NCBI GenBank assembly: GCA_019454765.1
Contig: JACFNR010000002.1
Span: forward strand, 1 to 55,952
From: Trueperaceae bacterium
GTDB lineage: Bacteria > Deinococcota > Deinococci > Deinococcales > Trueperaceae
Direction: 5' to 3'
Length of the DNA: 55,952 bases
The notes below the pieces were generated by a model that worked only from the letters and a program-made list of their open reading frames with translations, ran no database searches and had not been told where the DNA came from. Positions 1 through 55,952 of this stretch are shown here, piece by piece. The stretch's first letter is position 1; each line of letters opens with the position of its first letter. The translations under genes and the position numbers were made by a program.

Positions 1-1
1 C

Positions 2-55
2 AGGCGCGTGACCGACTGGCTGACGAGCTTCGGGCGGGCCGTGGCGGTCGGCTGA
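2..55 (+). CDS. 3' end of a rightward gene (partial, uncertain)
   Basis: The first frame open from the window edge reads RRVTDWLTSFGRAVAVG and stops at TGA 53-55. A hairpin follows 13 bases later and a leftward gene lies beyond it, which fits the tail of a rightward gene that begins outside the window. Seventeen residues are too few to name a family, so this is only a placeholder for a truncated gene. Confidence 0.3.
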   Translation, partial: RRVTDWLTSFGRAVAVG

Positions 56-68
56 GCCGGGCGCCGAA

Positions 69-84
69 CCGGCCGAAGGGCCGG
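69..84. terminator. GC hairpin between convergent ends
   Basis: A perfect 6-bp stem CCGGCC / GGCCGG closes a GAAG loop just after the partial gene's stop and before the 3' end of the TPR gene. No T-run follows, so termination is inferred from position and stem strength only. Confidence 0.4.
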
Positions 85-95
85 CTACCCCAAGA

Positions 96-130
96 GGGCG
101 CCCAATAGGGCGCCCAATAGGGCGCCCAAG
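96..130. repeat. 12-bp tandem repeat, three copies
   Basis: The unit GGGCGCCCAATA starts at 96 and 108. A third, shortened copy (GGGCGCCCAAG) runs from 120 to 130. Each unit contains the palindrome GGGCGCCC. It lies in the non-coding gap between the partial gene and the TPR gene; no function is evident. Confidence 0.8.
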
Positions 131-163
131 ACGCCCACGATCGTCAATCGGCGTCCCAGGAAC

Positions 164-988
164 TCAGGCGCCCAAGCGCGCCAGGTCGACTTCCGACGCG
201 ATGGTGCCGAAGGCGGCGTGGTGGCCAACGGCGACGACACGTTCGAACACCGCCTTGGCCTCCTGGACCCGCCCGTTGTAGTAGTACCAGTTCCCGACGC
301 CGTAACCCTGCGTCGCGAGCGTCTTCTTGTCCCCATCGGTGGGGGAGAGTACGCTCTCGGGTTCGGCTCGACCCTTGTAGAGTTCGACGCGACGGTAGTA
401 GGACGGCTCATTGACGTGCAAGTCGAGGCTCGTCGCCTCCAACAGGCGGGCGGCCTCGTCCGCGCGGCCGGCCCGCCGCAGGCTCATGTACAGCCAGTCG
501 GTGGTGGCGACGGTCATGTCGTCGTCAACGCAGAGCTCCAGCGCCTGCGCGTACTTGGCCACCGCCTCGTCGAACTCGCCACGCAGGTAGTGAGCCAGGC
601 CGTAGTGATACCAGGTGCTCGATAGGAGGGTTCCCTTGTACACGTCGCGGAGACGCTCGAGGTTGGTCGCCGTGATGGGTGTCGGTGTGACCAATAGCCG
701 CGGTTCGTGCCCGAGGATCAGGCGCTCGACCTCGGGCATGAGCTCGGCCTGGTAGTACTCGATCTCGTCTGCTTGACCCTCCAGCAACGCGACGGCCTTC
801 GCGAAATCGTCGACAGCGGCTGCGAACTGCCGCAGCGACACGTTGAAGTGGCCACGGTGGCGGTACAGCATCCCGGACCGAGGGTGGTTGGCGATGCCGT
901 CCGAGAGCACGCGGACGGCCTGGTCATGGCGGTCCTGATACGAGTAGACCTTGGCGGCGAGCATGTAGCGAAGCGGTTCGGCGCTCAT
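164..988 (-). CDS. Tetratricopeptide-repeat protein
   Basis: A 274-residue protein made of helical repeats. Segments such as residues 8-40 (YSYQDRHDQAVRVLSDGI) and about 125-150 (YHYGLAHYLRGEFDEAVAKY) show the TPR pattern of small and aromatic residues. No signal peptide or membrane segment is visible, so it should be cytosolic and act as a protein-binding scaffold. Its ATG overlaps the stop of the GntR regulator by 4 bases (ATGA 985-988), so the two are translationally coupled. This suggests it works with the regulator or the divergent transport locus. The ligand or partner cannot be read from sequence. Confidence 0.85.
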   Translation of the reverse strand: MSAEPLRYMLAAKVYSYQDRHDQAVRVLSDGIANHPRSGMLYRHRGHFNVSLRQFAAAVDDFAKAVALLEGQADEIEYYQAELMPEVERLILGHEPRLLVTPTPITATNLERLRDVYKGTLLSSTWYHYGLAHYLRGEFDEAVAKYAQALELCVDDDMTVATTDWLYMSLRRAGRADEAARLLEATSLDLHVNEPSYYRRVELYKGRAEPESVLSPTDGDKKTLATQGYGVGNWYYYNGRVQEAKAVFERVVAVGHHAAFGTIASEVDLARLGA

Positions 989-2106
989 TCTGGTGGATCT
1001 CCTTGGGGTAGGACTCGGACGCCAGTGGCGGTCCCGGAGGGGAAGACCGAGGCTTGGAACGTGGTCGGGCCGTTAGGTGCCGTCAACATGGCGCGGAGCC
1101 GGCCCGCGGACTCTTCGGTGAGCGTGAACTCGAGCTGGAAGCGGTGCGACTCCTTCACCCCGCGGCGTTCGAGGTGGGGCATCATGCCGAAGGTGTACAG
1201 GTGGGTAGCCGCGGAGTGCTGGTCCCAGGCCTCGGCCGGGGAGGATTCCGTCAGGACCGCCAGCCCGCGGACGTCAAGGTTGCTGTACTGGGCAAGGAGC
1301 GTGAGGGCGCTGCCGACGTTGCGCGACTCCGTGACGAGCACGTGGGCCGAACTAGGCGTGAGCCGGCCGAGACTCGCCTTGGTTGCGGCTGTCAGTTGCG
1401 CCGTTATCCCGACCACTTCGCTTCGCAAGGAATGGGTCCTGAGTGCAGCGTCGACGCGAGGGACGAGCGTGCTGAAGGTGAGGGTGAAGTAGGCCTCGGC
1501 GTAGGCCGCGACCGTGGCCGCTTCGCCGCTCTCGAGGTGCTTTATCGAGGCCGAGTGGAAGGTCGGCACGACGCTGGCGGGAAGGACTTGGGCGACGAGG
1601 CGCGAGTACTTATCAGCTGCCGGGACGCTGGGCATGACCATGACGAGGGGCACTCGCCGCAACTGGCGTTGGAGTTGGGTGCCGAGGTGCTGTCTGACTC
1701 CGGCCGCGTCGAAGCCAAGAGCGTATGCGCGCCCCACGAGGTCCGCTAGCGCCTCTGTGAGTAGTGACTGCCGCAACTCGAGTCGGCTGGTCTCCGTCAC
1801 CGCGGAGGACACGAAGGTGCCGCGGCCCCGGCGGCTCTTGACCAGGCCTTCTTGCTGCAGCGTGCGGTAGGCGAGGGCGACGGTGCCGGAGTTGATCCCG
1901 TTCTGCCCCGCGAGCTCTCGCACGGGGGGGAGCTGCGCCCCGGCGACGAGTTCGCGGCTGATGATGAGGTAGCGGATCTGATGCACAACCTGCAGGTAGA
2001 GGGGGATGTGCTCGTCGTCGGTCAGGAGCAGGGCTAGGGGCACCGGACCGCCCCGTCCAGGTGGTGGGGGCGTCGTAAGGTTCGGCGCCCCCACGGTAGG
2101 CGACAT
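985..2106 (-). CDS. GntR-family transcriptional regulator with unusual effector domain
   Basis: A 373-residue protein. Residues about 30-105 form a GntR winged helix: IPLYLQVVHQIRYLIISREL, then LPPVRELAGQNGINSGTVALAYRTL and the wing GLVKSRRGRGTFV. Residues about 110-373 are long for a GntR effector domain. They show none of the familiar FCD, UTRA or MocR aminotransferase signatures that I can recognise, and may be a periplasmic-binding-like sensor. The gene sits between a tautomerase-like gene (11-base gap) and the TPR gene (4-base overlap) and diverges from a family-5 ABC operon. Twin GTACTGGTAC elements in that intergenic region are likely operators. An internal GTG at 2043 would also leave an intact HTH, and the ATG at 2106 has no clear Shine-Dalgarno sequence, so the start is uncertain. 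Confidence 0.88.
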   Translation of the reverse strand: MSPTVGAPNLTTPPPPGRGGPVPLALLLTDDEHIPLYLQVVHQIRYLIISRELVAGAQLPPVRELAGQNGINSGTVALAYRTLQQEGLVKSRRGRGTFVSSAVTETSRLELRQSLLTEALADLVGRAYALGFDAAGVRQHLGTQLQRQLRRVPLVMVMPSVPAADKYSRLVAQVLPASVVPTFHSASIKHLESGEAATVAAYAEAYFTLTFSTLVPRVDAALRTHSLRSEVVGITAQLTAATKASLGRLTPSSAHVLVTESRNVGSALTLLAQYSNLDVRGLAVLTESSPAEAWDQHSAATHLYTFGMMPHLERRGVKESHRFQLEFTLTEESAGRLRAMLTAPNGPTTFQASVFPSGTATGVRVLPQGDPPE

Positions 2107-2117
2107 GGCCGGTTACG

Positions 2118-2327
2118 TCAGTGGGGAAGGGTAACGCCCTGCTCGGCGGCGCGTTGGGTGAAGGTCTTGCCGCCTTTCCCCCAGACGTCCATCGGCAGTT
2201 CGTAGAGGATGACCTGGGTGCCCTCGGAGAGCGCTCCGTTGGCGACCATCACCTCGGTGATCCCCTTGATGATTGCATCGCGCTGCTCTTGCGAGCGGCG
2301 CCCTAGTTCGACTCTCACGATTGCCAT
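2118..2327 (-). CDS. 4-oxalocrotonate tautomerase-like small protein lacking Pro-1
   Basis: A 69-residue protein, MAIVRVELGRRSQEQRDAII onward, with the beta-alpha-beta layout and length of the 4-oxalocrotonate tautomerase / MIF superfamily. The segment ALSEGTQVILYELPMDVWGKGG matches the second strand and C-terminal hairpin. In that family the catalytic base is the N-terminal proline exposed after Met removal; here codon 2 is GCA (Ala). AGGAG lies 6 bases before the ATG, so the start is firm and the proline is really absent. It is the first gene of the leftward operon with the GntR regulator. It may be catalytically altered, or act as a binding subunit. Confidence 0.75.
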   Translation of the reverse strand: MAIVRVELGRRSQEQRDAIIKGITEVMVANGALSEGTQVILYELPMDVWGKGGKTFTQRAAEQGVTLPH

Positions 2328-2498
2328 TTCGCTCCTTCGCGGCCGCAGCTACGCGGGTCTTCGTAGATGTCTGGCTCACCAGCGGATCCCCGCTGTGAAC
2401 CTCCGACTTGAACTGGCCCGTCTGCCTGGCGGCACCCACCGCTGCGTCGCGGGTCTAGGCTTCGTCTTCCACTTCCTGTCGTTGAGCTGTGTATCAAT

Positions 2499-2508
2499 GT
2501 ACTGGTAC
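2499..2508. promoter_or_regulatory. Putative GntR operator, copy 1
   Basis: GTACTGGTAC (GTAC-N2-GTAC, so the arms are symmetric) begins 4 bases downstream of the leftward -10 hexamer and so overlaps the expected transcription start. The identical sequence recurs exactly 200 bp away at 2699. Binding by the neighbouring GntR protein is inferred. Confidence 0.55.
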
Positions 2509-2512
2509 GCAG

Positions 2513-2541
2513 ACCATATCGCTTCGCTTCGCTCGAGTCAA
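2513..2541 (-). promoter_or_regulatory. Sigma70-type promoter for the tautomerase/gntR/TPR operon
   Basis: On the minus strand TTGACT (2541-2536) is followed by a 17-base spacer and TATGGT (2518-2513). Predicted start of transcription is about 2506, inside the GTACCAGTAC element, which suggests autoregulation by repression. Confidence 0.6.
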
Positions 2542-2661
2542 GGCCAGGAGTTGGTGGACGGCAGCAGCATCTCTTGGTTCACCGCGCTCGTGTAAATTGC
2601 CGTCTGGCGCGGACGGAACCCTGGTCTCGTCCTGCCCGCTTCGGCCCCCTGCCACACCGCA

Positions 2662-2691
2662 TTGACAAGCGAGCTCCTCGCCGCGCATGAT
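2662..2691 (+). promoter_or_regulatory. Sigma70-type promoter for the family-5 ABC operon
   Basis: TTGACA (2662-2667), an 18-base spacer, then CATGAT (2686-2691). The predicted start near 2698 abuts the second GTACTGGTAC element. The consensus -35 with a weak -10 is typical of a regulated promoter. Confidence 0.55.
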
Positions 2692-2698
2692 GCGGGGC

Positions 2699-2708
2699 GT
2701 ACTGGTAC
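2699..2708. promoter_or_regulatory. Putative GntR operator, copy 2
   Basis: Second exact copy of GTACTGGTAC, starting 7 bases after the -10 of the rightward promoter, so at or next to +1. It mirrors copy 1 at the divergent promoter. Confidence 0.55.
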
Positions 2709-2808
2709 ACCGACATGCGTTCGGGCAGTTGGACAGGTTGCCGCGCACGTGGCCTAACCCGTGCCCACGCCCCGCACCCACGGGACCCGAACGACGAAAG
2801 GACACGGC

Positions 2809-4386
2809 ATGCGCATCGCCCTCGCCCGGTTCATCTCGGTCATGCTGGTAGCCACCCTGGGTGTGACCGCCTTCGCGCAGGAGACACCCACCAAGCGCGG
2901 CGGAGTGGTCCAGATCCCGCTGGCGACCCAGCCAGCGACGTTCAACCCCATCCTTCCTTCCGAGCTCGCCGCCGCCATCATCAACTGGACGATGTTCTCT
3001 CCCCTCACGGCGGTCAACCCGTGGACCAACACGCTCGAGCCCTACCTGGCCGAGTCGTGGGAAGCCGACGCCGACCTCACCACCTGGACCTTCCACCTGC
3101 GTGACGGCGTGCGGTGGCACGATGGCGTGCCACTCACCGCCGCCGACGTGAAGTTCACGTTCGACCGTGCACGCGACCCCGACGAGGGAGCGAACAACGC
3201 TGCGGACTTCGCCAAGGTGGTCTCTGTCGACGTCGTCGACCCGCTCACTGTCAAGGTGACACTCGAAGCGCCCGACGCCTTCTTCGCCGCGCGCCTCGCG
3301 CTCGGGGGTAACGAGATCATCCCGGAGCACGTACTGGGTGGCTATGACCTCCTGGCCGACGCCGTCGAGTTCAACAGTAAGACGCCGATCGGGAGTGGGC
3401 CGTTCAAGATGGTGCGCGCGGTCCCGGGCTCCTACTTCGAGCTCACCCGCAACGAAGACTTCTTCCTTGGAGCTCCCTACCTCGATGGCCTCGTCTTCCG
3501 CGTCGTGCCCGACGGCAACACCCGCGTGACTCAGTTGCTGACCGGCCAGCTCGACTGGGTCGACATCGAGCCGCCACAGCTTCCGGCCGTGAGCAAGGTC
3601 CCGCACGTCCAAGTCACAACCTTCGACAGCCTCGGATACCAACTGTTCGCCTGGAACCTTCGCAACCCGTTGTTCCAAGACACCCGGGTTCGCGAGGCGA
3701 TGATGTACGCCGTCGACCGACGCAGCATGATCGCGACCGTCTCGCCCGGCCTCGGTTACGTCGATGACGTGTACATACCCCACAGCATCGATTGGGTGCC
3801 GCGTCCCGACGTGCAGTTCCGCGAGTACGACCCCGCCAAGGCTCTAGAACTCATGGCGGAGGCCGGCTGGACCAAGAACGCTCAAGGGATTCTGGAGAAG
3901 GACGGCGAAGAGTTCTCCTTCTACATCCTCGTCGACCGTGGTGACGTGCAGCGTGAGCAGATGGGCCTGATCCTGCAGCAGTACTACCAAGATCTCGGAA
4001 TGAAGGTCGAGTACGTGCTGGCGGAGCGCGGCGGCCGCTGGCTGGAGGAGACTCAGAAGCGCACGTTCGACACGCGCCTGGCGGCCTTCCCGATGCCGAA
4101 CATCGATTGGGCGCAGCGCCTCTACACCACCGATGGACCGTACAACTCGCAGTCGTACTCCAACGCCGAAGTAGACGAGCTTTTCTCCCAGGTCCTCGCG
4201 ACGATCGACCAGGACGTTCAGGCGGCCCTACTCGAGAGGATCGGCGAGCTGCTTTACCGGGATCCGCCCAACATGGTCCTGCTCTTCCGCGAACGCATGA
4301 CCGCTTCGAACGCCAACATCGGCAACATCCCGCCCAACAACATCAAGGACAGCATGCCGTACTCGCACCTGCTGTTCCGCCGCTGA
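2809..4386 (+). CDS. Family-5 (peptide-type) ABC transporter substrate-binding protein
   Basis: A 525-residue DppA/OppA-type binding protein. ATG 2809 is chosen over an in-frame GTG 16 codons upstream because AAAGGA lies 6 bases before it and the protein then opens with a signal peptide (MRIALARFISVMLVATLGVT, predicted cleavage after AFA, before QETP). Family-5 hallmarks are LAESWEADADLTTWTFHLRD, WHDGVPLTAADVKFTF, and RVREAMMYAVDRRSM. It captures peptides or other organic solutes outside the membrane and delivers them to the two permeases downstream. The substrate is unknown: this family also binds nickel, sugars and opines. The D-2-hydroxyacid dehydrogenase at the operon end hints at a hydroxy- or keto-acid-containing ligand. 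Confidence 0.93.
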   Translation: MRIALARFISVMLVATLGVTAFAQETPTKRGGVVQIPLATQPATFNPILPSELAAAIINWTMFSPLTAVNPWTNTLEPYLAESWEADADLTTWTFHLRDGVRWHDGVPLTAADVKFTFDRARDPDEGANNAADFAKVVSVDVVDPLTVKVTLEAPDAFFAARLALGGNEIIPEHVLGGYDLLADAVEFNSKTPIGSGPFKMVRAVPGSYFELTRNEDFFLGAPYLDGLVFRVVPDGNTRVTQLLTGQLDWVDIEPPQLPAVSKVPHVQVTTFDSLGYQLFAWNLRNPLFQDTRVREAMMYAVDRRSMIATVSPGLGYVDDVYIPHSIDWVPRPDVQFREYDPAKALELMAEAGWTKNAQGILEKDGEEFSFYILVDRGDVQREQMGLILQQYYQDLGMKVEYVLAERGGRWLEETQKRTFDTRLAAFPMPNIDWAQRLYTTDGPYNSQSYSNAEVDELFSQVLATIDQDVQAALLERIGELLYRDPPNMVLLFRERMTASNANIGNIPPNNIKDSMPYSHLLFRR

Positions 4387-4402
4387 GGTCGTAGCCCTCT
4401 TA

Positions 4403-4434
4403 GGGTGGTGGAACGCTTCCGCGATCCACCACCC
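4403..4434 (+). promoter_or_regulatory. Intercistronic hairpin between binding protein and permease
   Basis: GGGTGGTGGA (4403-4412) pairs perfectly with TCCACCACCC (4425-4434) across a 12-base loop, 16 bases after the binding-protein stop. There is no T-run. In binding-protein operons such hairpins protect the upstream message and lower permease expression, and that is the likely role here. Confidence 0.55.
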
Positions 4435-4460
4435 CCACCCTGACAGGACGCGCGAAGAAG

Positions 4461-5408
4461 ATGGCCGAATATCTGGCGAAACAACTCGTGGCCAGTGCAT
4501 TGGTGCTGTTCTTGGTCATGACGGCCACCTTCTTCCTGGTGAAGATGGCGCCCGGCCAGCTCAGCATCCTGGCCGACCCGACGATGGACCCGGCCGTCGT
4601 GGCAAGCGTCGAGAAGCGCTTCGGACTCGACCGCCCACCCTTCGAACAGTACCTGCGGTGGGTGTCTCGCATGAGCCAAGGGGACTTGGGCACTAGCCTG
4701 GTCTACGGTCGCCCCGTTCTAGCGATGGTGACGGAGCGGTTGCCCGCCACCCTGCTCCTCGGCCTTGTCGCGCTCAGCATCACGGTACTCATCGGTATCC
4801 CGGCCGGGATAATCGCGGCGCGTTGGCCCAACTCGATGGTCGACCAAGCGCTGAGCTTCGTGGGAATCGTGGGCCTGGCGACACCCAACTTCTGGCTGGG
4901 CATCCTCTTGATCATCCTCTTCTCCGTCAAACTGGGTTGGCTGCCAGGGTCCGGCATGCAGACCATAGGACAGCCGTTCTCGCTCCTGGACCGTGCGAGC
5001 TACCTCGTGCTTCCCGCGATCGTGCTGGCGACCTCGACCACCGCCGAGATCATGCGCTATACGCGCTCCAGTTGGCTGGAAGTCATGAACCAGGATTACG
5101 TTCGCACCGCCCGTAGCAAGGGCCTCGCCGAACCGCGGGTGCACCTCAAGCACGTGTTCAAGAACGCCCTCATCCCGGTGCTGACCATCCTCGGGCTCGC
5201 GTTGCCTCGCCTCGTGGGCGGCTCCGCCATCGTCGAGTCGCTCTTCAGTTGGCCGGGCATCGGCTCGATGGCGGTCAACGCTGCCGTGAGCCGCGACGCC
5301 ACCGTGATCTTGGGAACGACGCTCTTCGTGTCGGCCGGGGTGATCGCGAGCAACCTGCTCATCGACGTGCTATACGGCGTGGTCGATCCTCGCATCAGGT
5401 ACGACTGA
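4461..5408 (+). CDS. ABC transporter permease, DppB type
   Basis: A 315-residue inner-membrane permease with the BPD_transp_1 fold. It has an N-terminal membrane segment (SALVLFLVMTATFFLVKMAP), a periplasmic stretch, then five hydrophobic segments. The cytoplasmic coupling loop reads DYVRTARSKGLAEPRVHLKH, the EAA-type contact for an ATPase. The C-terminal DVLYGVVDPRIRYD is typical of DppB/OppB. Its stop overlaps the next start by one base (TGATG at 5406-5410). It forms the channel heterodimer with the following DppC-type permease. No ATP-binding protein is encoded in this operon, so a shared ATPase is needed. Confidence 0.93.
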   Translation: MAEYLAKQLVASALVLFLVMTATFFLVKMAPGQLSILADPTMDPAVVASVEKRFGLDRPPFEQYLRWVSRMSQGDLGTSLVYGRPVLAMVTERLPATLLLGLVALSITVLIGIPAGIIAARWPNSMVDQALSFVGIVGLATPNFWLGILLIILFSVKLGWLPGSGMQTIGQPFSLLDRASYLVLPAIVLATSTTAEIMRYTRSSWLEVMNQDYVRTARSKGLAEPRVHLKHVFKNALIPVLTILGLALPRLVGGSAIVESLFSWPGIGSMAVNAAVSRDATVILGTTLFVSAGVIASNLLIDVLYGVVDPRIRYD

Positions 5409-6280
5409 TGCCTGCGAGTGCGACAAGCCGGCGCACCGCTCTTCAGGTGTTCCTTGCCAGCCTGCGGCGCAACAAGTTGGCGCTCTTCGGTGGGGCGTGG
5501 CTCGTCCTCACCTGTGGAATCATCCTGCTCGAGCCGCTACTCCCCTTGCCCTCGCCAACGCGCATCGACCTCGCCAACACGTTCGCCCCTCCCAGCGCAA
5601 GCCACCTGCTGGGGACGGACGAGAACGGGCGCGACGTTCTTGCCCGCCTCATCGACGGGGGCCGCGTATCGATCCTCGTGGGTCTGGTAGCCGCCCTGCT
5701 CACCATGATCGTGGGAGGAACGCTAGGGGTGGTGTCGGGATACGCCGGCGGCGCGATCGACCGGGTGATCATGCGGGTCACGGACGGCGTCTTGTCGATC
5801 CCGGTCTTCTTCCTGCTCTTAGCGGTAGTAGCCCTGTTCGGCTCGAGCATCACGGTGCTGGTCCTCGCGCTCTCGTTCACACGCTGGATGGGTCCGGCGA
5901 GGTTGATCCGCGGCGAGATCATGCGGGTCAAGGAGTTGGAGTACGCGGCCGCAGTGAGGGGCCTGGGCGCAGGTCATCTACGCATCATGTTCCGCCACCT
6001 GTTGCCACAGGCGATGCCGTCGCTGATAGTCGCCACCTCCATCGGCGTTGGGAACGTCATGCTCGTCGAGGCGGGCCTTAGTTTCCTCGGGCTGGGCATC
6101 ACTCCTCCGACGCCCTCGTGGGGCAACATGCTCACAGCCAGCCAGTTCTACATGTGGTCGGCGCCGCAACTCGCCGTCTACCCCGGATTGATGATCCTGC
6201 TGACCGTGCTGGCGTTCAACGCCGTTGGCGACGTCATCCGTGACACGCTCGACCCTCGCCGCCGCGCCGGTGGGGAGTGA
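5408..6280 (+). CDS. ABC transporter permease, DppC type
   Basis: A 290-residue partner permease. Start ATG 5408 overlaps the DppB-type stop by one base, which decides it against an upstream in-frame ATG at 5249. The sequence has the short N-terminal cytoplasmic tail, a membrane segment (LALFGGAWLVLTCGIILLEP), then HLLGTDENGRDVLARLIDGG, the OppC_N/BPD boundary typical of DppC. The coupling loop is EYAAAVRGLGAGHLRIMFRH. SFLGLGITPPTPSWGNML and the DTLDPRRR tail complete the family pattern. Confidence 0.93.
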   Translation: MPASATSRRTALQVFLASLRRNKLALFGGAWLVLTCGIILLEPLLPLPSPTRIDLANTFAPPSASHLLGTDENGRDVLARLIDGGRVSILVGLVAALLTMIVGGTLGVVSGYAGGAIDRVIMRVTDGVLSIPVFFLLLAVVALFGSSITVLVLALSFTRWMGPARLIRGEIMRVKELEYAAAVRGLGAGHLRIMFRHLLPQAMPSLIVATSIGVGNVMLVEAGLSFLGLGITPPTPSWGNMLTASQFYMWSAPQLAVYPGLMILLTVLAFNAVGDVIRDTLDPRRRAGGE

Positions 6281-7272
6281 GGAGTAAGGTGTCGGGTCAC
6301 GACCAAGAAGCAAGACAGTTCCACGTGCTGGTGAGTCACATATACGAAGAGCACTATGTCGAGGAACTCAGGCGCCTGTTCCCGGCCGTTGAGTTCACGC
6401 AGTTGCCGCCAACGGCGCCGTGGCCCGACCGGACGCCGACCGCGGACGCCATGTTGTATGCGGGCCTTAGGAAGCCGGACTTGAGTGCGCTGCTTCGGCA
6501 CGCGCCGCGCCTCAGATGGCTTCACACCGGTTCCGCCGGCTTCGATTGGGTGATGGTCCCTGAGATCGAGGCTCAGGGGATCGTCGTGACGCGGTCCGCA
6601 GACGTGATGAGCATCCCGATCGCCGAGTTCGTCCTTGCCGCGATGTTGAGTCACGCCAAGAACCTGGCCCGGTTAGCCGAAGCTCAAGCGCAGCACGAGT
6701 GGATCCTCCCTCTACATCAAGAACTGCACGGCAAGGAGGCCCTCGTCGTTGGCGCAGGCAGCATCGGAACGCGTGTGGCGGGGCTTTGTCGTGCGTTCGG
6801 CATGCGGGTGGTCGGCGTGAACCGCAGCGGAGACATGGTCCCGGGGTTCGATGCCGTCCATGGCGCCGACTCGCTCGATGGTCTGTTGCCTAGCGCCCAT
6901 TACGTGGTGCTGACGGCCCCCGGGACCAGCGAGACTCGAGGGATGTTCGGCTCCCGGCGTTTCTCACTCATGCGCCAGGGCGCCTACCTTGTGAACGTGG
7001 CGCGCGGCAGCCTGGTGGTCGAGGACGCGCTCATCGCCGCGCTTGCCTCGGGCCGGTTGGCGGGGGCCTGCCTCGATGCCTTCGCCGTTGAGCCGCTTCC
7101 TGCCGACAGCCGACTGTGGGAGACGGAAGGCGTGCTCGTGAGTCCCCACACCTCGTACCGCACGCCCGAGATCCGCCGTCGGGTGTTCGAGGAGTTCGCG
7201 GCTAACCTAGGTGCGTTCATGACAGGTGCCCCGTTGAAGGGACGCATGCGCAACCCCGAGCTTGGTTACTGA
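6277..7272 (+). CDS. D-2-hydroxyacid dehydrogenase, NAD-dependent
   Basis: A 331-residue cytosolic oxidoreductase of the D-isomer-specific 2-hydroxyacid dehydrogenase family, interconverting 2-keto acids and D-2-hydroxy acids. Seen: nucleotide loop GAGSIG (159-164), catalytic Arg243 in VNVARGS, Glu272 in DAFAVEPLP and His291 in SPHTSYR, all present. GTG 6277 overlaps the permease stop (GTGA); an alternative GTG at 6289 has GAGGAG four bases upstream and would remove four residues. As the last gene of the ABC operon it probably acts on the imported compound or its product. The exact substrate cannot be told. Its stop is 29 bases from the convergent ugpE stop. Confidence 0.92.
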   Translation: MRSKVSGHDQEARQFHVLVSHIYEEHYVEELRRLFPAVEFTQLPPTAPWPDRTPTADAMLYAGLRKPDLSALLRHAPRLRWLHTGSAGFDWVMVPEIEAQGIVVTRSADVMSIPIAEFVLAAMLSHAKNLARLAEAQAQHEWILPLHQELHGKEALVVGAGSIGTRVAGLCRAFGMRVVGVNRSGDMVPGFDAVHGADSLDGLLPSAHYVVLTAPGTSETRGMFGSRRFSLMRQGAYLVNVARGSLVVEDALIAALASGRLAGACLDAFAVEPLPADSRLWETEGVLVSPHTSYRTPEIRRRVFEEFAANLGAFMTGAPLKGRMRNPELGY

Positions 7273-7301
7273 GGCGCGCACCTGTGGCCGTCCCCGACGC
7301 G

Positions 7302-8192
7302 CTACTTGCTCTGCGACAACGCGAACCCGCGCATGAACTGTTCCTGCAGCAGCATGAAGACGAGCAGCGGCGGCAGGATGGTGATGAGGGCGCCGGCCAT
7401 CACGTAACCCCACTGCACCCCCTCGCCGGTCCCGATTATGAGGTTCAACCCCACCTGGACCACCTGCAGCTCCTCGCGCCGGATGATGACGCGCGGCCAC
7501 AGGTACTGGTCCCACACGTAGACGAACTGGATGACCGCCAGCGCGCCGATGGTGTTGGCGCTCATGGGGACGAGTATGCGGGCGAGGAAGCGGAGGGGGC
7601 CGGCGCCGTCCATCTTGGCGGCGTCCGCCAGTTCGCGCGGGATGGAGAGGAAGTGCTGGCGGAAGAGGAAGATGCCGGTGGCGGACGCTAGGAACGGGAT
7701 GGTGAGGGCGAGGAAGGTGTTGGACCAGCCGAAGCCGTGCGGGAGCGGTTGGAGGAACACCTTGGCGGGGTTCTGCAGCCACGCCCAGAACGCCGCCCAC
7801 GACGCGGGTGGTCGCTGCGAGATGAGGTCGAAGAGGGGGACGATCAGGACCTCGGTCGGCATCATCAGGGTCAGGAGGATGAGGATGAAGACCAGCCCCT
7901 TGAACCGGAAGTCGAAGTAGACGAGGGCGAGGCCTGCCAACAGCGCGGTGAACGTCTTGCCGAGGGTGACGACCAGCGCGATGAAGAGCGAGTTGCGGAT
8001 GAACATGCCGAGGCGGGCCTTCACCCACACGGCCTCCACGTTGGCGATGAGCTCGCTGCCGGGTACGAGGCTGGGGGTCAGGACGGCGGCGTTCGACTGC
8101 GTCGACTTGATGAGCGCGAAGAGCACCGGGGCCATCACGAGTAGGCACGCCAGGCCGAGGAGGAGGTGGATGGGCCAGCGCCGGGGCAGCAT
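7302..8192 (-). CDS. ugpE: Glycerol-3-phosphate-type ABC permease UgpE
   Basis: A 296-residue MalG-type permease. Its ATG (8192) overlaps the ugpA stop by one base (TGATG), which rejects a much longer open frame running into ugpA. It resembles E. coli UgpE over its length: SLVPGSELIANVEAVWVKA after the first membrane span, LMMPTEVLIVPLF, ASATGIFLFRQHFLSIPREL, VYVWDQYLWP and the C-terminal IGTGEGVQWGYVMAGALIT. The coupling loop is DAAKMDGAGPLRFLARI. With UgpA it forms the membrane channel of the importer. It is the last gene of the ugpBAE unit, and the ATPase UgpC is not in the window. Confidence 0.92.
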   Translation of the reverse strand: MLPRRWPIHLLLGLACLLVMAPVLFALIKSTQSNAAVLTPSLVPGSELIANVEAVWVKARLGMFIRNSLFIALVVTLGKTFTALLAGLALVYFDFRFKGLVFILILLTLMMPTEVLIVPLFDLISQRPPASWAAFWAWLQNPAKVFLQPLPHGFGWSNTFLALTIPFLASATGIFLFRQHFLSIPRELADAAKMDGAGPLRFLARILVPMSANTIGALAVIQFVYVWDQYLWPRVIIRREELQVVQVGLNLIIGTGEGVQWGYVMAGALITILPPLLVFMLLQEQFMRGFALSQSK

Positions 8193-9121
8193 CACGCGCC
8201 TCCGTAGTACACGCGCCGCCCGCCGAAGCGGAACTGCAGGATGGTGATGAAGCCCACGAGCAGCAGGAGCACGACGCTCTCGGCCGCCGCGAAACCGAGG
8301 TTGGCGGCGCCGCCGAAGCCGTCCTGGTACACCTTGTAGATGAACGTGGTGGTGACGCCCGCCTGGTCGAAGGGCGGTGAGCCGACCGGTCCACCGGCGG
8401 TGAGGATGTCGATGAGGCCGAAGGTGTCGAAGAAGGCGTACACGAGGTTCGTGAAGAAGAGGAAGAACGTCATGGGCGAGAGCAGCGGGAAGGTGATGGC
8501 GAAGAAGCGTTGCAGCGGCGTGGCGCCGTCTATCTGCGCCGCCTCGCCGAGCTCGGCCGGCACGTTCTGCAGCGCCGCCAGGTAGAACACGATGTTGTAG
8601 CCGAGGTTCTTCCAGATGGCCGCCATGCTCACGACGGCGAAGGCCAGCAGCGGCGTGTCGAGCCAGCGGGGCTTGATGCCGAAGGTGGCGTTGAGGAGCT
8701 GGTTCACGACCCCGACCTCGGGGTTGAACATGAACAGGAAGATGGTGCCCGCCACGGCGGGGGAGAGTGCGAACGGCCAGATCAGGAGTAGGCGGTAGAC
8801 GCGCGCGCCCTTGACCGGCTGGTTCGCGAGCGTCGCCAGCGTGAGGCTGACGGCGAGGCCGGCGATCACGACCACGCCGCTGAACAGCAGCGTCTGGAGC
8901 AGCACCTGGCGGAACCCGGGCGCCAGGACGCCCGTGAAGATGTTGCCGAAGTTCTCGAGCCCGATGTACTTCTGCGTGCCGAGGAACAGGTTGCTGCGGT
9001 AGAGGCTGAGCACGAACGACTGGATGACGGGGAAGTACAGGAAGACCAGCAGGATGATCAGGGTCGGCAGGAGCAGCAGCCACGGCAGGGAGCGGCTCCT
9101 GAAGACGGGGCTACCTCTCAT
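8192..9121 (-). CDS. ugpA: Glycerol-3-phosphate-type ABC permease UgpA
   Basis: A 309-residue MalF-type permease with six predicted membrane segments starting at LPWLLLLPTLIILLVFLYFP. The coupling loop ELGEAAQIDGATPLQRFFAI contains the EAA motif that contacts the ATPase. ATG 9121 is preferred over a GTG six bases earlier because GGAAGG lies five bases upstream of it. It lies 81 bases after ugpB with a very strong hairpin in between and overlaps ugpE by one base. Assignment to the Ugp subgroup rests mainly on its neighbours UgpB and UgpE. Confidence 0.92.
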   Translation of the reverse strand: MRGSPVFRSRSLPWLLLLPTLIILLVFLYFPVIQSFVLSLYRSNLFLGTQKYIGLENFGNIFTGVLAPGFRQVLLQTLLFSGVVVIAGLAVSLTLATLANQPVKGARVYRLLLIWPFALSPAVAGTIFLFMFNPEVGVVNQLLNATFGIKPRWLDTPLLAFAVVSMAAIWKNLGYNIVFYLAALQNVPAELGEAAQIDGATPLQRFFAITFPLLSPMTFFLFFTNLVYAFFDTFGLIDILTAGGPVGSPPFDQAGVTTTFIYKVYQDGFGGAANLGFAAAESVVLLLLVGFITILQFRFGGRRVYYGGA

Positions 9122-9143
9122 GCGCACCTTCCGGAATCAGCGA

Positions 9144-9176
9144 GGGGGCCGCCGCGTGCGTCACGCGGCGGCCCCC
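9144..9176 (-). promoter_or_regulatory. Perfect 14-bp hairpin between ugpB and ugpA
   Basis: GGGGGCCGCCGCGT (9144-9157) pairs perfectly with 9163-9176 around a 5-base loop GCGTC. There is no T-run after it in the direction of transcription. Its position after a binding-protein gene is that of the known mRNA-stabilising, expression-lowering intercistronic hairpins. A terminator is the alternative. Confidence 0.75.
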
Positions 9177-9202
9177 GAAGGGACTCGGGGTCTGACCGAG
9201 GG

Positions 9203-10504
9203 TCAGAAGTTGGCGTTGTACTCGGCGAGCGCAGCGTCGGCGAGCTTCTTGGCCTCCTCGAGCGCGGAGTCGACGCTGGCGCCGGCCAGCACCTTCTGGA
9301 TGGCCTGCTCGACGATGGTGCGGGTGGCCTGGAAGGTGCCCATCAACGCGCCGGCGGTGGCGGTGTTGGGGATGGTCTCCAGCAGCTGATCGAAGGCGGT
9401 GCTGGCGTTCGGGAACTCCTTGAACCAGCCCTCCTCGCGGAGGAGGTCGACGCTGCTCACGCGCACGGGGTAGTAGCCCGTGGCCTTGTGCCACGACACC
9501 ATGTTCTCCGGGTTGGTCATGTAGAGGACGAAGTCGCGAGCGACGAGGAGTTCCTCCATCGGGTGGTCGCGCACGACCCACACGCTGGCGCCGCCTATCA
9601 CTACGCCGTTGCGCGTGGTGCCGTCGGGGATGGGCAGCATGCCCGTCACCATGTCGAAGCCGCCGCCGATGGCGTTGGTGATGTTGACGAGGTCGGCCGT
9701 CGAGGTGATGTGGAACATGACCTTGCCGTTGGTGAAGATGGCGTCGGAGCCGTCCCAGTCCTCGAGCTTGCCGGTGTAGGTGTAGTAGCCCTTGTCGTTC
9801 ATCGTCTTGAAGAAGTTGAAGACGTTCTTGACGGCGTCGGAGGTGAGCAGGACCTCGGTGGCGCGCGCCGAGCGGCCGTTGTCGTTGTTGGTGAGCATGG
9901 CGCCCTGCTCGGCCACCCACTGCTCGAGGAACCAGCCGTTGAGGCTCACGCCGAAGCACTTGACGTCGGACGTCAGGACGCCCGCCGCCGCGGCGGCGTC
10001 GCACGCGGCCTCGATCTCGCCGAAGGTGGTGGGCACGGCGGCGACGCCGGCGGCGTCCATCAGCGACTTGTTGGCGTAGAGGATGGGGCTGGAGGAGTTG
10101 AAGGGTATCGAGTAGACCTGCCCGCCGATGGTGTAGTAGTTGAGGACGGGCGCGATGTAGTCGGCGGTGTCGAAGTCGCCGAGCTCGCCGACGGGGATGA
10201 AGATGCCAGAGTCGACGGCGATCTGGCTACCGACCTCGTACAGCTGCACGAGGTGCGGCGGGTTGCCTTGGCGCGCGGCCAGGACGGCCGCCTGCTGCGT
10301 CTCGGGGTAGCTCCCCTTGCGTTCTCCCACCATCACGTATGGCCGGCCGTCCGCGGCGAGTTGAGCGTTGAACTCGCTCATGCGATCCTGGATCCAACCG
10401 GAACGGTTGGCGTCGCTGAAGGCGTACCAGAACTCGATCTCCGTCTGCGCCAACACCATCGACAGCGTCATGAGGGCGACAACGGCAACGACGATCCGCT
10501 TCAT
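9203..10504 (-). CDS. ugpB: Glycerol-3-phosphate-type ABC substrate-binding protein UgpB
   Basis: A 433-residue extracytoplasmic binding protein (family 1, Ugp branch). ATG 10504 has GGAGG six bases upstream and yields a clean signal peptide (MKRIVVAVVALMTLSMVLAQ). It matches E. coli UgpB in conserved places: LVQLYEVGS, PFNSSSPILYANKS, IGGASVWV, and WHKATGYYPVRVSSVDLLRE. It should bind sn-glycerol-3-phosphate or glycerophosphodiesters, although related proteins bind other polyols. It is first in a leftward operon with ugpA and ugpE. Confidence 0.93.
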   Translation of the reverse strand: MKRIVVAVVALMTLSMVLAQTEIEFWYAFSDANRSGWIQDRMSEFNAQLAADGRPYVMVGERKGSYPETQQAAVLAARQGNPPHLVQLYEVGSQIAVDSGIFIPVGELGDFDTADYIAPVLNYYTIGGQVYSIPFNSSSPILYANKSLMDAAGVAAVPTTFGEIEAACDAAAAAGVLTSDVKCFGVSLNGWFLEQWVAEQGAMLTNNDNGRSARATEVLLTSDAVKNVFNFFKTMNDKGYYTYTGKLEDWDGSDAIFTNGKVMFHITSTADLVNITNAIGGGFDMVTGMLPIPDGTTRNGVVIGGASVWVVRDHPMEELLVARDFVLYMTNPENMVSWHKATGYYPVRVSSVDLLREEGWFKEFPNASTAFDQLLETIPNTATAGALMGTFQATRTIVEQAIQKVLAGASVDSALEEAKKLADAALAEYNANF

Positions 10505-10569
10505 TCCTGACCTCCCTTGGGCCACGCGAAAGCGTTCCCCACGCGGTCCGTTTCACTAGACGTTACGGG

Positions 10570-10575
10570 AGTCTA
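10570..10575 (-). promoter_or_regulatory. Possible -10 element upstream of ugpB
   Basis: TAGACT on the minus strand, 65 bases before the ugpB start. The same hexamer is used before msrB and the TDT gene. No convincing -35 is seen, and an overlapping TAACGT (10565-10560) is an alternative. Confidence 0.35.
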
Positions 10576-10637
10576 CCACCTGCCGCCCGCTCGAACGCCG
10601 CAGGGCTCGGGTCGGGCGTGGCCGTCTCGCGACCGAC

Positions 10638-11045
10638 TCAGTCGCGCGGGTCGAAGCTCAGGGCAACCGAGTTGATGCAGTAGCGCAGTCCGGTGGGCGC
10701 CGGACCGTCCGGGAACACGTGACCGAGGTGGGCGCCGCAGCGCGCGCAGTTGACCTCCGTGCGCAGCATGCCGTGGCTGCGGTCCTCCGTGGTCGTGACG
10801 CGCCCCTGGCTCGCCACCTGGGAGAAGCTCGGCCAGCCGCAGTCGGAGCGGAACTTGTCGCCGCCCTCGAACAGGAGGGCGCCGCACACGACGCAGTGGT
10901 AGGCGCCGGCGGCGAAGTTATCCCAGAACTCGCCGCTGAAGGGCGCCTCGGTTCCTGCCTCCTGCGTGACGTGCCAAGCGAGGGCGCCGAGGCGCGCGCG
11001 CAGCTCGGCCGGCTTCTCCGTGCGGGTCTCCTCGTCTCTGCTCAT
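10638..11045 (-). CDS. msrB: Peptide-methionine (R)-S-oxide reductase MsrB
   Basis: A 135-residue cytosolic repair enzyme that reduces R-methionine sulfoxide in proteins. All landmarks are present: zinc cysteines C51-V-V-C54 and C100-A-R-C103, substrate-site segment SDCGWPSF, catalytic Cys123 in LRYCINS, and the RTEVNCARCGAHLGHVF signature. Length is normal for a single-domain MsrB. A -10 hexamer lies 6 bases before the ATG, so the transcript is probably leaderless. The matching MsrA is encoded separately at 49285-49836 with the same promoter geometry. Confidence 0.97.
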   Translation of the reverse strand: MSRDEETRTEKPAELRARLGALAWHVTQEAGTEAPFSGEFWDNFAAGAYHCVVCGALLFEGGDKFRSDCGWPSFSQVASQGRVTTTEDRSHGMLRTEVNCARCGAHLGHVFPDGPAPTGLRYCINSVALSFDPRD

Positions 11046-11051
11046 GTCGCG

Positions 11052-11057
11052 AGTCTA
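11052..11057 (-). promoter_or_regulatory. Leaderless-type -10 element of msrB
   Basis: Minus-strand TAGACT, then six bases (CGCGAC), then the msrB ATG. This TANNNT-N6-ATG spacing places the transcription start at the first base of the start codon. Confidence 0.6.
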
Positions 11058-11082
11058 GGTCGCTCGCCCCGCCGGCGGTGGC

Positions 11083-12411
11083 TCACTCGTACCTGAGCGC
11101 GTCTATCGGGTTCTGCCGCGCCGCCCGGCGAGCCGGGAGCGTCCCGGCGAGGAAGGCGATCGTCATCACCACCAGCGTCACCCCGAGGACCTGCAGCGGG
11201 TCGAACGCGAGCACGCGCAGCCCGGACAGGTCGGCGAGGGGGCCGCGGGCGAGCCTGTCGCTCACTATCGTCCCGAGGGCGATGGCCGCGAGCGCCCCCA
11301 CCGCGCTGCCCAGGAAACCGATGACCACCGCCTCGGTGGAGAACAGCGCGAATATGCGACCGGCGCCCATGCCCATGGCCTTCATCAACCCGATCTCGCT
11401 GGTGCGCTCCTGCACCGCCATGAAGAGCGTGTTGACGATGCCGAAGCCCGCCGCCAAGAGCGCGATGCCCGCGAAGGCGTTGAGGACGCCCACCAACCCC
11501 ATGATCACGCTGTTGACGGCGCCGAGCTGGTCCGCCAACGTCCGCCCCAGCATGCCGTGCTCGCGCAGGGCCGCCTTGAGCGCCGCGACGCCGTCGCGGC
11601 CGAGGGACGGCGTCATGTGGATGGTCGCGCCGCGGAAGACGCCGGTCACGGCCGCGGGGAGGCCGGTGGTCTGCGCGGCGTACAGGGCGTCCACCAGCGG
11701 GGTGGAGGCGGCGACCGCGTCCCCGAACAGGCTTGGTTGCTGTACTCCCGCCACCACGGCCTCGACGACGTGGAGCTTCGCGAAGCGGTCGGCGACGCCG
11801 ATGGTGAGCGTCGCGCCGACCGCCTCGGCGGGGGAGGCGAAGCCCAGGGGCGTCACGTAAGCCAGCGGGAGCAGCAGCTCCGGCAGAGGAGCCCCGCCCC
11901 CGCGCGGTTCACTCACGCCGGCGGGCGAGATCTGCGCGCCGGCGGCCAGGTCGACGGTGAGGCCGCTAGGGGCGGGGGAGACGAACAGCTCGTAGCGCTT
12001 GCCGTCGCCGTGCTGAACGTACCTGGGCGCCACCAGCCGGACGGGCTCCACGCTGGCGACCCCCGGCAGGCCCCTCATGAGTGCGAGGTCGGCCTCGTCG
12101 AGCGCCTCGAGGTTGAAGCCTGGTCCGACCTGGATGACGGCGCGCTCGGGGTCGTACTCCTTGGGGCCGTCCGTCTGGCCGAAGGCGCCGCCGTCGCCCG
12201 ACGACTTCGAGACCGCCATCAGGTCCTGCCCGCCCAGGCCGAGGATCTGACCGTCGATGTAGCGCGTGATGCCCGTGCCGAGGCCGTTCGTGAGTGTGAG
12301 CGTGAACGCGCCGACGAAGATAGCCAGCGCCGTGAGCGTCGTGCGGACCTTGCTGCGGAAGGTGTTCTGGATGGCCGTGGCGACGAGCTCGAGTGGCGTC
12401 ACGGCAGGCAT
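11083..12411 (-). CDS. FtsX/MacB-type ABC transporter permease
   Basis: A 442-residue membrane protein. It has an N-terminal membrane segment (RTTLTALAIFVGAFTLTLTN) after the conserved NTFRSKVRTTLTAL stretch, then a large extracytoplasmic MacB_PCD-like domain (about 50-290). Three C-terminal segments follow (about 300-425), ending in the FtsX pattern LAGTLPARRAARQNPIDALRYE. Such permeases work as dimers with an ATPase in lipoprotein release, peptide export or cell-envelope signalling. Neither an ATPase nor a periplasmic adaptor is encoded nearby, so its partner must lie elsewhere. No strong ribosome site precedes the ATG, and a 78-base gap separates it from the VOC gene upstream. Confidence 0.88.
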   Translation of the reverse strand: MPAVTPLELVATAIQNTFRSKVRTTLTALAIFVGAFTLTLTNGLGTGITRYIDGQILGLGGQDLMAVSKSSGDGGAFGQTDGPKEYDPERAVIQVGPGFNLEALDEADLALMRGLPGVASVEPVRLVAPRYVQHGDGKRYELFVSPAPSGLTVDLAAGAQISPAGVSEPRGGGAPLPELLLPLAYVTPLGFASPAEAVGATLTIGVADRFAKLHVVEAVVAGVQQPSLFGDAVAASTPLVDALYAAQTTGLPAAVTGVFRGATIHMTPSLGRDGVAALKAALREHGMLGRTLADQLGAVNSVIMGLVGVLNAFAGIALLAAGFGIVNTLFMAVQERTSEIGLMKAMGMGAGRIFALFSTEAVVIGFLGSAVGALAAIALGTIVSDRLARGPLADLSGLRVLAFDPLQVLGVTLVVMTIAFLAGTLPARRAARQNPIDALRYE

Positions 12412-12489
12412 TGTCGCACACGCCCGCCGCCGCGCCGGTCGCCGGCTCGCGCCCCGACCAGCCCGGTGCGGGTGCCTAGCGCCGCGCTC

Positions 12490-13236
12490 TCATGGGTTGA
12501 CGACCGCGAAGCGCGCCCCGTTCTCGTCGGCGCACACCGCGACGCGGCCGAAGGGGGAGTCCGTCGGTCCGGAGAGGACGTCACCGCCGCCGGCCTGCAC
12601 GGCCGCCACGGCGGCGTCCGCGTCGTGCACCTGGAAGTAGACCGTCCAGGCGTCTTCGCCGGGGTCCGAGGCGCGCGCGCTCACGCCGGCGACCGGCTTG
12701 CCGCCGAGCTTCAGGAGCTGCCCAGGCCCGGACTCGCGGGCGGCGCCCTCGAAGCCGAAGAGCGCGCCGTAGAACGCCACCGCGGCGGGAGCGTCGGTCA
12801 CGCTGACGTCGCACCAGACGAAGGCGCCGTGCTCGGCGCGCGCGGCGAAGCCGTGGTTGTGGAACGCCTGCCACATGCCGAAGCGCGCCCCGCCGGGCGC
12901 GACCGCGGCCGCGATCATCGCCTGCTGCGGGATCTCCGTTGGCTCCATCACGATGACCGCGCCCAGCTCGTTCGCCTTTGCCACGGCTTTGCGCACGTCG
13001 TCGACGGCGAAGTAGACGGTCCAGTCGGCCGGGCTGTCGGGGCTGGGGAGGACGCCGAGGCCGGCCGCGGCCCGCCCCGCGTCGAGGGCCGTGTGGTAGT
13101 AGGCGAGCTCGGAGGGCGCCACGCGGTACTCCCAGCCGAACACGTGCTGGTAGAAGTCGGCCGCGGCCGGCACGTCGGCGGCGGTGACGTCTGCCCACAC
13201 GGGCAGCCCCTGCTGGATGGCGGTCTTCTCGACCAT
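12490..13236 (-). CDS. Two-domain VOC (glyoxalase/bleomycin-resistance-like) protein
   Basis: A 248-residue cytosolic protein made of two vicinal-oxygen-chelate modules (about 10-120 and 130-245). Each opens with a similar motif: WADVTAADVPAAADFYQHVF and WCDVSVTDAPAAVAFYGALF. Each also has a matching VYF strand (WTVYFAVDD, WTVYFQVHD). Duplicated VOC proteins of this type occur in actinomycetes and Deinococcota, and their substrate is usually unknown. AGGAGG sits five bases before the ATG. Two overlapping palindromes in the leader press against that ribosome site and may control it. Confidence 0.9.
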   Translation of the reverse strand: MVEKTAIQQGLPVWADVTAADVPAAADFYQHVFGWEYRVAPSELAYYHTALDAGRAAAGLGVLPSPDSPADWTVYFAVDDVRKAVAKANELGAVIVMEPTEIPQQAMIAAAVAPGGARFGMWQAFHNHGFAARAEHGAFVWCDVSVTDAPAAVAFYGALFGFEGAARESGPGQLLKLGGKPVAGVSARASDPGEDAWTVYFQVHDADAAVAAVQAGGGDVLSGPTDSPFGRVAVCADENGARFAVVNP

Positions 13237-13247
13237 GACTACCTCCT

Positions 13248-13282
13248 GGCGCCCCCTGGGGCGCCCTGGCGCGCCAGGGCGC
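13248..13282 (-). promoter_or_regulatory. Two mutually exclusive palindromes next to the VOC ribosome site
   Basis: Hairpin A: GGCGCCCC / GGGGCGCC with a 2-base loop (13248-13265). Palindrome B is a perfect 22-base palindrome at 13261-13282, left half GCGCCCTGGCG. They share 13261-13265, so both cannot form at once. Hairpin A begins directly beside the AGGAGG of the VOC gene. A possible -10 (TAAGGT, 13329-13324 minus) would place both in the leader. Confidence 0.5.
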
Positions 13283-13344
13283 GCCCGCGGGCGCCGCGGT
13301 CGTCGGGGACGGCCGTCACCAGTACCTTAGCGCGCCGTCGGCGC

Positions 13345-13350
13345 TAGACT
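13345..13350 (+). promoter_or_regulatory. Leaderless-type -10 element before the TDT transporter
   Basis: TAGACT, then six bases (TCCGGC), then ATG 13357. Same hexamer and spacing as msrB. The ATG opens a nine-codon frame rather than the transporter itself. Confidence 0.5.
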
Positions 13351-13356
13351 TCCGGC

Positions 13357-13386
13357 ATGACCACAGGGGCTAACGGGAGGTGGTGA
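13357..13386 (+). CDS. Candidate nine-residue leader peptide coupled to the TDT gene
   Basis: ATG 13357 begins MTTGANGRW and stops at TGA 13384-13386, overlapping the transporter's GTG (13383) as GTGA. With the -10 element at leaderless distance, ribosomes could start here and reinitiate on the transporter. GGGAGG lies inside the mini-ORF. The peptide has no run of identical residues that would suggest amino-acid attenuation. It is inferred from geometry only. Confidence 0.35.
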   Translation: MTTGANGRW

Positions 13387-14468
13387 GCGGGCGCAACGGT
13401 GCCCCGGACGAGGCCGGCGCAACCTGGCGCCGGCGGCTGGCGCGCCTGCCGCCCGAGTCGTTCGCGCTCGTCATGGCCACCGGCATCGTCGCCAACGCCA
13501 TCGACCTGGTCGGGTTGGGCGGGGCCGCGCTCCTCCTCACCTGGCTCAACCTCGTCACCTACGCCGCGCTCTGCCTCCTCTACCTCGCCAGGCTCGCACT
13601 CTTCCCCCGCAGGGTCGTGGCCGACTTCGTCGATCACCGCCGCGGACCCGGCTACTTCACCTGGGTGGCCGCCACCTCCGTCCTAGGGGGCCAGGCGCTC
13701 CTGCTCCTCGGCGACCGTCCCCTCGCCGTGGCCCTCTGGTGGCTGACGGCCGGGCTCTGGCTGTTCGTCACCTACGGCTTCTTCGCGGCGGTGACGCTGG
13801 GGCGGCGCAAGCCGCGCCTCGACCAGGCCATCGGCGGGGCCTGGCTCCTGGCGGTGGTGGCCACGCAGTCGGTCGCGCTCCTCGCCGGCCAACTGGGGTC
13901 GACCGGTTGGGGCGGCGCGGACGCCGCCTTCGTGGCGCTATGCCTCTTCCTGGCCGGAGGCATCCTCTACCTACTGGTCATCGGGCTCATCTTCTACCGC
14001 TTCACCTTCCTGCCCCTCGACGCCGCCCACCTCGCCCCGCCCTACTGGATCAACATGGGTGCGCTCGCCATCGCGACCCTGACGGGCGCGACCCTCCTCG
14101 CTCACCGCGCCGCCGAGCCGTACTGGGCGGGGTTGACGCCCTTCCTGCTCGGCTTCACGCTGCTCTTCTGGGCGTTCGGGAGCTGGTGGATCCCACTGCT
14201 CGTGGTGTTCGGCAGCTGGCGGCACCTGGTGGCCCGCTACCCGCTCGAGTACGCGGCCGAGTACTGGGGCCTCGTGTTCCCGCTCGGCATGTACTCCGTG
14301 GCAAGCCGCCAACTGGCACTCCACGTCGGCGTGGAGCTTCTGGGTTGGGTGGCGGACGCGTTCGCCTGGCTGGCGCTCGGCGCCTGGCTGCTGGCCTACG
14401 GCGGCATGTGGGCGTCCGGCTTCGGGTCGGGCTGGGGTCGAGGGCGGCGCCGGCCGGGTCGGCGGTGA
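13383..14468 (+). CDS. TDT/SLAC1-family transporter (TehA-like)
   Basis: A 361-residue integral membrane protein with about ten hydrophobic helices. The opening LPPESFALVMATGIVANAID matches the first helix of the tellurite-resistance/dicarboxylate transporter (TDT) and SLAC1 anion-channel family. The family's gating aromatic region is suggested by FLLGFTLLFWAFGSWWIP. Members move C4-dicarboxylates, sulfite or other anions; the substrate is not resolved here. GTG 13380 and GTG 13383 are both possible starts; the second is chosen because it forms a GTGA overlap with the upstream mini-ORF. It precedes the NodB-like gene by 46 bases in the same direction. Confidence 0.85.
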   Translation: MSGRNGAPDEAGATWRRRLARLPPESFALVMATGIVANAIDLVGLGGAALLLTWLNLVTYAALCLLYLARLALFPRRVVADFVDHRRGPGYFTWVAATSVLGGQALLLLGDRPLAVALWWLTAGLWLFVTYGFFAAVTLGRRKPRLDQAIGGAWLLAVVATQSVALLAGQLGSTGWGGADAAFVALCLFLAGGILYLLVIGLIFYRFTFLPLDAAHLAPPYWINMGALAIATLTGATLLAHRAAEPYWAGLTPFLLGFTLLFWAFGSWWIPLLVVFGSWRHLVARYPLEYAAEYWGLVFPLGMYSVASRQLALHVGVELLGWVADAFAWLALGAWLLAYGGMWASGFGSGWGRGRRRPGRR

Positions 14469-14514
14469 CGGCTACGACGGGCGGGGGGCGGCGCGGGTGA
14501 GACGATAGCGCCTG

Positions 14515-15834
14515 ATGGCGCGCCTGCTGCACGTCGTTCATTGCGTCGACACGGAGGGACCGCTTCACGAGTCGCTGGAGGCGACCTTCGAGCGCGTGCG
14601 GGCCATGACGGGCGTGAGCCTGGCGCCGAGCCGACAGAACCTCGCCGCCCTGCAGGCCGGCGCCATCGACTTGGGCGGCAGCGAGGAGGCGGTGCGCGTG
14701 GCCGTCGCCCCCCGGCTGCTCGCCTACAACGACGACTGGGGCAAGGTCGACGCCATGCTCGACGAGCTCATGAGCCCCGCCTACCGCCTGCGTCACGCCG
14801 ACCCCGCCGGCCGGCCGTGGACCTTCAACTGGTTCTGCGTGGACCACGTCGGTTACGACGTCAACCCCCGGCGCCGCGACATCGGCTACCACAACGTCTT
14901 CGACCATTACCGCGCCCGCCTGGCCGCGGCGGGCGGCCCGGACGAGGTCCACTGGCACGCCCACCCCATGCCCCCTTCGCGCGAGGCGCACCGCAACGCG
15001 ACGTCCTACCTGCGCTCGCCGCACGTCTTCGAGACGCTGGCGCGTCGCATCCTCGAGCGGGAGTACTTCCCGAGCGTCTTCAGGCCCGGCTTCCACGTCG
15101 AGCGGCCCGACAGTCACTGGCTGCTCGAGCAGTACGTGCCGTTCGACTACGGCAACCAGGCGATGCCCGCGGGCGGCATCGAGGAGGCGCAGGCCGACCT
15201 GGCGGGCGGCCGCTGGGGCGACTGGCGCAGGGCGCCCGACGACTGGTCGCCCTACCACCCGGCGCACGACGACTACCAGGCGCGCGGCGCGTGCCGGCGC
15301 GTGATCTTCAGGTGCCTCAACGTCGGCACCCGCCTGCGGCTCCTGGACGAGGCGGAGGTGCGCCGCGCCTTCGCGCGCGCTGCCGCCGGGCGCACCACGG
15401 CGCTGGCCTTCACGGACCACGACTTCAGGGACATGCGGCCGGACGTGACGTTCGTGCACGAGCTGGTGCGCCGCGTGGCGGCCGACTTCCCCACCGTCGA
15501 GTGGCGCAACTCCGGAGCGCTGGCGGCGGCGCGTTCGGTGCTCGAACTCGCGCCACCCGGCCCGCTCGAGCTGAGCGTGAGGGTCGAGACCGGGGCGGGA
15601 TCGGCGCGCGTCGACGTGGCCGCCAATCACGCCATCTTCGGGCCGCAGCCGTTCTTCGCGGTGCGCACGTGGGGCGGCGGCTACGCCTTCGACAACCTCG
15701 ACGTGCAGGAGCCGTTCCGTGCCTGGAGCTACGTGTTCGACGAGCAGACCTTCCCGCCGCGCGCGGTGGAGGCGTTCGGGTTCGGCGCCGCGGACGCCTA
15801 CGGCCAGACCGTGGCGGTGCGCGCGACCCTCTGA
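14515..15834 (+). CDS. NodB-like polysaccharide-deacetylase-related protein
   Basis: A 439-residue protein without a signal peptide. It opens HVVHCVDTEGPLHE, placing acidic residues D12 and E14 where deacetylases keep their first metal-site acid. It later shows HWHAHP (146-151) and FRPGFHVERPDSHWLLEQY (189 onward), which resembles the FRAG...L...G segment of the NodB fold. The classical DD pair and HxxxH spacing are not intact, so enzymatic activity is uncertain. Such divergent proteins occur in surface-polysaccharide clusters. This one converges on the 3' end of the large glycan operon with a repeat tract between, so a role in glycan modification is likely but inferred. Confidence 0.6.
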   Translation: MARLLHVVHCVDTEGPLHESLEATFERVRAMTGVSLAPSRQNLAALQAGAIDLGGSEEAVRVAVAPRLLAYNDDWGKVDAMLDELMSPAYRLRHADPAGRPWTFNWFCVDHVGYDVNPRRRDIGYHNVFDHYRARLAAAGGPDEVHWHAHPMPPSREAHRNATSYLRSPHVFETLARRILEREYFPSVFRPGFHVERPDSHWLLEQYVPFDYGNQAMPAGGIEEAQADLAGGRWGDWRRAPDDWSPYHPAHDDYQARGACRRVIFRCLNVGTRLRLLDEAEVRRAFARAAAGRTTALAFTDHDFRDMRPDVTFVHELVRRVAADFPTVEWRNSGALAAARSVLELAPPGPLELSVRVETGAGSARVDVAANHAIFGPQPFFAVRTWGGGYAFDNLDVQEPFRAWSYVFDEQTFPPRAVEAFGFGAADAYGQTVAVRATL

Positions 15835-15863
15835 CGGGCACGAAGCCAGACCGAGGACGGCCC

Positions 15864-15931
15864 GGCGGACGCCGGACCCCGGCGGACGCCGGACCCCGGC
15901 GGGCGCCGGACCCCGGCGGACGCCGGACCCT
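15864..15931. repeat. 17-bp tandem repeat, four copies, each a hairpin
   Basis: Unit GGCGGACGCCGGACCCC at 15864, 15881, 15898 (one A to G change) and 15915 (last base T). Read across unit borders the sequence CCGGCG-GA-CGCCGG recurs, so each repeat can fold on itself. The tract fills the gap between the convergent NodB-like gene and the aminopeptidase-like gene, ending one base before the latter's stop. It may serve as a bidirectional terminator. Confidence 0.85.
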
Positions 15932-15932
15932 C

Positions 15933-17243
15933 TCAGGCGGCCTCGATGAGCCCGGCGCCTACACAGCGCGCCGCCGCCGCGTGCAGCTCCCCGAGGGCGA
16001 TGCCGCTGCGCTCGTGCACCGCCAGCAGGTCGTGCTCGCCGTCGGCGAAGTTGAGCACCCAGAAGATGGCCTCCTGGGCGCCCACGTTGCTCGCGCCGAC
16101 CGTAAGGTCCGGGTAGAGTCCGCGCCGCCCCAGTTGCGGCTCGCCGTAAGGCGCCAGGCTGCGGTAGCTGGCGCCGCCGATGTCGACGGCCCGGCACCAC
16201 GCCTCGCAGGCGTCCACCGACTCCTGCAGCCGCTCGAACGAGATGAAGGCCTTGTCGTCGTCCGACGTGTGGTACTCGGGGTAGGTGCCGTACGCGCTCC
16301 GCATCAGGCTCCCGACCGGCAGCGCGAAGCCGGGGGAGGAGTACTGGCGTTCGTCGGAGCCGAGCGGTGAGAAGTCGCGCCACCTGGTCCCGCCGAAGGC
16401 GGGCAGCGCGACCCGCGCCGCGCGGTCGCCGAGGGCGTCGCCCTGCCGCGAGCGCTTGTAGGTCAGGGGCGCGCGGTCGCCGAGGCAGGTGAGGACGAGG
16501 CCCGCGTCGACGTGCGCCACGAGGTGCTCGCCGTGCAGGCTCAGGTAGGCCAGCGCGCCTATCGTCTCGGGGCCGAGCACGAAGCGGTAGCCGAGGCGGC
16601 GGGTGGGCCAGGCGGCCAGCCGCGCGTACAGGGCCGCGGCCACGAGCGGTCCGGAGAGCTCGTTGTTGGCGAGCGACGGGTGGCAGGTGTACGTCGACAG
16701 GAGCACCTCCCGCCCTGACGCGCCCGGCAGCAGGCAGTCGGACAGCGTCATGGACCCGCGGAACGTCTCCGTGTCGACGACCACCTCGTACTCCCCTTCA
16801 GGCAGGGCGTCGCGGCGCCGCTGCGTGAGGCAGAAGCCCCAGCGCGGCGAGTAGTAGGAGGTGGCGTAGGGGACGGCGTCCGGGCGATCGGGCAGCGAGT
16901 AGAGGTGGCGGTCGAGCTCCGCGCGCGTCAACCTGCCCCTGAACGCCGTCGAGTAGCCGAGCAGGTGCAGGTTCGAGTCGGCGTGATCGACGACCCTGGT
17001 GCCGTCCGGCCCGACGACGTAGGCCGCCCTGACGCGCCACTCGTCGGGCACCGTCCAGTCGAAGGCCCGCGTGCCGCTCGCGACCTCGAGCCTCGTCAAC
17101 GGCATCGTCTCGCCCAGGATGTCGTGGGTGCGCCTGACGCCGTCGCCGGTGAGGCTGCGCGGGAGCGGCCACAGCCGGTCGAAGGTGGCCTCCAGCCAGG
17201 CGCGCTCGGCGCGCCGCGCGGCCGTGTCGGTCACGCGGCTCAC
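15933..17243 (-). CDS. DUF4910-type aminopeptidase-like protein
   Basis: A 436-residue cytosolic protein of the DUF4910/DUF2172 family, which has an M28-like zinc-peptidase core. Core motifs seen: STYTCHPSLANNELSGPLVA (about 225), GPETIGALAYLSLHGE, GSDERQYSSPG and YPEYHTSDDD. A C-terminal segment of about 70 residues resembles the winged-helix tail of the family. Members are frequent in bacterial polysaccharide clusters, where they may hydrolyse an amide on a sugar or lipid intermediate rather than a peptide. It is the last gene of the leftward glycan operon, and its GTG overlaps the previous stop (GTGA, 17240-17243). Confidence 0.85.
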   Translation of the reverse strand: MSRVTDTAARRAERAWLEATFDRLWPLPRSLTGDGVRRTHDILGETMPLTRLEVASGTRAFDWTVPDEWRVRAAYVVGPDGTRVVDHADSNLHLLGYSTAFRGRLTRAELDRHLYSLPDRPDAVPYATSYYSPRWGFCLTQRRRDALPEGEYEVVVDTETFRGSMTLSDCLLPGASGREVLLSTYTCHPSLANNELSGPLVAAALYARLAAWPTRRLGYRFVLGPETIGALAYLSLHGEHLVAHVDAGLVLTCLGDRAPLTYKRSRQGDALGDRAARVALPAFGGTRWRDFSPLGSDERQYSSPGFALPVGSLMRSAYGTYPEYHTSDDDKAFISFERLQESVDACEAWCRAVDIGGASYRSLAPYGEPQLGRRGLYPDLTVGASNVGAQEAIFWVLNFADGEHDLLAVHERSGIALGELHAAAARCVGAGLIEAA

Positions 17244-18553
17244 GCGGCCGCGCTCACGGCGCGCTCGTCGGTCCCGGCGGTCGGCGCCGCGCCGCGACTC
17301 AGCGGGACGAGGCCGGGGAGCGCGGCAGCCTCGAGCCGGTGCTCGGCGGCGGCCGCGCGCAGCCGGGCCCGCAGGGCGTCACCTGCGAGCCGGTGCTCGG
17401 CGACCAGGGCGGTGACCCGCGCCACCGACCCACCCAGGTCGAGCGCGTCTCCGGCAGGCTGGGGCATGCCGAACTCCTCGGCCAGCGCCCGCAGCTTGTG
17501 CGAGTTGGAGCTGAGGGGCACGAACGGCGTGCCGCCGAGGAGCGCGAAGATGGCCGGGTGCCAGCGCCCGCCCACGTAGACGTCGGCTCCCGCCAACACG
17601 TCGAGTGCTTGCGGCACGGGCGTGGCCAGGCCGATGAGCGGCAGCCCGAGCTCGGCCGCCAACGGTCGGAACAGGCGCTCGTCGGGCAGGTCCGAGGCGG
17701 TGAGCACCACCTGGGTGCCGGCCGCCAGCAACGCGGCGGCCAACGCCGCGAACCCCGCGCGCGCCTCAGGGGAGCCCGCCGCGCGCACCAGGAGTGCGCT
17801 GCCGCCGACGGCGACGTACGGGCGCCCCGGGTCGAAGCGCGCCCGGTCGGGCCACACGTCGAAGTAGCCCGGCCGCCGCGCCTGGGGGAGCCACTCGTCG
17901 CGCGGCGACGGCGTCAGGGTGAAGGCCGCGTCGGGCACCAGGCGGCCGCCAGGTAGGAAGGCGGCGCAGGCCGCGAGCGACAGGCCGTCGCGGAACGTGA
18001 CCAGGTCGAGGGTGGGGTAGACGCGCTCGGCGAAGGCCGCCATGGCCGGGTCGGCCAGGTCCGCCGTGTGGTTCACGAGGCCCACCCACTTGCCGAGCCG
18101 CTCCTTGGCTACGTGCGCCAGGAGCATGAGCGCGCGCCCCTTGCGTTGCGCGCCGTACACGGCGCCCTCGCCGTTCACCACCACGCCGTCGACCGGCCGT
18201 AGCCGCTCCAGCATCGATTCGAGGATGGCGCCGGCCAGCATCCGGTCCTCGGCGCGCTCCAGGCCGGACCGGTCCGCCGGGACGACGTCGGGCAGGTGCG
18301 GCCTTACCTTGTCGTACGCCGTCGCCGCCAGGGCCCGCACGAACGGCCGCCGGGGACCGTAGCGCGCCAGGAAGGCCGTGACCCGGCGCGTGCTGCGGCG
18401 GTCGGCGGGCGTGAGGCCCTGCAGCTCCTCCAGGTAGATGGTCGTCACGACCTCGTGCCCCGCCCCCTCGAGACCCTCCCTGAGGGCCGTGCTGGTGGCG
18501 CGGCAGCCCCAGTTGGGGTTGTGGGAACTGTCGTTGACGAGGCAGAGTCGCAT
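17240..18553 (-). CDS. Polysaccharide pyruvyltransferase family protein
   Basis: A 437-residue protein of the polysaccharide pyruvyltransferase family (PS_pyruv_trans). Seen: N-terminal MRLCLVNDSSHNPNWGCRAT, the VVNGEGAVYGAQRKGRAL phosphate-binding segment, WVGLVNHTADL, DLVTFRD, and the C-terminal ADVYVGGRWHPAIFALLGGTPFVPL with the conserved GRxHP motif. It probably transfers pyruvate from phosphoenolpyruvate as a ketal onto a sugar of the polymer, adding negative charge. The ATG lies eight bases after the aminotransferase gene in the same operon. Some members use other donors, so the reaction is inferred. Confidence 0.88.
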   Translation of the reverse strand: MRLCLVNDSSHNPNWGCRATSTALREGLEGAGHEVVTTIYLEELQGLTPADRRSTRRVTAFLARYGPRRPFVRALAATAYDKVRPHLPDVVPADRSGLERAEDRMLAGAILESMLERLRPVDGVVVNGEGAVYGAQRKGRALMLLAHVAKERLGKWVGLVNHTADLADPAMAAFAERVYPTLDLVTFRDGLSLAACAAFLPGGRLVPDAAFTLTPSPRDEWLPQARRPGYFDVWPDRARFDPGRPYVAVGGSALLVRAAGSPEARAGFAALAAALLAAGTQVVLTASDLPDERLFRPLAAELGLPLIGLATPVPQALDVLAGADVYVGGRWHPAIFALLGGTPFVPLSSNSHKLRALAEEFGMPQPAGDALDLGGSVARVTALVAEHRLAGDALRARLRAAAAEHRLEAAALPGLVPLSRGAAPTAGTDERAVSAAA

Positions 18554-18560
18554 GGCGTGG

Positions 18561-19757
18561 TTACCTGGTGGCCTCCGCCATCACCTCGGCGACGATCTCA
18601 CCGGCCGTGTGGAGCGTCTCCTCGGGCAGCGTCGGGTGGACCTGGAACATCAGCGACGTCTCGCCGAGCTCGTGAGCGACATCGAGGGTGGCGGTCGGGG
18701 CGCGACCGGTGGTCGCGAACGCCAGCTCGCGGTAGACCTCGCTGCAGCTTCCCACCAGCACGGGCACGCCCGCCTCGTAGATGGTGGTCTGGACGCGGTC
18801 GCGCGTCCAGCCGGCTCGGAGCGTCTCTGGTCTCACGTAGGCGTAGAGCTTGTAGTAGGCGTGTTCGCTGCCCGTGGGCGGCCGCGGCACCCGCAGGCCG
18901 GGCAGCGGCTCGAGGTGGGAGCGCAGGATGGCGGCGTTGCGGCGCCTGTCCGCCACCGACTCCTCGAGCCGGGCGAGCTGGATGCGTCCGATGGCGGCCT
19001 GCACCTCGGTCATGCGCCAGTTGGTGCCGAACGACTCGTGCAGCCAACGGTAGCCGTTCGGGTGCTGCCTGTTGAAGACGGCGTCGTAGCTCTTGCCGTG
19101 GTCCTTGAACGACCAGGCGACCCGCCACGAGCGCTCGTCGTCGAGGGCGAGCAGGCCCCCCTCGCCGCCCGTGGTCATGATCTTGTCCTGGCAGAAGGAG
19201 AAGGCGGCGGCGTGCCCGATGCTCCCCACCGGCCTGCCGTGGTACGCGGCGCCGTGCGCCTGCGCGCAGTCCTCGATCACGGTGAGGTCGTTGGCGGCGG
19301 CCAGTTCGAGGATCGGGTCCATGTCGGCGGGCCAGCCCGCCAGGTGGACCACGATGATGGCCTTCGTGCGGGGCGTCAGGACGCGGTCGATGGTCTCGGC
19401 CGTGATGTTGCCGCTGTCGGGGTCGACGTCGGCGAAGACGGGGGTCGCGCCGCGCATGACCGCGGCGCTGGCCGAGGCGATGAACGTCCGCGGCGAGGTG
19501 ACGACCTCGTCGCCGGGTCCCACGTCGAGCGCGACGAGGGCGAGTTCCAACGCGACGGAGCCGTTCATGACGGCGACGGCGTGGTCGCGGCCGAGGAACG
19601 CCGCGTACTCTCGCTCGAACGAGAACACCTCCTGGCCGGTCCACTGGTTGACCTTCCCCGACGTCAGCACGCGCTCCACGGCCGCGATCTCGTCCGGCTC
19701 GTAGTGGGGCCAGGGGGTCCAAGGTGCCCGCAAGACGTGATGGGTCATCTGGGCCAT
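18561..19757 (-). CDS. DegT/DnrJ/EryC1/StrS-family sugar aminotransferase
   Basis: A 398-residue PLP enzyme. The family layout is clear: GSVALELALVALDVGPGDEVVTSPRTF, the VIEDCAQAHGAAYHG cofactor-binding stretch, and the PLP lysine in SFCQDKIMTTGGEGG. These enzymes transaminate keto-sugar nucleotides to amino sugars. Here it could make a 4-amino sugar for the nonulosonic acid branch, or a separate amino sugar residue. First ATG (19757) has GGAGGG nine bases upstream and is preferred over a second ATG four codons on. It follows the glycosyltransferase/sugar-transferase fusion by four bases. Confidence 0.92.
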   Translation of the reverse strand: MAQMTHHVLRAPWTPWPHYEPDEIAAVERVLTSGKVNQWTGQEVFSFEREYAAFLGRDHAVAVMNGSVALELALVALDVGPGDEVVTSPRTFIASASAAVMRGATPVFADVDPDSGNITAETIDRVLTPRTKAIIVVHLAGWPADMDPILELAAANDLTVIEDCAQAHGAAYHGRPVGSIGHAAAFSFCQDKIMTTGGEGGLLALDDERSWRVAWSFKDHGKSYDAVFNRQHPNGYRWLHESFGTNWRMTEVQAAIGRIQLARLEESVADRRRNAAILRSHLEPLPGLRVPRPPTGSEHAYYKLYAYVRPETLRAGWTRDRVQTTIYEAGVPVLVGSCSEVYRELAFATTGRAPTATLDVAHELGETSLMFQVHPTLPEETLHTAGEIVAEVMAEATR

Positions 19758-19761
19758 ACGC

Positions 19762-21516
19762 TCACTCCCTCCGCGTCACGGTCGCGCTCGCGCTCGCGTT
19801 GGCCGCGACCAGCTGATCTCTGATGGTGCCGGCCAGCAGGCCGGCGTTGGCGGCGCCCACCGCCCGCCGCAGGGCGGCGACGACCGTGTGCCACAGGGTG
19901 AGTAGTTCGAAGCGCAGCGAACGGTCGTCGACGTGCGCCATGGCGATGCGCACCTTCGCCGGGACGAGGACGTCCTGGTAGAAGCCGTCGGGGTCGGCGG
20001 CGTCGGCGAGCAGGCGCTCCTCGTCCACCAGTTCGAGGCTGGCCACGGACGTGATGCCGGGCGGCACGTCGAGCACGCGGCGCATCTGCTCCGTGTAGTT
20101 TGCAACCACCTCCGGCACGTCCGGGCGCGGCCCGACCAGGGCCATCTCGCCCCGCACGACGTTCCATAGCTGGGGCAGCTCGTCGAGCTTGGTGCGGCGC
20201 AGCACACGCCCGAGCGGCGTGATGCGCGCGTCCGTCGAGGTGGTGACGCTGCCGCCCATGCGGTCGGCGCCGGCCACCATGGTGCGGAACTTCAGGATGG
20301 TGAACGGCGCCCCCAGGTAGCCGACGCGCACCTGACGGTAGATGACGGGGCCGGCCGACTGCAGCCTGATCACGAGCGCGATGGCCGCTAGCAGCGGCGA
20401 CAGCAGGAAGAGGCCGGCGCCGGCCACGACGAGGTCGAAGGTGGAACGGGGGCGCAGGCGCAGGCTCGGTCGGAGCCGCGGGCCTGGCGCGTCGCGCCAC
20501 GGCAGGGCGCTGCGCTCGAACGGCAGGCGCCCGGACGCCACTCGCGCCGCGCCCAGGAGGATGCCCAGGCCGTAGGTGACGTGGTAGGCGAGGAAGGAGG
20601 GCGGCAACGTGAGGAGCAGGCGCGGGTCGCGGAACGCGGCCGCCTGCTGGGCCGCCGCGGCGAGCGCCAGGAGGGCGTAGACCCCCGCCGTGGCGACGGA
20701 CAGCACGCGCACGGCGGGCACGAAGGCGCCGAGCAGCAGGCCCACCAGCATGGCGGCGACGAAGATGGCCGGCACGACGTGGCGAGGCCGGAGCGAGTAC
20801 GGCGCGACGTACCAGGTGAACGCGTTCCAACGCCCGGTGAGCAGGGCCTGACGCAGCAGGCCGCGCAGCGAGCCTTGGTTGAAGTACTCGGCCACGATGG
20901 TGGGGTCGAGCCACACGGTGCCGCCGGCCGCCCTGAGGCGGGCGTTGAACTCGTAGTCCTGGTTGCGCACGAGCCTCTCGTCGAAGAGGCCGTACCGCTC
21001 GAACGTCGTGCGCGGGTAGCAGCCGAAAGGGACGGTGTCGACGTAACCCGCCGCGCCGCCCGTCCGGAAGCGCGAGTCGCCCACCCCGAACTTGTGACAC
21101 GACAGCGCCGCGACGGTCTCGGCGCCGAGGCCGCCGCCGCGGGGGAGGGTGCGCACGACCCCGCCCACGTTGTCGGCGCCGCTCGTCGCGAGGGCGGCCA
21201 GGCAGGCGGCCAGGTAGTCGGCCTGGTAGACGCAGTGGACGTCCATGCGCGCGACCACGGGCGCCGTGGCCCGCTCCAGCGCGACGTTCAGACCGGTCGG
21301 GACGATGTGACGGGGGTTGTCGAGCAGCGTGACGCGGGCGTCCGTTGCGGCGCGCGCCGCCACGATCTCGCGGGTGCCGTCGGTCGACATACCGTCGATC
21401 ACGATCACCTCGAGCGTGCGCCCGTCGAGGCGCTGGGCGAGGAGGGAGTCGAGGCAGGGGCCGATGAAGCGCGCCTCGTTCCGGCACGGGAGGATGACCG
21501 ACACGTCCGCCGTCAT
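19762..21516 (-). CDS. Fusion: GT2 glycosyltransferase plus initiating sugar-phosphate transferase
   Basis: A 584-residue two-enzyme protein. Residues about 1-230 are a GT-A family-2 glycosyltransferase (VSVILPCRNEARFIGPCLDS, VIDGMSTDGT, ARMDVHC as the DXD-like site). Membrane helices follow at about 245-320. Residues about 360-545 are a monotopic phosphoglycosyl transferase of the WcaJ/RfbP type: IYRQVRVGYLGAPFTILKFRTM, RTKLDELPQLWNVVRGEMALVGPRP. The C-terminal part should load a sugar-1-phosphate on undecaprenyl phosphate, and the N-terminal part add a second sugar. ATG 21516 overlaps the asnB stop (ATGA), which rejects a longer upstream frame. Fusing start and first-extension steps in one chain is the notable feature. 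Confidence 0.9.
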   Translation of the reverse strand: MTADVSVILPCRNEARFIGPCLDSLLAQRLDGRTLEVIVIDGMSTDGTREIVAARAATDARVTLLDNPRHIVPTGLNVALERATAPVVARMDVHCVYQADYLAACLAALATSGADNVGGVVRTLPRGGGLGAETVAALSCHKFGVGDSRFRTGGAAGYVDTVPFGCYPRTTFERYGLFDERLVRNQDYEFNARLRAAGGTVWLDPTIVAEYFNQGSLRGLLRQALLTGRWNAFTWYVAPYSLRPRHVVPAIFVAAMLVGLLLGAFVPAVRVLSVATAGVYALLALAAAAQQAAAFRDPRLLLTLPPSFLAYHVTYGLGILLGAARVASGRLPFERSALPWRDAPGPRLRPSLRLRPRSTFDLVVAGAGLFLLSPLLAAIALVIRLQSAGPVIYRQVRVGYLGAPFTILKFRTMVAGADRMGGSVTTSTDARITPLGRVLRRTKLDELPQLWNVVRGEMALVGPRPDVPEVVANYTEQMRRVLDVPPGITSVASLELVDEERLLADAADPDGFYQDVLVPAKVRIAMAHVDDRSLRFELLTLWHTVVAALRRAVGAANAGLLAGTIRDQLVAANASASATVTRRE

Positions 21517-23507
21517 GCCGGCACCTCGTGAGCGGCGGCGGTGGCGCGGCCGCCGCCCGGAGCGGGCGTCGCCAGGGGCGTCGCCAGGGGCGTCGCCAGG
21601 GGCGCCGCCAGGGGCGCCGCCTCGGGCAGGTCGAGGTGATCGGCGAAGCGCCTCAGCCATACCTCCAGCGCCAACCTGGCGAAGATCTGCCGGTACCAGA
21701 CGCCGCTGCGGCGCTCCCCGCGCTGCGCGTACCGCGCGTAGGTGGCCAGCAGCGGTTCGCGCCGGATCAGGCCGTGCCGGAAGAGGAGTGCGTCCGGGCC
21801 GAACATCTCGAGGGTCTTGGGGCGCAGCGCGCCTCGCAGCCACTCGCTCTGCGGGAGCGTGAAGCCCTGCTTGTCGCGGCGCCACACGGTCTCCTCCGGC
21901 AGGTCCGCCGCGAGCGCGCTGCGGAACACGTGCTTCGTGAAGCCGTCGCGCACCTTGAGGGCCGGGTCGAGGGGGAGGAGCTTCTCGACCAGGCGGTAGT
22001 CGAGGAACGGCAGCCGCACCTCGCGCCCGTGCGCCATCGACATGCGGTCCTCGTAGTGCGTCAGCTGCGGCACGCTCAGGGACGTGAGGTCGAGGCTCTG
22101 GCGCTCCTGCACCGTCATGCCCGGCGCCAGGCCCACCGGCACGTCGCGGCCGTACTGAAGCGCCGAGCCCAGGTCGGAGCCGACCACCGAGCCGACGCCG
22201 GGGAGGTAGCGCCTGGCCTCGGCGAGGCTGAACTGCTGCGCGAGGGTGCCGTGGCGCAAGGCCGCCCCCACTTCGCGCAGGGCGGCCGTCGGGTGGCGCG
22301 CCCGCAGCAGGGCCTGCAGCTGGAACCCCACGTACTTCCGGTAGCCGCAGAGGAGCTCGTCGGCCCCCTGCCCGCTGAGGACCACGCCCACGCCCAACGA
22401 GCGGGCCGCCTGCATGAGGAGGTAGTGCGCCACCGAGGTGAAGCTGCCGACGGGCTCGTCGTGATGCCAGGTGACCGTGTCGAGGAGGTCGAACGCCTCG
22501 TGCGGACCGAGGTCGATGGGCACCTTGTGGGTCTCGGCGCCAAGGTGGTGGGCGACGGCGTCCGCGTGCCGCGACTCGTCGAAGCGGGCGTCGGCGCTGA
22601 CCGCCGACAGGAGGGTCAGCTTCACCTCCGGCCGCGCCGCGGCGGCCGCCGCGATGGCGCTAGAGTCGACGCCGCCCGAGAGCAGCACGCCCACGGGCAC
22701 GTCGGCCCGCAGCCGCAGCCTCACCGCGTCGAAGAACAGCTCGCGGATCTCGGCGCGGAGGTCGTCCTCGGTGGTGGGAGGGGCGACGCGCGCGGCGTCC
22801 GGCGCCCAGTAGCGCCGCACGTCGACGTGGAGCTCGGCGGCGCGCAGGTCGATGGTGGCGTAGGTGCCCGGCGGGAGGCTCTCGATGCCAGCGAAGAACG
22901 TGGCGCTCGAGTGGTCGATCAGTGCCTGTTGCAGGTACGCCCTGACCGTCGCCAGGTCGAGGGGGCGCCGGCGAGCGTCCATGGCGAGCAGCCCCTTGAT
23001 CTCCGAGGCGAACGCCACGCGCCCGTCGGACACGTCGAGGTAGAGCGGCTTGATGCCGAGCCGGTCGCGCGCCAGCACGAGCCGGCCGCCGCGCAGGTCC
23101 AGCCAGGCGAGCGCCCACATGCCGTTGAAGGCGTTGAGGGCCCGCTCGACGCCCCATTCGCGCAGCGCCGCGGCGACGACCTCCGTGTCGGAGTCGCTCG
23201 CGAACGTGACGCCCTCCGCGACCAGGCGGCGCCGCAGCGCGGCGTAGTCGTAGACCTCGCCGTTGTAGACGATGACGTCCAGTCCGTCAGGACCGGTCAT
23301 CGGTTGGGCCGCCCTGTCGCTGAGGTCGATGATCGCCAGGCGCTGATGGCCGAGGCCCACCCACCAGTCGCCGACGCCCTCGACGAGGCGACCGGCGCCG
23401 TCGGGACCCCGGTGCGCCTGCGCCGCCTCTGCCAGGTCGAGGCGGCCAGCGACGGCCTCTCGCGGCATAACGCGCCGCCCCACGATCACGCCATCAATCC
23501 CGCACAT
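21513..23507 (-). CDS. asnB: Asparagine synthase-type glutamine amidotransferase
   Basis: A 664-residue AsnB-type enzyme. N-terminal glutaminase domain (about 1-215) with Cys2 exposed after Met removal (MCGIDGVIVG), GPDGAG and the substrate loop VYNGEVYDY. The C-terminal synthase domain (about 240-620) carries the PP-loop LSGGVDSSAIAAAAA. In glycan clusters such proteins often amidate uronic acids rather than aspartate, and that is likely here. The C-terminus ends in a low-complexity (LATP)n stretch encoded by 12-bp DNA repeats. It overlaps the next gene's stop by 14 bases and the fusion gene by ATGA. Confidence 0.92.
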   Translation of the reverse strand: MCGIDGVIVGRRVMPREAVAGRLDLAEAAQAHRGPDGAGRLVEGVGDWWVGLGHQRLAIIDLSDRAAQPMTGPDGLDVIVYNGEVYDYAALRRRLVAEGVTFASDSDTEVVAAALREWGVERALNAFNGMWALAWLDLRGGRLVLARDRLGIKPLYLDVSDGRVAFASEIKGLLAMDARRRPLDLATVRAYLQQALIDHSSATFFAGIESLPPGTYATIDLRAAELHVDVRRYWAPDAARVAPPTTEDDLRAEIRELFFDAVRLRLRADVPVGVLLSGGVDSSAIAAAAAARPEVKLTLLSAVSADARFDESRHADAVAHHLGAETHKVPIDLGPHEAFDLLDTVTWHHDEPVGSFTSVAHYLLMQAARSLGVGVVLSGQGADELLCGYRKYVGFQLQALLRARHPTAALREVGAALRHGTLAQQFSLAEARRYLPGVGSVVGSDLGSALQYGRDVPVGLAPGMTVQERQSLDLTSLSVPQLTHYEDRMSMAHGREVRLPFLDYRLVEKLLPLDPALKVRDGFTKHVFRSALAADLPEETVWRRDKQGFTLPQSEWLRGALRPKTLEMFGPDALLFRHGLIRREPLLATYARYAQRGERRSGVWYRQIFARLALEVWLRRFADHLDLPEAAPLAAPLATPLATPLATPAPGGGRATAAAHEVPA
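21564..21623. repeat. 12-bp tandem repeat at the 3' end of asnB
   Basis: Five units of GGGCGTCGCCAG or its GGGCGCCGCC variant from 21564. On the coding strand they specify a run of L-A-T/A-P repeats near the C-terminus. In-frame 12-bp units can expand or contract without breaking the gene. Confidence 0.8.
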
Positions 23508-24726
23508 GAACGGCTCCTCTCGTCCCCAGCGCGGCCCGCCACGCCACCAGGTAGGTGGAGATGGCGGAGTCGAGCGAAAAATGCTGCAGGGCCCACTCCT
23601 GGCCGGCCCGCGCAGTCGTGGTCCTGACGGCGGACCGCTCCAGGTAGCGCAGGCAGGCGTCGGCCGCGGCCTCGACGTCGTGGATGGCGACCACGCTGCC
23701 GTGCGCCGAGTCGGGCACGAGATCCCGGATCGCGAACGTGTCGGAGACCACGCAGGCGCAACCGGCCGCGAGGGCCTCCTTGACGACGTTCGGCACCCGC
23801 TCGGTGAGCGACATGAACAGGAAGACCTCGGCCCGCGCCAGGGCCTCCGCCACCGCCTCCTGCGGCAGGTGACCCGCGAAGGTGACGTCGCGCAGGCCCA
23901 GCTCGGCGGCGCGGCGCTCCAGCTCCGGGAGCTGGTCCCCGCCGCCCAACACCTCGAGCGAGGCGTATGGGGCGGCGGCGACCACGCGCGCGAAGGCCTC
24001 CAGCACGTCGAGCATGCCCTTCTCGGGGTCCAGCCGCCCGACGCTGACGATGCGGCCCCGCACCCTCGTGCCCGCGCGGCACTCGAACAGCCTGGTGGGG
24101 ATCCCGTCGGGCACGACGTCGACGCGCCACTCCGCCACGCCGAACGCCGCGCAGATCTCCGCCACGTTGTCGTGCGAGAGCGTCCGCAACCAGGTGGCGC
24201 CCTGCGCCACGCCGGCAGTCAGACCGTAGCGCAGGTCGATGTCGTACGCGCTGAACGACATGGAGAGGACGGTGCCCGGCAGCTCGCGCTCGACGAGGAA
24301 CCCGACCATGCTGGGGTAATGCGCCCAGCAGAGGTGCACCACGTGCGGCCTGCGCGAGCGGATCTCGCCGAAGACCTCGAGCACGCGCGGCAGGAGCACG
24401 AGGCTCCGGGCAAGCAGCTCCGGTTGGCGCCAGAGGCTCGTCACCAGCGCCCGCAGCAGCGCCAGGGCCGCGGCGGGGATGGTGGCGGCGACGCCGACGC
24501 CGCGGAGGAGCGAGGCGAACCGCGCCCGCGTCACCGTCACGGCGGCCAGGCCCCGCTCCCGCGTCAGGCGCGCGCTCGCCGGGTGCGCCGGCCTGAGAGC
24601 GTGCACCGTCACGGCGGCGCCGCGGCGCGCGAGCTCCCTCACGTCGTGCGACGTGAACGTCTCCGACGGCATGGGGAACCCCATGGTCACGTAGCTGATG
24701 ACCAGGCCGTCGGCGCGCGGGGTCAC
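23494..24726 (-). CDS. Group-1 (GT4) glycosyltransferase
   Basis: A 410-residue GT-B glycosyltransferase. The C-terminal half carries the donor-site pattern: GRIVSVGRLDPEKGMLDVLEAF, LEVLGGGDQLPELE, VTFAGHLPQEAVAEALARAEVFLFMS, and the E-x7-E-like VPNVVKEALAAGCACVVSD. The acceptor half begins LVISYVTMGFPMPSETF. GTG 24726 overlaps the ligase stop (GTGA), which sets the start. It probably adds one sugar to the lipid-linked repeat unit on the cytoplasmic face. Confidence 0.93.
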   Translation of the reverse strand: MTPRADGLVISYVTMGFPMPSETFTSHDVRELARRGAAVTVHALRPAHPASARLTRERGLAAVTVTRARFASLLRGVGVAATIPAAALALLRALVTSLWRQPELLARSLVLLPRVLEVFGEIRSRRPHVVHLCWAHYPSMVGFLVERELPGTVLSMSFSAYDIDLRYGLTAGVAQGATWLRTLSHDNVAEICAAFGVAEWRVDVVPDGIPTRLFECRAGTRVRGRIVSVGRLDPEKGMLDVLEAFARVVAAAPYASLEVLGGGDQLPELERRAAELGLRDVTFAGHLPQEAVAEALARAEVFLFMSLTERVPNVVKEALAAGCACVVSDTFAIRDLVPDSAHGSVVAIHDVEAAADACLRYLERSAVRTTTARAGQEWALQHFSLDSAISTYLVAWRAALGTRGAVHVRD

Positions 24727-25973
24727 GGCGCGACCTCGCGGGCGGGGAGCCGACGCGGCGCGGCGCGGGCCAGCAGGGCGGGCCCCACGTCGCAGGTGAG
24801 GAGGGCGAGCAACAGCCACGTCGACTTGTCGTAGGCGGAGCCCTTGGGCAACATGGCCACCACCAGCGTCAGGAACAGGAAGATGCGCGCCAGGCGGGCG
24901 GGCGATGGCGGCGCGATGAACTGGGCGAGGAGCGTGAGCGCCAAGGCGGCGACGTAGAGAGCCAGCCCGACGAGGCCGGTGCCGACCGCCACCGCCAGGA
25001 AGGCGTTGTGCGGCGCCCAGCCGTTGCCGAGGATCGGGCGGACGGCCGCGCGGAAGGCGTTGTTGCCGTAGCCGAAGGCGGGCCGCCCGATGAGCGCCAG
25101 CCACCCGCCGTGCCAGATCTCGGCGCGGCCCGTGAAGTCGGATTGGGTCAGGTCGTGGCCGAGGGTCGAGATGCGCTCCATGTTCGGCAGGGCCCGCTCC
25201 GCCAGGTCGGGTGGCAGCAGCGCCAGCGTGGTGACGGCGGCAGCCACGGCCACCACCAGCCCCACGCGCACGCTGCCGCGCAGGCGCACCGCGGCGAGGG
25301 GGAGCTGGGCGGCGACCAGGAGGGTGAGCAGGACCCCGCTACGCGAGCCGGTGAGCACGAGCGCGAAGGGCGCCAGGCCAAGGAAGGCCAGGTTGAAGAC
25401 GGTCGAGAGAGGGCCCCTCCGCTGCGTCACCAGCCACCACGCCACGCCCATGGCGAGGGCGAGGATGGTGGCCACCTCGTTCTGGTTCTCGCCCGCCGAG
25501 GCTATGCGCCCGTCGATGCGGATGGTGTCGGGGCGGAACAGGAACACCCACAGGACGTTGACCGCCACCACCGTGGCGCCCAACACCAACGACTGCAGCA
25601 CCGCGTTGCGGGCTCGAGCGTCCTGGCAGAGTTGCCACACCAGCCAGACGAGCAGGAGGAGCTGGACCATCGTCGTGAGTCCCTCGCGGCTCGCGTCGGT
25701 GTCGACGGTCCAGAAGTAGCTGAGGGCCAGCCACGCCGTGTAAGCCGCCGTGACCACGAGGAGGAGCGACGGCGGGCGCAGCCGCACCCGTCCGGGTTCC
25801 AGCAGGCTCAGGAGACCGAGCAGGGCCGCGGCGAAGCCGACCAGCCGCGCGACCGAGCCGACGCCCTCCAGCACGACGGCCTCCTCCCACGGCACGGCGA
25901 ACACCGTCACGCATAGTGCCGCCAGCGCCACCCCGGCGAGTCCGCCGGGCGCCGTCCGGCTCGCGCCAGTCAC
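24723..25973 (-). CDS. O-antigen ligase/polymerase-like membrane protein
   Basis: A 416-residue polytopic protein with about eleven hydrophobic segments and a large periplasmic loop near residues 265-330. The Wzy_C/ligase signature appears as LTGSRSGVLLTLLVAAQLPL and in the loop GRAEIWHGGWLALIGRPAFGYGNNAF with downstream GWAPHNAFL, including the catalytic-type histidine. It either polymerises repeat units (Wzy) or ligates the glycan to an acceptor (WaaL/PglL type); sequence alone does not separate these. GTG 25973 overlaps the upstream glycosyltransferase stop (GTGA). Confidence 0.87.
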   Translation of the reverse strand: MTGASRTAPGGLAGVALAALCVTVFAVPWEEAVVLEGVGSVARLVGFAAALLGLLSLLEPGRVRLRPPSLLLVVTAAYTAWLALSYFWTVDTDASREGLTTMVQLLLLVWLVWQLCQDARARNAVLQSLVLGATVVAVNVLWVFLFRPDTIRIDGRIASAGENQNEVATILALAMGVAWWLVTQRRGPLSTVFNLAFLGLAPFALVLTGSRSGVLLTLLVAAQLPLAAVRLRGSVRVGLVVAVAAAVTTLALLPPDLAERALPNMERISTLGHDLTQSDFTGRAEIWHGGWLALIGRPAFGYGNNAFRAAVRPILGNGWAPHNAFLAVAVGTGLVGLALYVAALALTLLAQFIAPPSPARLARIFLFLTLVVAMLPKGSAYDKSTWLLLALLTCDVGPALLARAAPRRLPAREVAP

Positions 25974-26941
25974 CGCGCCGCTCCCGCGGCGCCGAGGCGG
26001 GTGAGCAGGCGTCCGGCGCCCTTGCCGATGGCGGCGCCGAGCAGGAGGGTGCCCGTGGCCGGCCGGGTGACGATGGCAGCGAGGGCGTAGCGGGCCGCGG
26101 CAGCGTACCGGCCGGCCACCACGCAATCCTCCACGTAGGAGAGCCCCCAGCGCGCGCCCATCCGGCGCTTCCAGCGGGCGATCGCCCCGGCGCTCAGGCC
26201 GCCACGCTCGCGCAGGAGGCGGCCGGGGACGTCCACCACCAGGTGGTCGTTGCGGAGCCGGCTCGCCGGCGGCGTGCGGAAGGTGGCGTTGTCGTCGTGC
26301 TTGTTCCAGACGGCGGCGACCGTGTCGACGAAGCCCACGTCGTTGCCCGGCAGCAGCGACAGCAGCGCCACGGTGTCGCTACCAACGCAGTCGTACGCGT
26401 AGAAGCCCGCGCTCAGGGCGAGGTCGCGGCGGTAGAGGGCGGCCGCGTGGGGGATGCTCACGCTGCCGGCCGCGTAGGCGAGCAGCAGGTCCAGGCCCGA
26501 GTTGAAGCGCGGCAGGCCGCGGTTCACCTCGGTGGCCTCGTAGCCGGTCCGGGAGGTGTAGTCGTGCGCGCGCCCGAAGACGAGCGCCAGGTCGGGACGC
26601 TCCACGAACAGCTCGACCGCTCGCGCCACGAACTCCGGGTCGAGCAGCCAGTCGTCGCCGTCGAGGTTGAGCACGAGGTCGCCCACGGCGTCCGCGGCCA
26701 AGGTGGCGCGGTAGTTGCCGGTCCGGCCGAGGTTCGTTACGCGCCTGACGTAGGTGAGACGCCGGTCGAGCAGGTACGGGGCCACGACGGCGGGCGTGGC
26801 GTCGGGCGAGGCGTCGTCGGCGACCACCACCTGCAGGGGGGCGTACGTCTGCGCCAGGGCGCTCTCCAACGCTCGCGGCAGGACGTCGGCCTGACCGTAC
26901 GTCGGGATCATGATGGTGGCGATGGGGGCGGACGGGCTCAC
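25970..26941 (-). CDS. GT2 family glycosyltransferase
   Basis: A 323-residue GT-A family-2 transferase: PIATIMIPTYGQADVLPRAL, VVVADDASPDAT, and the metal-binding LNLDGDDWLLDPEF are seen in order. A C-terminal basic and hydrophobic segment may touch the membrane. It opens with GTG 26941, overlapping the stop of the GT-B-like gene (GTGA), and overlaps the ligase gene in the same way. It likely adds a sugar to the growing repeat unit; donor and acceptor are not evident. Confidence 0.92.
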   Translation of the reverse strand: MSPSAPIATIMIPTYGQADVLPRALESALAQTYAPLQVVVADDASPDATPAVVAPYLLDRRLTYVRRVTNLGRTGNYRATLAADAVGDLVLNLDGDDWLLDPEFVARAVELFVERPDLALVFGRAHDYTSRTGYEATEVNRGLPRFNSGLDLLLAYAAGSVSIPHAAALYRRDLALSAGFYAYDCVGSDTVALLSLLPGNDVGFVDTVAAVWNKHDDNATFRTPPASRLRNDHLVVDVPGRLLRERGGLSAGAIARWKRRMGARWGLSYVEDCVVAGRYAAAARYALAAIVTRPATGTLLLGAAIGKGAGRLLTRLGAAGAAR

Positions 26942-28338
26942 GCGGGCACCGCCTCCACGGGCGCGCCGGCGGCGACGGGGAGGGCGCGGGTGATGGCCGC
27001 CTCCACCACCCGGGCGCTGCGCAACGCGGCGCCGCGGGGGCCGGCGAACATGCTCTGCGCCAGGGGCCTTGCCGCCGCCACCAGCCCGGCCGCCAGTTCG
27101 GGGGCGGCGAGCGCGGTCGCCACCGTGCGCCTCAGCTCCGCCTCGGTGGAGGCGTGCGGCAGGCCCCGCGCGGCCCAATCGACCGGGGCGGTCTCGGGCA
27201 GCACCTGAACTGCCGGCACGCCGATGGCGGCAGCCTCGAGCAGCAGCGTCGTCTGGCTGCCGACGACGACGCCGGCCGCCGGCAGCAGGTCGTAGCTGTC
27301 GGCGCCCGTGACCACCTGCTCGCCCGCCACCACGCCTTCCGCGACGAGAGCGCGGTACTTCGCGAGGGACTCGCCGGGGTGGGGGCGGTAGCGCACCAGT
27401 CCCTTGGGCAGCCCCGCGAGCGCGCGGGCCGCCAGGCGGAGCGCGCGCGTGTCGACGCTCTCGTCGTAGTTGGTCCCGAAGTAGACGACGCCCGCGCCCG
27501 CGGCGGCGCCGGTCGCCTGGCGCGCCTTGAGCAGGAGCTCGAGCCTGGGGTTGCCGACCACCGTGGTAGGCGGCGTGGGGCCGGGGAACTTCTTGAGCTC
27601 GGCGCTGAAGTATGGCCCCCACGTCATGAGGAGCGACGCGCCGAGGAAGTCGTGCTCCGGCCAGGCGCCGCTGAACACCCCGTGCTGCATCAGGAGCAGG
27701 GGCACGCGCGCCTCCCGGAACGCGGTGAGGACGCCCGGGTCGAGGTTGGTGTGGATGGCCAGGCCGACCCTCGCGCCGGTGGTGGCGAGGGCGCGGCCCG
27801 TGATGACGGCGTCCCACGCCTGCACCTTCAGGAGCGTCCGGAGGTCGCGGCGGGCCCCGTCGTCGAGTCCCCAGCTCCGCGCGAACCGCTCCTCCTGTCC
27901 CCGCGCGGCGGCGTAGCGCGCTCGTGCCGCCGCCACGGCGCCGCCCGCCGCCTGGTGCCAACCGCCACCCGCGGCGAGGTGGGCGACGCGCGTGCCGCGC
28001 TTCTCCAGCTCGGCGGCGACGGGGACGAGAAGGGCGTGGTAGTCGTTGCGGGCGGGCACGTGCATCATCAGGACGTCGGCCGCGCCGAGCGGGTCGGGGT
28101 TGCGGGCCTGCCCCCAGGCGGAGCGGGCGGCGCGCGCCAGCACGGGCCAGGTCAGGGCGGCGCGCTCCGTCAGGGACGCGCGCGCGGCGCCGCGCGCGCC
28201 GGCCGGCGCGAAGAGCTGCTCGCCCGCCGCGAGGCGCCTCAGCAGGTGCGCGGCGTCCGCGAAGGGCGCCGCGTAGTCGGCGACGAGTTCCGCGTGGAAC
28301 TCCGCGAAGCCGGGGACGGAGTCGCTGCACGCGGTCAT
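26938..28338 (-). CDS. GT-B-fold glycosyltransferase-like / epimerase-like protein
   Basis: A 466-residue protein I cannot place firmly. The C-terminal half looks like the nucleotide-binding half of GT-B enzymes: VPLLLMQHGVFSG, TTVVGNPRLELLL, LVRYRPHPGESLAKY, and GADSYDLLPAAGVVVGSQTTLLLEAAAIGVP. This recalls capsule transferases, CDP-glycerol glycerophosphotransferases and UDP-GlcNAc 2-epimerases. The N-terminal half contains DVLMMHVPARNDYHALLVPV. It lies in the nonulosonic acid section of the operon, in which no NeuC/LegG 2-epimerase is otherwise seen. It could fill that role or transfer the acid. Both borders are ATGA/GTGA overlaps. Confidence 0.7.
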   Translation of the reverse strand: MTACSDSVPGFAEFHAELVADYAAPFADAAHLLRRLAAGEQLFAPAGARGAARASLTERAALTWPVLARAARSAWGQARNPDPLGAADVLMMHVPARNDYHALLVPVAAELEKRGTRVAHLAAGGGWHQAAGGAVAAARARYAAARGQEERFARSWGLDDGARRDLRTLLKVQAWDAVITGRALATTGARVGLAIHTNLDPGVLTAFREARVPLLLMQHGVFSGAWPEHDFLGASLLMTWGPYFSAELKKFPGPTPPTTVVGNPRLELLLKARQATGAAAGAGVVYFGTNYDESVDTRALRLAARALAGLPKGLVRYRPHPGESLAKYRALVAEGVVAGEQVVTGADSYDLLPAAGVVVGSQTTLLLEAAAIGVPAVQVLPETAPVDWAARGLPHASTEAELRRTVATALAAPELAAGLVAAARPLAQSMFAGPRGAALRSARVVEAAITRALPVAAGAPVEAVPA

Positions 28339-29414
28339 GCCGGGCCCTCCCTGTCGTGGAAGACCTGCGAGTAGACCTCGCGGGCCTGGGAGAGGTCCGC
28401 GGGCCGCCCCACGTCCTGCCAGTACTCGTGGACGGGGAAGCTCGACACCTTGCGGGTGTTGTGCAGGAGCTCCACGAGTAGGCTCGTCATGTCGTAGTAC
28501 TCTCCGGCCGGCACCAGCTCGAGGCACTCGGGCTCGAGGGCGTAGATGCCGGCGTTGATGAAGTAGTGCGTCACGGGCTTCTCGACGAGTTGGGTGACGT
28601 GCTCCTCGCTGAGCTCGACCACGCCGAACGGGACCTCTTGGCTGTAATCGCGCACCGCCATGGTGGCGGCCGCGCCGGTGGCGGCGTGGAAGTCGAGCAT
28701 GCGCCGGTAGTCGACGCGCGTCAGCACGTCGGCGTTCATGACGAGGAGCGTCTCCTGCGGGAGGGCGGGCAGGAGCCCGAGCGCGCCCGCGGTGCCCAGG
28801 CGCCGGTCCTCGCGTAGGTAGGTGATGTGCGCGCCCCAGCGCGAGCCGTCACCGAAGTACCGCTCGATCATCTCGGCGCGGTAGTTGACGGAGATGGCGA
28901 AGCGGCGGAAGCCCTGCCGGCAGAACCCCTCGACGATGGTCTCGAGGATGGGGTGTGGCCCCACGTTCAGGAGCGGTTTCGGCGTGTCGCGCGTCAACTC
29001 GCCGAGGCGCGTGCCGAGGCCGCCCGCCATCAACACCACGAGGTTGTCGTGGAGCGCGGCGGGGCGCGGGAGCGCCACGGCCAGCGCCACGACCCTGCCG
29101 GCCTCGTCCACGAGCGGGATGCGGAACAGGGAGCTGCGCTGCATGAGGGCGTCGACGTACTGCGGGGACGCCCCGGCGGGCGCCGTGAGCGGCGCCTCGT
29201 TCTGGATGGTCGCCACGCTGTCCGACAGCTGCGCGCCCCTGAGGAGGCCGCGCCTGACGTCGCCGTCGGTGACGATGCCGAGGAGGCGACCGGCCGCGTC
29301 GACGACCAGGGCCGTCTGCAGCTCGTTGACGTCGATGGCAAGGATGGCTGTGCGGATCTCGTCGGTTGGGGCGACCTGAAGTCGCTTGGTGTCGGTGATG
29401 AACATCGTGCCCAC
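28335..29414 (-). CDS. CBS-domain sugar nucleotidyltransferase (PtmE-like)
   Basis: A 359-residue protein with a pair of CBS domains (about 5-115: ALVVDAAGRLLGIVTDGDVRRGLL, RIPLVDEAGRVVALAV) fused to an NTP-transferase domain (about 122-350). The latter begins LVVLMAGGLGTRLGELTRDTPKPLLNVG, with MNADVLTRVDY as metal site. The same architecture is seen in PtmE, the glucosamine-1-phosphate guanylyltransferase that starts legionaminic acid synthesis in Campylobacter. Its place beside NeuD/NeuB/NeuA homologues fits that role. GTG 29414 is used; ATG 29405 is an alternative. A 134-base gap precedes it, the largest inside this operon. Confidence 0.88.
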   Translation of the reverse strand: MGTMFITDTKRLQVAPTDEIRTAILAIDVNELQTALVVDAAGRLLGIVTDGDVRRGLLRGAQLSDSVATIQNEAPLTAPAGASPQYVDALMQRSSLFRIPLVDEAGRVVALAVALPRPAALHDNLVVLMAGGLGTRLGELTRDTPKPLLNVGPHPILETIVEGFCRQGFRRFAISVNYRAEMIERYFGDGSRWGAHITYLREDRRLGTAGALGLLPALPQETLLVMNADVLTRVDYRRMLDFHAATGAAATMAVRDYSQEVPFGVVELSEEHVTQLVEKPVTHYFINAGIYALEPECLELVPAGEYYDMTSLLVELLHNTRKVSSFPVHEYWQDVGRPADLSQAREVYSQVFHDREGPA

Positions 29415-29548
29415 GCTTTGCGCTCTCCGGGGGTGAGATGCCTAGCAGAGCGTTTCCGTGGAGTGACTGTAGTGCCGCGCGCCCGTCCGGGGTGTGCAGC
29501 CGTCACGCCCGCCCGGCCGGGCGCCTTGCGGCCTGCCCCGCGCGCCGC

Positions 29549-30223
29549 TCAGCCAGTCGGGCGACCGATCGGACGCGCGGGCGAGCCGACCACGACGGCG
29601 CCCGCCGGCACGTCCGAGGTCACGACGGCGCCGGCGCCCACGATGGCGCCCGCCCCCACGTGCAACTTGGGCAGCACGACCGCGCCGAGCCCGAGTTGCG
29701 CCTCCGCGGCGAGGGTGACGCCGCCTCCGAGTACCGCCCGCGGGGCGAGGTGAACGCCACGCTCGAGGACGCAGTCGTGCTCGACGATGGCGCCCGTGTT
29801 GACGATGACGTCGTCCATGAGGCCGGCGCCGGGGTTGACGACGGCGCCGGCGAGCACCTGCACCCCCTCCCCAAGCGCGACGCCCCGCGCCACGGTGGCG
29901 CGGGCGTGCACGACGGTGGCGAGGCGGTAGCCGTCCGCCCGGAGGCGCGCGGCGAGCGCGTGACGGGCCACGTGGCGTCCGAAGCCGACCACGGCCACGA
30001 CGACGTCGAAGCGAAGCGCGGGGTACGCCTCCAGCTCGTCGTCGGCGCCCACGACGGGCACGCCGGCCAGGGTGGAGCCGTGCTTGCTCGCGTCGGGGTC
30101 GAGCACCGCCACGACCTCGCGCGCGCCGGTGGATCGGAGGGCGTCGAGCACCACGCGCGCGTGGCCGCCCGCGCCCAGCAGCACGACGGGCCGCGGAGCT
30201 CCCACCGGCGCCCCGGCACTCAC
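29549..30223 (-). CDS. NeuD-family sugar O/N-acetyltransferase
   Basis: A 224-residue protein. The N-terminal nucleotide-binding-like fold (VVLLGAGGHARVVLDALRST) is followed by left-handed beta-helix hexapeptide repeats from about 95 (ATVARGVALGEGVQVLAGAV) to the end, with His in IVEHDCVLERGVHLAP as the likely base. This is the NeuD/PglD layout. In legionaminic acid routes the equivalent enzyme acetylates a 4-amino sugar before condensation; in sialic acid loci it O-acetylates the product. GTG 30223 starts four bases after neuB's stop. Confidence 0.9.
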   Translation of the reverse strand: MSAGAPVGAPRPVVLLGAGGHARVVLDALRSTGAREVVAVLDPDASKHGSTLAGVPVVGADDELEAYPALRFDVVVAVVGFGRHVARHALAARLRADGYRLATVVHARATVARGVALGEGVQVLAGAVVNPGAGLMDDVIVNTGAIVEHDCVLERGVHLAPRAVLGGGVTLAAEAQLGLGAVVLPKLHVGAGAIVGAGAVVTSDVPAGAVVVGSPARPIGRPTG

Positions 30224-30227
30224 GCCG

Positions 30228-31307
30228 TCACGCGAGGTCGTCCCACTCGAGCTCGTGGTCGGCGGGGAGGTCGCGCGCCACGGCGCGGCCGACGACGGCG
30301 GGGTACTGGTCGGGGTCGATGCCGGTGCCGGGGCGCTTGAAGTCCAGGTCCTCGAGGGCGAGCACCGTGCCGGCGCTCACCGCGCGGCGCAGGACGACGC
30401 GGCGCCGGAACTTGCGCCGCTTGGCCAACTCCGCCTCGCTGACGCGGCGCGCGCTGCCGCCGAGCGCTCGCTGCACGAAGCCGAGGTCCCGCGCGAGCTC
30501 CGCCAGCTCGCCCGGGTCCGCCGAGATGGCGTGATCCCACCCGGGCAGCTCCTTGTCGAGCGTGAAGTGCTTCTCCACCAGGCAGGCGCCGAGGGCGACC
30601 GCGGCGAACGCCGCGGCGGTGCCCAACGTGTGGTCGCTGAAGCCCACCGGGGTGCCGAAGGCGCTCTCGAGCATGGGGATGTTACGGAGGTTGACGTCGT
30701 CCGGGTCGGGGGGGTAGATCGACACGCAGTGGAGCAGGACGACCGGACCCGACCCGGCCTCCGCGAGCGTGTCGACGGCCCTGCCGACCTCGCCGAGGGT
30801 GGCCATGCCCGTCGAGAGCAGCACCGGCTTGCGGGTGGCCGCGACGCTGCGTAGCAGCACGGGGTGGTTGACGTCCATGGAGGCGATCTTGTAGGCCGGC
30901 ACGTCGAGCTCGGCGAGCATGGCGACCTCCTCGGGCGCGAACGGGGTGGAGAGGAAGGCGATGCCGAGCTCGGCGCAGTGCCGCGCCACCTCTGCGTGCA
31001 TGGCGGGCGTCAACTGGTACGCCTCCACCATCTCGCGCAGGCTGCCGAAGTGCTTCTTCTTGTCGGCGTAGCTCGTGTTGCGCTCGTACTCGGCCCGGCC
31101 GACCAGGCTGGAGGCGCTCCACGACTGGAACTTGACCGCGTCTGCCCCCGCCGCGTGGGCGGCCTCGACCAGGCGGTGGCAGAGCGCGAGGTCGCCGTTG
31201 TGGTTGGAACCTACCTCGGCGATCAGGTAGGGCTTGCGTCCGGGTCCGACGGGGACGCCGCCGATCCTCACGGGTTCGGGTGCGAAGTCGGGGTTCGGTT
31301 GCGTCAC
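30228..31307 (-). CDS. neuB: Nonulosonic acid synthase (NeuB/LegI family)
   Basis: A 359-residue cytosolic enzyme condensing phosphoenolpyruvate with an N-acetylmannosamine-type sugar to make a nine-carbon acid. The NeuB TIM barrel (about 20-270) shows LIAEVGSNHNGDLALCHRLV, ADAVKFQSW, STPFAPEEV, GFSDHTLGT and EKHFTLDKELPGWDHAIS. A C-terminal SAF (antifreeze-like) domain follows (about 300-359: RRAVSAGTVLALEDLDFKRP). Whether the product is neuraminic, legionaminic or another acid cannot be decided from sequence. GTG 31307 overlaps the upstream glycosyltransferase stop. Confidence 0.94.
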   Translation of the reverse strand: MTQPNPDFAPEPVRIGGVPVGPGRKPYLIAEVGSNHNGDLALCHRLVEAAHAAGADAVKFQSWSASSLVGRAEYERNTSYADKKKHFGSLREMVEAYQLTPAMHAEVARHCAELGIAFLSTPFAPEEVAMLAELDVPAYKIASMDVNHPVLLRSVAATRKPVLLSTGMATLGEVGRAVDTLAEAGSGPVVLLHCVSIYPPDPDDVNLRNIPMLESAFGTPVGFSDHTLGTAAAFAAVALGACLVEKHFTLDKELPGWDHAISADPGELAELARDLGFVQRALGGSARRVSEAELAKRRKFRRRVVLRRAVSAGTVLALEDLDFKRPGTGIDPDQYPAVVGRAVARDLPADHELEWDDLA

Positions 31308-32221
31308 GAGATCCGTTGCCTCCAGTCACGAAGCCATTCCCACCACCGGTATATCCGCCCGTCGGCGTTCAGGGCGGTGACGTAACGGCGCAGCGCCCGT
31401 GGGTCGTCGACGACCTGGGCGCGGAAGGCGACGAGGTCGTCCCTGGCGGCCTCCACCAGCGCCTGCAGCGTGGGCGGCAGGGCGTGGCGCGGCAGGCGCG
31501 GCGCCAACAGCCGCGCGTGGTGGCCCGCCACCAACGGCACCGCCCGCTGCACCTGCTCGGCGCTGAAGGGGCGGCGCACGCCCGCCATGCTGCCGCGGTG
31601 AAGGCGGTAGCCGAGGCGGGGCGTGGCGTCGAACGCGAGGCGCGCGCCGGCGGCCAGCGCGCGCACGGCGACGAGCCAGTCGAGGAGCCTGACGCCCTCC
31701 TCGGAGGGGAGGGCGGCGAGGAGGGTCTCCGAGCGGTAGGCGGCGTTGCCGAACCCCACCACGTTGCAGCCGGAGAGCAGCTCCGGCCACGACGCGAAGG
31801 CGCCAGCCTCGAAGCGGCCGCCGCTCGGCGCGCCGGCGTCGTCGAGCAGCTCCATGGCGCACGCCGCGACGTCGGCGCTCGCCAGGGCCGCGCGCGCCGC
31901 CGCCACCCGACCGGGCAGGGGCACGTCGTCCGAATCCACCAGCACCACTCCCTGCGTGCCGGGCAGGACGCCGCGCAAGACGGCCACCCGCAACTCGACG
32001 GGGTCCTCGTGGCCCGAGTCGCGCAGCAGGCGGGTGCGGCCTGCGAGGTCGGCGGCCGCGGTCGCCACGTAGGGCGCCACCTCGTCCTCGTTGACGTCGT
32101 CGAGCGCCATCACGAGCTCGAAGTCGGCGTCGTCCTGCCGCGCCAGGCCGGCCAGGAAGGCGCCGAGGAACGGCAGGCCGGCCCGGTAGGCGGTCGTGAA
32201 GACGAGGAGCGGCGCGCTCAC
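31304..32221 (-). CDS. GT2-like glycosyltransferase
   Basis: A 305-residue protein with a GT-A-like N-terminal half: LLVFTTAYRAGLPFLGAFLAG, FELVMALDDVNEDEVAPYV, and VVLVDSDDVPLPGRVAAARA as the DXD-type metal site. The C-terminal half is helical and basic and ends in RWWEWLRDWRQRIS, perhaps membrane-associated. It lies between the synthase and the cytidylyltransferase genes of the nonulosonic acid branch, so it is a candidate for transferring the CMP-activated acid. That is inference from position; known sialyltransferases have other folds. Confidence 0.8.
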   Translation of the reverse strand: MSAPLLVFTTAYRAGLPFLGAFLAGLARQDDADFELVMALDDVNEDEVAPYVATAAADLAGRTRLLRDSGHEDPVELRVAVLRGVLPGTQGVVLVDSDDVPLPGRVAAARAALASADVAACAMELLDDAGAPSGGRFEAGAFASWPELLSGCNVVGFGNAAYRSETLLAALPSEEGVRLLDWLVAVRALAAGARLAFDATPRLGYRLHRGSMAGVRRPFSAEQVQRAVPLVAGHHARLLAPRLPRHALPPTLQALVEAARDDLVAFRAQVVDDPRALRRYVTALNADGRIYRWWEWLRDWRQRIS

Positions 32222-32225
32222 GCGC

Positions 32226-32999
32226 TCACGCGGGGTCGTGGCGGGGTGGGGTGGCGCCCGACGGGGCGGCGCCCGCCTCGAGCAGGGTGGCGGCCAGCTC
32301 GAGGTCGGCGGGCTCGTCGATGTCTAGGGCGTGGCGCCACGGGAGGGGCTCGCCGCGCACCCCGGGACCGTAGAAGGTGCCGGCACTCACCAGCGCGGCG
32401 GACCTGGCCCACCAGATCGCCCCGGTGGGGCAGTACAGGCTCGGGAGGTCCTGGCTGCGCCCCGCCAGGGCTTCGGGGAAGAGCGGCTCGATGGCGCCCG
32501 CCTCCCCCAGCCGCACGGCCCACCACGCGACCTGCCACCCGAACGGCGCCACCGAGACCTGGAACGGGGCGCCGGAGGCCAGGAACGCCGCCGCGCTGGC
32601 GCGCACGTCGGCGGCGTCGCGCAGCGGGCAGTTGGGGAGGAGTTGCGCGACGACCGGGTAACGGTCGGCGCCACCCAGGGCCCTGAGCGCGTCGAGCGTC
32701 ACGGCCGAGCTCGGCGTGTGATCGTCCGCGAGGTCGGCGCCGCGCGCGAGCACCTCGGCGCCGGCCGCGGTGGCAGCCGCGGCGACCTCCGCGTCGTCGG
32801 TGCTGACCACCACCCGCCGGAAGGCGCCGCTGGCGAGGGCGGCCGTCACCGTGTAGGCGAGCAGCGGCTTGCCCCCGAGGCGCCGCACGTTCTTGCGGGG
32901 CACGCGCTTGGAGCCCCCTCGCGCCGGGATGACGGCGAGGGCGGCCGAAGGCGGTCCGGCGTCCTCCTCCGCCTCGGCCGAGCGCGGGGCCGGCGTCAC
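32226..32999 (-). CDS. neuA: CMP-nonulosonic acid cytidylyltransferase (NeuA family)
   Basis: A 257-residue enzyme that activates the acid with CTP. The family signature is complete at the N-terminus of the domain: ALAVIPARGGSKRVPRKNVR, followed by GKPLLAYTVTAALASGAF, VVVSTDDAEVAAAA, and VAQLLPNCPLRDAADV (QPTSP-like position). The first 20 residues are a loose acidic tail. GTG 32999 overlaps the SDR stop (GTGA), which rejects a longer upstream frame. Together with NeuB it defines the pathway end product as a CMP-activated nonulosonic acid. Confidence 0.92.
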   Translation of the reverse strand: MTPAPRSAEAEEDAGPPSAALAVIPARGGSKRVPRKNVRRLGGKPLLAYTVTAALASGAFRRVVVSTDDAEVAAAATAAGAEVLARGADLADDHTPSSAVTLDALRALGGADRYPVVAQLLPNCPLRDAADVRASAAAFLASGAPFQVSVAPFGWQVAWWAVRLGEAGAIEPLFPEALAGRSQDLPSLYCPTGAIWWARSAALVSAGTFYGPGVRGEPLPWRHALDIDEPADLELAATLLEAGAAPSGATPPRHDPA

Positions 33000-34048
33000 G
33001 GTGCCGCCCGCAACGCGGGAGCGGGTGGCGTGACGGGGACGTTGGCGTAACGCTGGGCGTACGGGTCGGGCACGAGGCCGAGCTCGATGGCCCGCTTGAC
33101 CTCGGCGATCCCGTCCGGGAGCCGCTTCGTGACCGCGAACCCCAGGCGCTCGCGGATCTTGCGGAAGGAGACCCGGTAGTCGCGCGGGTCCTCCTGTCTC
33201 TCGACGTAGCGGACGACGCCGCCCGGCACCTGCCGCAAGATGGCGTCGACGACGTCCTGCTTGCGGAAGTTCTCGGCGTCGTCGCCCACGTTGAACACCT
33301 CGCACGCCACCGCCTCGCGGGGCGCGGCGAGGACGAGCGCCGCGGCGCGCGCCAGGTCGGCGACGTGACAGTACGGGCGCCAGAACCGCTCGCCGAACAC
33401 GACCAGCTCGTGGCCGGTCACCAGGTCGCGGGTGAACTCGTTCACCGTCAGGTCGAAGCGCATGCGCGGCGAGACGCCGTGCACGGTCGCGAAGCGCAAC
33501 GAGGTGGGCGCGCACGTCGACGTCCTGCCCCGCTCGGCCAGGTACGCCTCCACCGCGACCTTCGTCTCGGCGTAGAGCGACACGGGGCGCAGCTCCGAGG
33601 TCTCGTCCATCACCGCGTCGGGGTCCGCCATCTTGCCGTAGTTGGAGCAGGTGGAGGCGAACACGAAGCGCTTCACCCCCGCCGCCTCCGCCAGGTCGAA
33701 GAGGCGCTGCGAGGCCAGCAGGTTCACCTCGCGCGCGAGTTCCGGCTCGCGCTTGCAGGCGGGGTCGCCCACGATGGCGGCGAGGTGGACGACGGCGTCG
33801 GCCCCCTCGAGCACCCGCCTGACCGCGCCCTCGTGCCTGACGTCGCCACGCTGGATCGTGAGGGCCTCGTCGTCCGCCAGCGGCAGCAGCGCCTCGCCGC
33901 CGACCCGCATGGCGTCGAGCACCCGCACGGCGTGCCCCGCGCGTAACAACTGCCGCACCAGGACCGAGCCGATGTAGCCCGCTCCTCCCGTCACCACCAC
34001 GATGTCTCTCACGAGTTCCAGCCCTTCCGCCGCGCGCGGCGCTCTCAT
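32996..34048 (-). CDS. NAD-dependent epimerase/dehydratase (extended SDR)
   Basis: A 350-residue nucleotide-sugar SDR. Seen: Rossmann motif IVVVTGGAGYIGSVLVRQLL, DAVVHLAAIVGDP, active-site STCSNYGK and Y-AET-K (LYAETKVAVEAY). The family includes 4-epimerases, 4-ketoreductases and decarboxylases; it does not look like a 4,6-dehydratase. ATG 34048 gives an ATGA overlap with the ABC exporter. GTG 34012 (MRDIVVVTGG) would give a more typical N-terminus, so the first 12 residues are doubtful. Confidence 0.9.
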   Translation of the reverse strand: MRAPRAAEGLELVRDIVVVTGGAGYIGSVLVRQLLRAGHAVRVLDAMRVGGEALLPLADDEALTIQRGDVRHEGAVRRVLEGADAVVHLAAIVGDPACKREPELAREVNLLASQRLFDLAEAAGVKRFVFASTCSNYGKMADPDAVMDETSELRPVSLYAETKVAVEAYLAERGRTSTCAPTSLRFATVHGVSPRMRFDLTVNEFTRDLVTGHELVVFGERFWRPYCHVADLARAAALVLAAPREAVACEVFNVGDDAENFRKQDVVDAILRQVPGGVVRYVERQEDPRDYRVSFRKIRERLGFAVTKRLPDGIAEVKRAIELGLVPDPYAQRYANVPVTPPAPALRAAP

Positions 34049-35871
34049 GCCGACCCGACCGGCTCGCCCTCCGGCCCGCGCCGTGCAGCGCGCGGCGGCT
34101 GCACGAGCGCCCTGAACTCGGGCGAGGTTGCCAGCAGGTCGTCGTAGGCGCCTCGCGCCACGATCGTGCCGCCCTCCACGAGGCAGATGAGGTCGCAGCC
34201 GCGCACGGTCGACAACCGGTGCGCCACGATCAGCACGGTGCGCCGGCCGGCCATGGCTTCCAGGGCGTCGAGCACGGCGCGCTCGGTGACGTTGTCGAGC
34301 GCGCTGGTGGCCTCGTCGAACACGACCACGGGCGGGTCGTGGTAGAGGGCGCGCGCGATGGCGAGCCGCTGCCGTTGACCGCCGCTGAGCCGCAGGCCCC
34401 GCTCGCCGACCTGGGTGAGGTAGCCGTCCGGCAGGCGCGCCACGAACCGGTCGAGCTGGGCGGCCGCGGCGGCGCGCCGCAGCGCGGCCTCGTCCACCTC
34501 CTCGCCGGGCACCCCGAAGGCGATGTTCTCGGCCACCGTGCCGTTGCAGAGGAAGGCCTGCTGCGAGACGTAGCCGACGCTCGCCTGCCACCCGCGCACG
34601 TTGGCGGCGTCGAGAGGGACGCCGTCGACGAGCACCGCGCCGCCGCTGGGGGTGAGCAGGCCCAGGATGAGGTCGACGAGGGTCGTCTTGCCGGACCCGG
34701 TCGTCCCGACGAACGCGACCGACGAGTTCTTGGGGATGGTCAGGTCGATGCCCGTCAGGCTCGGTGGTGACCCCGGGTAGGCGTACCAGACGTCGCGCAG
34801 CTCTATCGCCTCCCTCAGCCCCGTCGGCTCGCTCCTGCCGAGGTCGGTCCCGGCGGGAACCGCCAGGTCGCGCTCCAGCACGCCGAGCGACGGCAGGGAG
34901 AAGCGCAGCTGCGTGATCGCCTCGAACATCTGTTGCACGGCGGGCATGAGGCGGTAGCTCGCGAAGGCGTACAGGCCGATGAGGGGCAGCACCGTGGCCG
35001 TCGAGTGGTTGGTGGCGAGGAGCTGCAGGACGATCATGATGATGCCACCGAACGCGATGACCTCCAGCCCGTACTTCGGGACGACGTTGATGACCCTTTG
35101 GGTGACCGTGAGGGCGGAGAAGCGCTCGGAGGCGGCGCGGAAACGGTCGACGTAGGTCCGCTCGCGACCGGCGACCTTGACGTCCTTGACGCCGCCGAAC
35201 GCCTCCGATATGGCTCGGAAACGCACGGCGTCGACCGCCAGTCGCTCGGCGCCGAGGCGCTGCAACGTGCGTCTGACGACGAGGAAGACCAGGGCGTAGG
35301 CGGAACCGAGGGCGGCGCTCACCGTGAGGGCCAGGACCGGGTCGACCACCACCAGCAGCGCGATCACGGACACGGCGGCCGCGAAGCGCGCCATCAGCTG
35401 CAGCATGGGCGTCAGCACCTTGGACACGACCTCGGAGACCTCGACGAGGATGTTCTTGCCGAGCTCGGCGGTGTCGGCCCTCAGGAAGGCGGCGTAGGGC
35501 CTGCCGAGGTAGGCGGCCATGAGCCGTGTCTGCCACAGGTGGTTCTGTCGCAGGGCGAAGCGGTTGAGGAGGTAGGTCACGAACACCGCGAAGCCGTTGC
35601 TGAGGACCAGCACCGCGAGGGACGCCGCCCCGAGGAAGAGGAGGAAGCTGGTCGTGCCGGTGAAGCCGAGCGCGTGGTAGACCGCGCCGAGGTAGCGGTT
35701 CCCGATGGCGTCGGTCGGGTTGGCCACCACCGCCAGGAACGGCATGACGGTCGCCACCCCCACGGTCTCCATGACGGCCATGAGGATCATCGCCGGCAGC
35801 AGCCAGTAGGCGCTGCGCCGCTGCGGCGGCGGGAGCAGGGCGAGGAGGCGCCTGGCGGTGGCGGGGATCAC
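34045..35871 (-). CDS. ABC exporter, fused membrane and ATPase domains (flippase type)
   Basis: A 608-residue half-transporter. Six membrane helices lie in residues about 15-320. The ATPase domain follows with Walker A GTTGSGKTT, Q-loop YVSQQAF, signature LSGGQRQRL, Walker B VVVFDEATSALD and switch His in IVAHRLSTV, all intact. The overall layout resembles PglK/MsbA-type flippases that move lipid-linked oligosaccharides across the membrane. No Wzx-type flippase is seen in the cluster, so this protein probably does that job. GTG 35871 lies three bases after the lipoprotein gene. Confidence 0.93.
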   Translation of the reverse strand: MIPATARRLLALLPPPQRRSAYWLLPAMILMAVMETVGVATVMPFLAVVANPTDAIGNRYLGAVYHALGFTGTTSFLLFLGAASLAVLVLSNGFAVFVTYLLNRFALRQNHLWQTRLMAAYLGRPYAAFLRADTAELGKNILVEVSEVVSKVLTPMLQLMARFAAAVSVIALLVVVDPVLALTVSAALGSAYALVFLVVRRTLQRLGAERLAVDAVRFRAISEAFGGVKDVKVAGRERTYVDRFRAASERFSALTVTQRVINVVPKYGLEVIAFGGIIMIVLQLLATNHSTATVLPLIGLYAFASYRLMPAVQQMFEAITQLRFSLPSLGVLERDLAVPAGTDLGRSEPTGLREAIELRDVWYAYPGSPPSLTGIDLTIPKNSSVAFVGTTGSGKTTLVDLILGLLTPSGGAVLVDGVPLDAANVRGWQASVGYVSQQAFLCNGTVAENIAFGVPGEEVDEAALRRAAAAAQLDRFVARLPDGYLTQVGERGLRLSGGQRQRLAIARALYHDPPVVVFDEATSALDNVTERAVLDALEAMAGRRTVLIVAHRLSTVRGCDLICLVEGGTIVARGAYDDLLATSPEFRALVQPPRAARRGPEGEPVGSA

Positions 35872-35874
35872 GGC

Positions 35875-37173
35875 TCAGCGGCCCTCGAGGAGCGCCGAGA
35901 TGAAGGAGGCGGCGGGCAGGTAGATGCGCCGCGGCGGTTGGCCCCGCTCGAGCGCGGCGTAGACGGCGGCGGAGACCTCGGCGACCTTGCCGCTCGCGTC
36001 GAAGGGCGCGAGCGAGCCGAACGGCATGATGCCCCACTGGGCGCTGGTCAAACGGTCGTAGCCGGGGTCGTGGGGCGGTAGCGGCGCGGCGGCCAGGTCG
36101 GCGAAGGGGCGCTGACCGCCCACGTCGACCGCGAAGTCGGTGGCGCCGTTGTCGATGACGAAGGTGGCGATGCCGCGGGCCAGTCGCGTGAGGAACTCCG
36201 TCGACGCGAACGGCTCCATGCCCTCGGAGGCGAGCTCGAGCACGGTCTGCACCGTGTAGGCCGCGTATATGGTCGGCTGGAAGTAGTGCACGTAGGAGTC
36301 CTCGCCCTGGATGCCCTGCCCCCAGACGAACGCCGGCCCGCTGTCGGTCGGCTCGGCCAGGAACTCGTCCTTCAGGGCGTCGGCCAGCGACTGGGCCTCC
36401 GCCGTGTAGCCGTCGTCGCCCGTCAGCAACCCCATGTAGTGGAAGTAGCGCACCGTCTGCAGGTACGGATGCATGAGCTCGGTGTAGAGGTAGTCGTAGC
36501 CGGTGGTGCGCGAGCGGGCCCGCCACTTCGGCTCGAAGTCGTCCTTGAGGTAGCTGAGCCAGAAGTCGGCCCGTTCGGCGTAGTCCACGCCGCCCGGGCT
36601 GACCTGGTCGCGGTTCTGCTGGTACGCCCACGCCACCGCCGCCACCAGGCCGTGGGTCATGTCCTCGTCCATGGTGTGGTAGTCGTCGCCGTACCACTGC
36701 GAGTTGTCGGGGTCGTGGAGCCACGTCCAGTTGAGGTAGCCGTCGCCGTTCGTGTCGCGCAGGGTCGAGCGCGCCACCTGCATCGGCTTGTCGACCTCGT
36801 CGAGCAGGGCCAGGTCGCCGGTCAGGCGGAACACCTGGAGCAACGTGCTGACGTGGACGTTGACCACGCGCCCGATCTGGTAGAGGTCGCCGGTCGCGGC
36901 CGCCTCGAGGCTGTTGGGGTAGATGCCCGGGGCGCGCAGGGCGGTCCAGAACCGGTCGTACCAGACGCGCGCGTCGGGCGGCAGGGTGCTCGCGTCGAAG
37001 GTGGCGTCGGCCCGCAGGCCGGCCTCGATGGCGTTCCCGCCCTTGCAGGCGACGAGGGCCGCCACGAGCAGCAGGGCGGCGACCACCAGGGCGGCGGCCA
37101 GCGGCGTGGCGCGCGCGCGGCGCGCCGCCCCAGGGGCGAGTGGGCGCCCGGCGCCGCGCCGACCCCCCGTCAC
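35875..37173 (-). CDS. Lipoprotein of unknown function, paralogue A
   Basis: A 432-residue protein with an N-terminal hydrophobic stretch and lipobox LVAC (cysteine at about 43), so probably lipid-anchored outside the membrane. The body is rich in aromatic and acidic helices (WYDRFWTALRAPGIYPNSLE, GDLYQIGRVVNVHVSTLLQV, DEDMTHGLVAAVAWAYQQNRD), a look shared with alpha-alpha toroid glycan-active enzymes. DTNGDGYLNW matches an EF-hand/dockerin calcium loop. It is clearly homologous to the protein at 38629-40368. I do not recognise the family; lyase, hydrolase or epimerase action on the glycan is a guess from context. GTG start overlaps the FG-GAP gene stop. Confidence 0.8.
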   Translation of the reverse strand: MTGGRRGAGRPLAPGAARRARATPLAAALVVAALLLVAALVACKGGNAIEAGLRADATFDASTLPPDARVWYDRFWTALRAPGIYPNSLEAAATGDLYQIGRVVNVHVSTLLQVFRLTGDLALLDEVDKPMQVARSTLRDTNGDGYLNWTWLHDPDNSQWYGDDYHTMDEDMTHGLVAAVAWAYQQNRDQVSPGGVDYAERADFWLSYLKDDFEPKWRARSRTTGYDYLYTELMHPYLQTVRYFHYMGLLTGDDGYTAEAQSLADALKDEFLAEPTDSGPAFVWGQGIQGEDSYVHYFQPTIYAAYTVQTVLELASEGMEPFASTEFLTRLARGIATFVIDNGATDFAVDVGGQRPFADLAAAPLPPHDPGYDRLTSAQWGIMPFGSLAPFDASGKVAEVSAAVYAALERGQPPRRIYLPAASFISALLEGR

Positions 37174-38510
37174 GGCGCCCCCCGCGACGTCTCGAGCCCG
37201 GCGGGGAGGGGGACGGCGTAGACGCTCCCGCCGGCCTCCGTGGCGGACGGCACGCCGACCAGGAGCAGGCCGGAGCCGGCGGCGAGCGACACGTAGCGAA
37301 GCTGCGGCGTGACGTGCTCCACGAGGGTCGTGGGCTTCCCGCCCTGCGCACCTTGCGAGTAGAGCAGGACCTGCACCCGGCCGCCGGTGAGGCCGTTGTC
37401 GGTGGCGACGGCCACCAGCAGGTAAGCGCCCGACAGGGCGACGTCGACGCCGAAGCGCTCGCCGCTCCCGCCGAGGGGGCCGACCCGCGTGAGGTACTCC
37501 CAGGCGGCGCCGACGCGCCGGTAGAGGAAGACGGGCCCCGAGCGGTAATCGCCGTAATCGCCGCCGGGCGCGCCGATCGCGAGGACGTCCGTCGTGACCG
37601 CCACGCTGCCGCCGAAGTAGTGGGCGTTGGCGTCGGGCGGCGGGCTCAGGCGTTGGACGAGGTCGGCGCCGTCGGGTCCGACGCGGTACACGTAGACGGC
37701 GCCGCTACCGTTGGGGCCGGGCGCGTCTTGCATGGCGCCGACCGCCAGGACGTCGCCGGCGAGGGCGATGCTCGAGCCGAAGAGGGCGCCGGGCGTCAGC
37801 CCGATCGGCACGAGCGCCGCCGCCTCGCGCCACTCCCCTCGCGCCCTCCGGTAGAGGTGCACGGCGCCCGGCCGGTACGAGGGCGCACCGGCGTGTTCCG
37901 CCCCCACCACCAGGAGGTCCCCTTGCAGCGCGACCTCGGCCCCGAAGTGGGTGGCCGCGCCGGCCGCGGGGGCGAGGCGCGCCGTGCGCGCCCAACCGTC
38001 CCGGGCGGGGCTGAACAGCTCGACCGCGCCGCCGCCCCAGGCGCCGACCGCGACCTCGCTGCCGCTGACTGCCACGCTCGCGCCGAAGAAGCGGCCGGCC
38101 CCCGGCTCCAGGGGCCGCAGCACCTGCGCCAGATGCCAGCCGGCGCCGTCCCGCCTGTAGAGGTAGGCGGCGCCCGCGGTCGTCTCCGTGCCGGCCGCCC
38201 CCACGGCGGCCACCTCGCCCGACCAGGCGAGCGCGACCCCGTAATGCCCGTCGGCGGTGGCGACGTCGGCCCCGCCGACGTGGGTCGGCGGGGCCGAGGC
38301 GGCGCTCGGGCGCGCGGTGGTCGCGAGGACCGCCCCGAGCAACAGGAGGGCGCGGCCGTGCCGGCGCCGGGCGGACGTGGGCGGCCCTCGACGCACGACC
38401 ACGGGGCGGCCGGCTCGACTCCGGTGCGCGTCGTTGCGGCCAAGCCGGCGGGCAGGGACGGGACCGAGGGTCTTGTGGGCGAGCGTGATGCCGGGGTCGT
38501 GGTGCAGCAT
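37170..38510 (-). CDS. Secreted FG-GAP-like beta-propeller protein
   Basis: A 446-residue protein made of about seven repeats of the type FGASVAVSGSEVAVGAWGG, FGAEVALQGDLLVVGAE, FGSSIALAGDVLAVGAM, YFGGSVAVTTDVLAIGAPGG and FGVDVALSGAYLLVAVA. Each is followed by a VYLYRR-type strand, as in FG-GAP/integrin-like propellers. A hydrophobic stretch near residue 55-72 (HGRALLLLGAVLATTARPSA) looks like a signal peptide, so the first about 35 residues may not be translated; GTG codons near 38402 are alternatives. It is the first gene of the glycan operon and probably binds or displays glycan or protein outside the cell. Confidence 0.8.
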   Translation of the reverse strand: MLHHDPGITLAHKTLGPVPARRLGRNDAHRSRAGRPVVVRRGPPTSARRRHGRALLLLGAVLATTARPSAASAPPTHVGGADVATADGHYGVALAWSGEVAAVGAAGTETTAGAAYLYRRDGAGWHLAQVLRPLEPGAGRFFGASVAVSGSEVAVGAWGGGAVELFSPARDGWARTARLAPAAGAATHFGAEVALQGDLLVVGAEHAGAPSYRPGAVHLYRRARGEWREAAALVPIGLTPGALFGSSIALAGDVLAVGAMQDAPGPNGSGAVYVYRVGPDGADLVQRLSPPPDANAHYFGGSVAVTTDVLAIGAPGGDYGDYRSGPVFLYRRVGAAWEYLTRVGPLGGSGERFGVDVALSGAYLLVAVATDNGLTGGRVQVLLYSQGAQGGKPTTLVEHVTPQLRYVSLAAGSGLLLVGVPSATEAGGSVYAVPLPAGLETSRGAP

Positions 38511-38521
38511 CGTTCGCCCGG

Positions 38522-38527
38522 ACTATA
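38522..38527 (-). promoter_or_regulatory. Possible -10 element at the head of the glycan operon
   Basis: Minus-strand TATAGT ends 11 bases before ATG 38510 of the propeller gene. No clear -35 is seen upstream. It is the best candidate for transcription of the 22-kb operon below. Confidence 0.5.
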
Positions 38528-38586
38528 GGAGCGCCGCCGCCGGCCCGCGGCGCGGGCGTCACAGATCTAGGCGCCCGGGGGCGCCG

Positions 38587-38620
38587 GCGGGTGGGGGCGC
38601 GGGCCGCTACCCCCACCCGC
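38587..38620 (-). terminator. Strong hairpin after lipoprotein paralogue B
   Basis: GCGGGTGGGGG (38587-38597) pairs perfectly with 38610-38620 around a 12-base loop, eight bases past the stop at 38629. A second stem GGCGCCC/GGGCGCC follows at 38570-38585. No T-run. It probably separates paralogue B from the operon that starts at 38510. Confidence 0.55.
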
Positions 38621-38628
38621 GAGGTCAC

Positions 38629-40368
38629 TCAGCGGCCGCGCGTCACCGCGTCTAGGAACGCCGTGGCGCTCATGAACACCCGTCTGGGAGCGTCCTGGTC
38701 CCTTTCCCAGCGCTCGTTGAGCTGCTTGGCGTAGGAGGCGATCTTGCCGCTGGCGTCGGCCGTCACCAGGGCGGGCGAGTAGGCGTAGATGACCCACTGC
38801 TCGCCGGTCTTGGGTCCTTCGGAGTACTTGACGGGGTAACCGCCGATGGCGCTGGACCCGCCGACGGTGGGCGCGTAGCTGTCGACGCCGTTCATCATCA
38901 GCCTGGTGGCGCCGTTGGCGAAGAGCGTGAGGTCGGCCAGGTCCAGGTTCGCGGAGCCGTCGAGGGCGAGGTCCTGAGCGGCCTGCGTGACGTACTGGCC
39001 GTACACGATGGGCATCAGGTCGGGGTAGGCGTTGCCCTCGCTGACCATGCCCCACGGGTACACGTAGGCGCGCACCCCGTCGACCGTGACCTCCTTCAGG
39101 TTGAGCTTGAGCCGGGCCGAGCGCCGCTCGGCCTCGGCCGTGTAGGCGGAGTCGCCGGTCACCTTGCCCATGTACCAGAAGTAGCGGGTGTACTGCACCC
39201 AGGTGTGGAGGAGGTAGGAGTTGAGGAACTCCATGCTCGAGGCGCTCACCCTGCTCCGGGCGCGCCACTTCGCCTCGAAGTCGTTCTTGAGGTAGTCGGC
39301 CCAGAAGTCGGCGCGTTCGGCGTAGTCGACGCCGCCGGGGCTCCTAAGGTCGCGGTTGGCCTGGTACGCCCAGGCGACGGCGGCGACGAAGCCGTGGGCG
39401 ATGCTCTCGTCCATCTCGTGCCAGTCATCGCCGTACCAGCTCCCGTTGTTGGGGTCGTGCAGCCAGCGCCAGTTGAGGTAGCCGTCCCCGTTGGTGTCGC
39501 GCAGCGTGCCGCGGACCACCTGCATGACGCGGTCCACCTCGTCGAGCAGGGCCAGGTCGTTCGTGTAGCGCAGGGCGGTGAGCATGGTCGTCACGTGGAC
39601 GTTGACGTAGCGGCCGATCTGGTACAGGTCGCCGGAAGCCGCCGCCTGCATGACGTTCGGGTACTGGTCGGAGGCCTTCAGCCCGGCCCAGTACCTGTCG
39701 TACCAGAGCCGCGCCTCGCTACTCAGCGACGAGCGGCTGAAGTTCGGGTCGCCGCGGAGGTCGGTGGCGCCCGGGGCGGGCGGGGTAGGTGGCGGGGCGG
39801 GTTCGCCGGGGTCGGTGGGTGGCGGGGTGGGTTCGCCCGGGCCCGTGGGTGGGGGGGTGGGTTCGCCGGGCTCGGTGGGCGGCGGCGTCGGCTCCACCGG
39901 CTGGGTGGGCGCGCCGTTGGCGACGGTGAAGTCGGCCCTGAGGTCGTATGACCGCTGCCGCCACCTGGACTTCACGGTGGCCCGGCTTACCAGGTAGTGC
40001 TTGCCGTCGGCCAGCTTGGTGGTGTCGAGCATCACGTCGAACGGCGCCGAGGTGTCGGTCTCCACCAGGGCGCTCCTGCCCTTGCCGTCGACGTAGAACG
40101 AGACGGAGGTGACGTAGTTGCGGGGGTTGAGCGACACCCGGATCGTGCCGCTGACGGTGCTGCCGCGCAGCTCGTGCATCTCGGTCGACTGGGTCGTGGC
40201 CGCCGCGAAGACGACGTCGCCGTCCGTCAGCTGGGGACTCGGCATCGGCTCCTCGCCGGGGGTCGCGCACGCTCCCAGCAGCAGGACCGACGCCAGGACG
40301 GCGGCCAGCGGCAGTGCGGCCCGCCGGCGCGACGGGGTCCATGCGGTGGTGCCTTCTCTCTTCCTCAC
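38629..40368 (-). CDS. Lipoprotein of unknown function, paralogue B, with Ig-like domain and Pro-Thr linker
   Basis: A 579-residue protein. GTG 40368 is chosen over ATG 40392 because AAGGAG lies seven bases upstream. Order of parts: signal peptide with lipobox LLGAC (about residue 33), a beta-rich Ig-like or carbohydrate-binding-like domain (about 50-145, VSGTIRVSLNPRNYVTSVSF), a Pro-Thr-rich linker of 10-residue repeats (about 150-200), then the domain shared with paralogue A. The shared domain keeps LWYDRYWAGLKASDQYPN, GDLYQIGRYVNVHVTTML, the calcium-type loop DTNGDGYLNW, WYGDDWHEMDESIAHG and the C-terminal RRVFMSATAFLDAV. Function unknown; likely acts on or binds the exported glycan. Confidence 0.82.
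   Translation of the reverse strand: MRKREGTTAWTPSRRRAALPLAAVLASVLLLGACATPGEEPMPSPQLTDGDVVFAAATTQSTEMHELRGSTVSGTIRVSLNPRNYVTSVSFYVDGKGRSALVETDTSAPFDVMLDTTKLADGKHYLVSRATVKSRWRQRSYDLRADFTVANGAPTQPVEPTPPPTEPGEPTPPPTGPGEPTPPPTDPGEPAPPPTPPAPGATDLRGDPNFSRSSLSSEARLWYDRYWAGLKASDQYPNVMQAAASGDLYQIGRYVNVHVTTMLTALRYTNDLALLDEVDRVMQVVRGTLRDTNGDGYLNWRWLHDPNNGSWYGDDWHEMDESIAHGFVAAVAWAYQANRDLRSPGGVDYAERADFWADYLKNDFEAKWRARSRVSASSMEFLNSYLLHTWVQYTRYFWYMGKVTGDSAYTAEAERRSARLKLNLKEVTVDGVRAYVYPWGMVSEGNAYPDLMPIVYGQYVTQAAQDLALDGSANLDLADLTLFANGATRLMMNGVDSYAPTVGGSSAIGGYPVKYSEGPKTGEQWVIYAYSPALVTADASGKIASYAKQLNERWERDQDAPRRVFMSATAFLDAVTRGR
39801..39890. repeat. 30-bp tandem repeats encoding the Pro-Thr linker
   Basis: Three 30-base units at 39801, 39831 and 39861 encode PTPPPTEPGE, PTPPPTGPGE and PTPPPTDPGE, with a degenerate fourth unit beside them. 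In-frame repeats like these allow linker length to vary. Confidence 0.85.
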
Positions 40369-40780
40369 TCTTCCTCTCCTTCCGGTCGGCATGGCCGCGC
40401 CATGACCGCCTACGGGCCCTCCAGAAGCTCGAGGTGAGAGGAAGGAACGAGATCGCCCTCGGCCGGTTGCGCTACTGGCTCCGCGTAACCCAAGCGCCCA
40501 CGTTGCGGGGTACGCATCTGCGCCTCAGAGGGGGTGGGTGTTTCACCCACTGACCCGGACGTAGAGTCGGTCCGCGCCGGCCCGGACGGGGCGTGGGCGG
40601 GGTGCCGCTCTCGACGCCAGAAGGTTACCGGCCCGGGGCCGCTCCCGTCTTAGCGGTGGATGAACCAGATGAGCGCGCCGGCGCGACGCGCCCAGCGCGC
40701 GCGTCGCGCACGGCGTGACGACGGTCTCATGTTGCGTGGGCCACATGCCACGTGGCCGCGGCGGCCGAGCTGAGCGCGGT
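40369..40780. other. Long gap between Wzz-like gene and lipoprotein B; structured leader likely
   Basis: These 412 bases hold no convincing gene. A 26-codon frame at 40650-40730 (minus, Arg-rich with a short hydrophobic end) has no ribosome site. A strong hairpin lies at 40534-40550, and the leftward stretch 40369-40530 contains several G/C-rich partial stems. A promoter for lipoprotein B should lie here, but I cannot point to a clear one. Confidence 0.5.
40534..40550. promoter_or_regulatory. Short perfect hairpin in the lipoprotein B leader
   Basis: GTGGGTG / CACCCAC, 7 bp, with a 3-base loop (AAA when read leftward). No T-run follows on either strand. It sits about 165 bases before the lipoprotein B start and could belong to a cis-regulatory leader or end the Wzz-like transcript. 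Confidence 0.45.
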
Positions 40781-42328
40781 TCAGGTCGACGGTCTGGACG
40801 TCGTCGCGGCCGTCGCCACCTCGCCGGGCCGGATCTCGACGGGGGCGGCGCGGCCGAGCGCCGCCGGGTCGTCGCGCCTGGCGTGGGTCACGACGAGGCC
40901 GTACACGAGCCCGCCGGTGCGCCGCACCGCCGCGAGTTGGCCGAGCAGGAGGCGTCGGCGGACGCGGCGCGCGTTGGTGACGATGGCGGTGCCGCTCACG
41001 AGGGGCGCCACCAGCGCCGCGTCCTGCGTGCTGCTCCACGGCGCCGTCCGGACGACGACGAGGTCGAACTCGTCGCGCCAGCTCTCGAGTTGCCGCGCGA
41101 AGGTGCGCCCGAGGGTGCCGGGCGCGGGGCGGGGCGACGACTCGAACAGGACGTAGAGCGGCTGCGAGTGACCGATGTCCACCGGGTTGGCCTGATAGCG
41201 GCGCTCGGCGTTCGCCAGGTAGGCGCTCAGGTCCGTCCCGTGCTTGGCGCGGTCGCGGTAGAGGCCGGGGAGGCGTGGCTCGGTGAGGTCGGCGTCGACC
41301 AGGAGCGTGCGGTGACCGTGATAGGTGGCCGCCTCCGCCAGGGCGGCCGCCACGCGCAGCGCCCCCTCGTCGCCGGTGGCGCTCGTCACCTGCACGGCCG
41401 CGGGCGGGCCGCCCGCGGCCGCGACGAGGCCGTCGAACAGGGTGGCGCCGAGTTCGGCCGGGTAGGCGCGCCGCCCGGTGGTCGGCGGGAGCAGCGCCAG
41501 CAGGGGCAGCCGCGTCGTCTTGAGCGCGTCGTCCGCGCCGTACACGCGCGGGTCCACGATCTCCTGCACCAGGACGAAGGCGTAGACGAGCGCCAGCGCG
41601 AGGAGCGCCGCCAGCACGGCGTTGAAGAGCGGGGTGGGAGCGACCGTCGTCAGCGGCGCCACGGCGCCCTGCAGGACCGTGACGCTGCCCGGGGCGTTGC
41701 TCATCAGGCGCTTCGTCCCCGCGAGGGCCTCGGCCGTCTCGGCCGCCTGGGCCTGCACGGCGGCGAGGCGCGCCGGGGCGTTGCCGGCGGTCGTCAGCTG
41801 CGCGATCTCGGCCGCCTCGGCCGCGCCGCGCTGCTCGAGCACCTGCGTGAGTTCCGCCAGGGCGGCGGCGGTGCGCTCGGCGTCCCACGCGACGACCCGG
41901 GCGGCGAGGGCGTTGGCCGTCTTGGCGGCGCCGGCGGCCGTGCGGTCCGTCACCGTCACGTAGACGAGCTGGGCGCGGTCGTCGGTGCTGATGGCGGTGC
42001 GGTCGCGGAGGCGTTGCACGGCGCTCGGCGTGTCGGCGATGCCCAGGTCCCGAAGGGTGCCGGCCAGCATCTCGCTCGACAGGGTCGCGATGCGGTAGGC
42101 GGTCACGTGCAGGGGCGGCACGGAGACGCTGGGCAGCCCGTACTTGCCGCTGTCGAAGCCGGAGGTCGAGACCGTGAGCACCGTCTGCGACGCGTAGCTC
42201 GGCGGCTGGCGGCGGTAGTAGGTGTAGACGGCGCCCGCCGCCGCGGTGGCCAGCAGCACGGCGGCCAGGAGTCCGCGCAGCACCAGGGCCACCACGCGAT
42301 CGAGGCTCAGTACGATCTGCTCGTTCAT
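40781..42328 (-). CDS. Wzz/BY-kinase-like chain-length protein with degenerate ATP site
   Basis: A 515-residue inner-membrane protein. Membrane helix about 13-34, Wzz-type extracytoplasmic domain with coiled-coil (about 35-230), second helix about 235-255, then a cytoplasmic domain like bacterial tyrosine kinases (about 290-475). The kinase Walker A' is recognisable (TLLVDADLTEPR, 341-352). But the P-loop position reads TSATGDEGALR (315-325), without the GKS/T needed for ATP, and there is no tyrosine-rich tail. It likely controls polymer length or export without kinase activity. ATG 42328 has GAGGAG five bases upstream; an ATG one codon earlier is too close to it. Confidence 0.88.
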   Translation of the reverse strand: MNEQIVLSLDRVVALVLRGLLAAVLLATAAAGAVYTYYRRQPPSYASQTVLTVSTSGFDSGKYGLPSVSVPPLHVTAYRIATLSSEMLAGTLRDLGIADTPSAVQRLRDRTAISTDDRAQLVYVTVTDRTAAGAAKTANALAARVVAWDAERTAAALAELTQVLEQRGAAEAAEIAQLTTAGNAPARLAAVQAQAAETAEALAGTKRLMSNAPGSVTVLQGAVAPLTTVAPTPLFNAVLAALLALALVYAFVLVQEIVDPRVYGADDALKTTRLPLLALLPPTTGRRAYPAELGATLFDGLVAAAGGPPAAVQVTSATGDEGALRVAAALAEAATYHGHRTLLVDADLTEPRLPGLYRDRAKHGTDLSAYLANAERRYQANPVDIGHSQPLYVLFESSPRPAPGTLGRTFARQLESWRDEFDLVVVRTAPWSSTQDAALVAPLVSGTAIVTNARRVRRRLLLGQLAAVRRTGGLVYGLVVTHARRDDPAALGRAAPVEIRPGEVATAATTSRPST

Positions 42329-42476
42329 CATGACTCCTCGGCCAGGGCGCCGGGTGCCGGTGCCGGGTGCCGCGATTATGTGGCCGGCGGCCGCCGGCAG
42401 CGGCTCAGGCGTCACGCCGGCGGCGGCCACGGGTGGGCGAGGGGGCTCGGCGCCCGGCGTCGGGCGGAGCGTGACT

Positions 42477-42482
42477 TATCAT
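42477..42482 (+). promoter_or_regulatory. -10 element before the MFS gene
   Basis: TATCAT ends eight bases before GTG 42491, so the transcript would be leaderless or nearly so. No Shine-Dalgarno sequence precedes the GTG, consistent with that. Confidence 0.5.
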
Positions 42483-42490
42483 CGGGTCCA

Positions 42491-43966
42491 GTGACACCGG
42501 ACCTCGCGCCGTCCGCGCCCGGCGCAACCCAGCGGCGTGGGTTGGTGATGGCCTTCCTGATGGTCACGATGTCGCTCGCCGCCATCGAGGGGACGATCGT
42601 CGCCACGGCCATGCCGAGCATCGTGGCCAGCGTCGGCGGGTTCGAGTTCTACGCCTGGGTGTTCGCCGCGTTCCTCCTCGCCCAGGCCACGTCCACGCCG
42701 CTGTACGGCCGGCTGGCCGACATGCACGGGCGCAAGCCCGTGCTCCTCGCCGGCATCGTGCTCTTCCTCATCGGCTCCGTCCTGTGCGGCTTCGCGACGA
42801 CCATGCCCATGCTGGTGGGGTTCAGGCTCGTGCAGGGGTTCGGCGCCGGCGCCATCTACCCGGTGGTGTCGACGTTGGTGGGGGACCTGTACGCCGTCGC
42901 CGACCGCGGCCGCGCGCAGGGCTACCTGTCGAGCGTGTGGGGGGTGTCGGCAGTGCTCGGCCCCCTTCTTGGCGGCGCGCTGGTGGAGCGGGCGCACTGG
43001 GCGTACGTCTTCTGGTTCAACGTCCCGTTCGGCCTGGCCGCGCTCCTGGGCCTCGGCCTCTTCCTGCACGAGTCCATCGAGCGGAGCGGGCAGCACCTGG
43101 ACCTGCTCAGCGCGGTGCAGATGTTCGCGGTCATCGGCGCCTTCATACTGCTCGTGTCGGAGGGGCCGCAGCTCGGTTGGTTGGCCGCCGCCGCCCTCGG
43201 CGCGACCACGCTGGGTGTCGGGACGCTGTTCGTGCGGCGGCAGCTGCGGAGCGCGGCGCCCCTCCTGGGCGTCGACCTGTGGCGCGACCGCATGATCCTC
43301 GTGTCGGACGCGGCCACCTTCGCGGGCGGCATGTTGATGATCGGCCTCATCACGTACTCGCCGACCTACGTGCAGGGCGTGATGGGCTACTCGCCGACCG
43401 TGGCCGGCCTCACCCTCACCACCATGTCCGTCGGTTGGACCCTCGCCTCGCTGGTGGCCGGTCGCCTGATCGTGCCGTTCGGGCCCGCCGCGACCGCGCG
43501 GGTCGGCGGGGCGGTGGCTGCCCTCGGCGGCCTCCTCTACCTGCTCGTCACGGCGGCGCGCGGGCCGTGGTGGGTGGCGCTCGCCTCCCTCGCCGTCGGC
43601 GTGGGGTTGGGGTTCATCATGACCACCATGATCGTCACGATCCAGTCGTCCGTCGGTTGGGAGCGGCGGGGCAGCGCGACCGCCGCCAACATGCTCATGC
43701 GCCTCCTCGGGAACTCGGTCGGCGCCGCCGTGCTGGGGGCGGTGTTGAACCTGGCGCTGGCGGCGCGGGCGGGCGACGGCGGCGCCGCGGTGCTGGCGCA
43801 GGTGCAGGCGCTGCTGGACCCGGCCGGCCCCTCGGCCGCGACCGACGTGGCCACCCTCGGGCTGCTGGCCGCCAGCCTCCACGTCGTCTACGTGGGGGTG
43901 TTCGCGATCGGGGTGCTGGTGTTCGTCCTCACGCTGGTCATGCCGCGTGGGAGGCGGTTGGCGTGA
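42491..43966 (+). CDS. MFS multidrug-type exporter (DHA2 family)
   Basis: A 491-residue transporter with 12-14 predicted membrane helices. Motif A GRLADMHGRKPVLL lies between helices 2 and 3, and the fifth-helix region shows SAVLGPLLGGALVERAHWAY. Helix 1 carries the DHA2-like LAAIEGTIVATAMPSI. Such proteins extrude drugs or other amphipathic compounds using the proton gradient. The GTG start is supported by a -10 element eight bases upstream and by protein alignment to helix 1. It overlaps the next gene by GTGA, so the two are co-translated. Confidence 0.92.
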   Translation: MTPDLAPSAPGATQRRGLVMAFLMVTMSLAAIEGTIVATAMPSIVASVGGFEFYAWVFAAFLLAQATSTPLYGRLADMHGRKPVLLAGIVLFLIGSVLCGFATTMPMLVGFRLVQGFGAGAIYPVVSTLVGDLYAVADRGRAQGYLSSVWGVSAVLGPLLGGALVERAHWAYVFWFNVPFGLAALLGLGLFLHESIERSGQHLDLLSAVQMFAVIGAFILLVSEGPQLGWLAAAALGATTLGVGTLFVRRQLRSAAPLLGVDLWRDRMILVSDAATFAGGMLMIGLITYSPTYVQGVMGYSPTVAGLTLTTMSVGWTLASLVAGRLIVPFGPAATARVGGAVAALGGLLYLLVTAARGPWWVALASLAVGVGLGFIMTTMIVTIQSSVGWERRGSATAANMLMRLLGNSVGAAVLGAVLNLALAARAGDGGAAVLAQVQALLDPAGPSAATDVATLGLLAASLHVVYVGVFAIGVLVFVLTLVMPRGRRLA

Positions 43967-45093
43967 CCGGGTCGGCGGCCAACGCCCCGCTCTGGGAGTC
44001 GGGCGGGTGGCGCCCCTACGCGCCCCTGCGTGGCGCGCGCGAGGCGGACGTGTGCGTGGTCGGCCTCGGGGGCTCCGGCCTCAGCGCCGTGATCGAGCTC
44101 CGGGCGCTCGGCCGGAAGGTGATCGCCGTGGACGGAGGCAGCGTGGCGGGCGGGGCGGCGGGGCGCAACGGCGGCTTCATGCTGGCGGGCACCGCGGCCT
44201 TCTATCACGACGCCAGGGCGAGCCTCGGCGCGGAGCGGGCGCGGCGCCTCTACCAGCTGACCCGTGACGGTCTCGCGGCCGAGGTGGCGGCCGCCGGCCC
44301 TGCGGCGCGACGGGTTGGCTCTTTGCGGATCGCGGCGGACGACTCCGAGCTCGAGGACTGCGAGGCGCAGTTCGCTGCCATGCGCGAAGACGGCCTGCCC
44401 GTGGAGCGCTACGCGGGCCCGGAGGGTAGGGGGCTGCTCTTCCCCGAGGACGCCGCCTTCGACCCGCTCGCGCGCTGCCGGCGCCTGGCGCAGCGGGCGG
44501 TGGCAGCGGGGGCCGAGCTGTACGAGGGGAGCCCGGCGCTGAGCGTCAGCGGATCGCGGGTAGTGACGCCCGACGGCGAGGTCGCGTGCGGGGCCGTGGT
44601 GGTCGCGGTCGACGGGCGCCTGGGTGCGCTACTGCCGGAGCTGCGGGGGGAGGTCAGGGACGTGAGGTTGCAGATGCTCGGCACCGCCCCGACCCGCGAG
44701 CTGCGCCTGCCGCGCCCCGTGTACCGTCGCTACGGTTTCGAGTACTACCAGCAGGACCCGGCCGGGCGCCTGGCGCTGGGCGGTTTCAGGGACCTGGGTG
44801 GGGCCGCCGAGTGGACGGCCGATGGGACGCCCACGACGCCCGTGCAGGAGCTGCTCGAGCGGTTCCTGCGCGACGAGCTCCGCGTCGCGGCACCGATCAC
44901 GCACCGCTGGGCGGCGACGGTGAGCTACGTGGCCGGCGTGCTGCCCGTGGCCCGGCGCCTGCGCGGCGACGTGTGGGTGATAGGGGCCTACAACGGGACC
45001 GGCAACGTCGTGGGCGCCGTCCTCGGGCGGGCCGCGGCGCGGCGGGCGGCGGGGCTCGGGTCGGAGGCGTGGGACGCCTTCGGGGGGCGGTGA
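43963..45093 (+). CDS. FAD-dependent amine/glycine oxidase-like protein
   Basis: A 376-residue oxidoreductase of the DAO family. FAD-binding Rossmann motif DVCVVGLGGSGLSAVIELRA lies at about 30-48, followed by GGAAGRNGGFMLAG, the flavin contact loop. The C-terminal part WVIGAYNGTGNVVGAVLGRA closes the FAD site. It oxidises an amine or amino acid; the substrate is unknown. GTG 43963 overlaps the MFS stop, so a coupled role such as processing the exporter's substrate is possible. Substrate-domain signatures are too generic to go further. Confidence 0.88.
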   Translation: MTGSAANAPLWESGGWRPYAPLRGAREADVCVVGLGGSGLSAVIELRALGRKVIAVDGGSVAGGAAGRNGGFMLAGTAAFYHDARASLGAERARRLYQLTRDGLAAEVAAAGPAARRVGSLRIAADDSELEDCEAQFAAMREDGLPVERYAGPEGRGLLFPEDAAFDPLARCRRLAQRAVAAGAELYEGSPALSVSGSRVVTPDGEVACGAVVVAVDGRLGALLPELRGEVRDVRLQMLGTAPTRELRLPRPVYRRYGFEYYQQDPAGRLALGGFRDLGGAAEWTADGTPTTPVQELLERFLRDELRVAAPITHRWAATVSYVAGVLPVARRLRGDVWVIGAYNGTGNVVGAVLGRAAARRAAGLGSEAWDAFGGR

Positions 45094-45129
45094 GGCGGGC
45101 GGACGCGGGGGCGCGCCGCGCCGCCCGCC
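45094..45129. terminator. Hairpin between convergent FAD oxidase and metalloprotease genes
   Basis: GGCGGGCGG (45094-45102) pairs with CCGCCCGCC (45121-45129) across an 18-base loop, right after the FAD gene stop. It could serve both strands. Confidence 0.45.
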
Positions 45130-45143
45130 GCGCCGGACCGGGC

Positions 45144-45914
45144 CTAGGCGCCGGGAGCAGCCCCGGGCGGCAGTCGGGCCCAGATGGGCCAGGCGTCGAG
45201 TTCCCTGCCGAGCTCGCGCCACGGCGGCAGGAGCTCCGTCATCAACGCCTTGAACTCCCGGCCGTGGTTCGGGACGAAGAGGTGCGCAAGCTCGTGCACC
45301 ACCACGTACTCGAGGAGCGCCGGCCTTCGCTGGGCCAAGGCGAGGTTGAGCCAGATCCGGCGGGCGCGCGGGTTGCAGCTGCCCCAGCGCGTCGTCATCC
45401 GTTTCACGCCCACCGCGCTCACGCTGGTGCCGAGGCGCTCCTCCCAGCGCCTCACGAGGGGCGCCAGGTCAGTGAGGAGCGTCCGGCGGTGCAACGCCTC
45501 GACGGCGCGCCGGAGCCGGGCGTCGTCCGTTCCGGCCGGGGCCCGCAGCAGGAGCCGGGCTCCGGCCTGGTCGGGTTGGGCGCTTGGCGCGCGGCCGTCG
45601 GCGCGTTCGAGCGTGAGGGGCAGGCCGCGCAGGTAGTGGGTCTCGCCGTCGGCGTAGGCGGCGGCGCCGTGGGAGGAGAGCGCCCGGTAGCGACGCTGGT
45701 GGGTGGCGATCCAGTCGGCGCGTTCGGCGACGAGCCGCTCCAGCTCGCTCCGGGGGGTGCGGGGCGGCGCGACGAGCGTCACGCGCCCGTATGGCGGCCA
45801 GACGCGTAGGGTCAACCGTTCGACGGCCTTGTGGACGATCTCGACCTCGATGCCCGCGATCGAGGCGGTCGAGGCGCCGCCGCGCGGCTTCGGTTGGGGG
45901 CGGCCTGGGGGCAT
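45144..45914 (-). CDS. YgjP/DUF45-type zinc metallopeptidase
   Basis: A 256-residue protein of the YgjP (M48-related, WLM-type) family. The catalytic motif is VVVHELAHLFVPNHGREFKAL (HExxH plus downstream His). The family hallmark MTTRWGSCNPRARRIWLNLAL precedes it, and LVAERADWIATHQRRY lies in the N-terminal domain. Cytosolic; its substrate is unknown. ATG 45914 lacks a Shine-Dalgarno sequence. An upstream extension reads as low-quality sequence, so this start is kept. Confidence 0.9.
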   Translation of the reverse strand: MPPGRPQPKPRGGASTASIAGIEVEIVHKAVERLTLRVWPPYGRVTLVAPPRTPRSELERLVAERADWIATHQRRYRALSSHGAAAYADGETHYLRGLPLTLERADGRAPSAQPDQAGARLLLRAPAGTDDARLRRAVEALHRRTLLTDLAPLVRRWEERLGTSVSAVGVKRMTTRWGSCNPRARRIWLNLALAQRRPALLEYVVVHELAHLFVPNHGREFKALMTELLPPWRELGRELDAWPIWARLPPGAAPGA

Positions 45915-45973
45915 GGCGCAACTGTGGCACGGGGGGTGGGCGATGACAAGGCGGGCGCCGGCCGGCCACGAAG

Positions 45974-45979
45974 TAGACT
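45974..45979 (+). promoter_or_regulatory. Possible -10 element for the small membrane protein gene
   Basis: TAGACT, about 52 bases upstream of TTG 46032. This would give a leader that includes the GAGGGGAG ribosome site. No clear -35. Confidence 0.35.
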
Positions 45980-46031
45980 GCCGGAGGCTCAGGCCGGGCG
46001 CGCCGACGGGCGCCCCCGAGGGGAGCACGAC

Positions 46032-46430
46032 TTGTCGGGACCCAGCTGGCACTTGCCCAGACCGCGTGAGGGCTCCGTCGTTAGGGCGGCGCGGGCGTTC
46101 GTGAAGGCGCTCCATAGCCTGGCCGTGCTCGCCTTCGCCGTCGCCGCCGGTTACTTGATCTACTGCGGCTTCACGGGTGTTCGCACGGCGTGGGTGGGGT
46201 GGGCGCTCGCCGCCGTGGGGGTGGAGGCGCTCCTGTACGTCGGCTTCGGCCGCAAGTGTCCCCTGACGATGTTGGCCCGGTGGTTGGGCGACGACGGCGG
46301 GCACGACTACCTGTTCGAGTGGTTGTTGGGACGCAGGCGCATCTGGTTGGTGTCGCGCGTGTTGGCGGGCCTGGCGGGCGTGGGCGTCCTGTCGGTCGCG
46401 CTGGGAAGCCTCATCCGGTGGGTCCGTTAG
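46032..46430 (+). CDS. Small multi-span membrane protein, unknown
   Basis: A 132-residue protein with three hydrophobic segments (about 30-50 LAVLAFAVAAGYLIYCGFTG, 53-72 WVGWALAAVGVEALLYVGFG, 105-128 VLAGLAGVGVLSVALGSLIR). A conserved-looking loop GRKCPLTMLARWLGDDGGHDY lies between segments two and three; this resembles short DUF2784-like proteins, but the match is loose. TTG 46032 is chosen since GAGGGGAG lies six bases before it and no ATG or GTG follows in frame before the first helix. Function unknown. Confidence 0.7.
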   Translation: MSGPSWHLPRPREGSVVRAARAFVKALHSLAVLAFAVAAGYLIYCGFTGVRTAWVGWALAAVGVEALLYVGFGRKCPLTMLARWLGDDGGHDYLFEWLLGRRRIWLVSRVLAGLAGVGVLSVALGSLIRWVR

Positions 46431-46461
46431 GCCCGACACCCGGAGCGCGCGCGCAATAAAG

Positions 46462-46490
46462 TTGACACGACGGCGCTCATATCCTATGAT
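46462..46490 (+). promoter_or_regulatory. Near-consensus sigma70 promoter of the small heat-shock gene
   Basis: TTGACA (46462-46467), 17-base spacer, TATGAT (46485-46490). This is the best match to consensus in the window and predicts a leader of about 80 bases. No CIRCE-type inverted repeat is seen. Confidence 0.8.
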
Positions 46491-46577
46491 GCCGGTGTTG
46501 GCGGTGGCGCCATGGTCGCTCCCCGGCGCCGGTGCGCCGCGCGCGCCCACACGGTCGCCGCCGCGGAAAGGGACACC

Positions 46578-47054
46578 ATGGCACTGATCAAGAGCAACGT
46601 GCGCACTCGTCCCGTCGCGCGCTACCTGGCGCCCACGGGCACCTTCGACGACCTGTTCCAGCAGTTCGAGAGCCTCCTGCAGCCGATGGCGCAGCGCGGC
46701 GACGGCGGCTACCTGAGCCCGTACCCCGTCGACCTCTACGAGGACGGCGACAACGTCGTGCTCGAGATGGCCGTCCCGGGCCTGCGGCCCGACCAGCTCG
46801 ACATCAGCCTCGAGGGGCGTCAGTTGACGATCCGTGGGACCCTGCCGGAGGCGGACGAGTCCGGGGGCGAAGGCCGCCGCTACTGGTCGAAGGGCATCGT
46901 GAGGGGCGAGTTCCAGCGCAGCGTGACGGTCCCCTCCGGCGTCGATCCCGAGAAGATCGTGGCGCGAGTCGACCAGGGGCTGCTCACGCTGACCATGCCC
47001 AAGGTGGTCGAGGCGAAGGCCCGCAAGATCCTGATCGAGGGGCAACAGGCCTGA
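46578..47054 (+). CDS. Small heat-shock protein (Hsp20/alpha-crystallin)
   Basis: A 158-residue cytosolic chaperone. The alpha-crystallin domain spans about 45-145: PVDLYEDGDNVVLEMAVPGLRPDQLDISLEGRQLTIRG, then GEFQRSVTVPSGVDPEKIVA and the hallmark GLLTLTMPK. A short C-terminal tail carries KILIEG, the I-x-I/V-type tail used for oligomer contacts. ATG 46578 has AAAGGGA nearby upstream; an upstream in-frame extension is poor. It binds unfolded proteins without ATP. The single near-consensus promoter suggests high basal expression. Confidence 0.96.
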   Translation: MALIKSNVRTRPVARYLAPTGTFDDLFQQFESLLQPMAQRGDGGYLSPYPVDLYEDGDNVVLEMAVPGLRPDQLDISLEGRQLTIRGTLPEADESGGEGRRYWSKGIVRGEFQRSVTVPSGVDPEKIVARVDQGLLTLTMPKVVEAKARKILIEGQQA

Positions 47055-47280
47055 GGCGACGCCCTGCGGAGGGCTGCCGGGGCGCGCGGGCGGGTGACGC
47101 CGTTCGCGCGCCCCTTCGTGTGCGCCACGTGGGCGCCGCGCGTCCTTCGCCGCGCCCAGGCGTCCGTCACCGCGCCCGGGGGTCCGGTGTCGGCGCGCCG
47201 TTCGTAAACGGTTGCGTCTGTTTCGCGCAGGTTAGCGTCCCAACCACGGCCACCACTGCTTGGTACTGTGCTACCCGACC

Positions 47281-47309
47281 TTTACCGGAGCGGTTCGAGT
47301 CGGTAAGAT
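47281..47309 (+). promoter_or_regulatory. Promoter for the DUF7662-like gene
   Basis: TTTACC (47281-47286), 17-base spacer, TAAGAT (47304-47309), giving a leader of about 33 bases with GGAG before the ATG. The preceding 47055-47280 is non-coding; it contains CCGTT-CGTA-AACGG (47198-47211), of unknown role. Confidence 0.5.
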
Positions 47310-47348
47310 GCCGGTCGTAAGCGTTCCCACTTGGATTGGAGACCCCCG

Positions 47349-47762
47349 ATGGCATTGACCGAAGTGATCGTCCTGATCCCGGAAGAGCGGGTCGGCGACT
47401 TCTACCGCGTCGTCGGCGCCTGGATGGGCGGCGCCAACCTGTTGGAGGAGCAGGCGCCGCCGCGCGGTCGCCGCAGGGCCCGCCCGGAGGGCGCGGCGCC
47501 GACGCTCTCGTCGAGCAGCCGCTACGCCCCCCTTCACCGGCACCTGAGCGGCCTCGGCAAGGACCTCAAGTCGTACGAGATGAGCTTCGACGAGATCACC
47601 ACGGTCATGGGTGCCGACCTGCCCCAGTCCGCGCAGGATCACCGCGCGTGGTGGGCCAACACCGAGTCGCACTCGCAGGCCCTAGCCTGGATCTCGGCGG
47701 GCTGGAAGGTGGACGGGGTCGACCTGCCCAACCGCCTCATCCACTTCAGCCGCGCCAAGTGA
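47349..47762 (+). CDS. DUF7662-like small protein
   Basis: A 137-residue protein. The C-terminal half, from YAPLHRHLSGLGKDLKSYEM through SFDEITTVMGADLPQSAQDH, RAWWANTESHSQALAWISAG and WKVDGVDLPNRLIHFSR, matches the DUF7662 pattern (L..hL, FdeI..ilG..LP.sA, WW.N, aW..AGw.v). The N-terminal half is a short beta strand and a basic linker. DUF7662 occurs alone and as a domain in restriction or phage-related proteins; its function is unknown. ATG 47349 has TTGGAG seven bases upstream. It is a single gene with its own promoter and a strong hairpin after it. Confidence 0.75.
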   Translation: MALTEVIVLIPEERVGDFYRVVGAWMGGANLLEEQAPPRGRRRARPEGAAPTLSSSSRYAPLHRHLSGLGKDLKSYEMSFDEITTVMGADLPQSAQDHRAWWANTESHSQALAWISAGWKVDGVDLPNRLIHFSRAK

Positions 47763-47791
47763 CCTGACGCGTCACTCCCGGCCAGGAGCCG

Positions 47792-47826
47792 GCGCGGGCC
47801 CGACCCCACGAGGGTCGGGCCCGCGC
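47792..47826. terminator. Perfect 15-bp hairpin after the DUF7662-like gene
   Basis: GCGCGGGCCCGACCC (47792-47806) pairs fully with 47812-47826 across loop CACGA, 30 bases after the stop. No T-run, but a second GCGCGC stem follows at once. It is positioned as a terminator. Confidence 0.65.
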
Positions 47827-47859
47827 GCGTTCGCGCGCCGGCCGTGATTTGATGCGGGC

Positions 47860-49206
47860 ATGAAGCTACCCGCCGAAGTGCTCGCCTACTCCCGCCAGGC
47901 GCTCGAACGCCTCGTCTCTATCCCGTCGGTGTCGGCCGAGGGGCGCGCTCTCCCAGAGGCCGCCGGCGCCGTGGCCGCGCTCCTCACCGAGCTGGGCGCC
48001 ACCGCGGAGGTGCACGCCACGGCCGGCGCTCCCGTCGTGTTCGCCGAGCACCCGGCGCTGCCGGGTCACCCGACCGTCCTCTTCTACAACCACTACGACG
48101 TGCAGCCCGCCGACCCGCTCGAGCTGTGGCGGAGCGAGCCGTTCGAGCTGACCGAGTCGGACGGGACCTGGTACGGCCGCGGGGTGTCGGACGACAAGGG
48201 CGAGCTCGTCTCGCGCCTGGCGGCCCTGCGCTGGTACCGCGACGAGCACGGCACCATCCCGTTCGGCTTCAAGTTCGTCGTCGAGGGCGAGGAGGAGGTC
48301 GGTAGCCCCAACCTGGCCGGCTACGTCGCGGCGCACGCCGCGCGGCTGGCGGCCGACGGCTGCGTGTGGGAGTTCGGCGGCGTGACCTCGAGCGGCGCCC
48401 CCATGACGTACTTCGGCCTCAAGGGCATCGTGTGCCTCGAGCTGAGCGTCAAGACCGCCGGCTACGACCTGCACTCCGCGCTGGGGGCCGTCGTGGAGAA
48501 CCCCATCTACAGGCTCGCCAGGGCCATCACCTCGCTGCGCGACGACGCCGGCCGGGTCCTCGTGGCGGGCTTCTACGACGACGTCGTGCCCCTTACGCCC
48601 ACGGAGGAGGCGCTCCTCGCCGCGCTGCCAGACGAGGCCGCCGAGTTGGCCCACGAGTACGGGGTGACGAGCTACATCGGCGGCGTCACCGGGACCGAGT
48701 TCCAGCGCGTGCGCCTCACCGAACCGAACGTCAACTTCAACGGCTTCACGGCGGGCTACTCGGGCCCGGGCAGCAAGACGGTGCTGCCCGCCACGGCCAG
48801 CGCCAAGCTCGACCTGCGCCTCGTGCCCCGCCAGGATCCCGCCAAGGTCGTGGCGGCGCTGCGCTCCCACCTGGACGCCAACGGCTTCGCCGACGTGGAG
48901 CTCGTCGAGCTGGAGACGAGCGAGTTCGCCGCGAGGTCCGACGCCGACCACCCGTTCGTGCAGGCCACGCTGGGGGCCCTGCGCGACGTGTACGGGGTCG
49001 AGCCCGTGGCCTACCCGAACAGCGCCGGCTCCGGACCGATGCACCCGTTCCTCGAGCACCTCGGCCTGCCGGTCGTGGGCCTCGGCTGCGGCCACCCCGG
49101 CTCGCGGGCGCACAGCCCCAACGAGAACGTGAGGGTGAACGATTTCGCGCTCGGCGTGGCTTCGGTCAAGCGCCTGCTGGAACTCTTCGGCGGGTTGCCG
49201 CGCTGA
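47860..49206 (+). CDS. M20-family metallopeptidase (dipeptidase type)
   Basis: A 448-residue cytosolic zinc peptidase. Metal and catalytic residues are all present: His78 and Asp80 in YNHYDVQPAD, Asp111 in GRGVSDDKGE, the EGEEEVGS glutamates at 142-146, and a late histidine in CGHPGSRAHSPNENV. A dimerisation insert spans about 190-310. Members cleave dipeptides, acyl-amino acids or similar amides. There is no Shine-Dalgarno sequence; TTTGAT lies six bases before the ATG and may be a leaderless-type -10. Confidence 0.93.
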   Translation: MKLPAEVLAYSRQALERLVSIPSVSAEGRALPEAAGAVAALLTELGATAEVHATAGAPVVFAEHPALPGHPTVLFYNHYDVQPADPLELWRSEPFELTESDGTWYGRGVSDDKGELVSRLAALRWYRDEHGTIPFGFKFVVEGEEEVGSPNLAGYVAAHAARLAADGCVWEFGGVTSSGAPMTYFGLKGIVCLELSVKTAGYDLHSALGAVVENPIYRLARAITSLRDDAGRVLVAGFYDDVVPLTPTEEALLAALPDEAAELAHEYGVTSYIGGVTGTEFQRVRLTEPNVNFNGFTAGYSGPGSKTVLPATASAKLDLRLVPRQDPAKVVAALRSHLDANGFADVELVELETSEFAARSDADHPFVQATLGALRDVYGVEPVAYPNSAGSGPMHPFLEHLGLPVVGLGCGHPGSRAHSPNENVRVNDFALGVASVKRLLELFGGLPR

Positions 49207-49210
49207 CGGT

Positions 49211-49230
49211 CGCGGGCGGCCCCGCCCGCG
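49211..49230. terminator. Hairpin between convergent M20 peptidase and msrA
   Basis: CGCGGGCG (49211-49218) and CGCCCGCG (49223-49230) form a perfect 8-bp stem with loop GCCC, five bases after the peptidase stop. It probably serves as a terminator for the peptidase gene. Confidence 0.5.
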
Positions 49231-49284
49231 GCGGACGCCACCGGCGCCTGCGGCGGGGCCGGCCGCGCGCGGCGAGGCCCGGCC

Positions 49285-49836
49285 TCAGGCGAGCTCGCGC
49301 TTGAGGCGGTCGCGGTACAGCTTGCGGAACTTCTGGACCTTGGGGGCGATGACGGCCTGGCAGTAGGGCTGACGCGGGTTCCGGGCGAAGTAGTCGTCGT
49401 GGTACGCCTCGGCGGGGTAGAACGCCTCCAGCGGCCGCAACTCGGTGACGAGCGGGGCGTCGTAGATGCCGGCCGCGCTCACCTCGCGCATGACGGACTC
49501 CGCGGTGGCGCGCTGGTCGTCGCCCCGGTAGAAGATGGCGGAGCGGTACTGCGAGCCGACGTCGTTCCCCTGGCGGTCCTTGGTGGTGGGGTCGTGCATG
49601 GTGAAGTACACGCGCAGCAGGTCGGCGTAGCTGACCTCGGCCGGGTCGAAGTCGACGGCGACGACCTCCGCGTGCCCCGTCCTACCGGTGCAGACGTCCT
49701 CGTAGCTCGGGTCGGCGACGTGGCCACCGGCGTAGCCCGAACGCACCGCGCTCACGCCCCTGAGGCCATCGAACACGGCCTCGAGGCACCAGAAGCAGCC
49801 GCCGGCCAGCACCGCGGTCGTGGTGGTCTCGCTCAT
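49285..49836 (-). CDS. msrA: Peptide-methionine (S)-S-oxide reductase MsrA
   Basis: A 183-residue repair enzyme for S-methionine sulfoxide. The catalytic motif GGCFWC is present with Cys14 active and Cys17 next to it. SGYAGGHVADPSYEDVCTGRTGHAEVV and MHDPTTKDRQGNDVGSQYRS match the family. QPYCQAVI near residue 157 carries a probable resolving cysteine. Its promoter has the same TAGA(G)T-N6-ATG layout as msrB far upstream, so both repair genes may be leaderless. Confidence 0.97.
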   Translation of the reverse strand: MSETTTTAVLAGGCFWCLEAVFDGLRGVSAVRSGYAGGHVADPSYEDVCTGRTGHAEVVAVDFDPAEVSYADLLRVYFTMHDPTTKDRQGNDVGSQYRSAIFYRGDDQRATAESVMREVSAAGIYDAPLVTELRPLEAFYPAEAYHDDYFARNPRQPYCQAVIAPKVQKFRKLYRDRLKRELA

Positions 49837-49842
49837 GGACCT

Positions 49843-49848
49843 ACTCTA
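49843..49848 (-). promoter_or_regulatory. Leaderless-type -10 element of msrA
   Basis: Minus-strand TAGAGT, then six bases (AGGTCC), then ATG 49836. Same spacing as msrB, differing in one base of the hexamer. Confidence 0.6.
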
Positions 49849-49862
49849 GTCCCGGGCCGCCT

Positions 49863-51422
49863 TCAGGCCCAGTCGCGCAGGAACTCGACGAGGAGCCTCA
49901 CGCCGTAGCCGGTGGCGCCGGCGGGGAGGTACGGTCGCGACTTCTGCCCGTTGGCGAGGGCCATGCCGGCCATGTCGACGTGCGCCCACGGGTAGGCGGT
50001 GAACGCCTGCAGGAAGGCGGCGGCGGTTCCCACCCCGCCCTTGGCGCCACCCGAGTTCTTGAGGTCGGCGACCTGCGACTCGATGGCGGCGCGGTACTCC
50101 TCGAACAGCGGCATGGGCCACACCCGCTCGCCGGTGGCGTCCGCCGCCGTCTCGAGCCGGGCGCGCAGCGTCGGGTCGGTGGCGAAGAGCGACGCCGCCA
50201 CCCCCTCGCCCAGCGCGACCACGCTGGCGCCGGTGAGGGTCGCGATGTCGATGACGGCGGCCGGCGCGAAGCTCCGGGCGTAGCCGAGGGCGTCGGCGAG
50301 CGCCAGGCGCCCCTCGGCGTCCGTCGACAACACCTCGACGGAGAGGCCCGTGCCGGCCACGAGCACGTCCGACGGCCTGAAGGCGGCGCCGTCCGGCATG
50401 TTCTCGACGCACGGGCAGAGCGCCACCACCCGGACGTTCAGGTCGAGCTCGGCGACGGCCAGCATGGCGCCGAGCACCGCCGCGGCGCCGGCCATGTCGC
50501 TCTTCATGGGGATCATGCCGTCCTTCTGCTTGAGCGACAGGCCGCCCGAGTCGAACGTGACCCCCTTGCCGACGAGCACGACGAGTGGCAGGTCCTTGCG
50601 CTCCTCCCTGTGCCCGAGCTCGATGAACCTGGGCTCGCGCGAGGAGCCTTCGGCCACGGCCAGGAAGGCGCCCATGCCGCGCGCCTCGGCCCACGCCCGG
50701 TCGTGGACGGCCACCCGCAGGCCCGTGCGTTCGGCCAGGGCCTGCGCCTGCCGCCCCAGGTAGTCGGGCGTGGCGTGGTCGGGTGGCAGGTTGACGAGGT
50801 CGCGCGCGAAGGCCACCCCGCGGCCGACGGCGTGAGCCGCCCGCGCGCCCTCCACGAGCTGGGGCAGGCGGGCAGCGTCGTGCTCCACGAGGGTGATCTG
50901 CTCGAGCCGGCGGGCGGGCCCGGCGCTCGGCGCGCGCCACCCGCCGAAGCGGTAGGAGGCGAGGAGGGCGCCCTCCAGCGTCGCCTGGGCGGCGTCGCTC
51001 GGCGCGAGGCCGCCGGCGCCGGCGCCGTGCACGACGGTGGCCAGCCTGGCGGCGCCCAGCTCGGCGGCGCGCAGCGCGGCGGCGGCGGAGGCGCGCCGCG
51101 CCGCCTCGGGACCGAAGGCGTCGGGGCGGCCGAGGCCCGTGATCAGCACGCGCGGCGCGCTCACGCCCGCGGTGGGGTAGAGGACGGTGACCTCGCCGAG
51201 CTTGCCGGTGACGTCGCCGCCGGCCAGCAGGCGGGAGATGGCGCCGCCGAGCGCCGCGTCCACGGCGCCCGTGGCGCCGCCCGGGGACGTGACGCCCTCG
51301 AAGAGGTTGACGACGAGGGCGTCGGCGCTCGCCGCCAGGACGTCGACGTGCGCCACGTCGGCGGCTGGCAGGTCGGGTAGGCCGAGCCTCGGGGAGGCTG
51401 ACGGGGCGTTGTCGCTGGGCAT
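49863..51422 (-). CDS. pepA: Leucyl aminopeptidase (M17)
   Basis: A 519-residue cytosolic hexameric-type aminopeptidase. N-terminal macro-like domain (about 20-200) and C-terminal catalytic domain with the two-metal signature: GKGVTFDSGGLSLKQKDGM, KSDMAGAAAVLGAM and STDAEGRLALADAL. ATG 51422 has GGAGG four bases upstream. An in-frame extension to 51611 is rejected, as it crosses the predicted iclR promoter. It releases N-terminal amino acids from peptides, which fits with the peptide-type importer downstream of the divergent IclR gene. Confidence 0.95.
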   Translation of the reverse strand: MPSDNAPSASPRLGLPDLPAADVAHVDVLAASADALVVNLFEGVTSPGGATGAVDAALGGAISRLLAGGDVTGKLGEVTVLYPTAGVSAPRVLITGLGRPDAFGPEAARRASAAAALRAAELGAARLATVVHGAGAGGLAPSDAAQATLEGALLASYRFGGWRAPSAGPARRLEQITLVEHDAARLPQLVEGARAAHAVGRGVAFARDLVNLPPDHATPDYLGRQAQALAERTGLRVAVHDRAWAEARGMGAFLAVAEGSSREPRFIELGHREERKDLPLVVLVGKGVTFDSGGLSLKQKDGMIPMKSDMAGAAAVLGAMLAVAELDLNVRVVALCPCVENMPDGAAFRPSDVLVAGTGLSVEVLSTDAEGRLALADALGYARSFAPAAVIDIATLTGASVVALGEGVAASLFATDPTLRARLETAADATGERVWPMPLFEEYRAAIESQVADLKNSGGAKGGVGTAAAFLQAFTAYPWAHVDMAGMALANGQKSRPYLPAGATGYGVRLLVEFLRDWA

Positions 51423-51506
51423 CTTCCCTCCGGGGTGGCGCCGTCGGCGGCGCCGGGGTCCCATGCTACCGCCGACCGTCACGCCGGCGCGTCGGTGCCG
51501 GGTCGA

Positions 51507-51535
51507 TTGCATTCTGGGCGCCGGGCCACTATCAT
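51507..51535 (+). promoter_or_regulatory. Promoter of the iclR-type gene and possible operator
   Basis: TTGCAT (51507-51512), 17-base spacer, TATCAT (51530-51535). Start near 51542 gives a leader of about 70 bases. Within it, 51561-51575 is an imperfect palindrome GCGAGAATGTTTCGC that could be an autoregulatory site. That part is weak. For the divergent pepA, minus TAGCAT at 51468-51463 is a possible -10. Confidence 0.5.
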
Positions 51536-51613
51536 CACCCAATCGGCCGCGTATGGCGATGCGAGAATGTTTCGCTCTGCGAGATGAAGCGGCCGCGTCA
51601 CCGGGAGCCACGG

Positions 51614-52387
51614 ATGCCGAACCAGTACGTGATCCAATCCGCCCTGCGCACCCTGCAGGTGCTGCTGGCCTTCGGCAAGCCGCCGCACCGCTTCGGCCTG
51701 GCGGACCTGCAGCAGGTCACGCCCTTCGAGAAGAACCAGCTGTACCGCTCGTTGCGCACGCTCGAGGCCGGCGGCTTCCTCGTGGCCGACAGCAGCGGGC
51801 GTTACACCGTAACCCCGCTCGTCAACGTTCTCGGCGCCGCCAGCGCGCACGGGCGCCCGCTCACGCTCGTCGAGGTCGCCTCGCCCCAGCTCGACCTGCT
51901 AGCGGACGAGACCGGCGAGGCCGTCAACCTCAACGCCCTGGCGGGCGACCAGTCCGTCTGCCTCGATCGGCGCGAGAGCCCGCACCGCGTGAGGCTGGCC
52001 TCCGTCCTCGGCCAGGCCTACCCCCTCCACGCCGGCGCCGGCCCGAAGGCCATCCTCGCCTTCCTGGACGAGCGCAAGCGCGACCAGATCCTGAGGCGGC
52101 TCCACACGTTCCCCACTTACTCCGGCGCCACCTTGAAGGACCCAGGGCAACTCGCCGCCGAGATCGAGGCGACCCGCCAACGCGGCTACTCGATCAGCGA
52201 CGGCGACTTCGACGAGAGCGCCCGCGGGGTCGGTGCGCCCATCTTCGACGGCAGCGGTCACGTGATCGGCGCCGTCAGCGTCGGAGGACCATCGTTCCGC
52301 GTCGGCGAGGCCGAGCTGACGCGCTTCGCACCGCTCATCGTCCAGGTAGCAAGGACCATCTCGCAGGGCCTCGGCTACACGGCGTGA
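51614..52387 (+). CDS. IclR-family transcriptional regulator
   Basis: A 257-residue regulator. The N-terminal winged helix (about 5-70: VIQSALRTLQVLLAFGKPPH, QLYRSLRTLEAGGFLVAD) is followed by the IclR ligand domain (about 80-255: SPQLDLLADETGEAVNLN, YPLHAGAGPKAILAFL, GYSISDGDFDESARGVGAPI, GAVSVGGPSF). ATG 51614 has GGAG six bases before it; ATG 51584 would add ten residues. It is immediately upstream of and co-directional with the second family-5 ABC operon, so it probably controls that operon in response to a small metabolite. Confidence 0.93.
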   Translation: MPNQYVIQSALRTLQVLLAFGKPPHRFGLADLQQVTPFEKNQLYRSLRTLEAGGFLVADSSGRYTVTPLVNVLGAASAHGRPLTLVEVASPQLDLLADETGEAVNLNALAGDQSVCLDRRESPHRVRLASVLGQAYPLHAGAGPKAILAFLDERKRDQILRRLHTFPTYSGATLKDPGQLAAEIEATRQRGYSISDGDFDESARGVGAPIFDGSGHVIGAVSVGGPSFRVGEAELTRFAPLIVQVARTISQGLGYTA

Positions 52388-52407
52388 GAAGCACCAAGGA
52401 GGACCGC

Positions 52408-54009
52408 ATGCCCCCGACCCGTTCCCCTCACACGTTCCGTCTCTTCCTCGCCGCGGCGCTGGCGTTCCTCGCCGTCGTGGCGACGGCCGGCGCCCAGGAG
52501 TACGACCCCAAGGGCTCCCTGACGTTCGCGACCAACGCGGACCCGACCCTCAACCCGTGGAACGCCTCGGCCGTCATCGAGTCGAACCTCATCAACACCA
52601 TCCTCTTCGACCAGCTCGTGCGCTACGACCCCACCGACCTGCACCCGGCGCCGGGCCTGGCCGAGAGCTGGGAGGTGGCCGCGGACGGCCTGAGCTGGAC
52701 GTTCCACCTGCGGCCCGAGGCCACCTGGTCGGACGGCGTGCCCTTCACGGCCGCCGACGTCGCCTTCACCTTCAACGAGGCCGTGCTCAAGAAGGAGCTG
52801 GGCGCGCGCAACTCGTCGGCGTTCTCGCCCGTCGAGCGCGTGGTGGCGGTCGACGACCACACCGCCGTCTTCGAGCTGAAGCGGCCGTTCTCCTCGCTCC
52901 CCTACTACCTGGCGTACTACGCAGGCATCATCCCGGCCCACGTGCTGGGAGGGGCCGAGAACCCGCTGACGGTGGCGTCGTTCAACAAGGCCAACCCCGT
53001 GGTGACGGGCCCCTACCGCGTGGGCGAGTTCGTGGCCGGCGCCTACGTCAAGCTCGTGCCCAACGAGAACTACTGGGGACCCGCGCCCAAGCTCGCCTCA
53101 ATCACCTTCAACATCATCCCCGACGGCAACGCCCAGGTGGCGCAGCTGCTCGCCGGCGGGCTCGACATGGTCTCGATCACCAACCCGGCGCTCCTGGCCG
53201 GCGTGGCCAGCAACCCCAACCTCGAGGTCATCCGCCAGAGCCAGAACATCTGGTACTTCGTGGCGCTGAACCTCAACGACGCGCGCTTCCAGGACGCCCG
53301 CGTGCGCCAGGCGCTCCTCAGCGCCATCGACCGGCAGGCCATCATCGACGCCGTGCTCGAGGGCTACGGCGTGGTGGCGACGGGCCCCATCGCTCCGCTG
53401 CAGCAGGCCCTCTACGACCCCGAAGTGGCCAAGTGGCCCTACGACCCCGAGCGCGCCAAGGCGCTCTTCGCCGAGGCCGGCTGGACGCCCGGCCCCGACG
53501 GCGTCCTGCAGAAGGACGGCGAGCGCATGACGATCGACATGCCGACCGGCCAGTACGGCTACCTGGTTCCCTCCACCCTCCTCGTGCAGCAGTACTGGCA
53601 GGACGTGGGCGTCGACGTCAAGGTCGAGACCATCGAGTGGAACGCCTTCATCCAGAAGGCCGTCGTCAACCGCGACTACGACGCGATGCTCGCCTGGTGG
53701 AGCACCCCGCCGACCCCCGACCAGTCCGGCTACTTCGAGTCCTCCGCCGCGGTGACGGGCAACAACATCCCGGACTACCGCAACCCGGAGCTCGACGCCA
53801 TCTGGGAGCGCGGTCGGGCCGCGACCACCGTCGAGGAGCAGGTGAAGGTCTACCGCGAGGCGCAGGAGCTCATCGCGCGCGAGCTGCCGTACCTCTTCCT
53901 CTGGTACCCCGACATGATCGCCGTCAAGAACACGCGCATAGGCGGGATGTACGACATCAACAGCGCCGCCAACTTCCAGTACTCCTTCAACTGGTTCGTC
54001 AAGCCCTGA
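52408..54009 (+). CDS. Family-5 (peptide-type) ABC substrate-binding protein, second locus
   Basis: A 533-residue DppA/OppA-type protein. It has a signal peptide (FRLFLAAALAFLAVVATAGA, cleavage before QEYDPKG) and family motifs LAESWEVAADGLSWTFHLRP, WSDGVPFTAADVAFTF, and RVRQALLSAIDRQAI. ATG 52408 has a near-perfect AAGGAGG. It is only moderately similar to the binding protein at 2809, so the two importers probably take different ligands. It lies 20 bases after iclR and 16 before the first permease. Confidence 0.93.
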   Translation: MPPTRSPHTFRLFLAAALAFLAVVATAGAQEYDPKGSLTFATNADPTLNPWNASAVIESNLINTILFDQLVRYDPTDLHPAPGLAESWEVAADGLSWTFHLRPEATWSDGVPFTAADVAFTFNEAVLKKELGARNSSAFSPVERVVAVDDHTAVFELKRPFSSLPYYLAYYAGIIPAHVLGGAENPLTVASFNKANPVVTGPYRVGEFVAGAYVKLVPNENYWGPAPKLASITFNIIPDGNAQVAQLLAGGLDMVSITNPALLAGVASNPNLEVIRQSQNIWYFVALNLNDARFQDARVRQALLSAIDRQAIIDAVLEGYGVVATGPIAPLQQALYDPEVAKWPYDPERAKALFAEAGWTPGPDGVLQKDGERMTIDMPTGQYGYLVPSTLLVQQYWQDVGVDVKVETIEWNAFIQKAVVNRDYDAMLAWWSTPPTPDQSGYFESSAAVTGNNIPDYRNPELDAIWERGRAATTVEEQVKVYREAQELIARELPYLFLWYPDMIAVKNTRIGGMYDINSAANFQYSFNWFVKP

Positions 54010-54025
54010 CGAGCCGGAGGGTAGG

Positions 54026-54973
54026 GTGACCGCGTTCGTACTCAGGCGAGTCGGCCTCGGCGTGATCGTGCTGTGGCTCGTCTCCGTGGTCACCTTCTTC
54101 CTCGTCCACCTGGCGCCGGGGGGGCCGTCGGCGGCGGTGAACTTCGAGGCCACCGCCGAGCAGCGCGAGGCGCTCCTCGAGCAGTTCGGCCTGAACGACC
54201 CCGTCCTCGTCCGCTACGGCAAGTGGCTGGCCGGGGTGGTCAGGGGCGACCTGGGCGTCAGCTACAACCAGGGACTGCCCGTCGGGCTGCTCCTCCGCCA
54301 GCGGCTACCCAACACCCTCACGCTCGGCCTCGCCGCCCTCGTGACCGCCACCGTGCTCGGCATCCTGCTCGGCACGGTGGCGGCCATCCACCGCAACGGC
54401 TGGGTGGATCACGCGGTCAGCACCATCAGCACGCTCGGCATGTCGATCCCCGGCTTCTGGCTGGGGATCGTCGCCATCATCCTCTTCGCCGTCGAGCTGC
54501 GGTGGCTGCCCGCATCCGGCATCGTCAGCTCGGGTAGCGGCGGCGCCCTCCTCGACCGGCTGCGCCACCTCGTGCTCCCGGCGGGAGTGCTGGCGTTCAC
54601 CCTCATGCCCAACGTGGTGCGCGTGACCCGCAGCGCGCTGCTGGAGGTGAACCGCGCCGACTACGTGCGCACCGCGCGGGGGAAAGGCCTGTCGCCCAAC
54701 CGGGTGCTCTTCAAGCACGCCTTCAAGAACGCCCTCGTGCCCGTGCTCGCCGTGCTCGGCCTCGTCACCACCGCCCTGTTCTCGGGCTCCGTCGTCATCG
54801 AGAGCGTGTTCGGCTGGCCGGGCCTTGGGCGCCTCGCCATCGAGGCCGCCAACGGCCGCGACTACCCAGTCATCCTCGGCGCGACGCTGCTCGCGGGCGC
54901 CATAGTGGTGGTCGTCAACCTGGCGGTCGACATGCTCTACGCCGTCGTCGACCCGCGGATCCGCCATGATTGA
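54026..54973 (+). CDS. ABC transporter permease, DppB type, second locus
   Basis: A 315-residue membrane protein. It has an N-terminal helix (VIVLWLVSVVTFFLVHLAPG), then a periplasmic region and five helices. The coupling loop is DYVRTARGKGLSPNRVLFKH and the end DMLYAVVDPRIRHD. GTG 54026 has GGAGG five bases upstream. It overlaps the next permease gene by eight bases. Unlike the first family-5 locus, there is no hairpin between binding protein and permease here. Confidence 0.93.
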   Translation: MTAFVLRRVGLGVIVLWLVSVVTFFLVHLAPGGPSAAVNFEATAEQREALLEQFGLNDPVLVRYGKWLAGVVRGDLGVSYNQGLPVGLLLRQRLPNTLTLGLAALVTATVLGILLGTVAAIHRNGWVDHAVSTISTLGMSIPGFWLGIVAIILFAVELRWLPASGIVSSGSGGALLDRLRHLVLPAGVLAFTLMPNVVRVTRSALLEVNRADYVRTARGKGLSPNRVLFKHAFKNALVPVLAVLGLVTTALFSGSVVIESVFGWPGLGRLAIEAANGRDYPVILGATLLAGAIVVVVNLAVDMLYAVVDPRIRHD

Positions 54974-55850
54974 CGCCGCGCCCCTCGTCGACCGCGCCGC
55001 CGTGAGCGCCGAGCGCCGCGCGCGCCGCGCCAGGCTGTGGCGGCGCGTCGGGCGCCAACCCCTCGGCCTGGCGGCGCTGCTCGTCCTCGTGCTGCTGGCC
55101 CTGGCCGTGACGCTCGGCCCGCTGCTCTACCCCCAGCAACCGAACCGCACCGACGCCCGCAACATCTTGAAGGCGCCCTCTGCAGAACACGTGCTGGGCA
55201 CCGACGAGCTCGGCCGCGACGTCCTGGCGCGCATCCTCGCCGGCGGCAGGGTGTCGCTGAGCGTCGGCCTCCTCGCCATGGTCGTCGGCCTCACCATCGG
55301 CACCGTCGCCGGGGGCCTCGCCGGCTACTTCCGCGGCCGCGTCGAGGTGGTGATCATGCGCCTCGTCGACGTCTTCATGGCCATCCCCAACTTCTTCCTC
55401 ATCCTCGTCGTCGTCACGGCGTTCGGCAACCACCCCGTCATGGTCATCGTGACCGTCGGCATCGGCTTCTGGGCGCAGATGGCGCGCGTGGTGCACGCCG
55501 AGTTCGTGAAGGTGCGCGGTTACGAGTTCGTCGAGGCGGCGCGGGCCCTCGGGGCCACCCACCCCCGCACCATGCTCAAGCACGTCCTGCCGCAGGTGGC
55601 GCCCCAGGCCATCGTCCTCGCCTCGCTAGGCGTGGGCTGGGCCATCCTGACGGAAGCGGGACTCTCTTACCTCGGGCTCGGGATCCAGCCGCCGCTGGCG
55701 TCCTGGGGCAACATGCTCCAGAACGCCCAGTCGTACCTGTGGTTGAAGCCCGTGCTCGCCATCTATCCGGGCCTGTTCATCGCCGTGACGGTGCTGGCCT
55801 TCAACCTACTGGGCAACGCCCTGCGCGACGTGTTCGACCCGCGCGGTTGA
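54966..55850 (+). CDS. ABC transporter permease, DppC type, second locus
   Basis: A 294-residue partner permease. N-terminal cytoplasmic tail rich in arginine, first helix LGLAALLVLVLLALAVTLGP, then HVLGTDELGRDVLARILAGG. Coupling loop EFVEAARALGATHPRTMLKH and SYLGLGIQPPLASWGNMLQN confirm the type. Translation starts inside the previous gene (ATG 54966, eight-base overlap). With the gene before it, it forms the channel; the ATPases are not in the window but may lie downstream. Confidence 0.93.
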   Translation: MIDAAPLVDRAAVSAERRARRARLWRRVGRQPLGLAALLVLVLLALAVTLGPLLYPQQPNRTDARNILKAPSAEHVLGTDELGRDVLARILAGGRVSLSVGLLAMVVGLTIGTVAGGLAGYFRGRVEVVIMRLVDVFMAIPNFFLILVVVTAFGNHPVMVIVTVGIGFWAQMARVVHAEFVKVRGYEFVEAARALGATHPRTMLKHVLPQVAPQAIVLASLGVGWAILTEAGLSYLGLGIQPPLASWGNMLQNAQSYLWLKPVLAIYPGLFIAVTVLAFNLLGNALRDVFDPRG

Positions 55851-55934
55851 CCGCGCGCCGCAGTTGAGCGCGGGCCGCGGCCGGGCGCCGCGACGGCGCG
55901 CCGCGACGACGCGCCCCCGCAGAACGGAGCTGAC

Positions 55935-55952
55935 ATGCAAGACAAGCGTTAC
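55935..55952 (+). CDS. 5' end of the next gene in the second ABC operon (partial)
   Basis: ATG 55935 with GGAG six to seven bases upstream opens MQDKRY before the window ends. It follows the DppC-type gene by 84 bases in the same direction. Nothing can be said about the product; an ATPase or a peptidase would be usual here. Confidence 0.5.

Follow-up and report, generated by a model that had tools for sequence, protein, structure and literature searches.

A conserved pair of probable operators in a GntR-family divergon of a Trueperaceae bacterium

Two copies of the 10-mer GTACTGGTAC between divergent operons of a Trueperaceae bacterium probably belong to a real, conserved operator pair of an autoregulated GntR divergon. 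The copies are very likely the cores of separate operators for the GntR-family protein encoded at 985–2106, which would repress both its own operon and the divergent transporter operon. Sequence comparison revealed the elements themselves, their placement on predicted promoters, their deep conservation, their co-occurrence with the regulator and a parallel paralogous cassette. The layout is that of a divergon, with a conserved predicted operator at each divergent promoter and the transcription factor gene in one of the two operons.

Elements at the divergent promoters

The window (the whole stretch of DNA analysed, 55,952 bases) contains GTACTGGTAC at 2499–2508 and 2699–2708, 200 bp apart as described in the initial annotation, and no further copy. 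A mean of 0.04 copies was expected in the window and none of 100 dinucleotide shuffles reached two. Scanning for promoters returned just the two sigma-70-type promoters that had been proposed (Table 1), for which the expectation in shuffles was 0.1 such hexamer pairs. The predicted +1 positions, approximately 7 nt past each −10, fell within or adjoining the element at both promoters, in agreement with the earlier placement of each 10-mer at a start site, and the leftward operon does encode a GntR protein.

Both 10-mers have the same orientation and form a direct repeat. The mirror-image arrangement claimed initially does not apply to the 10-mers themselves but is found in a longer element, where symmetry involves an RTACA box that follows after 14 bases. 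The 10-mer is only part of the full site, which in the outward direction from each promoter reads YGTAC-(CA/TG)-GTAC-N4-RTACA. The proposal of operators at both divergent starts with a linked GntR gene was upheld by comparative evidence, while the proposed 10 bp element was replaced by one of approximately 20 bp with a third half-site. The left operator is perfect in the window, and the third box of the right operator is degenerate, with three mismatches. Across ten orthologous loci, the RTACA box was exact in seven left sites and six right sites.

Table 1. Coordinates of genes, predicted promoters and predicted operators at the divergent locus
Feature	Position	Strand	Evidence
TPR protein, 274 aa, leftward gene 3	164..988	-	Pfam TPR; beside GntR in 8/10 loci
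GntR-family regulator, 373 aa	985..2106	-	Pfam GntR 1.4e-16; profile aligns with entire YtrA-type PDB chains
4-oxalocrotonate-tautomerase-like protein, 69 aa, leftward gene 1	2118..2327	-	Pfam Tautomerase 5.6e-08; 10/10 loci
Left operator CGTACCAGTACATTGATACA (outward reading; YGTAC-N10-RTACA, internal GTAC)	2490..2509	-	Exact genome-wide match; aligned with 9 orthologous sites; over predicted +1 of leftward operon
Leftward promoter TTGACT-N17-TATGGT	2513..2541	-	Promoter scan; TTGACa-type -35 at equal distance in most orthologs
Rightward promoter TTGACA-N18-CATGAT	2662..2691	+	Promoter scan; TTGACA and TATGAT-like -10 in most orthologs
Right operator CGTACTGGTACACCGACATG (outward reading)	2698..2717	+	Ortholog alignment; over predicted +1 of rightward operon
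Family 5 solute-binding protein (SBP), signal peptide start MRIALARFISV..., rightward gene 1	2809..4386	+	Pfam SBP_bac_5 1.7e-89; starts compared
DppB-like permease	4461..5408	+	Pfam BPD_transp_1 2.9e-40; conserved
DppC-like permease	5414..6280	+	Pfam BPD_transp_1 6.5e-31; conserved
D-2-hydroxyacid dehydrogenase	6277..7272	+	Pfam 2-Hacid_dh_C 5.4e-51; conserved where contig extends far enough

Conservation across orthologous loci

The ten loci comprised the divergent locus of the window, L011–L016 and L028–L030, which cover three families and GntR identities from 100 to approximately 35 %. GntR orthologs of the same genus and family (L011–L016) were 50–59 % identical and those of two other families of the order (L028–L030) were 36–40 % identical. 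Tautomerase and GntR genes were divergent from SBP, DppB and DppC genes in all ten. The TPR gene was not detected in L037, and L038 ends too early to tell; the dehydrogenase gene was present in nine loci, with the L037 contig stopping before it and L035 cut. No ATPase gene was recognised beside the permeases within the window. A second ABC transporter operon, with two Pfam-confirmed permeases and an apparent sugar-type solute-binding protein, occupies 7302–10525 on the minus strand and ends convergently against the dehydrogenase gene.

Two sites were present in the intergenic region of each of these ten loci, which share ancestry and are not independent of each other, and nearly all were located on or close to the start of a TTGACa-type promoter. 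Most sites have a TTGACa-type −35 upstream and a −10 that ends approximately 4–6 bases before the core. The 10-mer GTACTGGTAC occurred on the plus strand in most of the loci; deviating cores were the right sites of L015 (GTACTGGTAA) and L016 (GTACTGGTCA) and a core in L028 (GTACTGATAC), where both sites are one base off the consensus. When the 468 14-mers of the intergenic region at the divergent locus of the window were compared with six divergent ortholog intergenic regions, the 11 best-conserved all overlapped the two sites (summed mismatches of 12–17 versus a median of 29). The probability of at least two sites was ≤0.006 per intergenic region (mononucleotide shuffles), although in L016, where the right copy is degenerate, a single site passed this threshold. 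Absence of the element from orthologous intergenic regions had been named at the outset as a result that would refute the operator proposal, and the opposite was found. This indicates that the two sites have been kept over long evolutionary time.

Spacing of the two sites

The initial annotation also suggested that the 200 bp spacing could allow looping. Joint binding of the two sites with the intervening 200 bp looped out, giving cooperative repression as by AraR with two ara boxes, is unlikely. The spacing in the window corresponds to 19.05 turns at 10.5 bp per turn, and AraR, a member of the GntR family, does form loops between in-phase boxes (PMC4218819). However, inter-site spacings in the ten loci were 200, 193, 212, 193, 185, 148, 139, 241, 199 and 262 bp, a range of 139–262 bp that includes 18.4, 17.6 and 13.2 turns, and no conserved helical phase was found among them (phase vector 0.39, P=0.23). 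With variable spacing and no conserved phase, looping is unsupported and classification as a loop-forming operator pair was rejected. Every site also already covers its own start, so that a loop is not needed. Inter-site distance did not correlate with intergenic length (r=−0.14, n=10).

Specificity of the element and the paralogous cassette

The whole 2.9-Mb genome contains five copies of GTACTGGTAC. The three outside the divergent locus appear to lie within open reading frames and were rejected as regulon members. Genome-wide searches of relatives for the full element with at most one mismatch returned mainly the locus pair, with few extras, and at genome scale the full element was nearly confined to the divergent locus. 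Of the 39 family genomes, only five contained exact full elements, all of them with a GntR ortholog and with the sites adjoining it; family genomes without the ortholog had at most scattered one-mismatch matches, at about the control level. In two same-genus genomes without GntR, the SBP was also absent at E 1e-80, and gain or loss therefore appears to affect the cassette, regulator and sites jointly. More distant GntR paralogs in relatives had no exact copy of the element nearby, so operator specificity is not fixed across the protein family.

The outer arms of the element, YGTAC-N10-RTACA, have exactly four exact matches in the 2.9-Mb genome, one of which is the left site. Two others (C34:17074 and C34:26903) precede a GntR paralog and an SBP/DppB/DppC paralog on a contig of the same genome (G000) that carries paralogous GntR, tautomerase, SBP/DppB/DppC and dehydrogenase genes. 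Identities to the paralogs were approximately 49 % for GntR and 48–61 % for SBP/DppB/DppC. The paralog operators (L040:9075 and L040:18923) are at the GntR and SBP promoters, approximately 9.8 kb apart and 2–6 bases past TTGACc/g promoters, and have CCGG in the middle, versus CA/TG-GTAC in the window sites. The paralogous SBP gene is interrupted in its N-terminal part by a run of N, representing withheld or masked bases, at approximately 18600–18700 of L040. The fourth match, CGTACGAGCACCGACATACA at G000:C8:83700–83719 (L044:1501–1520), is approximately 90 bp past the point where a 466-aa reading frame ends and may be either a regulon member or a chance match.

YtrA-subfamily operators are long palindromes whose GT and AC lie well away from the centre. 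Outer arms were present in many ortholog sites and, in exact form, in the two paralog sites. Because the two paralog sites keep them, the outer arms may be the part of the operator that stays constant, as it would in the YtrA-type arrangement, although the 10-bp core (GTAC-N2-GTAC) is also symmetric and may instead hold the true centre. Identical outer arms at the promoter of the paralogous GntR gene in the same genome make cross-binding possible, and the sites could in principle serve as same-family operators of a different regulator, such as a GntR paralog. This is improbable, as the paralog sites have a different centre (CCGG) and, within the family, exact full sites occur solely in genomes that carry this GntR ortholog, next to it.

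The regulator protein

Pfam detected only the GntR domain in the 985–2106 protein (PF00392; 60.3 bits versus a cut-off of 27), and all of 17 relatives matched it, which places the protein in the GntR family. The winged helix spans residues 36–99 and is followed by a two-helix YtrA-like segment to approximately residue 150 and then by a C-terminal domain of approximately 200 aa. A profile of the 17 relatives aligned with nearly the whole length of PDB chains 3neu (12–123), 3ic7 (11–125) and 2du9 (2–116), covering approximately residues 33–150. The protein thus looks like a YtrA-type regulator over this region with an extra C-terminal domain. The helix–turn–helix domain and two-helix oligomerisation segment of YtrA proteins were both recognised, by sequence only, but in place of the reduced C-terminal domain of approximately 50 aa there are approximately 200 further conserved residues.

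No convincing family for the C-terminal part was found in Pfam, NCBIfam or PDB sequence searches, and these gave no match to a GalR/LacI-type C-terminal domain. The C-terminal profile gave a weak PDB hit to NAD+ synthetase (E 0.0017), which spanned just a portion of the domain and was given no weight. AlphaFold2 prediction from the single sequence was too poor to use (pLDDT 40.6, pTM 0.27). The C-terminal domain was present in 12 of 111 genomes of the phylum, with up to six copies per genome, and a scan of the genome contigs found a single short YtrA-like protein (L027). Two GntR paralogs, L020 (G022:C87:3396–4370) and L017 (G009:C231:13680–14720), each have one in-frame stop (TAA and TGA, respectively) in the matched region and are possibly pseudogenes or assembly errors.

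Proposed mechanism

Operators over +1 at both promoters, together with the regulator gene in one of the operons, point to steric repression with autoregulation. Each element of approximately 20 bp consists of the outer arms plus the internal GTAC half-site, and a GntR dimer would bind it across the transcription start. Bound GntR would block RNA polymerase at its own tautomerase–GntR–TPR operon, giving autorepression, and at the divergent SBP–DppB–DppC–dehydrogenase operon. The C-terminal domain would sense a ligand, which is probably the transported compound or its product, and the repressor would then be released. We infer binding by GntR, the dimeric mode, the ligand response and repression rather than activation, the last because the elements are at +1. 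Some GntR regulators are activators, and this one could activate one of the two operons; however, a position at approximately +1 downstream of near-consensus promoters is that of a repressor, and activation is highly improbable. Chance repetition of the 10-mer, for which the simple and self-complementary GTAC might speak, is practically negligible given the shuffles and is refuted by conservation in ten loci.

Relation to known systems

Suvorova et al. (2015, PMC4494728) described GntR-family divergons in which the double sites are separate; these belong to the FadR and HutC subfamilies, and in this class the distance between sites rises with intergenic length. As in those divergons, the transcription factor gene is in one operon and the transporter and enzyme genes are in the other, with a site near each and additional half-site boxes close to the main site. 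In contrast to the FadR and HutC divergons, distance here was not correlated with intergenic length and the regulator looks YtrA-like. According to PMC4494728, members of the YtrA subfamily have a reduced C-terminal domain of approximately 50 aa and hardly ever show divergent sites.

Experimental precedent comes from YtrA_Sa of Sulfolobus, which autorepresses through an operator that covers the transcription start site and has accessory half-sites (PMC6746942). The two systems share an alignable DNA-binding domain and two-helix segment, a start-covering (here predicted) operator, a very small regulon and accessory half-sites, and they differ in the approximately 200 extra C-terminal residues, the two divergent operons and the internal GTAC half-site found here. 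AraR of Bacillus subtilis, which loops between in-phase boxes with the consensus At(T/A)tGTaCGTAcaa(A/T)T, likewise combines a GntR winged helix with a large C-terminal domain and an operator built on GTAC half-sites (PMC4218819). However, the AraR half-sites abut (GTACGTAC), whereas the present element has GTAC-N2-GTAC and a third box, no GalR/LacI-type domain was detected here by sequence, and in-phase spacing is not conserved.

The control layout is known and common in bacteria, and the regulator architecture and three-box operator are a variant of the GntR autoregulated divergon. Tentatively, the regulator may found an undescribed GntR subfamily, in which a complete YtrA-type DNA-binding and dimerisation unit is joined to a new ligand-sensing domain of approximately 200 aa and acts on a three-half-site operator (YGTAC-YR-GTAC-N4-RTACA) at the starts of paired transporter and regulator operons. 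The analysis provides a well-supported predicted operator and a small regulon for an unnamed group of regulators, and the paralog pair, in which outer arms are kept and middles differ, makes specificity testable. The analysis also suggests that a YtrA-type regulator can have a large sensor domain and divergent sites, both contrary to the usual description.
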